DNA of 46,347 bases from Paludibacteraceae bacterium (lineage in GTDB: Bacteria; Bacteroidota; Bacteroidia; Bacteroidales; Paludibacteraceae). Numbering within the stretch: the stretch's first letter is position 1; each line of letters begins with the position of its first letter. The notes below the pieces were generated by a model, which was given only the letters and a program-made list of their open reading frames with translations, did no database searches and had not been told where the DNA came from. Shown piece after piece: positions 1 through 46,347 of the stretch. Location: the NCBI GenBank assembly GCA_017558065.1, contig JAFYWK010000010.1:1-46347 (forward strand), read 5' to 3'. The position numbers were made by a program, and so were the translations under genes.

Positions 1-11
1 CAAAAAAGTAG

Positions 12-19
12 TACCTTTG
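12..19 (+). promoter_or_regulatory. Promoter of rimP-nusA-infB (-7 box TACCTTTG)
   Basis: TACCTTTG matches the Bacteroidetes -7 consensus TAnnTTTG. The -33 box would lie before base 1, so it cannot be seen. Transcription should begin near base 25, just ahead of the leader hairpin. Confidence 0.75.
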
Positions 20-32
20 CAGTCGAAATGAA

Positions 33-58
33 TGAGGGGACCCGAAACGGTTCCCTCA
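33..58 (+). promoter_or_regulatory. Leader hairpin in the 5' UTR of rimP
   Basis: TGAGGGGACC (33-42) pairs with GGTTCCCTCA (49-58) as a 10-bp stem with one G.U pair and a 6-nt loop, followed by AATTTTA. It lies between the predicted transcription start (about 25) and the rimP ATG at 79. This resembles an attenuator or an RNA-stability/NusA-response element, although the U-tract is weak. Regulation is inferred; only the pairing is seen. Confidence 0.6.
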
Positions 59-78
59 ATTTTATAAATCGAAGCATT

Positions 79-546
79 ATGATAGATAAACAATTGGTAC
101 AAAATCTCATTCTTGAGAAGTTGCAAGGCACGGGTTATGAGTTGATCACCCTGAAGATTAGTGCTCAAAACGAAATCCTGATTGAGGTGGACAAGTTAGA
201 CGGTGTGGATGTAGAGTTTTGTGCAGAGGTGAATCACTATTTGGTGGAGCAACTGGAGGCGCAAGGCATGGATGATTACTCTTTGGAAGTAGGTAGTGTG
301 AGTTTGACTGCGCCATTCATCACGAAAATGCAATACGATAAGCATCTCAACCACGATGTAGAAGTGTTGGCTGCTGATGGCAAGAAATACCGTGGTGTGC
401 TGGTAAGTGTGGATGAAGAGAGTTTTGATATCGACACAGAGGTGATGGTGGCAGTTGAAGGCAAGAAACGCAAACAAAAAGAGATTCAGACTCTCACCTT
501 CGCCTACAACGCAGTCAAGTACACCAAATACGATTTGAAATTCTAA
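79..546 (+). CDS. rimP: Ribosome maturation factor RimP
   Basis: RimP helps assemble the 30S ribosomal subunit in the cytoplasm. The 155-residue product has the usual family length and the acidic N-terminal half typical of RimP (IEVDKLDGVDVEFCAEVNH). A small C-terminal domain follows, carrying a basic KGKKRK-like stretch. An in-frame ATG at 28 would add 17 residues, but it overlaps the leader hairpin and sits almost at the transcription start. The ATG at 79 begins with the normal RimP N-terminus (MIDKQLVQNLI), so I chose it. The gene leads a rimP-nusA-infB operon, the standard bacterial order. Its stop codon is also the first TAA of a 9-bp tandem repeat. Confidence 0.93.
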   Translation: MIDKQLVQNLILEKLQGTGYELITLKISAQNEILIEVDKLDGVDVEFCAEVNHYLVEQLEAQGMDDYSLEVGSVSLTAPFITKMQYDKHLNHDVEVLAADGKKYRGVLVSVDEESFDIDTEVMVAVEGKKRKQKEIQTLTFAYNAVKYTKYDLKF

Positions 547-579
547 CGACCTTAAAGTCCTTAACGACCTTAAAGTCCT
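544..579 (+). repeat. 9-bp tandem micro-array (4 units) between rimP and nusA
   Basis: Units TAACGACCT and TAAAGTCCT alternate twice, so the array is also a perfect 18-bp tandem repeat (544-561, 562-579). Each unit begins with TAA, and the first TAA is the rimP stop codon. The same unit family occurs in the opposite orientation at 10218-10253. Confidence 0.9.
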
Positions 580-606
580 TACTAGAAATAATTTAAACAA
601 AATAAT

Positions 607-1863
607 ATGGCAACTAAACAACAACAATCAATCAATTTGATTGACATTTTTTCAGAGTTCAAAGAACTCAAAAACATTGACCGCCAAACATTTATCAATG
701 TATTGGAGGACTCTTTTCGCAATGTGATTACCAAGATGTATGGTACCGATGCGAACTACGATGTGATTATTAACCCTGACAAAGGCGACTTGGAGATCTA
801 CCGCAACCGTCTCGTTATGGAGGACGACGATGTAGCTAACCCAGAGACACAAGTGGGTATCACCGAGGCGTTGGAACTGGATGATGAGGCAGAAATCGGT
901 GAGGAGGTAACAGACAAAGTGGAGTTTGCTTCCTTCGGTCGTCGTATGATCCTGAACCTCCGTCAGACTTTGGCTAGCCGTATCTTGGATTTGCAAAAGG
1001 AGAACCTGTACCTTCGTTATTCTGAGATGCTGGGTCAGGTTGTTAGTGGTGAGTTGTATCAAGTATGGAAAAAAGAGATGCTCTTGCTCGATGATGAAGG
1101 CAACGAACTCTACTTGCCTAAGCAAAACCAAATCCCGACTGACTTCTATCGCAAGGGTGACACCGTGCGTGCCGTAGTGGTACAAGTGGATAACAAGAAT
1201 CAAAACCCCAAAATCATTCTTTCTCGTACTTCGCCACTCTTCTTGCAACGCCTTTTCGAGCAAGAGGTACCAGAGGTACATGACGGACTGATTGCTATCA
1301 AGAATATCGCTCGTATCCCTGGCGAGCGTGCTAAAGTGGCTGTAGAGTCATTTGACGACCGTATTGATCCTGTAGGCGCATGCGTAGGTATCAAGGGTGC
1401 GCGTATTCATGGTATCGTACGCGAATTGCGCAATGAGAATATCGATGTGATTCACTATACATCTAACATCAACCTCTATGTACAACGCGCTTTGGCTCCT
1501 GCTAAAATATCTTCTATGACTGTTAACGAGGAGGAGAAGAAAGTGGATGTATATCTGCAACCAGACGAGGTGTCACTCGCAATCGGTAAGGGCGGTTACA
1601 ACATCAAGTTGGCAAGCATGCTCACTGGCTATCAAATCGATGTATATCGTGAGATGGACGAGGCAGACAACGAGGATATTTACTTGGACGAGTTTAACGA
1701 CGAAATCGATCAATGGGTATTGGATGCATTCAAGGCCATTGGTTTGGATACCGCTAAGGCAGTTCTGGGCGTAGAGAAAGCCGAACTCATCAAGCGTGTT
1801 GACCTTGAGGAAGAAACAATCGATGAGGTTGTTGCAATCCTTGCTGCTGAGTTTGAAGAATAA
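607..1863 (+). CDS. nusA: Transcription termination/antitermination factor NusA
   Basis: NusA binds RNA polymerase and nascent RNA and controls pausing, termination and antitermination. The product is 418 residues, a normal size for Bacteroidetes NusA, which lack the long proteobacterial C-terminal repeats. Domain order: N-terminal polymerase-binding domain (about 1-140), S1 domain (about 145-215), then KH domains. The KH signatures [15 protein letters not shown] and [12 protein letters not shown] are visible at about 260 and 325. An acidic C-terminal tail ends EFEE. It lies 60 bp after rimP, separated by the tandem array, and 20 bp before infB, so it is almost certainly co-transcribed. If the leader hairpin works as an attenuator, NusA is a natural candidate to act on it. 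Confidence 0.96.
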
Positions 1864-1883
1864 TAATAAAAAAAAGAAGAATT

Positions 1884-4673
1884 ATGCCAAAACTTATCAA
1901 AGCTTGTAAAGAATTAAACATCGGCATGTCCACCGCCGTGGAATTCTGTAAAAAGCAGGGTAAGGAAATCGCTACGGACCCGAATACCCGTATCGATGAT
2001 GACTTGTACCTACTGCTCGCTAAAGAATTCAACAAGGATATGGCGTTGAAGTTGGAAGCAGAGCGTCAGGCACAAGAGCGTCAAGAACGTGAGATTCCAA
2101 AATCTGTGGCTATTGACGAGCCAAAGAAACCAGAGCATATTCCTACCGAAATCCCCAAACCAAAGATGGTGGGTAAGATCGATTTGGATGCTGACAAGAA
2201 ACGTCAAGCAGAGGAAGAAGCTGCTCGCAAAGCTGCTGAAGAGGCACAAAAAGCAGAAGAAGCACGCATAGCTGCTGAAAAAGCTGCCGAAGAAGCTGCA
2301 GCTAAAGCCAAAGCCGAAGCAGATAGAAAAGCGGCACAAGAAGCACAAGCAGTAAAAGAGGCTGCTGAGAGAGCTACAGCTGAAGCTGCTAAGAAAGCAG
2401 AGCAAGTCGCTCCTGCAGAAGAACCTATCGAGGAACCCAAAGAGGAGATCTTCCGCTTAGGCAAGCCTGTGCTCAAAAATGCCCCTAAGGTATTAGGTAA
2501 GATTGATTTGAGTAGTATCAATACTGCTACTCACCCTACCAAGAAAACCAAAGAGGAGAAGCGCAAAGAGCGTGAGGCTCGCGAACAACAACGCAAAGCC
2601 AACAAACCTGCTGCCAATAATGGTGGTGGCAAAGCGGCTGAGGCGCCTAAAGATGGCGAGAAACGCAAGCGCGAACGCATCAAACAAAACAAGGTGGACG
2701 TAAATGATGCACGCAACCAAAAACCTCAAAAGAAGAACGGAAAAGCCAAAGGTTTCAAGGTAGAGGTGGACGATGAGGCAGTACAACGCCAAATCAAAGA
2801 GACTATCCAACGTCTCCAAGGTAACAAAGGTAAGAGTACTACCAGCAAACATAAGCGTGAGCGCCGCGAACTCGAGCGCGAGAAGATGGCACAAGAGCGC
2901 GCTGCAGAGCAAGAGCAAAGCAAGGTGCTGAAACTCACCGAGTTTGTAACAGCCAATGATCTCGCAGTGATGATGAATGTACCTGTGACCAAGGTCATCG
3001 GTACATGTATGATGCTCGGCGTGATGGTAAGTATCAACCAGCGTCTCGATGCTGAGACTATCAACCTCGTGGCAGAGGAGTTTGGTTTCTCCACCGAGTT
3101 TGTTTCGGCTGAAGTGGTAGAGGAAATCAATGCCGATGAAGTAATCAACGAAGAGGATATCACCTCTCGCTGTCCAATCGTGACTGTCATGGGTCACGTG
3201 GACCACGGTAAAACATCGCTCCTCGACCATATCCGTAATGCCAACGTAATCGCTGGTGAGGCGGGTGGTATTACCCAGCACATCGGTGCATACAACGTAC
3301 AACTCAAGAATGGTCAACATATTACTTTCCTCGATACCCCTGGTCACGAAGCGTTTACCGCCATGCGTGCCCGTGGTGCGAAGGTAACTGACATCGCGAT
3401 TATCATTGTGGCTGCTGATGATGCGGTCATGCCTCAAACCATCGAGGCTATCAACCACGCACAAGCAGCGGGCGTACCTATGATCTTCGCTATCAATAAG
3501 TGCGATAAACCTACTGCTAACCCAGAGAAGATCAAAGAGCAACTCTCTGGTATGAATATCCTCGTAGAGGATTGGGGTGGTTCTTACCAATGCCAACATA
3601 TCTCTGCTAAGAAGGGTGAGGGTGTCTTCGAACTCCTTGAGAAAGTGCTTCTCGAAGCCGAAATGCTCGAACTCAAAGCCAACCCTAACCGCCGTGCCAA
3701 GGGCTCTATCATCGAGTCTTCGCTCGACAAGGGACGTGGCTATGTAGCAACTATCCTCGTGCAAGATGGTACACTCCACCACGGAGATATTGTCCTCGCG
3801 GGTGTATATCATGGTAAGATCAAAGCCATGTTCAACGAGCGTGGACAACGCATCCAACAAGCCCTTCCTGGCGAGCCATGTCTTATCCTCGGTCTCAACG
3901 GCGCACCTCAAGCGGGTGACGAGTTCAATGTGATGGCTACCGAGCAAGAGGCACGCGAGATTGCTAACAAACGCGAGCAACTCCAACGCGAGATGTCGCT
4001 CCGCACCAAGAAGCATGTCGGATTGGACGAGATTGGTCGTCGTTTGGCTATTGGCGACTTCAAAGAGCTTAATATCATCGTCAAGGGTGACGTGGACGGC
4101 TCTGTGGAAGCGCTCAAAGACTCGCTCATCAAGCTCTCTACCGAGAATATCCAAGTCAATGTTATCCACGGTGCTGTGGGTGCAATCTCCGACTCCGATG
4201 TCCTCTTGGCTGCTGCTTCAGATGCGATCATTGTCGGCTTTAACGTGCGTCCTACCAGCACAGCCCGTAAGATGGCAGAGAACGAGGAGGTGGATATCCG
4301 TATCTACTCCATCATCTACGATACTATCAACGAGATCAAGTCTGCTATGGCAGGTATGCTCTCGCCAGAGATCAAAGAGGAGGTTACTGCTACCCTCGAG
4401 GTATTGCAAACCTTCCGTATCTCCAAAGTGGGTACTATTGCAGGTTGTATCGTGCGTGAGGGTAAAGCCAAACGTGCTAATAAGTGCCGCGTAATCCGTG
4501 ACGGTATCGTTATCCATACTGGCGAACTCTCTTCGCTCAAGCATGGTAAAGATGACATTAAGGAGGCAGGTCTCAACATGGAATGCGGTTTGAGCATCAA
4601 GAGCTACAACGACATCGTAGAAGGCGACCTCATCGAGACCTACGAGGAGATCGAGGTAGCAAAGACCTTGTAA
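1884..4673 (+). CDS. infB: Translation initiation factor IF-2
   Basis: IF-2 is the GTPase that brings initiator fMet-tRNA to the 30S subunit and drives subunit joining. The product has 929 residues. A short IF2-N domain (about 1-55) is followed by a long charged Ala/Lys/Glu linker (about 60-330) and a second IF2-N region. The G domain follows: GHVDHGKTS from residue 437, DTPGHEAF, and NKCDKP. Domains II, III and C2 complete the protein. The length is normal for Bacteroidetes. It is the third gene of the rimP-nusA-infB operon. The 3' end runs straight into a CTAG-containing tandem array, with no clear hairpin terminator before rubrerythrin. Confidence 0.97.
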
Positions 4674-4681
4674 AAAATAAT

Positions 4682-4726
4682 CTAGCCAACTAGTTCTACT
4701 AGTTTAACTAGTCCAACTAATAATAA
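4682..4726 (+). repeat. 9-bp tandem micro-array (CTAG units) between infB and rubrerythrin
   Basis: Five consecutive units of 8-9 bp begin CTAG or CTAA (CTAGCCAA, CTAGTTCTA, CTAGTTTAA, CTAGTCCAA, CTAATAATA). CTAG is normally a rare tetranucleotide, so four in 30 bp stand out. The unit is unrelated to the array after rimP. Confidence 0.85.
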
Positions 4727-4751
4727 TCAACTTTTTAAAATAACTACAACA

Positions 4752-5288
4752 ATGAAAGATCTTAAAGGCACAAAGACCGAAGCCAACCTCTGGGAGGCAT
4801 TCGCAGGCGAATCTAAAGCTCGCAACAAGTACACCTACTACGCAAGCAAAGCAAAGAAGGATGGTTATGAGCAAATAGCAGCCCTCTTCGAGGAGACCGC
4901 TGCACAAGAGAAAGAGCACGCTAAGCTCTGGTTCAAACTTATCCACGGTATTGGCTCTACCCTTGAGAACCTCAAAGACGGTGCAATGGGCGAGAACGAA
5001 GAGTGGACAGACATGTATCCACGCATGGCAGCTGAGGCTCGCGAAGAAGGTTTCGAGGAGATTGCTATCATGATGGAAGGTGTGGCTGCTGTAGAGAAAG
5101 CACACGAAGAACGCTACCTCAAGCTCCTCAAGAACATTGAGGATAAGCTTGTGTTCAGCCGCGATGGTGATGCTATTTGGCAATGCCGCAACTGCGGACA
5201 CTTGTATATTGGTCAGGATGCTCCAGTGGTTTGCCCTGTATGCAAACACCCACAAGCATACTTCCAATTGCAACAAAACAACTTCTAA
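4752..5288 (+). CDS. rbr: Rubrerythrin
   Basis: Rubrerythrin reduces hydrogen peroxide in anaerobes using a non-haem di-iron site fed by a rubredoxin-like centre. The 178 residues show both parts. An N-terminal ferritin-like four-helix domain carries the repeated Glu/His pattern ([16 protein letters not shown]-type [21 protein letters not shown]). The C-terminal rubredoxin domain has its two CxxC pairs (CRNCG and CPVCKH). Length is typical. No clear TAnnTTTG promoter is seen upstream; the gap to infB holds the CTAG array and an AT-rich leader, so it may be read from infB or from another promoter type. A strong terminator follows. Confidence 0.95.
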
Positions 5289-5294
5289 ACACTC

Positions 5295-5330
5295 AAGGAC
5301 TTGTGCACCGCTGTGTGCGCAAGTCCTTTT
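5295..5330 (+). terminator. Rho-independent terminator after rubrerythrin
   Basis: A 14-bp stem (5295-5308 with 5315-5328, one G.U pair, 6-nt loop) ends in a T-run. It sits 6 bp after the rubrerythrin stop. Confidence 0.9.
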
Positions 5331-5340
5331 AGATTTAAGA

Positions 5341-5370
5341 ACGATTCTGAACAATTCTGAACCATTCTAA
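5341..5370 (+). repeat. 10-bp tandem micro-array (3 units)
   Basis: ACGATTCTGA, ACAATTCTGA and ACCATTCTAA follow head to tail, just after the terminator. A small GGCGC/GCGCC hairpin (5373-5386) follows immediately, before the cotransporter gene. Confidence 0.8.
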
Positions 5371-5406
5371 ACGGCGCGTTTGCGCCATTGAACACTATTT
5401 TTAGGT

Positions 5407-7104
5407 ATGGACATAACTATCCTCCTTCAAGCCATCTTGCAACTCATTGCAGGTATTGGTATTTTCTTGGTGGCATGCCAAATGATGTCTTCCAATTTGG
5501 AGACAGCCAGCAGTGCCCGCCTCAAAAGTCTGTTTTCTCGCATGTCCAACTCTCGCATGTTGGGCGTGGGAATTGGTACAGTAGCCACAGCTGCCATCCA
5601 GTCTTCGGGTGCTACGACCGTGATGGTCATCGGTTTCGTGAATGTGGGCATCATGTCATTGGCGCAAGCGGCTACTATCATCTATGGTGCGAACATCGGT
5701 ACAACGGTCACCGCACAAATTGTGGCCCTCGGTCTTAGTGGCGGTGGCGGTATATCTACTACCGTTATTTTTGCTGCTTTCGCAGGTTTGGGCGCTTTTA
5801 TCGAACTCTTCTCAAAGAAAGATACATGGAAGACATGGGGCGGTATCATCACCGGCTTTGGTATGCTCTTCGTCGGTCTCAGTTTGATGAGTGGTTCCAT
5901 GAAAGAGTTGTCTGGATTACAAGAAATCAAGGATTTCCTCGCTTCTATTGAGCATCCTTTGATGCTTGTGCTCTTTGGTGCGATCCTCACGGCTATCGTG
6001 CAGTCATCATCTGTGGTGACCTCTATTGCGCTCACCATGGCGGTGACGGGACTCATCTCGCTCAACCAAGGTATTTACCTCACCATGGGTTCGAATATCG
6101 GTTCATGCGTGGTGGCTATCATAGCTGGTTTGACCTCAGGTCTTAATGCGAAGCGTACTGCTCTTATCCACTTGCTATTCAACTGCTTTGGTGTCTTCAT
6201 CTTCCTCATTGCGGCATGGGTAATGCACCTCGTTACTTCGGGCGCACTCAACTATGGTGTCATCTTTGAGACCATGTTCCCAGGCGCTCCACAATTGCAA
6301 TTGGCGATGTTCCATACCATCTTCAACTGTATCACGGTATGTATTATTCTTCCATTGACGAATGCATTGGTTAATCTGGTTGTAAAGATTCTCCCAGAGA
6401 AACCTGTGGCTATTGATGAAGATGTTAATGCGCCTCATTTCCACTTTGTGGACGAGCAAATGCTCCGTACGCCTGCTATTGCTGTTAACCAAGTGAAATT
6501 GGAGATTGAGAATATGGCGGCTATTGCTATCCATAACTTTAATCTGGCGATGGATATTATTTCTACTGTGAACTTTGAGAAGATGGAGGAGTTCAACGAG
6601 AACGAGAAACAGCTCAATTACCTCAACCGCAATCTTATTCCATATATTGTGCATCTCAACAATCTGCCTATCAGCGAGGAAGATAACCGCTATTTGGCAA
6701 CTGCCATCCGTACGATTGGCGACTTGGAGCGAGTAGGTGACTATTCGGTAAACTTGACCGAGTATGCGGAGTTGTTGCAAAACTTCAAGGAGACATTCTC
6801 TAAGGATCTTCTCTTCGAGGTGGAACAACTGCGTGAGACGATGGGTTCGCTCTATCAAGCTACAATGAAGGCGTATATGGACAAGGATTTCGATGCACTG
6901 ATCGAGGTGAATCGTTACGAGGACCAGGTGGACGACATGGTAGCTCGTATTGAGAAGATTCACTTGCAACGCTTGATGGATGGTGTCTATCCAGCCAGCG
7001 TAGGTCAAGTATATCAAGAGTTTGCATCGGATACAGAGCGTATTGCTGACCACTTCTTGAATGTAGCTAAATCTATCCGCCAACTGCATGTAGGTGAAGA
7101 TTGA
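5407..7104 (+). CDS. Na/Pi cotransporter family protein with PhoU-like tail
   Basis: This is a 565-residue inner-membrane protein of the Na+/phosphate cotransporter (NptA/PNaS) family. The N-terminal 330 residues contain about eight hydrophobic segments arranged as an inverted repeat, each half with the family QSS motif (AAIQSSGATT near 60, AIVQSSSVVTS near 195). Residues about 350-560 form a soluble alpha-helical PhoU-like domain, as in other family members. The likely role is phosphate (or related anion) movement driven by sodium; substrate is inferred from the family only. It lies downstream of the rubrerythrin terminator and ends at its own hairpin, so it appears monocistronic. No clear TAnnTTTG box was found just upstream. 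Confidence 0.9.
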   Translation: MDITILLQAILQLIAGIGIFLVACQMMSSNLETASSARLKSLFSRMSNSRMLGVGIGTVATAAIQSSGATTVMVIGFVNVGIMSLAQAATIIYGANIGTTVTAQIVALGLSGGGGISTTVIFAAFAGLGAFIELFSKKDTWKTWGGIITGFGMLFVGLSLMSGSMKELSGLQEIKDFLASIEHPLMLVLFGAILTAIVQSSSVVTSIALTMAVTGLISLNQGIYLTMGSNIGSCVVAIIAGLTSGLNAKRTALIHLLFNCFGVFIFLIAAWVMHLVTSGALNYGVIFETMFPGAPQLQLAMFHTIFNCITVCIILPLTNALVNLVVKILPEKPVAIDEDVNAPHFHFVDEQMLRTPAIAVNQVKLEIENMAAIAIHNFNLAMDIISTVNFEKMEEFNENEKQLNYLNRNLIPYIVHLNNLPISEEDNRYLATAIRTIGDLERVGDYSVNLTEYAELLQNFKETFSKDLLFEVEQLRETMGSLYQATMKAYMDKDFDALIEVNRYEDQVDDMVARIEKIHLQRLMDGVYPASVGQVYQEFASDTERIADHFLNVAKSIRQLHVGED

Positions 7105-7128
7105 TAGAATCTGAAATAGCTATTCGTT

Positions 7129-7171
7129 AATCGCCATTTATCCTCCATCGGACATAAGTGGCGATTATTTT
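7129..7171 (+). terminator. Terminator after the Na/Pi cotransporter gene
   Basis: A 13-bp stem (7129-7141 with 7154-7166, one G.U pair) is followed by ATTTTAT. It lies 24 bp after the stop codon. Confidence 0.75.
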
Positions 7172-7239
7172 ATCTGGTAAAATTTGCGTTGGAAATGAAT
7201 AAAATTGCTAAAATATTTGTATATATCAAATATAACTAC

Positions 7240-7247
7240 TACCTTTG
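7240..7247 (+). promoter_or_regulatory. Promoter of the CoA-transferase gene (TACCTTTG)
   Basis: TACCTTTG with TTG at 7217-7219 and exactly 20 bp between them. The predicted start is about 24 bp before the ATG at 7271. Confidence 0.85.
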
Positions 7248-7270
7248 CAGCGAATTTAATCCATTATACC

Positions 7271-8563
7271 ATGCAATACCTATCTCCCATTGAGGCAGTG
7301 CGCCTCGTCAAGTCAGGCGACACGATCGTCGTACAAGGTTCTACCTCCATACCTATGGTACTTTTGCGTGCGCTCACCGAGCGTGCCAGCGAACTACGCG
7401 ATGTGAAAATCATATCGGGTTTTGGCATACACCCCGAAGAGGCGCCCTACGCCAAAAAGGAACTCATGGACTCGTTCCGTGCGCTGAACATCTTTGTTCC
7501 TAACAACCTGCGCCGCGCCATGCGCGAAGGTGTAGCGGACACTATCCCATGCTTCCTCGGCGAAGTACCATTCCTCTTCCGTAGCGGACAAGTGCCTGTG
7601 GATGTGGCATTTCTGAACGTCAGCGAACCCGATGAGAATGGTTATTGCTCTTACGGTATCTCAGCCGACATTGCTTTCTCGGGGGCTGAATGTGCTAAGA
7701 CCGTCATTGCACAGGTCAATAAGTATATGCCACGCACCTTTGGTGACCCTGTCATACATGTCAGCCAGATAGCGGCTATGTGCCGTGGCGATGAATCACT
7801 CATTGAGGTGCCGACACCTGTGCCCAGCGAGATAGAAACGCGCATTGGTAACTTCATCGCCAACGAGATTCCTGACGGTGCTACCTTGCAAATCGGTGTG
7901 GGCGGAATACCCAACGCCGTCATCAACGCACTGCGCGGACACCAACACCTGGGCTTGCATACTGAAGCCATCACTGATGGCGTGTTACCATTGATAGAGA
8001 AGGGGATTATCGACAACTCGCTGAAGAAGATTTATCCGGGCAAATCGTTGGGTAGTTTGGTGTTGGGCTCGAAACATCTGTACGAATATATGGATAACAA
8101 CCCTGACTTTGTTATTCGCGACGTAGCGTTCACCAATGACCCTCAGAACATCCGTCAGAATCCTAAAGCGATGGCTATCAATTCGGCTGTAGAGGTAGAT
8201 CTCACAGGTCAGATTTGTGCAGACTCGATAGGCGAGACCATTATCTCGGGCGTGGGGGGACAGCATGACTTTATGTACGGTGCGGCATTGTCGGAGGGCG
8301 GCAAATGCTTTATCGCATTGCCCAGTATGACCAGCAAGGGACAGAGCAAGATTGTGGCTAACTTGGCACCTGGAGCAGGTGTGGTGACGACGCGTTTCCA
8401 GGCACAGTATATTGCTACGGAGCATGGTATAGTGTATCTGCGCAACTTGCCATTGGCGGAAAGAGCAAAAGCACTCATCAGCATAGCAGACCCATCGGTG
8501 AGAGAGGAACTGGAGCGCGCAGCTGTGAAGCGGTTTGGAATAGGGTTCCTGAGACTGAAATAA
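7271..8563 (+). CDS. Acetyl-CoA hydrolase/transferase family protein (CoA-transferase)
   Basis: A cytoplasmic class I CoA-transferase of the acetyl-CoA hydrolase/4-hydroxybutyrate CoA-transferase type. Such enzymes move CoA between acetate and another acid (succinate, butyrate, propionate or 4-hydroxybutyrate) in fermentation. The 430 residues fit the family. Visible signatures are IGVGGIPNAV (GxGGIP loop) and LHTEAITDG, which holds the glutamate expected to form the glutamyl-CoA intermediate, plus GGQHDFMYGA near the C-terminus. I reject a longer reading from 7205 because the promoter lies between 7205 and 7271. The acid substrate cannot be told from sequence. Monocistronic, ending at a two-way terminator. 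Confidence 0.9.
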   Translation: MQYLSPIEAVRLVKSGDTIVVQGSTSIPMVLLRALTERASELRDVKIISGFGIHPEEAPYAKKELMDSFRALNIFVPNNLRRAMREGVADTIPCFLGEVPFLFRSGQVPVDVAFLNVSEPDENGYCSYGISADIAFSGAECAKTVIAQVNKYMPRTFGDPVIHVSQIAAMCRGDESLIEVPTPVPSEIETRIGNFIANEIPDGATLQIGVGGIPNAVINALRGHQHLGLHTEAITDGVLPLIEKGIIDNSLKKIYPGKSLGSLVLGSKHLYEYMDNNPDFVIRDVAFTNDPQNIRQNPKAMAINSAVEVDLTGQICADSIGETIISGVGGQHDFMYGAALSEGGKCFIALPSMTSKGQSKIVANLAPGAGVVTTRFQAQYIATEHGIVYLRNLPLAERAKALISIADPSVREELERAAVKRFGIGFLRLK

Positions 8564-8590
8564 AAAATAGGGCGCGAGCCCTATTTTTTA
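8562..8590. terminator. Bidirectional terminator between convergent genes
   Basis: A 12-bp stem (8562-8573 with 8578-8589) is capped by a GCGA tetraloop, with six A and six T at its two feet. It can therefore stop transcription from both sides, serving the CoA-transferase (+) and the S41 protease operon (-). Confidence 0.92.
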
Positions 8591-8662
8591 TTGGATATTG
8601 AACGCCCTGTGGGCTATTGGGTATTGGACGGCTTCGCCTATTGGGTATTGGTTAGGGGCGAG
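8590..8662. repeat. Three tandem 24-26 bp units with embedded mini-hairpins
   Basis: Three units begin ATTGGRTATTG (8590, 8616, 8640). The first two end in a small hairpin (CGCCCTGTGGGC; GGCTTCGCC), and the arm sequences differ while pairing is kept. The third unit runs into the 3' end of the S41 protease gene. Confidence 0.7.
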
Positions 8663-10199
8663 TGATTTCTTCGATGGCGCGTTTGAGCTCTTTGTCGTAG
8701 CGCAAGAGGTAGGCATAATAGCCACGATGGTAGTAATAGCGCTTGACAATCTCGCCTCCCAACATCTCTTCTACTTCTTCGCGATTGCGCTGAATAGCAG
8801 CACGATAATCCACTGTCAAACGGGGCTTGAATGCCTCTAAATCAGCCAACAGGGTGGAGTCCAAATCCTCTTGTTTGGCCATCTTGATGAGTTCGCCTAA
8901 ATGACGTCCTGTTTCTGTTTCGTAGGAGAATTGCTTTTCCTCGAGGAACTGGCAGAAATGTTCTATATCGCTGTCGGTGAGTTGGAACTCTTTGGCAGGC
9001 GCGATGGTGGAGTGTTGGCGATAGTAGCGATTGGCATAATCAAAGAACATATGGTCGCGGTAGAGGTTGTAGGTGATATCCAGTTTAGCAGAATCGGTAA
9101 GCACCACATCGGGTAGGATACCGCCGGCGGTGTCACGATGCAACTGGTTTCCTCGTTGGCGTTCGGCATAGTCAATAGCTTGTATGCAACGACCAGAAGG
9201 CAAGTAGTATTTGGAGGTGGTGACCTTGAGGTGCCCACCAAAAGCGATAGGTCGGATATTCTGTACCAGTCCTTTGCCGAAGGTGCGTTCACCCACGATA
9301 GTAGCGCGATGGAGGTCTTGGAGGGCACCTGCTACAATCTCGCTGGCGGAAGCAGACTGCTCATTCACCAACACGACCAATGGCATATTGGGGAAGATAG
9401 GCGATGTCTGTGTAGCATAGGTGTGGCAACTGCGTTCGGTCTTTCCGCGGGTACTAACCACCTCTGTGCCTTTGGGCAGGAAATAACTGAGAATCTGTAT
9501 GGCTTCATCCACAATACCACCCCCGTTGCCGCGAAGATCAATGATGAGTCGGTTGGCACCATAGTTCTGCACCATACTATCGAGCGCCATCAGGAACTCC
9601 TGTGCCGAATTGGTGGTGAACTCATTGAAGAAGATATAGCCGATGGAGTCGTGTAGAACGGTAGCGTATCCCACAGCGGGCAAGTGAATGTCGCGTCGGG
9701 TCACTTGCTTGGTGAGTAATTGGCTATCGCGTTCGAGGACAATCTCAATCGTACTGCCTGGTTTGCCACGCAGTTTGTCGGATACCTCTTTGGTGTTCTT
9801 GCCTTGGCAATCCATTCCGTCCACCTTAACAAAGCGGTCACCAGGAAGCAAGCCGCATTGCTGTGCGGGCATGCCTTCGTAGAGTTCATTGACAAAAACA
9901 TTGCTATCGCGGTACATGATGATACTGCCTACACCTCCGTATTTGCCTTGCGTCATACGACGCAGTTCATCGTCCTCGCGCTTGGGGATATACATGGTGT
10001 AGGGATCCACTTTGTGGAGCATGTAGTTGATGCTCGTTTCGATGAGGTCGTCGTAGTTGAGGGTGTCCACATAGTTGATATCCAACTGACGCATGACGTC
10101 GGTGTAGATGGTCAGGTTCTTATCTATACGGGTAGTTTGCGTTTCTGCTAACAGATTGATGGTGAGCAGGAGAAAGGGTATGATGAGTAGTTTTTTCAT
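8652..10199 (-). CDS. S41 family C-terminal processing peptidase (secreted)
   Basis: A tail-specific (Prc/CtpA-like) serine protease with a Ser-Lys catalytic pair, acting in the periplasm. The 515 residues begin with a signal peptide (MKKLLIIPFLLLTINLLAE). A PDZ domain follows at about 80-165 (GGVGSIIMYRDS, GLLPGDRFVKVDG). The S41 core then has RGNGGGIVDEA, the serine region NEQSASASEI and the lysine region GERTFGKGLVQ. The start was chosen because the longer frame to 10328 reads into coaD and has no signal peptide. It is the last gene of the yigZ-like/coaD/S41 operon, and a 9-bp tandem array fills most of the 55-bp gap to coaD. Confidence 0.93.
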   Translation of the reverse strand: MKKLLIIPFLLLTINLLAETQTTRIDKNLTIYTDVMRQLDINYVDTLNYDDLIETSINYMLHKVDPYTMYIPKREDDELRRMTQGKYGGVGSIIMYRDSNVFVNELYEGMPAQQCGLLPGDRFVKVDGMDCQGKNTKEVSDKLRGKPGSTIEIVLERDSQLLTKQVTRRDIHLPAVGYATVLHDSIGYIFFNEFTTNSAQEFLMALDSMVQNYGANRLIIDLRGNGGGIVDEAIQILSYFLPKGTEVVSTRGKTERSCHTYATQTSPIFPNMPLVVLVNEQSASASEIVAGALQDLHRATIVGERTFGKGLVQNIRPIAFGGHLKVTTSKYYLPSGRCIQAIDYAERQRGNQLHRDTAGGILPDVVLTDSAKLDITYNLYRDHMFFDYANRYYRQHSTIAPAKEFQLTDSDIEHFCQFLEEKQFSYETETGRHLGELIKMAKQEDLDSTLLADLEAFKPRLTVDYRAAIQRNREEVEEMLGGEIVKRYYYHRGYYAYLLRYDKELKRAIEEITRP

Positions 10200-10217
10200 T
10201 GTTCTTGTAGGGGTGAG

Positions 10218-10253
10218 TAAGGACTTTAAGGTCATTAAGGACATTAAGGTCAG
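10218..10253 (-). repeat. 9-bp tandem micro-array (4 units) between coaD and S41 protease
   Basis: TAAGGACTT, TAAGGTCAT, TAAGGACAT and TAAGGTCAG on the + strand. Read on the minus strand, this is the same unit family as 544-579 after rimP. These are the only two arrays in the window that clearly share a unit. Confidence 0.9.
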
Positions 10254-10254
10254 A

Positions 10255-10692
10255 TTAGGGTAAATACTGTGATATGTCTTTTCCGTGGGAGTGCAGGTCG
10301 CGCACGAGGGTAGAGGAGATGTGTGCATATTCGGGACGGGTGTAGAGGAGTACGGTCTCGATGCCCGAAAGTTGTTTGTTGGCTTCGGCTATATTGCGCT
10401 CGTATTCATAATCCAAGGTGGAGCGTACTCCGCGCAGGATAAACAGCGCTTTGTGTTGTGCCGCAAAATCGACGGTAAGTCCGTCATACACCTCCACACG
10501 CACACGTGGTTCGTTGTCATATATGCGTTGGATAGCAGCCAAGCGCTCGCAGAGCGGGAACGTCTCGCGCTTGGTATAATTGTGCCCAATGCCGATAATA
10601 ATCTCGTCAAAGAGATTCAATGCACGCATCACAATATCGTGATGCCCTATGGTAAAGGGATCAAATGATCCCGGAAAGATAGCTATTCTCAT
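10255..10692 (-). CDS. coaD: Phosphopantetheine adenylyltransferase
   Basis: CoaD joins 4'-phosphopantetheine to AMP, making dephospho-CoA, the penultimate step of CoA synthesis. The 145 residues are slightly shorter than the usual 155-165 but complete. The nucleotidyltransferase motif PGSFDPFTIGHHD is at 8-20 (TxGH at its centre). A second motif, RGVRSTLDYEYERNIAEANK, is the phosphopantetheine/ATP-binding region typical of CoaD. The tail ISSTLVRDL is the usual ISSTxVR signature. The start overlaps the end of the yigZ-like gene by 4 bp, so the two are translationally coupled. Confidence 0.95.
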   Translation of the reverse strand: MRIAIFPGSFDPFTIGHHDIVMRALNLFDEIIIGIGHNYTKRETFPLCERLAAIQRIYDNEPRVRVEVYDGLTVDFAAQHKALFILRGVRSTLDYEYERNIAEANKQLSGIETVLLYTRPEYAHISSTLVRDLHSHGKDISQYLP

Positions 10693-11075
10693 ATTATTTC
10701 TGCATTTTTAAGTGCCTCTTTGGTGGCTTCGCGATAGGCGACCATCAGTCCGCCTGTGCCGAGCAAGGTACCGCCAAAATAGCGCACTACTACTACGAGG
10801 ATATTGTCCAATTTCTGTGCATCAATGCTGCGAAGAATAGGCATACCCGCTGTGCCGTGTGGTTCGCCGTCATCTTTGGTGCGCCACAAGTTGTCGCCCA
10901 ATCGATAGGCATAGCACACATGGCGGGCATCGTGGTATTTCTTTTTGTACCAAGCGATGCGTGTTTTGGCTTCATCCTCATTGGCAATGGGTTCGGCAAA
11001 GGCGAGGAACTTGCTTCCGCGATCCTTGAAGATGCCTTTGGCGAGGCCAGTTATGGTTGATTTTGTTTCGGACAT
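10689..11075 (-). CDS. YigZ/IMPACT-type protein, short form
   Basis: A member of the UPF0029 (IMPACT/YigZ) family. It has 128 residues and matches only the N-terminal domain: RGSKFLAFAEP, ARHVCYAYRLG, DDGEPHGTAGMPIL and VVVRYFGGTLLGTGGLMVAY are all family hallmarks. Classical YigZ proteins are about 200 residues with a second ferredoxin-like domain, which is absent here; single-domain forms are plausible in Bacteroidetes. The molecular role is not settled in bacteria; eukaryotic IMPACT links to translation control. It is the first gene of a three-gene operon with a good promoter 26 bp upstream, and it overlaps coaD by 4 bp. Confidence 0.9.
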   Translation of the reverse strand: MSETKSTITGLAKGIFKDRGSKFLAFAEPIANEDEAKTRIAWYKKKYHDARHVCYAYRLGDNLWRTKDDGEPHGTAGMPILRSIDAQKLDNILVVVVRYFGGTLLGTGGLMVAYREATKEALKNAEII

Positions 11076-11100
11076 AATAAGTCAAAATACAATTTGCTTG

Positions 11101-11108
11101 CAAAGGTA
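11101..11108 (-). promoter_or_regulatory. Promoter of the yigZ-like/coaD/S41 operon
   Basis: TACCTTTG on the minus strand with TTG at 11131-11129, 20 bp apart. It is divergent from the promoter at 11171 with 16 bp between their outer edges. Confidence 0.88.
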
Positions 11109-11170
11109 CAAAAAAAAATACAATTTTGCAAATATGTACGAAATAACTTGCATATATGCAGATTTTTTTG

Positions 11171-11178
11171 TATCTTTG
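11171..11178 (+). promoter_or_regulatory. Promoter of the small basic protein gene at 11211
   Basis: TATCTTTG with TTG at 11148-11150, 20 bp apart. The -33 box extends to TTGCATATAT. Confidence 0.85.
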
Positions 11179-11210
11179 CAGCATATTTAACCACAAAAAT
11201 TATACCAACT

Positions 11211-11579
11211 ATGATTGTACATGTAGCAAGTTTTTTAGAGAGTTTGGGTGGCTCCATAGATAAAGAGCATTACCTTCGCCCTATCCCTGGCAGAACTGGT
11301 TGGGCGGCGTATTGTCGCAAACCTGACTATTCCAAAGCCAAACGAAATGAAATGGCGGAACGCCCTATTGTGAAGAGTTTTGCAGCGATTAGCGCCGAAG
11401 CCAGTGCGATATTGCAAGATCCCGTACGCCGTGCCGAATGGCAAGTGAAATACAATGCTGCTTTGCGCAATGCGAGTAAGCATCAGCGCGCGCCTAAGAA
11501 AGATGGCAAGCCACCTGTGCCAGGACGGTTGTGCGACTTTGTGCGGAAGGAGTTGGCGAAAGCGGCTAAAGAGGGGTAG
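11211..11579 (+). CDS. Small basic protein of unknown function (paralogue of 43217-43606)
   Basis: I do not recognise a named family. The 122-residue product is rich in Lys/Arg and has no signal peptide or membrane segment. Its middle reads SFAAISAEASAILQDPVRR followed by AEW, then a proline/lysine-rich linker and RLCDFVRKELAKAAKEG. The gene at 43217 has the same layout: Phe, a helix, (D/A)P-x-R, a Trp, a basic linker, then a FV-containing end. The two therefore look like distant paralogues. The ATG at 11211 was chosen because the promoter lies just before it; the longer frame from 11094 crosses the promoter. A DNA- or RNA-binding role is possible from charge alone but not shown. Confidence 0.75.
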   Translation: MIVHVASFLESLGGSIDKEHYLRPIPGRTGWAAYCRKPDYSKAKRNEMAERPIVKSFAAISAEASAILQDPVRRAEWQVKYNAALRNASKHQRAPKKDGKPPVPGRLCDFVRKELAKAAKEG

Positions 11580-11623
11580 AACTGATATAGATAATAGGGA
11601 GATGTTATAGTCATCCTTCAGTG

Positions 11624-11667
11624 AGGTTCCAATCAGCTTCCAATCAGGTTCCAATGAGGTTCCAATG
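11624..11667 (+). repeat. 11-bp tandem micro-array (4 units)
   Basis: AGGTTCCAATC, AGCTTCCAATC, AGGTTCCAATG and AGGTTCCAATG follow head to tail, 45 bp after the stop of the small basic protein gene. A second short echo (GGCAAATA-type, about 11691-11707) follows. Confidence 0.88.
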
Positions 11668-11708
11668 GAGATAGGGGGCAATTGGCTGGCAAATAACGGG
11701 CAAATAGT

Positions 11709-11753
11709 GAAAAAATATACGGCTACATAACTTAATTGGTTACGTAGCCGTAT
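11709..11753 (-). terminator. Terminator of the lipoprotein gene (minus strand)
   Basis: A 15-bp stem with one mismatch (11717-11731 with 11739-11753, 7-nt loop). On the minus strand it is followed by an ATTTTTTC run, so it fits the end of the gene at 11801-12256. Confidence 0.82.
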
Positions 11754-11800
11754 GTGATATTCGGGAGGTGTTAATTTTGATTTCGTTTTGGAGGTGCGGA

Positions 11801-12256
11801 TTATTTTATACGATCGAAATAGAATGTGTATATAATCTCTTCGTCATAGTCTTCGAATTCAATCTCAAGAATAAGTTTTGTATCAGTAAGTTTTTTAATT
11901 GTAAAATAATCAGCATCACCACCAAACCAATCATCAATTAATTCGGTGTATAATTTTTTCCCGCTTACATTGTAGTCGTACTTACCTTCTCTCTCTCCAT
12001 CCCAGTAAATAGTCAAATTCTCATCATCATCAAATTCCCAAACATATTCTTCGCTACCATAACTCTCAGAATCACTTTCGGTATCACCGTCAAATGATAC
12101 TTCGTAAGCTTGTTCGGTACATTCCCATTCACCGATGATAAGATCTTCTGTAGCATCGCTCGAAGGTTCATTTTTTTTGTCGTTTTGACATGAAGTGATA
12201 AACATAGGCATCATTGCTACCAGCAACATTACCAAAAAAGATTTCATTGTTTTCAT
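11801..12256 (-). CDS. Small acidic lipoprotein, possibly lipocalin-like
   Basis: The 151-residue product starts with a lipoprotein signal peptide (MKSFLVMLLVAMMPMFITSC, acylated Cys at residue 23 of the 12256 start), so it should be anchored to the envelope. An acidic linker follows, then a beta-rich domain opening LIIGEWECTEQAYEV and continuing with alternating strands (YVWEFDDDENLTIYW, GKYDYNVSGKKLYTE, TKLILEIEFED). The opening IIGxW and the strand pattern resemble the lipocalin-like small lipoproteins common in Bacteroidales; this is inference. It is AT-rich compared with nearby housekeeping genes. It may start at 12247 instead. A strong terminator follows. No canonical promoter is visible right upstream, where the putative ncRNA ends. 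Confidence 0.75.
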   Translation of the reverse strand: MKTMKSFLVMLLVAMMPMFITSCQNDKKNEPSSDATEDLIIGEWECTEQAYEVSFDGDTESDSESYGSEEYVWEFDDDENLTIYWDGEREGKYDYNVSGKKLYTELIDDWFGGDADYFTIKKLTDTKLILEIEFEDYDEEIIYTFYFDRIK

Positions 12257-12320
12257 AATTGTTCTAATTTGTTTTGTTTATATTACCGAATACCATTTTC
12301 CTTGTTGTATATAGACATAC

Positions 12321-12367
12321 AAAAAGCGCAGACCTCGAGTTGCTTATTTACAAGTCGAGGCCTTCGC
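12321..12367 (-). terminator. Terminator hairpin of the putative ncRNA (minus strand)
   Basis: On the minus strand GCG-A-AGGCCTCGA pairs with TCGAGGTCT-G-CGC (one mismatch, one G.U), followed directly by a run of five T. It lies between the putative RNA and the lipoprotein gene, and no protein gene ends here. Confidence 0.85.
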
Positions 12368-12633
12368 ATTGCCTTAAAAGTCTAATAAACAACAGGAAAC
12401 CTACGCTGGTATGAAAACACACCACACCCAATACAAGTGCGGTATGAATACAATCATACCCATAGGCATTTACTGTTACTTTGATTTTGACTTTTAATTC
12501 CGAAAGTTGCGAAGTTTCGACTTGCCAAACGCAAAGCGTCAATAAACGCTATTCAATATGTCAGAAACCTACCCCAAAAGTGCATTCGCAAAACGATTTT
12601 TGCAAAACATATCTGCCCTCCAGCGTAAATTTC
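12321..12633 (-). ncRNA. Putative structured non-coding RNA, about 310 nt
   Basis: A transcription unit with no credible protein: a canonical promoter at 12646-12639 (minus strand) and a strong terminator at 12367-12321. Within it, TACGCTGG near the 5' end (about 12627-12620) can pair with CCAGCGTA (about 12408-12401), closing a large domain. Inside are further hairpins, such as GGTATGA/TCATACC (about 12461-12442), GCGT/ACGC (about 12549-12536) and CGAA/TTCG (about 12520-12511). A 64-residue frame (12542-12348) exists, but it covers the paired segments and its ATG lies about 90 nt inside the transcript. It lacks the landmarks I know for tmRNA, RNase P RNA or SRP RNA. My recollection that similar short 'hypothetical proteins' recur in Bacteroidales databases is unverified; it would mean a conserved, multi-copy element. 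Confidence 0.62.
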
Positions 12634-12638
12634 GACTG

Positions 12639-12646
12639 CAAAGGTA
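12639..12646 (-). promoter_or_regulatory. Promoter of the putative ncRNA
   Basis: TACCTTTG on the minus strand with TTG at 12669-12667, 20 bp apart, -33 box TTTGCATGTGT. It points away from the ATPase gene and towards the structured RNA. Confidence 0.85.
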
Positions 12647-12729
12647 CTATAAAAAATCGACACATGCAAATAAAAATAGTTTTTTTGCGTAATTTTTATT
12701 CTATACTTGTGTATATTCAAAAAAAATTG

Positions 12730-12737
12730 TAACTTTG
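12730..12737 (+). promoter_or_regulatory. Promoter of the AAA/DUF4143 ATPase gene
   Basis: TAACTTTG with TTG at 12707-12709, 20 bp apart. The ATG is 29 bp downstream. Confidence 0.85.
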
Positions 12738-12766
12738 CACGCTAAATTGAATCAATTACATATAAT

Positions 12767-14008
12767 ATGCAACAGCAAGAATTAATAGAGCGTAAACAAT
12801 ATATGCAGCAACTGCGAAGCCTTAAAGACCAAAATGTCATAAAGGTTATTTCTGGTGTGCGTCGTTGTGGAAAATCAACTCTATTGATGATGTTTGCAGA
12901 AGAACTGATTCAAAGTGGCGTTGACCGAAAGCAAATACAGTTTTATAACTTTGAAGACCTTGATACACTTGCTATTGGAGATATATACCAAATTCATACA
13001 TATATCAAAGAACGATTAGTTGATGATAAACCTAATTATATATTTTTAGATGAGATACAAAATGTAGCTGAGTTTCAGCGATTGGTTGATAGTTTGTATA
13101 TCAAACCAAATGTAGATGTCTATATAACAGGTTCTAATGCATATCTACTTTCTGGTGAACTTGCTACTTTGCTTACTGGGCGCTACATTGAGATTAATAT
13201 ACTTCCGTTACAATTCGCTGAATATTACCAGTTTATGTTGTCGAAATCGCCAAACTTATCAAAACAGGAGATTTTGGCGAATTTTATTCACTATGGAGGT
13301 ATACCAGAATATAATAAACAATTGAATATCAGCGAAAAACAAGCAGACCTTTTTGCACAAAGTGTATTAAAAACGATAGTTGAAAAGGATATTTTCCAAC
13401 GACTGAACATAACGAATAAGCATGATTTTAATAAAATAATAGACTTCGTATTTGATTCCGTAGGCTCATATGTTTCCCCGCGCTCAATTTCAGATACTTT
13501 GCGCTCGAATGGCACTATAATAGACAAACAAACTGTTGCAAAATATCTTGATGCACTATGTGATGCATATTTAATATATAAGGTACCACGATTCGAAATA
13601 AAAGGAAAAGGTCTGTTGCAAACGCTGAATAAATATTATGTTGTAGATCCTTGCTTTGCTAAGGTGCGATTAAAAAAAGCGATACTCAAAGATCGTTCTC
13701 ATTGGTTGGAAAATATGGTGTATCTTGAATTACTTCGACAGAATAAAGAGGTATTTATTGGAAAACGACATAATCTGGAAGTAGATTTTGTGGCAATAGA
13801 TTATAATGATTATACCTCTTATTATCAAGTAGCATGGACTACAGAAAATGCGGATACATTGGAGCGAGAATTAGCATCGTTGAAAGCCATCAAAGATTCT
13901 ACCCCAAAATATCTTTTAACAACAGATGTAGATTTTAATCCTGTCTATGATGGAATACGAAAATTGAATGTCATAGATTGGATGTTAAATAATTCAATGA
14001 ATAACTAA
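12767..14008 (+). CDS. AAA-type ATP-binding protein with DUF4143 domain
   Basis: A 413-residue protein of the AAA_14/DUF4143 class, common and multi-copy in Bacteroidetes, function unknown. The Walker A motif GVRRCGKST is at 30-38, and Walker B/sensor YIFLDEIQNV is near 92. The middle has a winged-helix-like section (SYVSPRSISDTLRSNG). The C-terminal DUF4143 part contains NLEVDFVAIDY followed by YYQVAW, a spacing like PD-(D/E)xK nucleases (E-V-D ... Q), though nuclease activity is not shown. The gene is AT-rich with codon use unlike gcvP, suggesting acquisition. It has its own promoter and sits divergently beside the putative ncRNA. It may have inserted upstream of gcvP, which starts 29 bp after its stop. 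Confidence 0.9.
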   Translation: MQQQELIERKQYMQQLRSLKDQNVIKVISGVRRCGKSTLLMMFAEELIQSGVDRKQIQFYNFEDLDTLAIGDIYQIHTYIKERLVDDKPNYIFLDEIQNVAEFQRLVDSLYIKPNVDVYITGSNAYLLSGELATLLTGRYIEINILPLQFAEYYQFMLSKSPNLSKQEILANFIHYGGIPEYNKQLNISEKQADLFAQSVLKTIVEKDIFQRLNITNKHDFNKIIDFVFDSVGSYVSPRSISDTLRSNGTIIDKQTVAKYLDALCDAYLIYKVPRFEIKGKGLLQTLNKYYVVDPCFAKVRLKKAILKDRSHWLENMVYLELLRQNKEVFIGKRHNLEVDFVAIDYNDYTSYYQVAWTTENADTLERELASLKAIKDSTPKYLLTTDVDFNPVYDGIRKLNVIDWMLNNSMNN

Positions 14009-14037
14009 ATAGATAACAATTCTAAAAATAATATATT

Positions 14038-16863
14038 GTGAAAACGAACTACTTGAAAAGCAGACATATTGGTCTGACAGAGCAAGACCAACAGCAGATG
14101 TTGGAAGTAATCGGAGTGAAAAGTATGGATGAACTCATCGCACAAACTATGCCAGCGGATATCCTACTGGAGGAGCCATTGGACCTCGATGAGCCACTCA
14201 CTGAGCAAGAACACCTAAACACGGTGCACGATATGGCGCAGAAAAATCAACTCTACCGTTCGTATATCGGTCGTGGTTGGTACGGCACCATCACTCCAGC
14301 AGTGATTCAACGCAATATATTGGAGAATCCCGTTTGGTACACCTCGTACACCCCTTATCAGGCAGAAGTGAGCCAAGGTCGTTTGGAGGCGTTGTTTGTA
14401 TATCAAACGATGATTAGTGACCTGACAGGGCTGCCACTCGCCAATTGCTCGCTGTTGGACGAAGCGACAGCAGCAGCTGAGGCAGTGACCATGATGCGCA
14501 ACCTACGCAGTCGCGATATGGTGAAAGCTGGTGTGAAGAAGGTATTGGTGGACAAGAAAATCTTTGCTAACACCTTACATGTAATGCGCACACGCGCGAA
14601 AGGGCAAGACATCGAACTTGTGCTGGTGGATTATGCTTGCGTGACCAGCGATTGGTTGGCTGAGAATGGCCCATTCTTTGGTGCCATCGTGCAATGGCCT
14701 AATGCAGACGGAGCGATAGAGGATTACAATGCATTCATTGAGGACTGCCATGCAGCAGGTATGAAAGTGACGGTGATTGCTGACCTGATGGCATTGGCAT
14801 TGCTCAAGCCGCTGAACGCAGACATCATGTGCGGTACAGCACAACGCTTCGGTTTGCCAATGGGCTTTGGTGGTCCTACCGCAGGATACATGGCAACTCG
14901 CGAGGAGTACAAACGCGATATGCCAGGTCGTATCATTGGTTTGAGTAAAGATACCAATGAGAAGCCAGCTTTCCGTTTGGCGCTTCAGACACGTGAGCAA
15001 CATATCAAACGCGAGAAAGCGACTTCAAATATCTGTACTGCGGAGGCCTTGTCGGCTGTGATGGCAGGTATGTATGGCGTATATCATGGTGCAGAGGGTA
15101 TTCGTGAGATAGCGGAAGGTATTCATGGTAAGGCGGTGTATTTGAGCGAGATGTTGCAAGCATACGGCTATGAGCAAGAGAACACCGAGTTCTTTGACAC
15201 GCTGAAGATTCGCCACGAGAATGGGGTAGAGGCAGTGCGCGAAGCGGCTGAAGAGTTGGGTATTAACCTCTATTACGATGAGGAAGGTTGGATAGGTATC
15301 TCATTGGATGAGAGTGTGACGGTGGACGACATGAACGACCTGATTGAGGTGTTTGCTAACGCATCGGGCAATATGGCACAATACGAGGATAGCGAAGAGG
15401 TGTTCGAAGGGCTTTGGGCGATTAACGAGGATAGCGTTCGCGAGGTAGATTACCTGCAAGAAGAGGTATTCAAGAAATACCGCACTGAAACCGAGATGAT
15501 GCGCTATATCAAACGCCTTGATAGAAAGGATATTAGTTTGACGCATACGATGATTCCATTGGGCTCTTGCACCATGAAGCTCAATCCTGCGGCTGCTATG
15601 ATTCCTGTGACCTATCCCGGCTATATGGGCATTCACCCATTGGCGCCAGCAGAGCAAGTGGCTGGATACATGGAAGTGATGGAAGACTTGGAGCAGCAGC
15701 TGGCTACTATCACGGGTTTTGCGGCATGCAACCTGCAGCCAACTTCGGGTGCGGCTGGCGAGTATGCGGGACTGGTGACCATACGCGAGTATCTGCACCA
15801 AAAAGGTGAGGACCATCGCAATATCTTGTTGATTCCTGCTTCGGCTCACGGAACGAACCCTGCATCTTGCGCGCAAGCAGGTATGGTGCCTGTGGTGGTG
15901 AAATGCGATGAGAATGGCAATACTGACCTGGCAGACTGGCGCGAGAAAGCCGAGCAACACAAGGAGAACTTGGCGGGCTGTATGATTACCTATCCATCTA
16001 CCCACGGTATCTTTGAGATGGCTATTCGTGAGATGTGCCAAATCGTACATGACTGTGGTGGACAAGTATATATGGACGGTGCGAACATGAATGCACAGAT
16101 CGGTTATACCAACCCTGGTTTTATTGGCGCAGACGTATGCCACCTGAATTTGCATAAGTCGTTTGCCAGCCCTCACGGCGGTGGCGGACCAGGCGTAGGT
16201 GCAATATGCTGTGCGGCGCACTTGGTGGACGCTATGCCACAAGCGGAGAATAACCGCGTATCGAGCGCCTTGTATGGCAATGCGAATATGGCACTGATTT
16301 CTTACGGCTATATCCGCATGATGGGCGAAGAAGGATTGCGCGAATCGACAGCAGCAGCTATCGTGAGTGCGAACTATATGGCTGAGAAACTGAAAGATGC
16401 CTATGGCATTGTATATACAGGTGTGAACGGCAGAGTAGGTCATGAGTTGATTTTGGACTGCCGTCAGTTCCATGCTATCGGAATTACCGAGTCGGATATT
16501 GCGAAACGATTGATGGACTTTGGTTATCACGCTCCTACACTGAGTTTCCCAGTGCATGGCACATTGATGGTGGAGCCAACCGAGAGCGAGAGCTTGCACG
16601 AACTTGATCAATTCATTGATGCATTGCTCATCATCCGCGAGGAGATTGCCGAGGTAGAACGCGGCGAGGTGGATAAGAAGGATAATGTGCTGGTGAATGC
16701 ACCACACCCTGAGTATGAGGTAGTGGCTGACGAATGGAACCACCCATATAGCCGTCAGAAAGCCGCTTATCCAGCCGAGTGGGTGAAAGCCAATAAGTTC
16801 TGGATTCCTGTATCGCGTGTGGATAATGGTTGGGGAGATAGAAATCTGGTGGCGAGATTTTGA
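14038..16863 (+). CDS. gcvP: Glycine dehydrogenase (decarboxylating), P protein
   Basis: The P protein of the glycine cleavage system removes CO2 from glycine using pyridoxal phosphate and passes the aminomethyl group to the lipoyl H protein. The 941 residues make the long fused form (N- and C-terminal halves in one chain). The PLP lysine is K707 in HLNLHKSFASPHGGGGPG. Typical end sequences are present (RVDNGWGDRNLVARF). The start codon is GTG at 14038; the next residues (KTNYLKSRHIGLTEQD) match where GcvP proteins begin. No gcvH, gcvT or lpd is in the window. No promoter or glycine riboswitch is seen in the 29-bp gap after the ATPase gene. Two YitT genes follow on the same strand. Confidence 0.96.
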   Translation: MKTNYLKSRHIGLTEQDQQQMLEVIGVKSMDELIAQTMPADILLEEPLDLDEPLTEQEHLNTVHDMAQKNQLYRSYIGRGWYGTITPAVIQRNILENPVWYTSYTPYQAEVSQGRLEALFVYQTMISDLTGLPLANCSLLDEATAAAEAVTMMRNLRSRDMVKAGVKKVLVDKKIFANTLHVMRTRAKGQDIELVLVDYACVTSDWLAENGPFFGAIVQWPNADGAIEDYNAFIEDCHAAGMKVTVIADLMALALLKPLNADIMCGTAQRFGLPMGFGGPTAGYMATREEYKRDMPGRIIGLSKDTNEKPAFRLALQTREQHIKREKATSNICTAEALSAVMAGMYGVYHGAEGIREIAEGIHGKAVYLSEMLQAYGYEQENTEFFDTLKIRHENGVEAVREAAEELGINLYYDEEGWIGISLDESVTVDDMNDLIEVFANASGNMAQYEDSEEVFEGLWAINEDSVREVDYLQEEVFKKYRTETEMMRYIKRLDRKDISLTHTMIPLGSCTMKLNPAAAMIPVTYPGYMGIHPLAPAEQVAGYMEVMEDLEQQLATITGFAACNLQPTSGAAGEYAGLVTIREYLHQKGEDHRNILLIPASAHGTNPASCAQAGMVPVVVKCDENGNTDLADWREKAEQHKENLAGCMITYPSTHGIFEMAIREMCQIVHDCGGQVYMDGANMNAQIGYTNPGFIGADVCHLNLHKSFASPHGGGGPGVGAICCAAHLVDAMPQAENNRVSSALYGNANMALISYGYIRMMGEEGLRESTAAAIVSANYMAEKLKDAYGIVYTGVNGRVGHELILDCRQFHAIGITESDIAKRLMDFGYHAPTLSFPVHGTLMVEPTESESLHELDQFIDALLIIREEIAEVERGEVDKKDNVLVNAPHPEYEVVADEWNHPYSRQKAAYPAEWVKANKFWIPVSRVDNGWGDRNLVARF

Positions 16864-16865
16864 TC

Positions 16866-16893
16866 GTGTAAGGTGTAGAGTGTAAAGTTTAAA
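16866..16893 (+). repeat. 7-bp tandem micro-array (4 units) between gcvP and yitT
   Basis: GTGTAAG, GTGTAGA, GTGTAAA and GTTTAAA run head to tail, starting 3 bp after the gcvP stop codon. Confidence 0.78.
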
Positions 16894-16904
16894 GGCGAGA
16901 GTAT

Positions 16905-17828
16905 ATGTCTAAAGGAAAACTGCGTGAACAACTCAAGGGCTATCAGCGAATGAAACCGCTGATAGCTATCAAAGAGTATTTGATGATTATTTTTTGTACC
17001 ATTCCATACGCCATTGCGGTGAACTGGATATTGGTGCCACATACTATTGTGGGTGGTGGACTGACTGGTTTGTGCGAGATTATCTACTTTGCCACAGACA
17101 CATTTGTGCCCATCTGGCTTAGTTCGTTTGTGTGCAACTTGGCACTGCTGATAGCGGCATTCTTCACTGTAGGTTGGCGCTATTGCGTGCGTACTTTGTG
17201 GGGCGTGCTATGGTACACTATTTGGCTGAAAGTCATAGAGATACCAGCAGATCCCGTAGTGAGTGACCCCTTTATGGCAGTAATATTGGGTGGATTGTTT
17301 ATGGGTTGCTTCTTGGGCGTGGTATTCCTCAATAATGGTAGTACAGGTGGCGTGGATATTGTGGCAATGATTGTGAATAAATACAAGCATCTGCCTATGG
17401 GACGCGTGCTGATGGCATGCGATATTGTAATCATTTTATGTGCTTATTTCTTGCCTGAAATTAAGGAGTTGCCATTCGGTCAAGGATTGGAGAAGATCCT
17501 CTTTGGTTTGTGCTACACCTTTATGGCAGGTACAGCAGTGGACTGGGTACTCAATCGCACACGTCAGTCGGTGCAGTTCTTCATCTTCAGCAGCAAGTAT
17601 GAGGAGATTGCCGAGGCGATCATGACCCAAGTGCCACGTGGCGTGACTTTCTTGGAGGCACAAGGTGGTTATACCAAGAACCCAGGTAAGGTGATTACGG
17701 TCATAGCGCGTCAATATGAGTCGGCAAAGATTTTCCGTTTGGTGAATGCCATTGATCCAAATGCATTCGTGAGTCAAAGTCAAGTACGCGGTGTGTTTGG
17801 TCAAGGATTTGACCCTATGAATAAATAA
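16905..17828 (+). CDS. YitT family membrane protein (first copy)
   Basis: A 307-residue YitT-type protein. Residues about 25-200 hold five or six membrane segments with the family signature LNNGSTGGVDIVAMIVNKY (about 145-163). Residues about 215-300 form the soluble DUF2179 domain, with RGVTFLEAQGGYTK, VITVIARQYESAKIF and AIDPNAFVSQSQVRGVFGQGF. The transported or sensed substrate is unknown for the family. It follows gcvP by 41 bp and precedes a second YitT by 19 bp, so the three genes are probably one transcript. It shares its whole architecture with the next gene. Confidence 0.92.
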   Translation: MSKGKLREQLKGYQRMKPLIAIKEYLMIIFCTIPYAIAVNWILVPHTIVGGGLTGLCEIIYFATDTFVPIWLSSFVCNLALLIAAFFTVGWRYCVRTLWGVLWYTIWLKVIEIPADPVVSDPFMAVILGGLFMGCFLGVVFLNNGSTGGVDIVAMIVNKYKHLPMGRVLMACDIVIILCAYFLPEIKELPFGQGLEKILFGLCYTFMAGTAVDWVLNRTRQSVQFFIFSSKYEEIAEAIMTQVPRGVTFLEAQGGYTKNPGKVITVIARQYESAKIFRLVNAIDPNAFVSQSQVRGVFGQGFDPMNK

Positions 17829-17847
17829 AGAAACACCTGTTACACTG

Positions 17848-18807
17848 ATGGGAAACGCAATCAAATACATGCAATATCCTGTAGGAAAGGTAATCAAGGA
17901 ATATATTTTTATCTTCTTGGGGTTGTTTCCCTTTGCCTTGATGGTCAATTGGATCTTCGTGCCGCATAATGTGGTGGGTGCGGGATTGACGGGTATTTGC
18001 TCTATTATCTATTACGCTACACAGGGATTCTTTCCCAACCTGTTTGCTGAGTATGGCGGGGCTATCCCGATGTGGTTGAGCACACTGTCCATCAATGCCA
18101 TATTGCTGTTGATTGCTATGCTGACGGTGGGGTGGCGTTTTTGTGTGCGCACATTGGTGGGCGCATTGGCGTTAGCGTTTTGGTATCGTGTGATACCCAT
18201 GCGTGTGGAACCGCTGATTACAGACCCTGTGACGGCATGTATTGTTGGTGGCGTGGTGTTTGGTATGAGTTTGGGCATTGTAATGCTCAATAATGGTTCG
18301 TCGGGCGGTACGGATATTGTGGCAATGATTGTGAACCACTACAAGGATGTATCCTTGGGTCGTGTGATGATTATCTGCGATGCGGTGATTATTGCCAGCA
18401 GCTATTTCTTGCCTATCCCAGAGCAATTCTATGTAGAGGGGATTGATGTGGTGGATTTCAAGATTAAACGTATTCTCTATGGTCTATGTATGACCGTCAG
18501 CTATACAGCAGCATTGGACTGGATTATGTCGCGCATGCGCCAGTCGGTGCAGTTCTTTATTTTCAGCAGCAAGTATGCGGAGATTGCAACTGCTATCAAT
18601 CAGACCGTTCACCGCGGTGTAACGGTGCTGGACGGAAAAGGATGGTATAGCCAACAACCCATCCATATTGTCACCGTGTTGGCTCGCAAACAAGAGAGTC
18701 AATTGATTTTTCATATTATAAAATCAATTGACCCTAATGCTTTTGTTAGTCAAGCCAACGTGAATGGCGTATTCGGACAAGGATTCGATACGATCAAGGG
18801 GAAGTAG
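17848..18807 (+). CDS. YitT family membrane protein (second copy)
   Basis: A 319-residue tandem paralogue of the preceding gene. The signature is LNNGSSGGTDIVAMIVNHY, and the C-terminal DUF2179 domain reads RGVTVLDGKGWYSQ, HIVTVLARKQESQLIF and SIDPNAFVSQANVNGVFGQGF. It is about 12 residues longer, mostly in the first periplasmic loop (FFPNLFAEYGGAIP). The pair arose by an old tandem duplication, since identity is high only around motifs. Function is unknown; paired YitT genes might form a heteromer. The gene ends 33 bp before the convergent DUF4835 gene, with only a weak hairpin (GCTTAC/GTAAGC, 18813-18834) between. Confidence 0.92.
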   Translation: MGNAIKYMQYPVGKVIKEYIFIFLGLFPFALMVNWIFVPHNVVGAGLTGICSIIYYATQGFFPNLFAEYGGAIPMWLSTLSINAILLLIAMLTVGWRFCVRTLVGALALAFWYRVIPMRVEPLITDPVTACIVGGVVFGMSLGIVMLNNGSSGGTDIVAMIVNHYKDVSLGRVMIICDAVIIASSYFLPIPEQFYVEGIDVVDFKIKRILYGLCMTVSYTAALDWIMSRMRQSVQFFIFSSKYAEIATAINQTVHRGVTVLDGKGWYSQQPIHIVTVLARKQESQLIFHIIKSIDPNAFVSQANVNGVFGQGFDTIKGK

Positions 18808-18840
18808 ATGCTTACGAAAGAATGAGTAAGCCAGTACAAA

Positions 18841-19761
18841 CTATCTTTCGCGGTTGATGCCGTCGTAGATAGATTGACGGGTAGGATCGATGTCAGTGAG
18901 CAGTTCGTACACCTTCTTTTTCTCTTCGGAGGTGCCGCCAGCAAAGATATTTACCAATTCATCATTCTTGGCATCTAAGAAAGCCGTTACGACATATGTA
19001 GCAGGACGTGCGCGGCTGGCATCTTTCAAGACAGGCAATCCTGCTGCAATGCGTGCACGTGCGTTAGCCACATTATTCATCATCTCATCCAATCCCAAGC
19101 GATGGTACTCGTAGAAGAACATGCGATAGGGCTTGAATGCCTCGTCCATGAGATTGTTGATCAGTGCATAGCGATTGCGGTTGCTATCAAATGCTTTCCA
19201 ACCTTTAGCCTCTGCTTCATCCAGCGATGCAGATTGGGCCGCAGTAACGATATTCTCACACATTTGGAAATAAGGAGTACCGCCCATGCGAGAGAATGAG
19301 TCCATGTCGTATCCGATAATGAGATAGCAGTAGTAGGCAATCAACGCTGTGAGATTGCTGGTGAAAGTGGAGGTCTGAAAATCCAGACGGTCGAACTCCT
19401 GATAGGAGAAACTGAAGTCGCGGTCTTGGAAGTTCAAGAGTGGGGTAGAATACGTTGTACCAAAGACGGGACGACGTGTCTGGCAAGTAAATTCGCATTT
19501 CAGGATATTATCGCTGACACTCTTCACCACCAACATCATGCTACATTCGATACGTTCTTTCTCTTGGAAGGTGAGATCTGTCCATTTGGAATTATTGACA
19601 AACTCCTCAATGGACTGTTGGAGGGTGTTGAACATCTCTTTATTAGATCCTTGTATCTGGTCTGAGTTAATGGTAACGGTGCAGCGTAGTTCATTTGCCG
19701 ATGCCGATAAGGCACAGCAACTCAACGCAATAACAGCAATGATGGAACGAAGAAAATTCAT
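18841..19761 (-). CDS. DUF4835 family exported protein
   Basis: A 306-residue protein with a signal peptide (MNFLRSIIAVIALSCCALSASA) and the layout of DUF4835: ELRCTVTINSDQIQGSNKEMFNTLQ start, YSTPLLNFQDRDF-type middle, then IAYYCYLIIGYDMDSFSRMGG. Some pipelines label this family as a type IX secretion/gliding component (PorD); I am not sure that name applies here. It is the last gene of the five-gene operon. Its ATG overlaps the stop of the DUF4831 gene by one base (TAATG), so their translation is coupled. It should be periplasmic or outer-membrane-associated. Confidence 0.85.
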   Translation of the reverse strand: MNFLRSIIAVIALSCCALSASANELRCTVTINSDQIQGSNKEMFNTLQQSIEEFVNNSKWTDLTFQEKERIECSMMLVVKSVSDNILKCEFTCQTRRPVFGTTYSTPLLNFQDRDFSFSYQEFDRLDFQTSTFTSNLTALIAYYCYLIIGYDMDSFSRMGGTPYFQMCENIVTAAQSASLDEAEAKGWKAFDSNRNRYALINNLMDEAFKPYRMFFYEYHRLGLDEMMNNVANARARIAAGLPVLKDASRARPATYVVTAFLDAKNDELVNIFAGGTSEEKKKVYELLTDIDPTRQSIYDGINRER

Positions 19762-20810
19762 TATTTTTGAATGGTTAATATGTTGCCCGTTTGGGTGTTA
19801 AAATATATTTGTGGTGTATTCTTTTGCAATAACAATGTTTGTGCCAGTGGCACAGCTACGCCAAATTGTGCAATAGGCAGAACGGCAGAGGTGTGAATGT
19901 CTTTGCCAAACTCCACTATCACTTTGGCTGAGCCCGGCAGGTTGTAGAAGAGTTGAGAAGGCAGAGCCAGTTTCTTCTGTTTGCTATCTTCTACAGTCGG
20001 TAGGTATGTTTGTCGTGTTCCTGCCAATGTCAATCGAATAGGTTCACCACTGAGGTCATTAGCCGCTACTACACCAGCATATTGCGAAACGCGACCAATG
20101 ATACGGTCAGTCACATCCTTGCTTGGCACATAGTGTATGGTGTGCGAGTGGTGTTTTACAGTGCGAGTGCCTATGAAGAGCTCTGCCAACATCTGTTCGC
20201 GTTTGTCCAATTCGTTAAGAACCAATTGCATAGCCATACCGTCAGCAGGTGTGTGTTCTACATCGCCTGCCAAGAGATTCATACGCATCTCACGGATATG
20301 GTAGATCTGTTTAGCTGCACCCTCTGCCATCTTAGCTATTGAGCTCGCCACCATTTGTTCCTCCATGAGTGGCATGAGGTGCGTAGGGGCGTCGGTTACC
20401 GATGGGGTGGCAACTGGCTCTACCTTAGGTGCCACGTAGGCGGGCACATTGTAGCCATATAGCAGGCCTTCGGGAGTCAGGGATAGCAATTGCAATTCGC
20501 TGGCAACACTGGCCACCACTTTGTATGCACGATTGTAATCGGCTACAGTGACAGGAGCGATATGCAGATTTTTCACCTCATAGCGTGTTTGCGCTTCGGT
20601 GGTTACATTCTCCACTCCCAAATAGCGGTCAGCATATAAATAAAATGGACCTGGTTTGACTGTCACCTCATCATAATCGACCGTAACAGCCAACTGAGTC
20701 TGTGGCATATAATACACCACAGCTAATTCGTTTTCTTGTACCGTTTGCGCGTGTAGCATAGAGGATAGTCCCATTGCCAATAAAAGGCAAGAAAAAATAC
20801 GCGTTTTCAT
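19761..20810 (-). CDS. DUF4831 family exported protein
   Basis: A 349-residue protein of the DUF4831 family, found only in Bacteroidetes and of unknown function. It has a signal peptide ending near residue 21 (MKTRIFSCLLLAMGLSSMLHAQ). Family-like stretches are VVYYMPQTQLAVTVDYDE, KPGPFYLYADRYLG and FYNLPGSAKVIVEFGKD. Position in the operon (after aroE, coupled to DUF4835) suggests the two exported proteins act together, perhaps in envelope biogenesis; that is inference from co-translation only. Confidence 0.85.
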   Translation of the reverse strand: MKTRIFSCLLLAMGLSSMLHAQTVQENELAVVYYMPQTQLAVTVDYDEVTVKPGPFYLYADRYLGVENVTTEAQTRYEVKNLHIAPVTVADYNRAYKVVASVASELQLLSLTPEGLLYGYNVPAYVAPKVEPVATPSVTDAPTHLMPLMEEQMVASSIAKMAEGAAKQIYHIREMRMNLLAGDVEHTPADGMAMQLVLNELDKREQMLAELFIGTRTVKHHSHTIHYVPSKDVTDRIIGRVSQYAGVVAANDLSGEPIRLTLAGTRQTYLPTVEDSKQKKLALPSQLFYNLPGSAKVIVEFGKDIHTSAVLPIAQFGVAVPLAQTLLLQKNTPQIYFNTQTGNILTIQK

Positions 20811-20836
20811 ATCAATATCCTTTCTAATTTATAATG

Positions 20837-21550
20837 TTAATCTTTCCAAATCTCATATGCAGCATCTGCTTGCAGATACAACATGTCTTTTCCATTTACG
20901 ATGCGTGCGCCTCTTGCCTCGCCTTCTCGAAGAAACGCTGTGCGTTCTGGATTGTACACGCAATCGTACAAGAGGTGCTTGTCGGTGATGTACTCATAGG
21001 GTATGGGAGGTAATGAGTAGATATCTGGTAGCATGCCTAATGGGGTGCAATTCACCACGACCGAATGGCTCTGCATGAGTTCTTTGGTCAGTTCCGCGTA
21101 GGCAATAGGCCCTTGCCTTCCCCCTTTTTGCCTGGTCACCAGAGTGAACGCCATGCCCATCTGCTGCAAGGCATATTGCACCGCTTTGCTAACACCACCT
21201 GTGCCCAATACCAATACTCGCTTATCCGTATCCCATAGATGAGGTGTGATGCTCTCCTTAAAGCCAATCCAGTCGGTATTGTATCCCTTGCCCTGGCACA
21301 CCACATTGACCGCTCCGATGGTTTGTGCCACCTCATCAATAGCATGCAAATAAGGCATGATGGATTGCTTGTAAGGGTAGGTGACATTGAAACCATGCAA
21401 TGCTTGCATGAGCTCAGCGATGTCCGACAGGTCATCTCTCTCATACAAGCGATACTCGGCATCAACGCCCTCACGACTGAACTTGTCCGTGAAGTATCGT
21501 GCCGAATATGAATGTTCTAATGGCTTTCCTATTATTCCAAATTTCCTCAT
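20837..21550 (-). CDS. aroE: Shikimate dehydrogenase
   Basis: AroE reduces 3-dehydroshikimate to shikimate with NADPH in aromatic amino acid synthesis. The 237 residues are shorter than the usual 270-280 but complete. The N-terminal substrate site is GIIGKPLEHSYSARYF, the catalytic lysine is K61 in FNVTYPYK, and the cofactor loop is VLGTGGVSKAVQYAL. NCTPLGMLPD and GKDMLYLQADAAYEIW complete the motif set. The ATGA at its start overlaps the end of tilS by 4 bp. A 26-bp gap separates it from DUF4831, so all are in one operon. Confidence 0.94.
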   Translation of the reverse strand: MRKFGIIGKPLEHSYSARYFTDKFSREGVDAEYRLYERDDLSDIAELMQALHGFNVTYPYKQSIMPYLHAIDEVAQTIGAVNVVCQGKGYNTDWIGFKESITPHLWDTDKRVLVLGTGGVSKAVQYALQQMGMAFTLVTRQKGGRQGPIAYAELTKELMQSHSVVVNCTPLGMLPDIYSLPPIPYEYITDKHLLYDCVYNPERTAFLREGEARGARIVNGKDMLYLQADAAYEIWKD

Positions 21551-22446
21551 TTTCTTATAATAGCCTCATCACCTAATAAGCTCACTTCCACTTTGCCTTT
21601 TTTGATCACTGCTTTATGGGTGGGGGAGGTGAATGTCTTACCTCCTTCGCCTTTGAGCAATGCTTCGTAGATCTTCTCCACCTCTGGGAAATGATAGTCG
21701 CGCAGTTGCTCATAGAGTTTCACTTTGCCTGCAGCACGTGTGTCTCTTTCTTCCAGCCAATCCACATAGCCTTGCAGGTGCTCTGCTGTGGCAGCGATAT
21801 GTTCGATTTCTGCTTTAGAATACGTGGCTAATTGCTGACGCAGTTCGTTTCGCGTGATAGTAGTATCGCTATTGGTGGAATCGTTTACCCATGCTATATG
21901 TCGTATGTCGCGCAGGTAATGCTCGATATAATCGCGCGTGGTGCATAGGAGAGGTCGTATGATGGGCACAGTACCGCCCAAAGGGTTGTTGCTTTTGGGT
22001 CGCATTCCACATAATCCGCGCAATCCAGTGCCACGTTTGAGGTTGAGTAGCACTGTTTCTGCTTGGTCGTTCTGGTGATGTGCCACTGCGATAGCCGTGC
22101 AAGCCGTTTGCTCTGCCACCTCGGCAAACCATGTATAGCGCAATTCGCGGGCTGCCATCTCCATGCTAATCCCTTTTTCCTTGGCGTATGCCAGTGTATC
22201 AAAGTCCTTAATATATATACCGGCCTCTCGCCTTATAGCCTCATTTCGAACAAATGCTTCGTCTCGATTGCTTTCTTCGCTGCGAAGGTGAAAGTTGCAG
22301 TGTGCCACTATACATTCGTATCCGCCTCTATGCAACACGTCCCACAAAGCCATACTATCTGCGCCGCCACTCACACATACGAGTACGCGGTCGCCTATGG
22401 AGAGAAGACCATGGTCACGGATATATTTTTGTACACGACGCAACAT
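21547..22446 (-). CDS. tilS: tRNA(Ile)-lysidine synthase, short form
   Basis: TilS attaches lysine to C34 of the tRNA-Ile that reads AUA codons, an essential modification. The PP-loop ATP site CVSGGADSMALW (SGGxDS at 26-31) is followed by AHCNFHLRSEESNRDE and AHHQNDQAETVLLNLKRGTGLRGLCGM, all diagnostic. The protein has 299 residues, far shorter than the 430-450 residues of the full form. It ends soon after the middle linker, so the usual C-terminal tRNA-binding domain is missing or reduced. Short active forms are known in other bacteria. It starts 3 bp after the regulator gene ends and overlaps aroE by 4 bp. Confidence 0.93.
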   Translation of the reverse strand: MLRRVQKYIRDHGLLSIGDRVLVCVSGGADSMALWDVLHRGGYECIVAHCNFHLRSEESNRDEAFVRNEAIRREAGIYIKDFDTLAYAKEKGISMEMAARELRYTWFAEVAEQTACTAIAVAHHQNDQAETVLLNLKRGTGLRGLCGMRPKSNNPLGGTVPIIRPLLCTTRDYIEHYLRDIRHIAWVNDSTNSDTTITRNELRQQLATYSKAEIEHIAATAEHLQGYVDWLEERDTRAAGKVKLYEQLRDYHFPEVEKIYEALLKGEGGKTFTSPTHKAVIKKGKVEVSLLGDEAIIRK

Positions 22447-22449
22447 GGG

Positions 22450-23361
22450 TTATAGCATATCTATATTATCCAGATTCACAATCCCATTCACGATGGCATA
22501 GATGGTCAATCCTGCTGTGGAGTGGATATTGAGTTTGCGAACGATATTTTTGCGGTGTGACATCACGGTATGTGCAGAAAGGCATAGCACATCTGCAATC
22601 TCTTTGTTGCTCAGTCCCTTGACAATCTGTATGAGTACATCTATCTCACGGCTGGAGAGTTCTTCTTGCTCGCTGTTGAGTTCGATATTGGTATTATGAG
22701 ATGATTGTTCCTTTTTGGCTAAGGCCGGTAGCATTATCTCGTCCTCAATGGCACAATGTAGTGCCAATTCGTTTTCAAAGTGATAAATATCATGTAGTAC
22801 AGCGTACAATAGTCTGGTTTGCTCTTGTGATTGTATGGTAGGTTTGTCGTTGTGTGGGTAGTATTTGATAATCAAGTTTTTGAGTTCTATTGCTTTGGCA
22901 GCGATATGCTTGTCATCCGTAGCATGGTGCTCGAAGGCGCACTCATTCTCGTGTTGAATATGTGCACGAATCTCCTCCACATATTCGTCATAGAATCGTA
23001 CGATGAGCAATGGCACTTTGTTGTCCGCACCAGCAAGATTGATTGCTTCGAGCAACATTTGTCGGATACGTGGCAACTGGAAGTCCATAAAATACGTGTG
23101 TGCATTCTCCAGATACTGACGGAGCGTACTCACGTCAATGGCGGGTGTATATTGATATTCACCGGTAATGGCAAAATTGACTACAGCCAGTAGGGTAGTA
23201 CAGTCCACATCGTTTTCTCGGCAAACCGTTTCGATGGATTTTTCGCCCACACCAAAGGGAATGCCAAAGCGCTGTACCAATTGCAGTACTTGATTATCTG
23301 CCAAGGCACTTTTGCTGGAAGCGCCCATCAGATCGCTCATTTTATCGGTTGGTCTATACAT
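22450..23361 (-). CDS. LuxR-type regulator with a hemerythrin-like/RIC-type sensor domain
   Basis: A 303-residue fusion. Residues 8-60 resemble the ScdA/YtfE (RIC) N-terminal domain, but its paired cysteines are replaced (FGIPFGVGEKSIETVC). Residues about 80-215 form a helical domain with hemerythrin-type metal ligand spacing: H88, H134/H137 with E138, H190/H194, H202, E206 and E208. Residues about 235-300 are a GerE/LuxR helix-turn-helix (SSREIDVLIQIVKGLSNKEI, then LSAHTVMSHRKNIVRKL). YtfE-type proteins handle iron, NO and oxygen stress, so sensing of O2, NO or redox through a di-iron site is the likely role; this is inference. It is the first gene of the operon with tilS, aroE, DUF4831 and DUF4835, and its promoter overlaps that of the SDR gene. 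Confidence 0.85.
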   Translation of the reverse strand: MYRPTDKMSDLMGASSKSALADNQVLQLVQRFGIPFGVGEKSIETVCRENDVDCTTLLAVVNFAITGEYQYTPAIDVSTLRQYLENAHTYFMDFQLPRIRQMLLEAINLAGADNKVPLLIVRFYDEYVEEIRAHIQHENECAFEHHATDDKHIAAKAIELKNLIIKYYPHNDKPTIQSQEQTRLLYAVLHDIYHFENELALHCAIEDEIMLPALAKKEQSSHNTNIELNSEQEELSSREIDVLIQIVKGLSNKEIADVLCLSAHTVMSHRKNIVRKLNIHSTAGLTIYAIVNGIVNLDNIDML

Positions 23362-23392
23362 TGCCTATTACGTCTAATATATATTCTGCCTG

Positions 23393-23400
23393 CAAAATTA
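23393..23400 (-). promoter_or_regulatory. Promoter of the regulator-tilS-aroE-DUF4831-DUF4835 operon
   Basis: TAATTTTG on the minus strand with TTG at 23423-23421, 20 bp apart, -33 box TTTGCATATATCAA. Its -33 region overlaps the -33 region of the opposite promoter at 23433. Confidence 0.8.
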
Positions 23401-23432
23401 CAATTTTTTTTTGATATATGCAAAAAAAATCG

Positions 23433-23440
23433 TACCTTTG
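23433..23440 (+). promoter_or_regulatory. Promoter of the SDR gene
   Basis: TACCTTTG with TTG at 23411-23413, 19 bp apart. The 5' leader to the ATG at 23516 is about 70 nt of A/T-rich low-complexity sequence (AATAAA-type repeats). Confidence 0.82.
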
Positions 23441-23515
23441 CACGATTTTATCTATCAGTCTTAAAAGTATAAACTAATAAATAAACAAATAAATAACCTA
23501 ATAAATCATCAAAAT

Positions 23516-24286
23516 ATGTATGCACTTGTTACAGGCGCGAGTTCGGGTTGTGGGTATGAGTATGCACGTCTATTGGCAGCCAAAGGATATAATCTGCTCA
23601 TTGTGAGCAACGAAGATGCTATTCACGATAAAGCCCAGATTCTTCGCGAAGATTATCCCATTGAGGTGCGTTCGTTGGTTATGGATCTCGGACGTCAAGA
23701 AGCCGCCAAGGAGCTTTATAGCTATTGCGCAGAGCAAGGATTAGAGATAGAAGTGCTGGTGAATAATGCGGGTGTATATCACGACCGCGATTTTGTGGAT
23801 GATAGCGAGGCGTTTAACTTGCTGATTATGAATCTGCACATGATCACACCTGCTATGCTGATATACTACTTTGCACAAGAAATGGCAAAGCGTGGCAAGG
23901 GTTATGTGCTGAACATGTGTTCGGTGACAGCCGACATAGCCGTACAACGCTTAGGTAGCTACGGTAGTACGAAGGCCTTCTTGCGTAATTTCACACGTTC
24001 ACTATATGTAGAGATGAAGGATAAAGGTGTGGTTATCACAGATGTAACACCTGGTGCGATCAACACAGGATTGTATAATATCCGTCCTTGGGCGACAAAG
24101 TTGGGACTTATTATGGGTTATATTGTGCAGCCCAACTATTTGGCGCGTCGCGGGTTGAATGCCATGTTCAGAGGTAGGAGCAAGGTGAGTGTTCCATTCG
24201 TATGGAACTACCTATTGATTTGGCTCGTAGTACTCTTTGTGCCTACATGCCTATTGCGGTTGATTCGTAAAATGGGATTATTCTAA
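23516..24286 (+). CDS. SDR family NAD(P)-dependent oxidoreductase with C-terminal membrane anchor
   Basis: A 256-residue classical short-chain dehydrogenase. The cofactor motif TGASSGCG is at 6-13, NNAG at 83-86, the catalytic Ser at 136 and the YxxxK pair Y149/K153 (YGSTK). The C-terminal 30 residues are strongly hydrophobic (NYLLIWLVVLFVPTCLL) and basic at the end, so the enzyme is probably held at the membrane. This resembles SDRs that act on lipid or ketone substrates, but the substrate is unknown. Its promoter overlaps that of the hemerythrin-LuxR regulator, so the two may be controlled together. Its last 9 bp overlap the end of the HAD gene on the other strand. Confidence 0.92.
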   Translation: MYALVTGASSGCGYEYARLLAAKGYNLLIVSNEDAIHDKAQILREDYPIEVRSLVMDLGRQEAAKELYSYCAEQGLEIEVLVNNAGVYHDRDFVDDSEAFNLLIMNLHMITPAMLIYYFAQEMAKRGKGYVLNMCSVTADIAVQRLGSYGSTKAFLRNFTRSLYVEMKDKGVVITDVTPGAINTGLYNIRPWATKLGLIMGYIVQPNYLARRGLNAMFRGRSKVSVPFVWNYLLIWLVVLFVPTCLLRLIRKMGLF

Positions 24287-25162
24287 CGAGTCGCCTATAG
24301 CAGTAAACATATTCAGCGTATCTCGATTTTCGACCTCATGCTGAGTGAGCATGTAGTCAGCCTTGATCTTATCTAAGATACGCTTGACAATGACCATCAT
24401 TTCGCTATTCTCGGTGTAATCGGCAGCGCACGCAAAATTGACGCGTCCTTCGGATAGTAGTTGTTGCGCAAGAGCGCGTTTCTTATCGTTGCCATAAACA
24501 GCAAAACTATGTCCCCCGTTGGATTTGACCGTCCGCATACATGGCACATCGGTCTCGCCGTCACCGAAATAGATCATGCGTTCGAACGGTACGGGTCGTG
24601 CTTCGGTAGGAACAAATTCGTTGATACGCACACGGTCGCTGACTTCGCGTATTCCTTTATTGATTTTGAATAGGAACTGCGTTTTCTTGGTATAATCAAC
24701 CACGACAGAAGGCCAGCAAGCTTCGCCTTGTGCATCATAGAGGTATGTACAGGCATATATATTCTCAAAATGGTGTGCTATAGCGCAGCCATTTATCATT
24801 TCTTTGAGTCCCGAACTGTTGATGTAGTGCTTTACCTGCACCCCGATTTGTTGTGCGTATGTATTGATGTGGTCAAACCATTTTGTAACGCCATCAAAAA
24901 ACTCTACTTTTTCACCAAATGTGCGTAGCATCTCTCGTGTGCATCGCAAGCCCATGCGTTGCGCTTCCGCTTGAATAGCATACATCACCACAGCAATACC
25001 TCCAGCATCATTGGTTTTCGCTATTTGGTCGCATAGGTTCCAAAAATCGTTGGGGTTGTCATAGCCCAATGCTTGCAACAGTCCAAACTCTTGCATATTA
25101 CCAGGCGCCAAGGTACCATCGAAATCGTACACAAGTGCTACAGTAGGTAGAGTAGTATCCAT
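24278..25162 (-). CDS. HAD family hydrolase (phosphatase)
   Basis: A cytoplasmic haloacid-dehalogenase superfamily phosphatase of 294 residues. Motif I is DFDGTL (nucleophile and acid Asp at 13 and 15 from the 25162 start). Motif II is the serine in YINSSG. Motif IV is IYFGDGETDVPCM. The cap lies between about 35 and 105. The substrate is unknown. The frame opens further upstream, but the promoter is at 25197-25190. The start must therefore be MMDTTL (25165) or the next ATG (25162). It ends in a 9-bp overlap with the SDR gene (TTATTCTAA, both stop codons back to back). Confidence 0.88.
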   Translation of the reverse strand: MDTTLPTVALVYDFDGTLAPGNMQEFGLLQALGYDNPNDFWNLCDQIAKTNDAGGIAVVMYAIQAEAQRMGLRCTREMLRTFGEKVEFFDGVTKWFDHINTYAQQIGVQVKHYINSSGLKEMINGCAIAHHFENIYACTYLYDAQGEACWPSVVVDYTKKTQFLFKINKGIREVSDRVRINEFVPTEARPVPFERMIYFGDGETDVPCMRTVKSNGGHSFAVYGNDKKRALAQQLLSEGRVNFACAADYTENSEMMVIVKRILDKIKADYMLTQHEVENRDTLNMFTAIGDSLE

Positions 25163-25189
25163 CATTCGTATATTTATGAAAATTCTCTG

Positions 25190-25197
25190 CAAAAGTA
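25190..25197 (-). promoter_or_regulatory. Promoter of the HAD hydrolase gene
   Basis: TACTTTTG on the minus strand with TTG at 25220-25218, 20 bp apart, -33 box TTTGCATATT. Confidence 0.82.
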
Positions 25198-25242
25198 CAA
25201 AAATATTTTCTAATATGCAAATATCTCTGATCAATAAGCAAT

Positions 25243-25276
25243 AAAAAAAAGAGCTCCACAGTGGAAGCTCTTTTTT
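25243..25276. terminator. Terminator after ppdK (U-tract on both strands)
   Basis: AAAAAAGAGCT and AGCTCTTTTTT form the base, and CCAC/GTGG the top, with a one-base bulge. It lies 20 bp past the ppdK stop on the minus strand and shields the HAD promoter from ppdK read-through. Confidence 0.9.
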
Positions 25277-25295
25277 CTATCATTGTAAACAAGGA

Positions 25296-28022
25296 TTAGT
25301 TCTCTTCTACGGCAGCTTGAGCAGCAGCCAAGCGTGCGATTGGAACGCGGAATGGAGAGCAAGATGCATAGTTCATGCCTACGCGAGCGCAGAACTTCAC
25401 TGAGCTTGGCTCACCACCGTGCTCACCGCAGATACCAGTGCGCAATCCTGGACGAACAGCGCGACCTTTCTCCACTGCCATTTGGATCAATTGACCTACA
25501 CCGTTTTGATCCAATACTTGGAATGGATCTACCTTCAAGATCTTTTGCTCCAAATATACTGGCAAGAAGCTAGCAATATCGTCGCGGCTATAACCGAAGG
25601 TCATCTGTGTCAAGTCGTTGGTACCGAATGAGAAGTATTGAGCTTCAGTAGCGATGCGGTCAGCAGTGAGGGCAGCACGTGGGATCTCAATCATAGTACC
25701 GATCTCAAACTCTACCTCTGTACCATACTCAGCAAATACCTCTTTAGCTACTTTCTCAATGATTTCTTTTTGTTGGTGGAACTCGTGGAGAATACCAATC
25801 AATGGAACCATGATTTCTGGCATTGGGTTCTTACCCTCGAGCTTCAACTCGCAAGCAGCGCTCAAGATTGCGCGTGTTTGCATAGCGGTGATCTCTGGGA
25901 AGGTGATACCCAAACGGCAACCACGGTGACCGAGCATTGGGTTGTTCTCAGCGAGTGAATCTACACGTTGTTTGATCTCTTGTACGCTTACGCCCATCTC
26001 AGCAGCCATAGTCTCTTGACCAGCAGCATCATGTGGTACGAACTCGTGCAATGGAGGATCGAGCAGACGGATGTTTACTGGATAGCCGTCCATAGCCTCA
26101 AGGATACCCTTGAAGTCAGCCTTTTGGTATGGGAGAAGCTTAGCAAGTGCTTTCTCGCGACCCTCAGCATTCTTAGAAAGAATCATCTCGCGCATAGCCA
26201 CGATCTTCTTATCCTCGAAGAACATGTGCTCTGTACGGGTCAAACCAATACCCTTAGCACCGAAGTCACGAGCTACTTGAGCATCGTGTGGAGTATCTGC
26301 ATTGGTACGAACTTGGAGATGTGTATATTTGTCGCAGAGATCCATCAACTCTTTGAAGTCACCGCTCAATTCAGCAGCCTTAGTTGGGATTTGACCTGCG
26401 TAAACTTGACCAGTAGAACCGTTGATAGAGATGTAGTCACCCTCTTTGTAGGTAACGCCCTCTACAGTCAATGTCTTAGCCTTGTAGTCAACCACGATAG
26501 CGCCTGCACCAGATACGCAGCACTTACCCATACCGCGAGCTACCACAGCAGCGTGAGAGGTCATACCACCACGAGCAGTCAAGATACCCTCAGCAGCAGA
26601 CATACCTGCCAAATCCTCTGGGCTGGTCTCGATACGAACCATTACCACCTTGTGACCGTCTTTAGCCCACTCTTGAGCATCGTCTGCGTGGAATACGATT
26701 TGACCGCAAGCAGCACCTGGGCTGGCTGGCAAACCTTGGGTAATCACTTTAGCAGCCTTCAATGCCTTAGCATCGAATACAGGGTGGAGAAGCTCGTCGA
26801 GCTTTTGTGGCTCACAACGCATGATAGCAGTCTTCTCGTCGATAAGACCCTCTTTCACGAGATCCATAGCGATCTTAACCATGGCTGTACCAGTACGCTT
26901 ACCGTTACGAGTTTGGAGGAACCAGAGTTTACCCTCTTGTACGGTGAACTCCATATCTTGCATATCGCGGTAGTGGTTCTCCAATTTGGTTTGGATAGCG
27001 TCGAGCTCAGCGTAGATCTCTGGCATTGCCTCTTCCATTGATGGATATTTAGCAGCACGCTCTTCCTCGCTAATGCCTTGGAGAGCTGCCCAACGGCGGC
27101 TACCCTCAAGGGTGATTTGTTGTGGAGTACGAATACCTGCTACCACGTCCTCACCTTGTGCGTTTACGAGGTACTCACCATTGAACAAGTTCTCACCTGT
27201 TGCAGCGTCACGGCTGAAGCATACACCTGTTGCAGATGTTTCACCCATGTTACCGAATACCATCGCTTGTACTGTTACGGCTGTTCCCCACTCAGCTGGG
27301 ATACCCTCCATCTTACGGTAGAGGATTGCGCGCTCGTTCATCCAACTGCGGAATACAGCGCAGATAGCGCCCCAGAGTTGCTCTACTGGGTTGGTTGGGA
27401 AGTCGTGACCAGTTTGATCCTTGATAGCTGTTTTGAAGCGAGCTACGAGGAGCTTCAACTCGTCTACGGTCAAGTCTTTATCCAACTTGATACCACGAAT
27501 CTCTTTTACCTCTTCAATGATAGCCTCAAATGGATCCATATCCTCTTTGTTTACTGGCTTCATACCGAGAACTACGTCACCGTACATTTGTACGAAACGG
27601 CGGTAGCTATCATATACGAAGTGTGGGTTACCAGTCTTCTCTACGAGACCAGCAGCTACTTCGTCGTTCAAACCAAGGTTCAAGATGGTATCCATCATAC
27701 CTGGCATAGAAGCACGTGCACCAGAGCGAACTGATAGCAAGAGTGGGTTCTTTGGATCGCCAAACTTATTGTTCATCAAATTCTCCACATGAGCTACAGC
27801 TGCTTTCACGTCAGTGTCAAGCATCTCAACGATCTTGTCTTGACCTACTTGATAGTACTCGTTGCAAACATCTGTGATGATTGTGAATCCTGGAGGCACT
27901 GGTACGCCTACAAGGTTCATCTCAGACAGGTTTGCGCCTTTACCGCCCAATGTCTCGCGCATTGATGCGTTACCTTCTGCTTGTCCGTTACCGAAGGTGT
28001 AAACACGTTTCTTGTTGTCCAT
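25296..28022 (-). CDS. ppdK: Pyruvate, phosphate dikinase
   Basis: PPDK interconverts pyruvate + ATP + Pi and PEP + AMP + PPi; in anaerobic Bacteroidales it links PEP and pyruvate in PPi-saving glycolysis. The 908 residues are full length. The order is: nucleotide-binding domain (FGNGQAEGN, GGKGANLSEM), phosphohistidine domain with GGMTSHAAVVARGMGKCCV (catalytic His about residue 457), and TIM-barrel PEP domain (GIGLTRTEHMFF, SFGTNDLTQMTFGYSRDD). The Cys in GICGEHGGEP is the acid/base residue near the end. The start at 28022 (MDNKKRVYTFGNG) fits the family. The frame extends upstream only as a non-coding leader past the promoter at 28090-28083. Confidence 0.97.
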   Translation of the reverse strand: MDNKKRVYTFGNGQAEGNASMRETLGGKGANLSEMNLVGVPVPPGFTIITDVCNEYYQVGQDKIVEMLDTDVKAAVAHVENLMNNKFGDPKNPLLLSVRSGARASMPGMMDTILNLGLNDEVAAGLVEKTGNPHFVYDSYRRFVQMYGDVVLGMKPVNKEDMDPFEAIIEEVKEIRGIKLDKDLTVDELKLLVARFKTAIKDQTGHDFPTNPVEQLWGAICAVFRSWMNERAILYRKMEGIPAEWGTAVTVQAMVFGNMGETSATGVCFSRDAATGENLFNGEYLVNAQGEDVVAGIRTPQQITLEGSRRWAALQGISEEERAAKYPSMEEAMPEIYAELDAIQTKLENHYRDMQDMEFTVQEGKLWFLQTRNGKRTGTAMVKIAMDLVKEGLIDEKTAIMRCEPQKLDELLHPVFDAKALKAAKVITQGLPASPGAACGQIVFHADDAQEWAKDGHKVVMVRIETSPEDLAGMSAAEGILTARGGMTSHAAVVARGMGKCCVSGAGAIVVDYKAKTLTVEGVTYKEGDYISINGSTGQVYAGQIPTKAAELSGDFKELMDLCDKYTHLQVRTNADTPHDAQVARDFGAKGIGLTRTEHMFFEDKKIVAMREMILSKNAEGREKALAKLLPYQKADFKGILEAMDGYPVNIRLLDPPLHEFVPHDAAGQETMAAEMGVSVQEIKQRVDSLAENNPMLGHRGCRLGITFPEITAMQTRAILSAACELKLEGKNPMPEIMVPLIGILHEFHQQKEIIEKVAKEVFAEYGTEVEFEIGTMIEIPRAALTADRIATEAQYFSFGTNDLTQMTFGYSRDDIASFLPVYLEQKILKVDPFQVLDQNGVGQLIQMAVEKGRAVRPGLRTGICGEHGGEPSSVKFCARVGMNYASCSPFRVPIARLAAAQAAVEEN

Positions 28023-28082
28023 TTTTCTTAAATAAATTTTATGATTAATATTCTTTTTGTCCTTAGTTTTTGTTTCAGCCCG

Positions 28083-28090
28083 CAAAGGTA
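28083..28090 (-). promoter_or_regulatory. Promoter of ppdK
   Basis: TACCTTTG on the minus strand with TTG at 28113-28111, 20 bp apart, -33 box TTTGCACATATG. The leader to the ATG is about 55 nt. Confidence 0.87.
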
Positions 28091-28217
28091 CAAAAAAAAA
28101 CTCATATGTGCAAATAATTTTTGCAAAAGTTGACATTTAATAATAAGAATAAGGAAAATGCAGGTTAACGTATCGAAAAACACCTATAATATATTTGCAT
28201 ATATGCGTTTTTTTTCG

Positions 28218-28225
28218 TAACTTTG
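28218..28225 (+). promoter_or_regulatory. Promoter of the glycosyltransferase operon
   Basis: TAACTTTG with TTG at 28195-28197, 20 bp apart, -33 box TTTGCATATATGCG. Confidence 0.87.
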
Positions 28226-28251
28226 CAACCCCATCTGTAAAATTATAGCAT

Positions 28252-29409
28252 ATGACTACACAAAACAAGAAAAAGCGCATATTAGTCACTTACATAGAGG
28301 CAGGCTTTGGGCATATCACGACAGCTAATTCTATTGCGGATGCTATAGAAGCGCTGCATGACCCCAATATTGAGGTGATTAGGGAATATATGTTCTCGGA
28401 GAGTCCTGTGTTGCGTAAAACGGAAAAGCGATATATCAAAGATGTGAAAATAGCCAACACCTTTCCGTGGTACAACCGTATTCAGATGGCTGCTACCCAT
28501 ATTTTTGGTATTCACAACTCTCTTCCTTTTGTGGTATCCACTGTCTTTCGTCATACACGCAAGGCCTATCTGAATAAGCTGAAGCAGATACGTCCTGATA
28601 TTATTATTGATACGCACTATTTGACATCATTCTTGTCTGTGCAGTATCGTGACAAGGTGGATTCGCATGTCAAGGTGGTGACCTATAACCCCGATAATAA
28701 TGTGCACAACTGGTGGAATATACGTGTGGACAAGTTCATTGTGAATTGCAGAATGGCTTTTGACGATGCGCTCAAGCATGATTTTGCTCGCAACAAATTG
28801 ATGATTGTGCCTTTCGTTACGCGTAAGGAGATTATGGATGTGACGGAGGATAAGTCATACTATCGCACCAAATATGATTTGCCACAGGACCGTTTTACGG
28901 TCATGGTGGCTGCTGGTGGATATGGCAAATCGGGTATGGTGCGTGTAGTCAAAGCGCTACTCGATCGTGTCAAGCAACCGATTACGCTGATTGCTATCTG
29001 TGGCAAAAATAAGGTGCTGTACAACCACCTGCAGAGAATCAAAGCAATCGTTCCGTCGCACATCGATTTGCGTCCGTATGAATTTGTAGATACGGTATAT
29101 GAGCTGAATCGTGCTTCGGATATGTTTATCACCAAAGGCGGACCTAATGCGATGCTTGATAGCGTACTGATGGGAGTACCTGTGGGTGTGTTCTATTGCG
29201 CATCACATATTGAACAGATGTCGGCATACTTGTTTACATATAGTCTCAACTGCGGTCGTTATCTTCCTCGTTCGCGCCATATAGTAGAATGGGTAAATAG
29301 TTGTGCAGGCGATTCTACTATTTTGGATTTCTTTATCCGCAATACGAATGCCATTCGTGAGGCAGGCAATGGTGCGGAAAACATAGCCAAATTTATTCAG
29401 ACTTATTGA
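28252..29409 (+). CDS. MGDG-synthase-like glycosyltransferase (GT28 type)
   Basis: A 385-residue GT-B glycosyltransferase related to monogalactosyldiacylglycerol synthase and UgtP/MurG. The N-terminal acceptor domain opens LVTYIEAGFGHITTANSIADA (the G-x-GH turn). VVTYNPDNNVHNWW matches the PD...W motif of the family. The C-terminal donor domain has VMVAAGGYGKSG and FITKGGPNAMLDSVLMGVP (the GG donor loop). Such enzymes add a sugar from a UDP-sugar to a diacylglycerol-type lipid at the inner membrane; acceptor and sugar are unknown here. It leads a three-gene operon with a flippase-like membrane protein and a GT-A-like protein. Confidence 0.88.
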   Translation: MTTQNKKKRILVTYIEAGFGHITTANSIADAIEALHDPNIEVIREYMFSESPVLRKTEKRYIKDVKIANTFPWYNRIQMAATHIFGIHNSLPFVVSTVFRHTRKAYLNKLKQIRPDIIIDTHYLTSFLSVQYRDKVDSHVKVVTYNPDNNVHNWWNIRVDKFIVNCRMAFDDALKHDFARNKLMIVPFVTRKEIMDVTEDKSYYRTKYDLPQDRFTVMVAAGGYGKSGMVRVVKALLDRVKQPITLIAICGKNKVLYNHLQRIKAIVPSHIDLRPYEFVDTVYELNRASDMFITKGGPNAMLDSVLMGVPVGVFYCASHIEQMSAYLFTYSLNCGRYLPRSRHIVEWVNSCAGDSTILDFFIRNTNAIREAGNGAENIAKFIQTY

Positions 29410-29420
29410 TAATCAACAGC

Positions 29421-30500
29421 ATGGAGAATAACAACAATATATCCACAAAGAAAGGTGCGGCGTTTAGTTTCAAGCCAATGATGGTGGTATGGCCTATCTT
29501 GTTTGGTTTGGTAGGCGTGGGATATATGCTCTGGCGCGAAATGCGCACGGGTATTCCTCAAGAACCGCTGGTGATGGCGAATTACTGGTGGGTGTTTGCC
29601 ATCGTTGTCGTGTTGCTAACCGTTGTTAAGGACTTTTCGGGCATGTACCGTTTGCGTGTGATGTCGGGTATGCCGCTAACGTTCCGCCAGTTGTTTCGCA
29701 TTCGTATGCTGTACGAGTTCACTTCAGCCGTCACCCCTTCAGCAGCAGGAGGTTCGTCGTTGGAGGTGCTGTTTATTCACCGAGAAGGCGTAAAAGTCAG
29801 TCGAGCTACTTCCATGACGATATTGGCATTATTCATGGATGAGTTGCTGATGATTTGTCTCTTCCCTTTGCTGCTGATTTTCATTCCATATGGCAAGTTG
29901 TTCCCCAGTGAAGTGTTTTTCGAGCATGGATATTTGTGGCTGTTTCTCGTTGGATATTTGATGAAGTTTGTGTGGGTAACGATACTCTTTATTGGCATCT
30001 TTGTCAAGCCGTCCATCTTGGTCAAAATCATTGGCGCAGTGTTTTCGCTCAAGTTCTTGCGCAAATACCGTATGCGTGCACTTCGCACGGCAGTAGAAAT
30101 TCGCCAGTGCGCCAAAGAGATTAGAGGCGAATCGATTGGCTATTGGTTGCGATTATCGGCATCTACAGCGGGGATATGGATTTTCCGTTTCTTGATTGCC
30201 AATGCGGCTATAATGATCTTTAATCCACTCACGTATATGGATAATGTGGTGTGCTTTGCGCGCCAATATATATTAGGTATTATTAGTATGGTGGTACCTA
30301 CACCTGGCGGAAGTGGTTTTGCCGAATTGATGTTTAATGATTTCCTTATCGAGTATATCCCACAAGCGCTGAGCGCTGTGGTGATAGCATCGATTTGGCG
30401 TCTATTCACATATTATTATTACTTGATTGCTGGTGTCATTATCCTTCCTCAATGGTTTGGCAAGAGCAAATTTATCCAAAAACGTCATGAAAGCAACTGA
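29421..30500 (+). CDS. Flippase-like integral membrane protein (UPF0104/LPG synthase TM family)
   Basis: About 359 residues and seven to eight membrane segments, of the lysylphosphatidylglycerol synthase TM/YbhN (UPF0104) family. Family signatures are TPSAAGGSSLEVLFIHREG (after TM3) and MVVPTPGGSGFAELMF near the end. Members are thought to move or modify lipids or glycolipids across the inner membrane. The ATG at 29421 was chosen over an in-frame TTG at 29406 that overlaps the previous stop. It ends 14 bp inside the next gene. Placement between two glycosyltransferase-type genes suggests it handles their lipid product; this is inference. Confidence 0.87.
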   Translation: MENNNNISTKKGAAFSFKPMMVVWPILFGLVGVGYMLWREMRTGIPQEPLVMANYWWVFAIVVVLLTVVKDFSGMYRLRVMSGMPLTFRQLFRIRMLYEFTSAVTPSAAGGSSLEVLFIHREGVKVSRATSMTILALFMDELLMICLFPLLLIFIPYGKLFPSEVFFEHGYLWLFLVGYLMKFVWVTILFIGIFVKPSILVKIIGAVFSLKFLRKYRMRALRTAVEIRQCAKEIRGESIGYWLRLSASTAGIWIFRFLIANAAIMIFNPLTYMDNVVCFARQYILGIISMVVPTPGGSGFAELMFNDFLIEYIPQALSAVVIASIWRLFTYYYYLIAGVIILPQWFGKSKFIQKRHESN

Positions 30501-31260
30501 TATCCTGTTTTGTATATTCAATTATCACGAGGCAGCCAATGCAGAGTTTCTCTATCGTGAGTTACGTCCGTCATTTAATTGTCACATTATAGATGCCGAT
30601 AGTGGTCAGCGTCCCGATCCTTGTAACGGTGATACCGTTTATCTGCCTAATGTGTATTACAGCGGCATGATGCATCATGCCATTACAATGGCAACTGAGG
30701 GCAATTATCCATACATGTTCTTCATCTGCTCTGACGTGCAGATGTCGCATGAGTGCTTGGAGCAACTCAAGCAGATTCTTCTGTCAGAGTCTTTCGATGG
30801 CGTGGGCGTCTATTCACCTGCTCATGCAGATGATTCCTACACATGGGTAGCCACTTCGTATTCTCGTCCGAATGGCAAACGTCGTTCGGTGGCATTTGCA
30901 GAGGGCATGTTAGGCATGTATGCAGCCCCAGTCTATAAACAACTGGAACCGCTGGATATTAATCCACACGGGTGGGGTATTGACCTTGTGGCTTGTTTTT
31001 ATACACGTCATTGGGGGTTGCGTTGCGAAGTAGATGATCGCATGACGATTACTCACCCCAAAGGCGATGTGCGCAAAAACGCTCTTGCACGCTCCGAAGC
31101 GCGTGCATACTTGATGCGTTATCCCGAGGGAATAGCCATACGACGCTACTGGGTGGCTTGTTCGCTACGCAATGCGAGCATTCAACCATTCATTCTCTCT
31201 CGCTCTTATCGTAAGTGGCTGTCAATTTACTTGCCCATTTACCGTTTCTTCCACAGATAG
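30487..31260 (+). CDS. GT-A-like glycosyltransferase, putative
   Basis: A 257-residue protein that looks like a GT-A fold transferase, although the family is not certain. It opens DILFCIFNYHEAANAEFLY (glycosyltransferase-2 style). It has an acidic pair before the hydrophobic core (MFFICSDVQMSHECLEQL, with SDV where a DxD would be), VAFAEGMLGMYAAPVY, and HGWGIDLVACFY, which resembles the WGxD acceptor motif. No membrane segment is obvious. The ATG at 30487 overlaps the previous gene by 14 bp, indicating coupled translation. It probably adds a further sugar to the lipid made by the first gene. The next gene is convergent, with a 51-bp gap and no clear terminator. Confidence 0.75.
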   Translation: MKATDILFCIFNYHEAANAEFLYRELRPSFNCHIIDADSGQRPDPCNGDTVYLPNVYYSGMMHHAITMATEGNYPYMFFICSDVQMSHECLEQLKQILLSESFDGVGVYSPAHADDSYTWVATSYSRPNGKRRSVAFAEGMLGMYAAPVYKQLEPLDINPHGWGIDLVACFYTRHWGLRCEVDDRMTITHPKGDVRKNALARSEARAYLMRYPEGIAIRRYWVACSLRNASIQPFILSRSYRKWLSIYLPIYRFFHR

Positions 31261-31311
31261 ATGATGGGCGCGCTCAACGGAGGCGTGTGGCTTCGTTGGG
31301 TGTCTTTCTCA

Positions 31312-34173
31312 TTAGAAGGAGAAGCGTACTGTCACTTTCACTCCATTTCGGCCCCAAGCGCCCATTCTGCGGCGTCCGTGGATGAGTTGTGGAGTGCCGT
31401 CTTCATTGAATGCTGGACCATAACCGAGGGTAGGGTGCTCAGGATCAATGAGCTCTTGTTTTTGAATCATGTATGGCAGTTCGTAGTCGTTGTAGTTCAG
31501 ACGACGAATATAGTCAATACGAATAAATTTAAGAATATTCTCAAGTCCCACAGTCATCTCCATATAAGGCAACTTACCAATAGGAGAAGAGGTGTTATAT
31601 TGATTTTTGATATAACCATTTTGGTCAAAGGCATTTTCAATCTTTCCATCTTCCCATGGTGTATGCGGAAAATCATACAAACCATTATTGGTTTCTATGT
31701 AAGGATTGTTTTTATCTGTGAGCGCACCGTAGATACATGCAAAACTTACCAAACCTCTCAATTTGAGTTTGTTGATTCCAGGAATGCGATTGAGTATCCA
31801 TCCCTTGAAGTAATATGTGGTATAGAGCGATATGTATCCATCCATGATAAACTCCATGGGTTTCATGAGGTTGAATGACCGCTGACCGAGTAAGATACTG
31901 GTGGATGTAGGGGGTATATGCAGTTTGGTGAATGGTACTTGTTGCCAAATATATCCACCGATGAGGCGCACATCCAGGTGTCCGAAAGCGGAGAACCAAA
32001 AGCGCTTGTCAAACATCAGTTCCGTCTTGTTGTATAGGAATCCTTTTCCACCATTATGCCTATCGTCCAAGTATCCTAACTGATGCGTCAGTTTGATGGT
32101 AGGAGCATCTTTTTCGATGACCCATGGGCTCTTGATACCTTCGCGGTCCATACCAATCACTGAGCCAGGTGAGTACTCCAGATTGAAGGTCGCTGCATAG
32201 TCTCGATATTGTCCAATATTGGTGAAGCTCTGCGCATACGATGTGTCCATCGTGACAGGGTTAATCTGCGGCGTATAGTCAATGCGCTGGTAACTGAGCA
32301 CTCCTGCAGCTTCGTTGTTGGTGAAGTCGAAGGAGGTCTCCAACATGAGGTTATTGCGCCATTCTTTCAGGTATTCTGCTTTGGCATGGAAGACATATTG
32401 CGCAAACGGCATAGTGGGTTGACCTGTGGGGATAGACATGAGGATATTATCCCTTCGTACCACATCGGTGATCTGACCAGGTTCTTCCACGTCGTACTGC
32501 GCAGTGAGTTGCAAGTGATGTTTTACTCCGTCAAACGGTTGATTCTCATGTTTGTCAAACGTATATACGAATGCTGCTTTGTATTTAGGTCTTAGGTCTT
32601 TGGTTCCGAATGCGGCATAGCCACGGAAATAGAGTTGATCATGTAGTCGGGCAGTCGATCCACCACCTACACGCAAACGCACACCCTCCAGCATGTTCCA
32701 ACTGGCGAAGTTGAATATAGGTCCGAAATCAAATTTACTGAGGTACATGAACTCCGCTTTTCGTGTGGGCACATATCCACTCGTGAGTGAGTTGACAAAA
32801 AGCGCAAGACTATTGAACTTAGGGGTGTTGGTGAACTCTCGCACCAAATCTACCACCGAACTCTCATATTTAGTGAGTGGTTCTGGGCGCATACTATCCG
32901 TCCAGTAACCCTCAAAGATGAGTTCTGCAGTTGTATCGTTGACTGCTACTTCCTCTTCTTTTATGTCAGAGAATATATCGGGTGAGATCGGTGTGTCAAG
33001 ATCCCAGTGGGTATATATTTTCGTTTGTCTTGCTACCATGCCGCGTTGCTTGTTGAACATATAGAACTTGGCATACGTGGTCGTTCGATCAGGTGCCCAG
33101 AGACCATTCTCCAGTTGGACATAGTTGTGCTCAATGGAGTATTTGGTAACGAAGTTCAGGTTGATTTCGGGAGGGATATTGATGGCATATTTCTTCACTC
33201 GATACGTGGAGTCATTCACTATGTACAGGTGTCCCGTGAAACCATAACTCTCTGAGTTAACAGGCACAAAAGCCAAGTCAATACACTGGTATCCATCCAC
33301 CATGATGGTATCCATGATGTAGTATTGATAGAAACTGACTGCTACACTGGAAGAGAGTGGGGACACAAACCGATTGTATAGCAAGTTCATGCTATTGTGG
33401 TTAATATCTACATCCTTGAATAGCGAATTGATGTTCTCTTGGAAGGACGTAGAACCGAGGAAGGTCTCCACGCCAAAGATACGTTTTTTCTGCAGGATTT
33501 TCTTTTCTTTGCGAGGTCTATTTTGGTAGTATTCGTCGGTAATATGCTCGCGGATACTGACCGTCACATTGGGATATACATCTGTGGTGTCTATGTATTT
33601 TTGCACAAAAGCAAAAGGTTTCCAGAATGGCTTTTCCCAATTGACTTTTATATTATCCAGCGCAAAGGACATACGTGAATACGCCTCTGCGGTATAGTGG
33701 TCAAGCGATGTCACGCAGTGATGGTTCTTGTTAGCAATCACATTATTGATGAGCTCCACCGCAGGATTACCACGTCGGCGATAATCTTTCTTTTTGTTTT
33801 TGGGCGTTACAATGACATCTTGCAGGCCATATACATCGGGTTGCAATTTCATTTTCACCTGGGTTTTCTCTTGCCCTTTGACCAGTGTCAGAGTCTCTGT
33901 CTTATAACCCACCATTTGGAAATTAACCTTCGTATAGCCAGCGGTGTTGCTGACTGCAAAATTACCATCCAAATCCGACGTGGTACCCACACCAGAAGAT
34001 ACCAAACCTTTATTGGTGGTGGATTTTAGAAAATATACTTGCACGAATGGCAATGTCTCTCCGCTGTCGGCATCCACTACCACTCCGCTCACGGCTGTGC
34101 GCTGATCCTGTGCAAAGACGCCCACAGTCAGTGTGAGGAGCAAATAAAGTATGTATAGTTTACTATTTTTCAT
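31312..34173 (-). CDS. DUF5686 and carboxypeptidase-regulatory-like domain outer-membrane protein
   Basis: A 953-residue exported protein. The signal peptide is MKNSKLYILYLLLTLTVGVFAQ. Residues about 28-115 are a CarboxypepD_reg-like beta-sandwich (VSGVVVDADSGETLPFVQVYF, VNFQMVGYKTETL) like those at the N-terminus of SusC-type proteins. The rest is DUF5686 (GNPAVELINNVIANKNHH near 140) with many amphipathic beta-strands, ending in an aromatic strand (GVKVTVRFSF) typical of an outer-membrane barrel. No TonB plug was recognised, so it is not a standard TonB-dependent transporter. The start at 34173 is forced by the promoter at 34205-34198. Function unknown. Monocistronic. Confidence 0.88.
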   Translation of the reverse strand: MKNSKLYILYLLLTLTVGVFAQDQRTAVSGVVVDADSGETLPFVQVYFLKSTTNKGLVSSGVGTTSDLDGNFAVSNTAGYTKVNFQMVGYKTETLTLVKGQEKTQVKMKLQPDVYGLQDVIVTPKNKKKDYRRRGNPAVELINNVIANKNHHCVTSLDHYTAEAYSRMSFALDNIKVNWEKPFWKPFAFVQKYIDTTDVYPNVTVSIREHITDEYYQNRPRKEKKILQKKRIFGVETFLGSTSFQENINSLFKDVDINHNSMNLLYNRFVSPLSSSVAVSFYQYYIMDTIMVDGYQCIDLAFVPVNSESYGFTGHLYIVNDSTYRVKKYAINIPPEINLNFVTKYSIEHNYVQLENGLWAPDRTTTYAKFYMFNKQRGMVARQTKIYTHWDLDTPISPDIFSDIKEEEVAVNDTTAELIFEGYWTDSMRPEPLTKYESSVVDLVREFTNTPKFNSLALFVNSLTSGYVPTRKAEFMYLSKFDFGPIFNFASWNMLEGVRLRVGGGSTARLHDQLYFRGYAAFGTKDLRPKYKAAFVYTFDKHENQPFDGVKHHLQLTAQYDVEEPGQITDVVRRDNILMSIPTGQPTMPFAQYVFHAKAEYLKEWRNNLMLETSFDFTNNEAAGVLSYQRIDYTPQINPVTMDTSYAQSFTNIGQYRDYAATFNLEYSPGSVIGMDREGIKSPWVIEKDAPTIKLTHQLGYLDDRHNGGKGFLYNKTELMFDKRFWFSAFGHLDVRLIGGYIWQQVPFTKLHIPPTSTSILLGQRSFNLMKPMEFIMDGYISLYTTYYFKGWILNRIPGINKLKLRGLVSFACIYGALTDKNNPYIETNNGLYDFPHTPWEDGKIENAFDQNGYIKNQYNTSSPIGKLPYMEMTVGLENILKFIRIDYIRRLNYNDYELPYMIQKQELIDPEHPTLGYGPAFNEDGTPQLIHGRRRMGAWGRNGVKVTVRFSF

Positions 34174-34197
34174 TGCGCATTGTCCAAAAAAAGCCGA

Positions 34198-34205
34198 CAA
34201 AGGTA
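34198..34205 (-). promoter_or_regulatory. Promoter of the DUF5686 gene
   Basis: TACCTTTG on the minus strand with TTG at 34228-34226, 20 bp apart, -33 box TTTGCATAATTC. Confidence 0.85.
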
Positions 34206-34309
34206 CTGCTTTTTTTTGAATTATGCAAATTATATCCTATAATTTCCATTTTCTCACCGTTTTTATGCAATTCTGCTTGACTTTCACTATCAGATTGTAA
34301 ATATTTTTG

Positions 34310-34317
34310 TACCTTTG
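34310..34317 (+). promoter_or_regulatory. Promoter of fabD
   Basis: TACCTTTG, 30 bp before the fabD ATG. Unlike the others, there is no TTG 19-20 bp upstream, so the -33 box is degenerate. Confidence 0.7.
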
Positions 34318-34347
34318 TCGTAAATATTTATCAATCATTTACTTTTT

Positions 34348-35226
34348 ATGCAACATACGAAGACAGCTTTTGTTTTTCCTGGTCAAGGCGCCCAATATGT
34401 GGGCATGGGAAAAGACTTGTACGATAATTATCCTTTGGCTCGCGAATTGATGGTTCAAGCCAACGAGGAGTTAGGTTTTGCCCTTACTGATATTATGTTC
34501 GAGGGCTCGGACGAAGACCTTCGCCAAACACGTGTCACGCAACCTGCTATTTTTTTACACTCAGTGGTAGCATGTCGGTTGTTGAACCAGATACGTCCCG
34601 ACATGGTAGCAGGTCACAGTCTGGGTGAGTTTTCGGCTTTGGTCATAGCGGGAACATTGGATATGGGTGATGCACTGCGTTTGGTCAGTGAGCGCGCTTT
34701 AGCGATGCAAGAGGCATGCGAATTGTGCCCAGGCACGATGGCTGCTGTACTCGGGATGGCTGATGACAAAGTGGCTGAGATTTGTCAGCAAATCCCAGAT
34801 TGCGTGGTTGCTGCCAACTACAACTGTCCTGGTCAGGTGGTTATCTCTGGCTCGGAGGTTGGGGTAGAGCAGGCATGCAAAGCGTTGAAGGAAGCGGGAG
34901 CCAAGCGCGCATTGAAATTGCCAGTAGGTGGCGCTTTCCATTCGCCACTGATGCAACCTGCAGCAGAGCGTCTTCAAAAGGCCATCATGAATACCCCATT
35001 CTATGCGCCTATCTGCCCCGTTTATCAGAATGTGAGTGCGTGTGCAGAGAAGGATAAGCATGTCATTCAACGCCAACTCTTGGAGCAACTCACCTCGCCT
35101 GTTCGTTGGACACAATCGGTGCAACAGATGATTGCCGATGGTGCTACACGTTTCTATGAGTTTGGACCCGGTGACGTGCTAAAAGGATTGATACGCAAAA
35201 TCAATGCTGAAGTAGAAGTAGGATAA
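34348..35226 (+). CDS. fabD: Malonyl-CoA:ACP transacylase
   Basis: FabD loads malonyl from CoA onto acyl carrier protein, starting fatty acid elongation. The 292 residues are standard. VFPGQGAQYVGMG is at 9-21. The nucleophile elbow GHSLGE is at 89-94 with catalytic S91. The carboxylate-binding arginine is R116 (SERALAM), and the catalytic histidine is H198 in GGAFHSPLM. ANYNCPGQVVISG is the usual mid-protein motif. The gene stands alone here, not in a fab cluster, with its own promoter. It converges on the alcohol dehydrogenase gene with a 52-bp gap in which I see no strong terminator. Confidence 0.96.
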   Translation: MQHTKTAFVFPGQGAQYVGMGKDLYDNYPLARELMVQANEELGFALTDIMFEGSDEDLRQTRVTQPAIFLHSVVACRLLNQIRPDMVAGHSLGEFSALVIAGTLDMGDALRLVSERALAMQEACELCPGTMAAVLGMADDKVAEICQQIPDCVVAANYNCPGQVVISGSEVGVEQACKALKEAGAKRALKLPVGGAFHSPLMQPAAERLQKAIMNTPFYAPICPVYQNVSACAEKDKHVIQRQLLEQLTSPVRWTQSVQQMIADGATRFYEFGPGDVLKGLIRKINAEVEVG

Positions 35227-35278
35227 TCTCTTGCAATAGAAGCCCACAATGCACAGACGCTTGGCGCCGATCCTAATT

Positions 35279-36445
35279 TTACCAACATGCCTTGAGGATA
35301 GCCAAGATGTCTTCTGCGTTGAGTTGCTTGTAGCCACCACCAGGGATGGTGGAGTTGGCAATGAGTGGTAGCATCTCTTCGGTAGCACCTACCTCGCGCA
35401 AGGTGGCAGGAATACCCAACTCACTAATGAATGCCTCCAGACGATTGATACCCTCCAATGCGATGGCTTCATCGCCTTGTCCTTCATCTTCTACACCCCA
35501 AACCACTTTGGCATAGCGCACGAACTTATGCAAGCCGTCGCGGTAGATATAGCGGTAATAGGCAGGCGAGATGATGGCAAGACCGATGCCGTGTGCGCAG
35601 TCGGTATAGGCACCCAATTGGTGCTCAATCATGTGCACTTCCCAGTCTTGGGTCTTGCTCAAACCGAGAATCTTGTTCAATCCCATGGTCGCGCACCACA
35701 TGATATTGCTGCGTGCCTCGTAATCCTCTTGATTAACAATCGCTTTGCGCGAAGCGGAGATAAGCGATAACATCAGTCCTTCCAGCAGGTAGTCGCTGGT
35801 ATTATCGTCCTCGCCAGAGAAGTATTGTTCCATGAGGTGAGAGAAGACATCAAAGATACCGCTAATCATCTGATACTTAGGTACGGAGTAGGTGTATTCG
35901 GGATTGAGAATAGAGAATTTAGGGCTGGCTATGTCTAATGGATAGACGCGACCTATTTTCTCTTTGGTCTCCTCGTTCGTGATGACCGAACCGCCGTTCA
36001 TCTCGCTACCTGTTCCTGCCATGGTCAAGATACTGGCTACAGGCACGACAGGGTTGTTCACACGCTCTTGGTTGACGTAGTAGCGTTGCCATACATCGCC
36101 TTCGGCGTAGGCACCGCATGCGATACCTTTGGCGCAGTCGATGACCGAACCGCCACCCACAGCGAGGATTAAGTCTATCTTATGCTCACGCACCAGACGA
36201 GCGCCTTCGAGGAGTTGGGTGTAGCGAGGATTGGCATTGATGCCTGCCAGTTCCACGACATGCTTGCCTTCGGCTTGCAGGATATTCATGACTTGGTCGT
36301 AGAGACCGATTTTCTTGATAGCCGCTTTGCCATACACGAGCAGGATGTTCTCTCCGTAGGCTTTGAGCTCGCTGGCGAGCTTATTGATGGCATTCTTGCC
36401 AAAATGAATCCTCGTGGGATTCTGGTAACTGAAGTCGTATAACAT
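35279..36445 (-). CDS. Iron-containing alcohol dehydrogenase
   Basis: A 388-residue group III alcohol dehydrogenase of the butanol dehydrogenase/YqhD type. The cofactor loop GGGSVIDCAKGIA is at 97-109. The iron ligands should be the aspartate and histidines in GIFDVFSHLMEQYFSGED and the histidines in HMIEHQLGAYTDCAHGIGLAI. It reduces aldehydes to alcohols (usually with NADPH) at the end of fermentation; the exact substrate is not visible. It has its own promoter 76 bp upstream. The C-terminal residues ILAILKACW end the typical helical iron domain. Confidence 0.93.
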   Translation of the reverse strand: MLYDFSYQNPTRIHFGKNAINKLASELKAYGENILLVYGKAAIKKIGLYDQVMNILQAEGKHVVELAGINANPRYTQLLEGARLVREHKIDLILAVGGGSVIDCAKGIACGAYAEGDVWQRYYVNQERVNNPVVPVASILTMAGTGSEMNGGSVITNEETKEKIGRVYPLDIASPKFSILNPEYTYSVPKYQMISGIFDVFSHLMEQYFSGEDDNTSDYLLEGLMLSLISASRKAIVNQEDYEARSNIMWCATMGLNKILGLSKTQDWEVHMIEHQLGAYTDCAHGIGLAIISPAYYRYIYRDGLHKFVRYAKVVWGVEDEGQGDEAIALEGINRLEAFISELGIPATLREVGATEEMLPLIANSTIPGGGYKQLNAEDILAILKACW

Positions 36446-36520
36446 ATGTGGATTACAATTGGATGCAATAAGGAGTCGAGAAATTTCATTGTTATTGATT
36501 TATCGTAGCATTTCACCCTG

Positions 36521-36528
36521 CAAAGGTA
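36521..36528 (-). promoter_or_regulatory. Promoter of the iron alcohol dehydrogenase gene
   Basis: TACCTTTG on the minus strand with TTG at 36551-36549, 20 bp apart. Confidence 0.86.
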
Positions 36529-36573
36529 CAAAAAATATTGCAAGTGTGCAAATTTTGGATAGCAAATTAAGAT

Positions 36574-36602
36574 AAAAAAGAGCGACATTGGCGTGCCACT
36601 CT
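36574..36602 (-). terminator. Terminator of the 41308-36726 gene cluster (minus strand)
   Basis: A 9-bp stem with two G.U pairs (36579-36587 with 36594-36602), followed on the minus strand by six T. It lies about 125 bp past the last stop of the cluster. The 36603-36725 stretch before it holds a second, imperfect hairpin and no gene. Confidence 0.68.
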
Positions 36603-36725
36603 GAATGTTTACACAACGGAATAATCCTTATTGTGTATATCCTTCAAATTGTTCATTGAAATCTTGATAAATCAACATCTAACAAACATGCTAAACAAAC
36701 GAATTAGTTTAGTATATCTGTTTTT

Positions 36726-37787
36726 CTATATATTTGAATAACCATTCTCACTACATATTTTTTTGAAATCATAATTCAAGACTTCCTCATCGGTACTATT
36801 CAAAGGTAATAGTAGTTCTTGAAATGAAGATCCAGATATCTTAAAATTGTGATACTCTTGTTTGAGTAACCATAGTTTGCTCCACATTAAATTGTTGGTT
36901 GCATTACGATATGCCTTGCGTTTAGCACCATGCAATGTATGTTCAAAATGAGCACGGGCTTTCATAAAATCCTGCCATGCAACTTGGTCTTGATTGATAG
37001 CATCAATACGTGTAGCAACAGGAGGAGTACACTCTCGTAGGTCTTCATACTCTATGTCTGGTACTGTTTGATGAGCACGCAAGGTATCATATGCAGAGTT
37101 GATAATATCATCCGTAAGGGTCATGTGTTTGGGCACATCCATTTCTGGGTAGAATAAAATTTCAAGTAAAGAGTTTAAATAACTATCTTTAAGGTATCCC
37201 ATAAAAGATACAAATTCCATTTGACTAATTGTACCTAAGCATTGTGGACGATACATAACAACAGTATCTACAACCTTCTCCATGGCCGTTAAATATTTGT
37301 TCCAAGCAGAATCCACTTCTACCGAATATAGGTTTCTATTTTTTAAGAGATCTGTGATTTTCTGTTGAGTATAATATGTGAAAGTTTGGTTGTAGCTTTC
37401 ATACAAATAGATTTGAACGGTCGCGCCTTCATCACCTGGGAATGACATTAACGAATCAAATTGGATAACACTAGCTTTGTATTTATCGTATTCTGTAGCA
37501 TTCTCTGGTAGTTCAATAGGATAAAACTCATCTAACATAGCAAAATACTCTTCGTATGTATCTGCATAATAGATTTCGTTTACATATTTATAATGTAATG
37601 AGTCTGTAAAGAACCATTCTTGCCACCAATAATAAGGAGTATCGCAAGTCTGAAAAAGATGCTCATGAGTATCCGTTTCTTCCAAAACATTGTGTGATGC
37701 ATTGTATGGAAGAATAAGGGCAATGAGAATACACAAAATAAATGCAATTAAAATGCTTATTCCAATATAGATATAAGATTTTTTCAT
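36726..37787 (-). CDS. Membrane-anchored protein of unknown function
   Basis: I do not recognise this 353-residue protein. It begins with one strong membrane segment (YIYIGISILIAFILCILIALIL, residues about 5-26), with the rest outside the cytoplasm. The outer part is acidic, helical and rich in Trp/Tyr (TPYYWWQEWFF, DTYEEYFAMLDEFYP). It contains a polar helix with many charged residues (KARAHFEHTLHGAKRKAYR). Internal pseudo-repeats (YYADTYEEYFAML) are not clear enough to call. It is AT-rich with codons unlike the central-metabolism genes, as are its upstream neighbours 38249-41308. It is the last gene of the cluster, 23 bp after DUF1810. Confidence 0.7.
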   Translation of the reverse strand: MKKSYIYIGISILIAFILCILIALILPYNASHNVLEETDTHEHLFQTCDTPYYWWQEWFFTDSLHYKYVNEIYYADTYEEYFAMLDEFYPIELPENATEYDKYKASVIQFDSLMSFPGDEGATVQIYLYESYNQTFTYYTQQKITDLLKNRNLYSVEVDSAWNKYLTAMEKVVDTVVMYRPQCLGTISQMEFVSFMGYLKDSYLNSLLEILFYPEMDVPKHMTLTDDIINSAYDTLRAHQTVPDIEYEDLRECTPPVATRIDAINQDQVAWQDFMKARAHFEHTLHGAKRKAYRNATNNLMWSKLWLLKQEYHNFKISGSSFQELLLPLNSTDEEVLNYDFKKICSENGYSNI

Positions 37788-37810
37788 AGTTGTTTTTCAT
37801 TTTAGAATTA

Positions 37811-38239
37811 TTATTTCAACAGATTAAGCGTAAGCTCATCGCGTTCGCTGTTGTAAAAGGCGTTGAGGACTTCGGCGAAGATGGCGTTTGGTAGGATATG
37901 GTCAAAGAGTGTCATGCTGGAGCGGACTTTGATGGCATCAATCGTGCCAAGTATCTCATAAGCCGTACTTTTGCCCTCGTGTTGCAGCAATGCCGTGGAG
38001 ATTTCTATCAGTCGTGCTTTGAGTGTTGGATGATCCAAATAAGCGCGTGCTTCTTCGATGGAGGATATGCCATAATATTCTGCCATGTAACTCCTACCTA
38101 ATCCACGCATTTGTGGAAAGATAAACCATATCCAATGGCTTTGTTTATACCCCTGCTTGATTTCATGGAGGGCATCTGCATAATCGTTCTCTTGGGCGTC
38201 AAGGAAACGTTGAAGGTTGAAAGGATCTTGAGTGGTCAT
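37811..38239 (-). CDS. DUF1810 family protein
   Basis: A 142-residue cytoplasmic protein that matches DUF1810 along its whole length: FLDAQENDYADALHEIKQG, SHWIWFIFPQMRGLGRS, YLDHPTLKARLIE and SSMTLFDHILP are the recurrent blocks. The biochemical role is not established; members often sit near ADP-ribose/macrodomain genes, but none are nearby here. Its base composition is closer to the housekeeping genes than that of the flanking membrane genes. Unlike them, it has no signal peptide. It is 9 bp from 38249 and 23 bp from 37787, so it is probably co-transcribed with both. Confidence 0.9.
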   Translation of the reverse strand: MTTQDPFNLQRFLDAQENDYADALHEIKQGYKQSHWIWFIFPQMRGLGRSYMAEYYGISSIEEARAYLDHPTLKARLIEISTALLQHEGKSTAYEILGTIDAIKVRSSMTLFDHILPNAIFAEVLNAFYNSERDELTLNLLK

Positions 38240-38248
38240 AGTTGGTAT

Positions 38249-39091
38249 TTAAAAACGGTCAATATAACTATGAGTGTTAACCTGCTTTATTAATGTTTTA
38301 TCGGTGAACCAAATAGCCTCTTCTCGTGTGTCTTTATTAATGTATCTTACTGCAAAATGACAATTTGCCACTTTACACATTCCAAAAAGAGCTTCATACA
38401 AGGCTTTTTCATCATCTGTCATTTCTATATCAAAGATTGTTACTCCTGAAAAATCCATTTCTGTTACATCATAGCCATCGCCATCTACATTATGATTCAT
38501 AAACAAAGTATCACCCTCTACAGAAAAAGATTCCAACGACAACCATTCGTCAAGTTGTATTGGCAAATTCCTATTATACATTTCAATATTAAACTCTATT
38601 CCTTTACCTAAAGCCTCAGTTGATGATATGCCATCAAATGATTGGTAAGCCTTTTGTATATCCTCAAATGAGCATACAATGGAACATGTATCGCCACGAT
38701 CATTTCTAATGGCGTATTTTATACCCATTTGGTATTCGTTAAGGATATTAAACAACTCCTTTGAACCTGCACTATTAATACCATTTAGCGCAAAAAACAC
38801 ACTGCCAGAAACCTCGTCAAAATTAGATGAATAATTCCTAATGGTTTCGATATCTGCAAATTCATCCCGATAGCAAATATGATATACTAGATAACCATTT
38901 TCGTATGTAATTTTTGATATTTCCCCTGTATTTCCGCCTAATACAATTGGACAATTCTTTGCATTCATTTGAGCAACCATAAACTCGGGTGATTTACGAT
39001 AATTACTCATTGATATATTGCCTATTATCCCGAGTAGTACAAATAAACTAAATAGGCTAATCAGTATGTATTTGAGTGTTTTTTTAGACAT
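38249..39091 (-). CDS. Membrane-anchored protein with two homologous halves, unknown function
   Basis: A 280-residue protein with an N-terminal membrane segment (LKYILISLFSLFVLLGIIG) and a periplasmic remainder. I know no named family. The two halves look related. Residues about 46-155 run from CPIVLGGNTGEISKITYENG to GIKYAIRNDRGDT and FEDIQKAY. Residues about 176-272 run from LPIQLDEWLSLESFSVEGD to FAVRYINKDTREEA and DKTLIKQ. Each half has a PI-x-L start, an acidic strand, a Tyr/Asn-containing strand and a final amphipathic helix. Similar DUF-like duplicated domains occur in Bacteroidales exported proteins. It is AT-rich and lies 23 bp from the polytopic protein at 39115. Confidence 0.72.
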   Translation of the reverse strand: MSKKTLKYILISLFSLFVLLGIIGNISMSNYRKSPEFMVAQMNAKNCPIVLGGNTGEISKITYENGYLVYHICYRDEFADIETIRNYSSNFDEVSGSVFFALNGINSAGSKELFNILNEYQMGIKYAIRNDRGDTCSIVCSFEDIQKAYQSFDGISSTEALGKGIEFNIEMYNRNLPIQLDEWLSLESFSVEGDTLFMNHNVDGDGYDVTEMDFSGVTIFDIEMTDDEKALYEALFGMCKVANCHFAVRYINKDTREEAIWFTDKTLIKQVNTHSYIDRF

Positions 39092-39114
39092 ATATTAGAA
39101 ATTTATTGTTACTT

Positions 39115-39993
39115 TTAATGTGCATTGTCGAATACTTGCTTAGTAAATTTACCCCCAAAAAATAGTGATACAATCGCATAGAACGGAGAAATCAATAGTA
39201 CAAAGCCAGAAATCAAGAATGCTAATCCGTATTTTTTTGCTTCTTCAAGATTAATTTGTTTATGATTAAAATACCACCATAAAATACGAGGGAAGGTCGC
39301 TATCAAAGAGAATATTAACCATGGCCAAACGAATTCATCATCCTCTATCACTAAGCAAAAGAAAAATATTATACTCAGGACTAAGAATAATCCTGTCAGA
39401 ATAAATAATGTCATATTGACTTTTTGTTGAAAAGTTAGCTCGGTTTTCATGTTATTATTATTTTGGACATTAAGAGGTTTCTTTATTTCTTGTTCAGAGA
39501 CCGTTTCTACTGCTGAATATGAGATGGGCTTTTCTATTACAGTTGTATTTAGAACTTTATCTTCATTGATTTCTGTTATATCTTCCGATTCTATATTATC
39601 CAAAGGGGAACTCTCTGGATGTTTTCTGTAGTAAGCCTTTAACATCCAATTCTTGATAATATCACTTTCTATTGTAATAATGAATGAGATAACAAAAATC
39701 CACGCCATTAAAGCCGCATTGTTATTGCAAATAGTTCCTATGATAACACCTATAATTAAACAAATTATTGCGACAGTAAAATATACAAGGATTTTTTTCC
39801 AAATTGCAATCACATCTTCCTCTTTGGGCATTGCAATCAAACGATAACCGCTAAAAGCAAATATATACACCCATATTATCATATATGGTAGCATACTTAA
39901 TCCATTACTGTTCATTGACATTGAAGCAATCGCTCCCAAAACACAAAACAATCCAAGTGCAATTAGGATCCATCCAAAAATTTTTCTTATCAT
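39115..39993 (-). CDS. Polytopic membrane protein of unknown function
   Basis: A 292-residue integral membrane protein with a split layout. Four membrane segments come first (residues about 5-25, 33-52, 68-90, 93-110). A polar, acidic linker of about 75 residues follows (ESSPLDNIESEDITEINEDK ... NVQNNNNMKTE), then three or four more segments (about 190-210, 220-240, 255-280). The linker should be cytoplasmic. No transporter or enzyme motif is visible. AT-rich. It is flanked by exported proteins transcribed in the same direction, so it may be the membrane core of an uncharacterised envelope system; this is inference. Confidence 0.7.
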   Translation of the reverse strand: MIRKIFGWILIALGLFCVLGAIASMSMNSNGLSMLPYMIIWVYIFAFSGYRLIAMPKEEDVIAIWKKILVYFTVAIICLIIGVIIGTICNNNAALMAWIFVISFIITIESDIIKNWMLKAYYRKHPESSPLDNIESEDITEINEDKVLNTTVIEKPISYSAVETVSEQEIKKPLNVQNNNNMKTELTFQQKVNMTLFILTGLFLVLSIIFFFCLVIEDDEFVWPWLIFSLIATFPRILWWYFNHKQINLEEAKKYGLAFLISGFVLLISPFYAIVSLFFGGKFTKQVFDNAH

Positions 39994-40067
39994 AATAAGT
40001 TAGCATTATAAGGCATTTAATTGCCCTGAGTTAATATTAGTATCTTTGTTGTAAAGTAAATCTATTT

Positions 40068-40916
40068 CTACCAAGTATAGCCATTACGCTTTAACCAATT
40101 TTGTGAATATTTTTCTCCATCTTGTGCAGCCTCTCTAAATAGTGTTAGTGCATCATGAGTTCGTCCTACTTCTCTATATTGTAGTGCTAAGTTGTGCTTG
40201 GTACTAGAAGAATTAGGATCTAATTCCAAACACTTTTCATAATATTTTATGGATTCTTGATGCCTGTCTTGTTTAGAAGCAAGGTATGCAAGGCGGAAAT
40301 ATCCTATACCTGCATCTTTTTCAAGCACCTTTTTTGCCCACTTTTCGGCTAAAGAAAAATCTCCTGTCTTGGTATATGCTAGCGACATGGCATTCGTCAA
40401 TGCAATACTTTCTGGAAACTCCAATAAACCTTTTTGTATCGTAATTACAGCATCAGCATCATCACGACAAACAAGACACCAACAAATTTGTTCGTAAAGT
40501 AGTTGATAACTTATACTATCATCATTGTTGATTCTAAAAGTTTGCCTATTCCGATTCAATTCAAGTGCTTGTTTATAATCGTGCAAAGCCATTACACTTT
40601 CAGTATTAGTTTCTCCCATGTTATACTTAATTGTAGCTCTCATTGCATAGGGTTTCCAATGCTGTCTATAATCAAGAATTTCTTCTAGATGTGAATATGC
40701 CAATTCAGGCATATCTTTTTTGTAAGCTTCCCATGCTTTTATACAAGAATCATTAATCTTTTGTTGATCGGTAAAGGCATCAATAAAATCATACCAAGCA
40801 TTTATCAATGGCATAAACATAGGATTAGGATCAGTTGTCTCCATTTTATCACAACTAACACCTAACAAAAGTACACTAAGAAGAGTAACATAAAAGTATA
40901 AGCGTTTCATATACAA
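40068..40916 (-). CDS. TPR-repeat lipoprotein
   Basis: A 282-residue envelope lipoprotein. The signal peptide ends in the lipobox LLLGVSC (acylated Cys about residue 22). The mature part is a tetratricopeptide array from about 45 to 275. The best repeats are PYAMRATIKYNMGETN, FRLAYLASKQDRHQESIKYYEKCLELDPN and HNLALQYREVGRTHDALTLFREA. It should act as a protein-protein scaffold. A start at 40910 (MKRL) is equally possible. It is AT-rich. The 74-bp gap to 39993 contains a small GGCA/TGCC hairpin only. Confidence 0.83.
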   Translation of the reverse strand: MYMKRLYFYVTLLSVLLLGVSCDKMETTDPNPMFMPLINAWYDFIDAFTDQQKINDSCIKAWEAYKKDMPELAYSHLEEILDYRQHWKPYAMRATIKYNMGETNTESVMALHDYKQALELNRNRQTFRINNDDSISYQLLYEQICWCLVCRDDADAVITIQKGLLEFPESIALTNAMSLAYTKTGDFSLAEKWAKKVLEKDAGIGYFRLAYLASKQDRHQESIKYYEKCLELDPNSSSTKHNLALQYREVGRTHDALTLFREAAQDGEKYSQNWLKRNGYTW

Positions 40917-40957
40917 TTTGATTTAAGTATGATTGATAATTATCTGCGAGGTGCGAA

Positions 40958-41308
40958 TTAGTACCATCCATCAAGTGCATTTTCAACATCATTGATATCT
41001 CTTTCAATATCATCAGCATCATAGAAAGACCAACCTCTGCTCCATGAGTTAAAATGATTTTCTAAATCATAAACGGCGTCTTTTGCATTCTGAATTATTT
41101 GTTCTCTCTCATCAAGTTCGTTTGCTAAATCGTTGTATTCATCAATAAGCGAGTTGTATTTATTGATGAGTGCTTGATATTGTTCCTGTTGCTCATAATA
41201 CGCATCTTCCCAATACTGTGCACTATGTTGAGCGTTTTCATAGTCATTTCTAGACACGCATGCCATAAAAAGAAATGGCACTAGGATGATTAATAAACTT
41301 TGTTTCAT
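40958..41308 (-). CDS. Small coiled-coil lipoprotein
   Basis: A 116-residue lipoprotein. The lipobox is FLFMAC (acylated Cys at 17). Residues about 22-90 form a heptad-rich, Gln/Glu/Tyr-rich coiled coil (YEQQEQYQALINKYNSLIDE, then YNDLANELDEREQII). The tail is acidic and aromatic (SRGWSFYDADDIERDINDVE). It resembles small murein- or TPR-associated lipoproteins in shape only; I know no family. It is the first gene of the cluster. A poor promoter candidate (TGCTTTTG, minus strand, 41374-41367) lies about 60 bp upstream. Confidence 0.75.
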   Translation of the reverse strand: MKQSLLIILVPFLFMACVSRNDYENAQHSAQYWEDAYYEQQEQYQALINKYNSLIDEYNDLANELDEREQIIQNAKDAVYDLENHFNSWSRGWSFYDADDIERDINDVENALDGWY

Positions 41309-41389
41309 GGTTGTCTTTTTTATAATAAGTTATATTGCTTTACGAATACAATCTCAATATGACTCTGCAAAAGCACAATCTTTCTCCCC

Positions 41390-41710
41390 TCACTCCACCA
41401 CCACCGCAGTGCCTGAGATAGACACCAGCAGCATGGAGCCATTGGGACCGACGGTTTCGTAGCCATATGATACGCCAACGATGGCGTTGGCACCCATCGC
41501 TCGGGCGCGTTGTTCCATCTCGTGTTGTGCTTGCTCGCGGCCATCAATCATCGCTTTCTCGTATGTGTTGCTGCGACCACCTATAAAATCACGAAGCGAT
41601 GCAAAGATGTCCTTCACAAAGTTCAAACCAAAAATAACTTCGCCTGAAACAAGGCCTTTGTATTCGCGGATTTCATGTCCCTGAATAGATTGAGTAGTAG
41701 TTACGATCAT
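41390..41710 (-). CDS. YbjQ/UPF0145 family protein
   Basis: A 106-residue protein of the YbjQ (UPF0145, 'heavy-metal-binding domain') family, which forms pentamers in known structures; the physiological role is unknown. Hallmarks: VTTTQSIQGHEIREYKGLVSGE, FVKDIFASLRDFIGGRSNTYE, RARAMGANAIVGVSYGYET and SGTAVVVE. Full length. It has its own promoter 24 bp upstream and typical codon use for the chromosome, so it is probably separate from the AT-rich cluster below it. Confidence 0.93.
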   Translation of the reverse strand: MIVTTTQSIQGHEIREYKGLVSGEVIFGLNFVKDIFASLRDFIGGRSNTYEKAMIDGREQAQHEMEQRARAMGANAIVGVSYGYETVGPNGSMLLVSISGTAVVVE

Positions 41711-41733
41711 AATTAAATGTTTATTTCACCCTG

Positions 41734-41741
41734 CAAAGGTA
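41734..41741 (-). promoter_or_regulatory. Promoter of the YbjQ family gene
   Basis: TACCTTTG on the minus strand with TTG at 41764-41762, 20 bp apart. Confidence 0.86.
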
Positions 41742-41843
41742 CAACTTTTTTCGCATATTTGCAAGGGAAATCGCTTTTAGTGGCGATTTTGTATATTAGT
41801 TTTACTTGGCGAATTAACGCCAAGCACTAAACCAATTGCGGTG

Positions 41844-42191
41844 CTATTTCGCCAATGCGAGGGCTTGGCGTCCTGCTTCCGTCATCAGCCCCCGCTGTTC
41901 CAACTCGGCGCAGCGTTGTTTGTTGAGTTCGGTCCAGTGGCTGCGTTTGCGGCGTGGGGACAAGCGTTGTGCCAGTCTGCCATCGGGTAGGCGCTTCAGT
42001 GTGGAGTCAATCCAGCCAAAGCACAATGCCTCTTCCACCACATCGATATATGGCAAACAATCGCCACACTCCGCAGGGCGTCGCACACGGTACATGGCTA
42101 TCCAACATTCCTTGTCCGAAGCGGCATGCTGCTCAAACCACTCGCGCAACTGAGCGCGGCGACTAAATTCAAGTAGGTTGGTGATCTCCAT
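41844..42191 (-). CDS. YdeI/OmpD-associated (OmdA) family protein, short
   Basis: A 115-residue cytoplasmic protein related to the YdeI/OmdA family (sometimes linked to bacteriocin or polymyxin resistance). The family core is clear: REWFEQHAASDKECWIAMYR, VEEALCFGWIDSTLKRL and RLSPRRKRSHWTELNKQRC. Usual members are 180-200 residues; this one stops soon after AELEQRGLMTEAGRQA. The C-terminal third is therefore absent, or this is a compact variant. It starts 3 bp after the Asp-box repeat gene, so both share the promoter at 42575-42568. Confidence 0.85.
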   Translation of the reverse strand: MEITNLLEFSRRAQLREWFEQHAASDKECWIAMYRVRRPAECGDCLPYIDVVEEALCFGWIDSTLKRLPDGRLAQRLSPRRKRSHWTELNKQRCAELEQRGLMTEAGRQALALAK

Positions 42192-42194
42192 CTT

Positions 42195-42542
42195 TTACCT
42201 TCTCTTTGACCATGAGCGGCCGCTGGAAGTGCTGTAGTAGAGTCCATTGGATGTTTGGGCAAGTAGTTCTCTGCCTCCGTCCATTAGGCATTGAAATACA
42301 CCGCAGGAGCTGCTCATGTATCGCGATGACCAACTGCGTCCCTGCGAGGTGGAGTAGTATATGCCTTTGCTCGTAACTGCCAGCAATTCATTGCCATAGG
42401 GCAAGAGGTCAATAAACTCGCCGCAGGAACTACTACTGTATCGCGTGGACCAGCTTCGACCTTGTGAAGTGGAATACTCAATGGTTTTCTTGGCAGGGTT
42501 GATACGAATCATCTCACTGCCCAACATAATCATTTGTGGCAT
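42195..42542 (-). CDS. Asp-box-like repeat protein, 115 residues
   Basis: A small protein built from an exact 40-residue period: Y23, Y63 and Y103 each begin YSTS(Q/S)GRSW. The unit continues S-x-RY-x-SSSCG-x-F, then a loop, (N/R)ELLA-x-TS-(K/N)-G-(I/L)-Y. STSxGRSW resembles the Asp box (SxDxGxTW) of sialidase-type beta-propellers, with Ser for Asp. Two full repeats plus a terminal stub are too few for a propeller, so it may oligomerise or be a fragment. There is no signal peptide. The start at 42542 is set by the promoter at 42575-42568; the frame is open to 42701 but crosses it. It is coupled to the YdeI-like gene. Confidence 0.78.
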   Translation of the reverse strand: MPQMIMLGSEMIRINPAKKTIEYSTSQGRSWSTRYSSSSCGEFIDLLPYGNELLAVTSKGIYYSTSQGRSWSSRYMSSSCGVFQCLMDGGRELLAQTSNGLYYSTSSGRSWSKRR

Positions 42543-42567
42543 ATTGTGATGTGCTATAATAATGCTG

Positions 42568-42575
42568 CAAAGGTA
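42568..42575 (-). promoter_or_regulatory. Promoter of the Asp-box/YdeI gene pair
   Basis: TACCTTTG on the minus strand with TTG at 42598-42596, 20 bp apart. Confidence 0.85.
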
Positions 42576-42790
42576 CAACTTTTTTATGACATTTGCAAGG
42601 AATTTGTTATTTTTTGAAAGTTGATTGAATTTTATGTATCCAGTTGGCATCTGCTGGCAATAAATGAGAAAAATATGTAAATAATTGATAGATAAACACA
42701 TGTACTAATTGAATAATCCGTATATTGCCAGCATACCACCTGACTCTATATTCTCGTCCGCGCATGTACGGGTACATAAGTATAAAAACT

Positions 42791-42816
42791 GCTGGCAATG
42801 CTGGCATGCTGGCAAT
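42791..42816 (+). repeat. 8-9 bp tandem micro-array (3 units)
   Basis: GCTGGCAAT, GCTGGCAT and GCTGGCAAT follow head to tail. An isolated copy lies at 42652-42661, and an inverted copy (ATTGCCAGCA) at 42722-42731, giving a potential stem with a 60-nt loop. Confidence 0.75.
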
Positions 42817-42890
42817 TATGATAAATTACTACAAGTGCACTTTTTTGAAAATTATCCTCCTAAAAATTTGGAAATTCGACAATTTATTCG

Positions 42891-42898
42891 TATCTTTG
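42891..42898 (+). promoter_or_regulatory. Orphan promoter upstream of a decayed frame
   Basis: TATCTTTG with TTG at 42868-42870, 20 bp apart. The nearest intact gene on this strand is at 43217, about 310 bp on, and has no nearer promoter of this type. Confidence 0.75.
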
Positions 42899-42915
42899 CA
42901 GTCGTTTTTGGGAAA

Positions 42916-43065
42916 ATGCACTACCAAAATTGCAGTTTATTATAGAAAATTAAACAAAATTATTTGTCTGATGATAAAGTAGTATTTGATTTTCTACAAG
43001 AGAAACCTAAAATCTCCTTAACGGAGTTACAAAGATTGAATATAAAAGTGCTAATGAACTTATAG
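42916..43065 (+). pseudogene. Remnant of a short gene with an in-frame stop, uncertain
   Basis: ATG at 42916, 18 bp after a good promoter, opens a frame that reads MHYQNCSLL and then TAG (42943-42945). After the stop the same frame stays open for 39 codons to the TAG at 43063-43065. The peptide is reasonable (NYLSDDKVVFDFLQEKPKIS, then LTELQRLNIKVL). The second half looks like a helical C-terminus of a lost gene. It could equally be chance; I recognise no family. Confidence 0.35.
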
Positions 43066-43089
43066 CAATCCTCCACGGAAGTGTAAGGA

Positions 43090-43144
43090 ATAGTGCGCTT
43101 ATTGTGCGTGTATTGTCCGTGTATTGTGCGTGAATAGTGTGTAA
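43090..43144 (+). repeat. 11-bp tandem micro-array (5 units)
   Basis: ATAGTGCGCTT, ATTGTGCGTGT, ATTGTCCGTGT, ATTGTGCGTGA and ATAGTGTGTAA run without a gap. This is the longest array in the window. Confidence 0.88.
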
Positions 43145-43216
43145 TACATAGGCGATGAGGCTATGAGGCGAGAGGCAAGAAAATATATATACAAACCTTA
43201 ATAAAACTAAACTATT

Positions 43217-43606
43217 ATGTCAAAAACTACTTACATGGCTCCAGTGGAGACATTCACAGGCAAACTTTCATCCCACAGCGCGGATGGTCGTATCACTGTT
43301 TCTCGTCGTAAATGCTATGGCAAAGATGCCAAAGGAAGACCATTCTATGGTCCAGGAGAGACGTATATCTATCATTGTCATAAGGGCGAATGGTCAGAAG
43401 GAGCGAAGAAAAATCGTACGTTGTTTCAAGAAGTGCAATTGCTTGCCAAACAAGAACTTGCAGCCCCCGAACGAGTGGCATATTGGCAACCACTGTTTGA
43501 GAAGCAATTTAAGTGCCCTAAACAAGGAGAAAAACATTACGCCACGCTGCGCGGATTCGTGATTGCGCAAATCCATCAACAACTGAAAAAACAACAGGCG
43601 GGGTAG
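43217..43606 (+). CDS. Small basic protein of unknown function (paralogue of 11211-11579)
   Basis: A 129-residue basic protein, no signal peptide or membrane segment. The N-terminal half has a FTGKLSSHSADGRITVSRRK stretch and a Gly/Tyr-rich segment (GRPFYGPGETYIYHCHKGEW). The C-terminal half reads LFQEVQLLAKQELAAPERV then AYW, a basic linker, and TLRGFVIAQIHQQLKK. Phe70, the P-x-R step, Trp90 and FV near the end line up with Phe57, P-x-R, Trp77 and FV of the protein at 11211. No named family is known to me. Both paralogues sit next to tandem micro-arrays. No near promoter is visible; transcription may come from 42891. Confidence 0.75.
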   Translation: MSKTTYMAPVETFTGKLSSHSADGRITVSRRKCYGKDAKGRPFYGPGETYIYHCHKGEWSEGAKKNRTLFQEVQLLAKQELAAPERVAYWQPLFEKQFKCPKQGEKHYATLRGFVIAQIHQQLKKQQAG

Positions 43607-43612
43607 GACTCG

Positions 43613-43714
43613 CTGCACAGCTGCACGGCTGCACAGCAGTTTCTATAACTTTACCCGTGCGCGGGTGGGTGTATATAATTTGGAAATTAGCTGTGCAGCC
43701 GTGCAGCTGTGCAT
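43613..43714. repeat. Large inverted repeat built from 8-bp tandem units
   Basis: Left arm (43613-43636) is CTGCACAG, CTGCACGG, CTGCACAG. Right arm (43691-43714) is CTGTGCAG, CCGTGCAG, CTGTGCAT. The arms pair perfectly over 23 bp (43614-43636 with 43691-43713). The 54-nt loop contains a second hairpin (ACCCG/CGGGT, 43653-43666). It can form a cruciform or a long RNA hairpin after the gene at 43217; there is no T-run directly behind it. Confidence 0.88.
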
Positions 43715-43773
43715 AAAGGACATGGTTGTTTCAAAAATATCTGATTTTATTTGCATATTTGCAATTTTTGTAG

Positions 43774-43781
43774 TAACTTTG
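43774..43781 (+). promoter_or_regulatory. Promoter of the ICMT-type methyltransferase gene
   Basis: TAACTTTG with TTG at 43751-43753, 20 bp apart, -33 box TTTGCATATTTGC. The ATG is 39 bp downstream. Confidence 0.86.
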
Positions 43782-43820
43782 CATACTGATTTTTACAGAT
43801 AAAATATCAATGCACACAAT

Positions 43821-44495
43821 ATGAAAACAAGTAAATTGATTATTAGCGGATTATGTAAACTCCTGTGTGGTATGGCATTGATTGGCGTGCTGCTCTTTTG
43901 GCCAGCAGGCACATGGCACTATTGGCAGGCATGGCTACTACTTGCCTTGCTGTTTGTACCTATGACCTGCATGGGTATTTGGCTACTGATCTCTATGCCT
44001 GACCTACTCGCTAAACGGCTGAACAACAAGGAGAAAGAGCAGACGCAAAAACATGTGGTAGCCCTCTCGGGATTGATGTTTATTGGCGGCTTTGTCCTCT
44101 GCGGGCTTGACCACCGCTTTGCGTGGTCCAGTTTGCCCCTATGGGCGAGTGTCATTGCCTCGGTGCTTTTTCTTGTAGGGTATGCCTTGTACGCCGAAGT
44201 GTTGCGCGAGAATGCCTACTTGTCAAGAACCATAGAGGTGCAGGAGAATCAGCAACTCATTGACACGGGACTGTACGGCATTGTGCGTCATCCGATGTAC
44301 ACAGCCACCTTGCTCATGTTCCTCTCTATGCCGATAGTGCTGGGCTCTGCTTGGGCATTGTTGGTGTTTGGTGTTTATCCCGTACTCATTATCCGACGCA
44401 TACACAACGAGGAGCAGGTGTTGGCGGCTGGACTACCTGGATATATAGATTACCAGCAGCGCGTCCGCTGGCGCTTGATACCAGGCATTTGGTAG
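43821..44495 (+). CDS. Isoprenylcysteine carboxyl methyltransferase (ICMT/PEMT-like) family protein
   Basis: A 224-residue integral membrane protein with about five hydrophobic segments. The C-terminal half carries the ICMT/phospholipid methyltransferase signature GLYGIVRHPMYTATLLMF (RHPxY at its core) and RIHNEEQVLAAGLPGYIDYQ, the SAM-binding region near the end. Bacterial members are thought to methylate small lipids or prenyl compounds; the substrate is unknown. It is transcribed alone from its own promoter. A weak hairpin with a T-run (GATAG/CTATC then TTTTT, 44509-44531) after the stop may end it. Confidence 0.88.
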   Translation: MKTSKLIISGLCKLLCGMALIGVLLFWPAGTWHYWQAWLLLALLFVPMTCMGIWLLISMPDLLAKRLNNKEKEQTQKHVVALSGLMFIGGFVLCGLDHRFAWSSLPLWASVIASVLFLVGYALYAEVLRENAYLSRTIEVQENQQLIDTGLYGIVRHPMYTATLLMFLSMPIVLGSAWALLVFGVYPVLIIRRIHNEEQVLAAGLPGYIDYQQRVRWRLIPGIW

Positions 44496-44508
44496 GATAG
44501 GAGAGAAT

Positions 44509-44531
44509 AGGATAGATAAACCTATCTTTTT
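44509..44531 (+). terminator. Weak terminator after the methyltransferase gene
   Basis: AGGATAG pairs with CTATCTT (one G.U pair), with a 6-nt loop and a T-run. It lies immediately before the -33 region of the tnaA-like promoter. Confidence 0.5.
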
Positions 44532-44574
44532 CGATAAAATCGCACTATAATTTGCATATATCAAGATTTTTCAC

Positions 44575-44582
44575 TACTTTTG
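44575..44582 (+). promoter_or_regulatory. Promoter of the tryptophanase-family gene
   Basis: TACTTTTG with TTG at 44552-44554, 20 bp apart. From 44549 to 44582 it is identical, apart from one base, to the aspS promoter at 46086-46119. Confidence 0.86.
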
Positions 44583-44620
44583 TGGTTTCATTTGAAAAAG
44601 GTACAAAAAACACATATATT

Positions 44621-46069
44621 ATGTCTGTTAAGTTCTATAAGTCAGAGAACCAAGTGCCATTGGAGATGCACAAAGTTCGCGTGGTTCAAAAGCTGAATCT
44701 ATTGCCAGTGGATGAGCGCCTTCGCGCTATCCAAAAGGCGGGTAATAACACCTTCTTGTTGCAAAACAAAGATATCTATCTCGATATGCTGACCGACTCG
44801 GGCGTGAATGCCATGTCCGACCGTCAGACAGCGGCGATGCACATGGCTGACGATAGTTACGCAGGTAGCGAGACCTTTAACCGTCTGAAAGCAGCAATGA
44901 AAGAGGTGTTTGGTACCGACAATGTATTGCCAGCGCACCAAGGTCGCGCCTGCGAGAACATCTTGGCAGAGCGCTTTGTCAAGCCAGGTACGGTGGCGAT
45001 CATGAACTTTCACTTCACGACGACCAAAGCCCACGTGACTCGTTGTGGCGGCGAAGTGGTGGAAGTGCTGCACAAGAAAGGACTGATTCCACAGAGCGAT
45101 GACCCATTCAAGGGCGATATGGACTTGCAAGAACTGCGTCGCGTGATTACCGAATACGGACCAGAGAAAGTGGCGTATGTTCGCGTGGAAGCAGGAACGA
45201 ACCTAATTGGTGGTCAGCCAGTTAGCTTGGAGAATATGTTGGCGGTAGCCGATATTTGCCACGAGTTTGGTGTGCCAAGTATCTTGGACGCTTCGCTACT
45301 GCAAGACAATATCTACTTTATGAAGACCCGCGAGGCGCAATGCAAATACATGACGCCAAAAGAGATTTACCACCTATTGGCAGGCAAGATGGATATCATC
45401 TATTTCTCCGCACGTAAGTTGGGCTTTGCTCGCGGCGGTGCTATCATCAGCCATAACACCGACCTCATTAAGAGCATGATGGAGTTTATCCCATTGTACG
45501 AAGGTTTCTTGACCTATGGCGGTATTGATGTGCGCTCAATCGAGGCGATGGCAGAGGGCTTGTACGAGTCACTTGACATGGATTATCTGAGCCACGGACC
45601 TGAGTTTATCAACTACTTGGTAAACGAATTGGATGCGTATGGCGTACCAATGATCAAGCCAGCGGGCGGATTGGGTGCACACATTGATTGTCAGGGATTT
45701 GTACCTGACATGCCACATGATCAGTACCCAGCAGCAGCAGTTGCTACTGCCTTGTATATCGCAGGTGGTATTCGCGGTATGGAGCGCGGAACATTGTCTG
45801 AACAACGCGAGCCAGATGGCACAGAACGCTTTGCAGAGCTGGAGTTGATGCGACTGGCTATGCCTCGCCGTGTATATACACTTTCGCAGATAAAATATGT
45901 GGCAGACCGCGTGAAATGGCTGTGGGATAACCGCCAATTGATTGGTGGACTAAAGTGGGTGGAGGAGCCACAAGTGCTACGATTCTTCTTTGGTAGATTG
46001 AAAGAGATTGGACACTGGCAAGAGGAGTTGGTATCGAAGTTCAAAGAGGACTTCGGAGAAAGTTTGTAA
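44621..46069 (+). CDS. tnaA: Tryptophanase-family beta-eliminating lyase
   Basis: A PLP enzyme of the tryptophanase/tyrosine phenol-lyase family (beta-eliminating lyases), which split an aromatic amino acid into indole (or phenol), pyruvate and ammonia. The product is 482 residues, close to the usual 460-475. Family blocks: LLTDSGVNAMSDRQTAAM, DDSYAGSETFNRL, AHQGRACENIL and VRVEAGTNLIGGQPVSLEN. The PLP lysine should be in IYFSARKLGFARGGAI; the common SxKKD form is here SARKL. It belongs to a divergent branch, so substrate choice (Trp versus Tyr or Cys) is not certain. The start at 44621 follows the promoter; the longer frame from 44552 crosses it. Confidence 0.85.
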   Translation: MSVKFYKSENQVPLEMHKVRVVQKLNLLPVDERLRAIQKAGNNTFLLQNKDIYLDMLTDSGVNAMSDRQTAAMHMADDSYAGSETFNRLKAAMKEVFGTDNVLPAHQGRACENILAERFVKPGTVAIMNFHFTTTKAHVTRCGGEVVEVLHKKGLIPQSDDPFKGDMDLQELRRVITEYGPEKVAYVRVEAGTNLIGGQPVSLENMLAVADICHEFGVPSILDASLLQDNIYFMKTREAQCKYMTPKEIYHLLAGKMDIIYFSARKLGFARGGAIISHNTDLIKSMMEFIPLYEGFLTYGGIDVRSIEAMAEGLYESLDMDYLSHGPEFINYLVNELDAYGVPMIKPAGGLGAHIDCQGFVPDMPHDQYPAAAVATALYIAGGIRGMERGTLSEQREPDGTERFAELELMRLAMPRRVYTLSQIKYVADRVKWLWDNRQLIGGLKWVEEPQVLRFFFGRLKEIGHWQEELVSKFKEDFGESL

Positions 46070-46111
46070 GGAAAATCTTTGATTTAATTTGCATATATCA
46101 AGATTTTTCAC

Positions 46112-46119
46112 TACCTTTG
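46112..46119 (+). promoter_or_regulatory. Promoter of aspS
   Basis: TACCTTTG with TTG at 46089-46091, 20 bp apart. It is nearly identical to the upstream promoter at 44575 over 34 bp. The leader to the ATG at 46208 is about 80 nt and includes a CTTTTT/AAAAAG hairpin (46124-46141). Confidence 0.87.
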
Positions 46120-46207
46120 CACGCTTTTTTGTGTGAAAAAGAGTAGGGGTTGGCAAATCAACGCTATACCACACTAAACAACCGATAACAATACTACACA
46201 ATACATT

Positions 46208-46347
46208 ATGTTTAGAACCAACACTTGTGGCGAGCTTCGCCTCGCCGATGCAGGCAAAACAGTGACCCTCGCAGGATGGGCACAACGAATCCGCAAAATG
46301 GGCGGTATGACATTCATTGACCTTCGTGACCGCTATGGTATCACGCA
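46208..46347 (+). CDS. aspS: Aspartyl-tRNA synthetase, N-terminal part (cut by window end)
   Basis: AspS charges tRNA-Asp with aspartate. Only the first 46 codons are in the window. They read [19 protein letters not shown], then [20 protein letters not shown] and RDRYGIT, the OB-fold anticodon-binding domain that opens bacterial AspRS (the FIDLRDRYG block is characteristic). The start is clear from the family and from the promoter about 90 bp upstream. Nothing odd is seen. It faces the same way as the tryptophanase-family gene but has its own promoter, so it is a separate transcript. Confidence 0.9.

Follow-up and report, generated by a model that had tools for sequence, protein, structure and literature searches.

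A multi-copy RNA of the Bacteroidia that probably acts as a transcription attenuator with two mutually exclusive folds

Outside a handful of model species, little is known of how the Bacteroidota control genes at the RNA level. Riboswitch and attenuator leaders lie in cis, with a promoter before the element and a terminator and antiterminator that share strands, and all of these features recur in an RNA on the minus strand of the 46,347-nt stretch of Paludibacteraceae DNA analysed here (the window). Unlike those leaders, the window RNA is built of a pair of long hairpins, complementary in their loops and apparently able to rearrange into a rod, and it matches no Rfam family.

Among described RNAs, the FopS small RNAs of B. 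thetaiotaomicron are alike in being a multi-copy Bacteroidales family with an intrinsic terminator (PMC11697453). According to that report, FopS RNAs have a single-stranded 5' stretch and a terminator hairpin, act in trans and have predicted targets enriched in outer-membrane proteins, and 9 of the 14 copies are intergenic, 4 are antisense and 1 comes from a 3' UTR (PMC11697453). The window RNA is predicted to be paired across most of its length and, by that description of FopS, differs in design. DUF805 and DUF805b RNAs (RF03081 and RF02914) are RNA elements that Rfam also types as cis-regulatory, but they are separate from the window-type RNA; in the five loci that hold both, one of them sits between its U tract and the gene. 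Finally, Bacteroidales-1, Flavo-1 and 6S-flavo are structured RNAs of Bacteroidetes as well and are listed with Rfam accessions in an earlier survey (PMC2864571); the window RNA matches none of the three. One of our loci (L328) holds a Flavo-1 element elsewhere, apart from the RNA.

Identity and spread of the RNA

The first-pass annotation had described a structured RNA of about 310 nt without a credible protein or a landmark of tmRNA, RNase P RNA or SRP RNA, and had supposed it to be conserved and multi-copy. This much our analysis upholds, adding strong co-variation and the lack of an Rfam match; the further views, that the RNA is a stand-alone gene and that the divergent DUF4143 ATPase could be its partner, are not supported by the comparison of loci given below. 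Positions 12633-12321 of the minus strand fold to -108 kcal/mol, against -76.3 +/- 4.9 kcal/mol for 100 shuffled sequences (z -6.5). The 64-codon frame, the one examined as a possible conserved leader peptide, was rejected as a protein: of the 28 copies with the start motif (29 were aligned), all but the window copy meet a stop within it.

The window RNA gave no covariance match in Rfam 15, and none was obtained at gathering scores on the RNA in 80 further loci (two of which are one and the same place) with Rfam families that include T-box, 6S, TPP, DUF805 and Flavo-1, nor with one short copy up to an E-value of 10. The stretch CCAGCGTAGG resembles the TPP riboswitch motif; a TPP-like aptamer was nevertheless discarded, as no Rfam TPP match appeared even at E-values up to 10. 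We found no description of this RNA in the abstracts and main-text passages searched; an earlier survey, such as the one that reports 3161 candidates (PMC8040213), may have listed it without a name. Attenuators are a known kind of element; this family, with its two-hairpin and rod design, its copy number and its spread, has no counterpart in Rfam 15.

Copies were found by blastn and covariance models both in the source genome and in its relatives. Blastn gave 3 full copies in the source genome and hit 21 of the 61 genomes sampled, which all belong to the same genus. A covariance model of 234 positions (R1) found 21 copies in the source genome at E <= 3.1e-8. The window core (12320-12551, minus strand) scored E 2.1e-57 in that genome with R1, which was built from an alignment that contains the window copy, and covariance E-values are in general rough. 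The genome counts that follow are lower bounds, because stricter filters were used and limited matches were scored per genome in searches of more than 40 genomes: R1 detected the RNA in 88/150 genomes and 21/33 genera of the family, in 47/295 genomes and 30/183 genera of the order, and in 3/247 genomes of a class sample, all three within the order. A second model (R2), from 12 short copies, gave 2 further matches in the source genome (C15 and C38) and extended the range to 110/295 genomes and 76/183 genera of the order and to 32/149 genomes of a class sample, 28 of these outside the order. In twenty class-level matches inspected by eye, the elements come in the same order and the end is U-rich.

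Named genome contigs, scanned for the pattern, yielded at least 118 stretches, and 76 of the first 80 are real copies. The contigs are mostly titled Paludibacteraceae bacterium or Bacteroidales bacterium, many with ruminant hosts. Seven chance pattern hits (L065-L067, L071, L080, L093 and L139) were left out, and the later named set comprises 113 matches, 112 of them distinct, in these at least 118 stretches, with four chance hits and the cut locus L099 missing. Three viral pattern hits were rejected, as they lack the other motifs of the RNA. A clear copy (L175, 195.6 bits) lies on a contig titled uncultured Holosporaceae bacterium, which is probably mis-binned, and a degenerate copy in the source genome (G000:C66:3456-3652, minus strand; L207; E 0.007) precedes a paralogue of the gene behind the C2 copy. 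On contigs of G352, G052 and G249, several short-type copies lie a few hundred bases from the contig start, as if beside repeats that break assemblies.

Core identity averages 0.68 in 91 copies. It is highly improbable that the element is a palindrome of mobile DNA, or a leader that gene duplication has multiplied, without regulatory function, a reading that could account for the number of copies, for those before paralogous genes (L193-L195 and L201) and for the several near contig ends, but that is at odds with this mean identity, with the co-variation of both folds described below and with the diversity of downstream genes. Likewise, the window copy had no blastn match in 50,697 phage and 72,556 plasmid records, among which divergent copies could be missed.

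Two sets of helices on shared strands

All features of the RNA named in this section are on the minus strand. The core begins with strands a and i1 (12524-12551), the 5' strand of a first hairpin, H1, part of which also lies in a local hairpin, P2 (12535-12550; weakly supported, swap z -2.7). It continues with X (12489-12524), which consists of the GAAACTTCGCAACTTTC hairpin and its flanks and serves either as the H1 loop or as the 5' strand of the rod, and with i2 and a' (12464-12491), which form the H1 3' strand or, alternatively, the 5' arm of P5 and its rod extension. A variable apical stem-loop of P5 follows (12415-12453), its tip being down to a few bases in short-type copies. Strands b and p6 (12384-12406) are either the 5' strand of the putative terminator hairpin H2 or the 3' arm of P5 (the candidate antiterminator), X' (12351-12383) is either the H2 loop or the 3' strand of the rod, and p6', b' and the U tract (12320-12348) complete H2, which consists of T and P6. 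A lineage-specific, terminator-like local stem, GCGAAGGCCTCG..CGAGGTCTGCGC, lies on the 3' arm of H2 (12326-12367).

Both the RNAalifold consensus of 29 copies and an alignment of 34 copies yield the rod, with long-range helices between X and X' and P5 as the inner helix. In the 34-copy alignment 95.3% of cells are paired, and co-variation is 0.248, compared with 0.046-0.077 with slid partners. When the segment that runs from the 3' arm of P5 as far as the U tract is folded alone, it forms a single long hairpin, H2, whose base adjoins the U tract; its outer stem closes in 31/35 diverse copies and in 162/184 of all, and the other 4 of the 35 segments fold preferentially into different hairpins. 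By a crude criterion, 78 of 91 copies have a hairpin and then a U-rich tail at the 3' end, with two kinds of local stem. A simple terminator scan of the window listed other stems, the H2 hairpin being absent from the listing.

To assess each helix without a structure fitted to an alignment, the 5' segment of every copy was paired both with the 3' segment belonging to it and with 3' segments swapped in from the rest of the set. For T+P6 in 35 diverse copies (184 thinned to 36, with L140 left out) the true pairing had a z of -10.7, and 0 of 2000 swaps were as good; L142 was omitted from the set for P6. In 27 diverse copies, those of alignment A5 (34 copies, without L140 and L245) also present in alignment A4, from which seven window-type copies are absent, z was -10.9 for H1, -11.2 for H2, -10.1 for P5 and -20.0 for X.X', and the local stems L and R within X and X' reached -4.6 and -3.6. 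These z values include shared ancestry. An outer rod stem of a with b', present in the first RNAalifold drawing, was dropped as unsupported (z -1.4 in the 27 copies), and in a repeat set non-partner pairs gave +1.8 and +2.1; since non-partner pairs thus stay near zero or positive, shared ancestry alone does not produce values of the size seen here.

A matrix of 91 segment pairs from the 27 copies separates the two folds further, as only nine pairs reach -5 and all nine belong to one fold or the other. The two-hairpin helices gave -5.7 (a-a'), -5.9 (i1-i2), -5.5 (b-b') and -8.1 (p6-p6'), and the rod helices -18.8 (x1-x1'), -11.2 (x2-x2'), -10.1 (i2-x3'), -5.6 (i2-p6) and -5.4 (a'-b); the next-best pair, i1-p6', had -3.2. 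Two conserved partners thus exist for each of the strands a', i2, b and p6, and in particular b and p6 co-vary both with b' and p6' of the terminator-like hairpin and with a' and i2 of the antiterminator. A repeat with 16 pairs on 53 other copies (short type and class sample; 7 of 60 copies were dropped for lost anchors) gave -3.8 (a-a'), -8.8 (i1-i2), -8.3 (b-b') and -9.4 (p6-p6') for the hairpins and -24.7 (x1-x1'), -16.7 (x2-x2'), -13.7 (i2-x3') and -20.4 (i2-p6) for the rod. The P5 core a'-b was weak in this set (z -2.5; 7 of 1000 swaps) and a-b' had -1.0, while the values for x1-p6' (-7.2) and i1-x1' (-5.9) are inflated by segments that overlap true partners. Co-variation, whose absence would have counted against the earlier annotation, is thus strong and supports two incompatible folds.

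Upstream of the core lies a 5' leader hairpin (12564-12633), one arm of which, ATTTACGCTGG, can alternatively pair with the P5 3' arm CCAGCGTAGG. In 113 copies from the source genome and the named contigs, true leaders matched this arm better than swapped leaders did (z -7.7), and in the window copy the complementarity reaches 14 pairs, GAAATTTACGCTGG with CCAGCGTAGGTTTC; the helix is rare among the 27 order-level copies. As judged from these pairings, the leader arm is a further competitor for strand b in the source-genome and named copies. The earlier suggestion that TACGCTGG and CCAGCGTA close the RNA on itself was correct as to the complementarity, which is real, and not as to a simple closing stem, as several strands compete. 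Directly 5' of the core, GACATATT (12555-12562) is conserved in many copies, as seen in alignments and upstream sequences.

A putative attenuator and its control

The promoter TTTG-N20-TACCTTTG (12639-12670, minus strand), whose transcript is expected to start near 12633, is of the Bacteroidota type. When the region was compared with the source genome by blastn, 30 of 35 matches at E <= 0.01 covered the promoter part only, as expected of a Bacteroidota promoter. With the terminator-like hairpin H2 and the U tract ending at 12320, both ends of the promoter-to-terminator unit proposed at first pass are present. Among the 200 copies that have both stretches (24 of 224 lack one), the box TAnnTTTG occurs in the 135 nt upstream of the RNA in 170, and in 10 between the U tract and the start codon, a shorter stretch with a median of 68 nt and a mean of 76 nt. 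Judged by TAnnTTTG alone, most downstream genes would therefore depend on read-through.

The gene behind the window RNA, on the same strand (11801-12256), encodes a 151-aa lipoprotein-like protein with a lipocalin-like domain (Pfam Lipocalin_4, 22.1 bits, just under the cut-off of 22.4). Of 184 distinct copies, 8 are followed by no ORF within the locus; for the others, the nearest downstream ORF lies on the strand of the RNA in 172/176, at a median distance of 80 nt, and the nearest upstream ORF does so in 105/171. By this gene order, the window RNA is the 5' leader of the lipoprotein gene 12256-11801 and not a stand-alone gene. With tblastn (E <= 1e-5), a relative of the window's DUF4143 ATPase turned up in no more than 5 of the 224 loci of the RNA, one of the 5 being the window locus itself and the flanks differing between loci, and the ATPase is thus no regular partner; the constant neighbour is the co-directional gene immediately downstream. 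A stand-alone RNA that acts in trans and is made by constitutive termination, as the first-pass annotation proposed, would fit the complete promoter-to-terminator unit and the strong predicted folding, but it is improbable in view of this co-directionality and of the rarity of a promoter box between RNA and gene, and it would have no need of two conserved, incompatible folds. A stable RNA may also be cut from the leader and act in trans.

Comparison of copies shows that two sets of helices draw on the same strands, how RNA and gene are ordered and where the promoter lies: a co-directional gene behind promoter and RNA, a terminator-like hairpin at the U tract and a putative antiterminator that shares its strands. 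From these we propose, with a probability of roughly 0.78, that the RNA is a cis-acting transcription attenuator with a built-in antiterminator and two mutually exclusive folds. RNA polymerase would start near 12633 and make the leader before it reaches the lipoprotein gene at 12256. In the two-hairpin state, a.a' and i1.i2 would form H1, and b.b' and p6.p6' would form H2, which together with the adjoining U tract would act as an intrinsic terminator and end transcription. In the rod state, the complementary loops X and X' would pair, so that the H2 loop is held, and the inner strands would pair as P5 (a'.b and i2.p6); as P5 takes the 5' strand of the terminator, the polymerase would read on into the gene. 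Since H1 and H2 are local, they would form first, making termination the probable kinetic default, and a signal (a ligand, a protein or polymerase speed) would shift the balance toward the rod. In the window, CUUCGCA of X and UGCGAAG of X' are a 7-base complement between the hairpin loops, and refolding may begin with a kissing contact there. Two conserved, incompatible folds also allow a direct and cheap test of the attenuator, as each predicted mutation should move downstream expression up or down.

As to the signal, control by a protein that binds the RNA, by an elongation factor or by the speed of the polymerase, any of which could set the lifetime of the local hairpins before the rod forms, is a candidate to which we give somewhat less than even odds. 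Although the hairpins are local, the unconstrained minimum lies 5.4 to 21.6 kcal/mol below the fold with the halves kept separate in 13/13 copies, energies that are model values without pseudoknots, with the minimum structure inspected for the window copy; with the last 18 nt held free, this falls to 12/13. The long stems, the complementary loops and the diverse downstream genes would also fit such control.

Genes behind the RNA

The downstream genes mostly encode secreted proteins, as far as a heuristic can tell. By a strict signal-peptide rule, 138/203 first downstream ORFs pass, compared with 152 of the 538 remaining ORFs in these loci (Fisher P 8.7e-23), and by a looser rule, which 41% of the background passes, 126/172 compared with 263/639; both rules are home-made. 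Pfam searches covered 65 of the 101 downstream proteins from named loci, 10 of the 19 from the class sample, and 8 from the source genome together with two window proteins. In the source genome, further downstream genes encode a C10 peptidase with an inhibitor domain, DUF4988/collagen-repeat proteins and an OmpH-like protein, and among the 65 named proteins BspA-type LRR ranks first with 6, ahead of PEGA with 3 and CsgG with 2. At class level, DNA-methylase domains were present in 5 of the 10 scanned proteins, two of them with further restriction-modification domains, ten that were picked partly for looking like such genes; the secreted-protein theme is accordingly not universal. The copies concerned, from other orders (L324, L326, L329, L331 and L335), precede DNA-methylase genes that resemble restriction-modification systems, and four of them end in CCCACGCAGRTTTTTT.

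No evident pathway common to the scanned downstream proteins emerged, and this bears on the idea of a riboswitch, in which one small molecule or second messenger, bound by the conserved core, would decide between rod and terminator. Second-messenger riboswitch regulons resemble such multi-copy, strand-sharing designs, and the near-invariant stretches, the strands shared by terminator and antiterminator and the roughly 20 copies in one genome are compatible with it. Much of the conservation, however, is explained by strands that need two partners each, no obvious pocket was seen, the P5 tip being only a few bases in the short type, and together with the missing common pathway these points lead us to regard a riboswitch as unlikely.

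A broader reading of the attenuator, which we offer tentatively and which could well be wrong, is that one global signal is read in cis by about 20 leaders per genome across the class Bacteroidia, the toggle between rod and two hairpins co-switching a large share of the secreted proteins as well as, in other orders, restriction-modification-type DNA-methylase genes. Such a toggle would be bistable, and cells of identical DNA might therefore come to differ. Apart from this broader reading, the RNA would represent a very widespread class of attenuators of these bacteria: a genome of 2.4 Mb holds about 20 copies, which stand before genes whose products face the cell's surroundings.

Further conserved elements lie between some copies of the RNA and their genes. 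DUF805 or DUF805b RNAs (clan CL00115) are located between the U tract and the first ORF in L189 (1844-1878), L190 (1851-1885), L205 (1731-1765), L294 (1780-1845) and L303 (1857-1922), and L294 has a second DUF805 RNA at 2744-2812. About 25-65 nt past the core, L189 and L190 share a second terminator-like hairpin, GAAAGCGG..CCGCTTTTTTT, identical in both. In the source genome, a conserved stretch, ACCAACGGGGCGTTTGGAGCCAACTTCCCACAAAA, separates terminator and gene in L192-L195 and L197; it has diverged in L201 and L203 and precedes at least two different kinds of gene.
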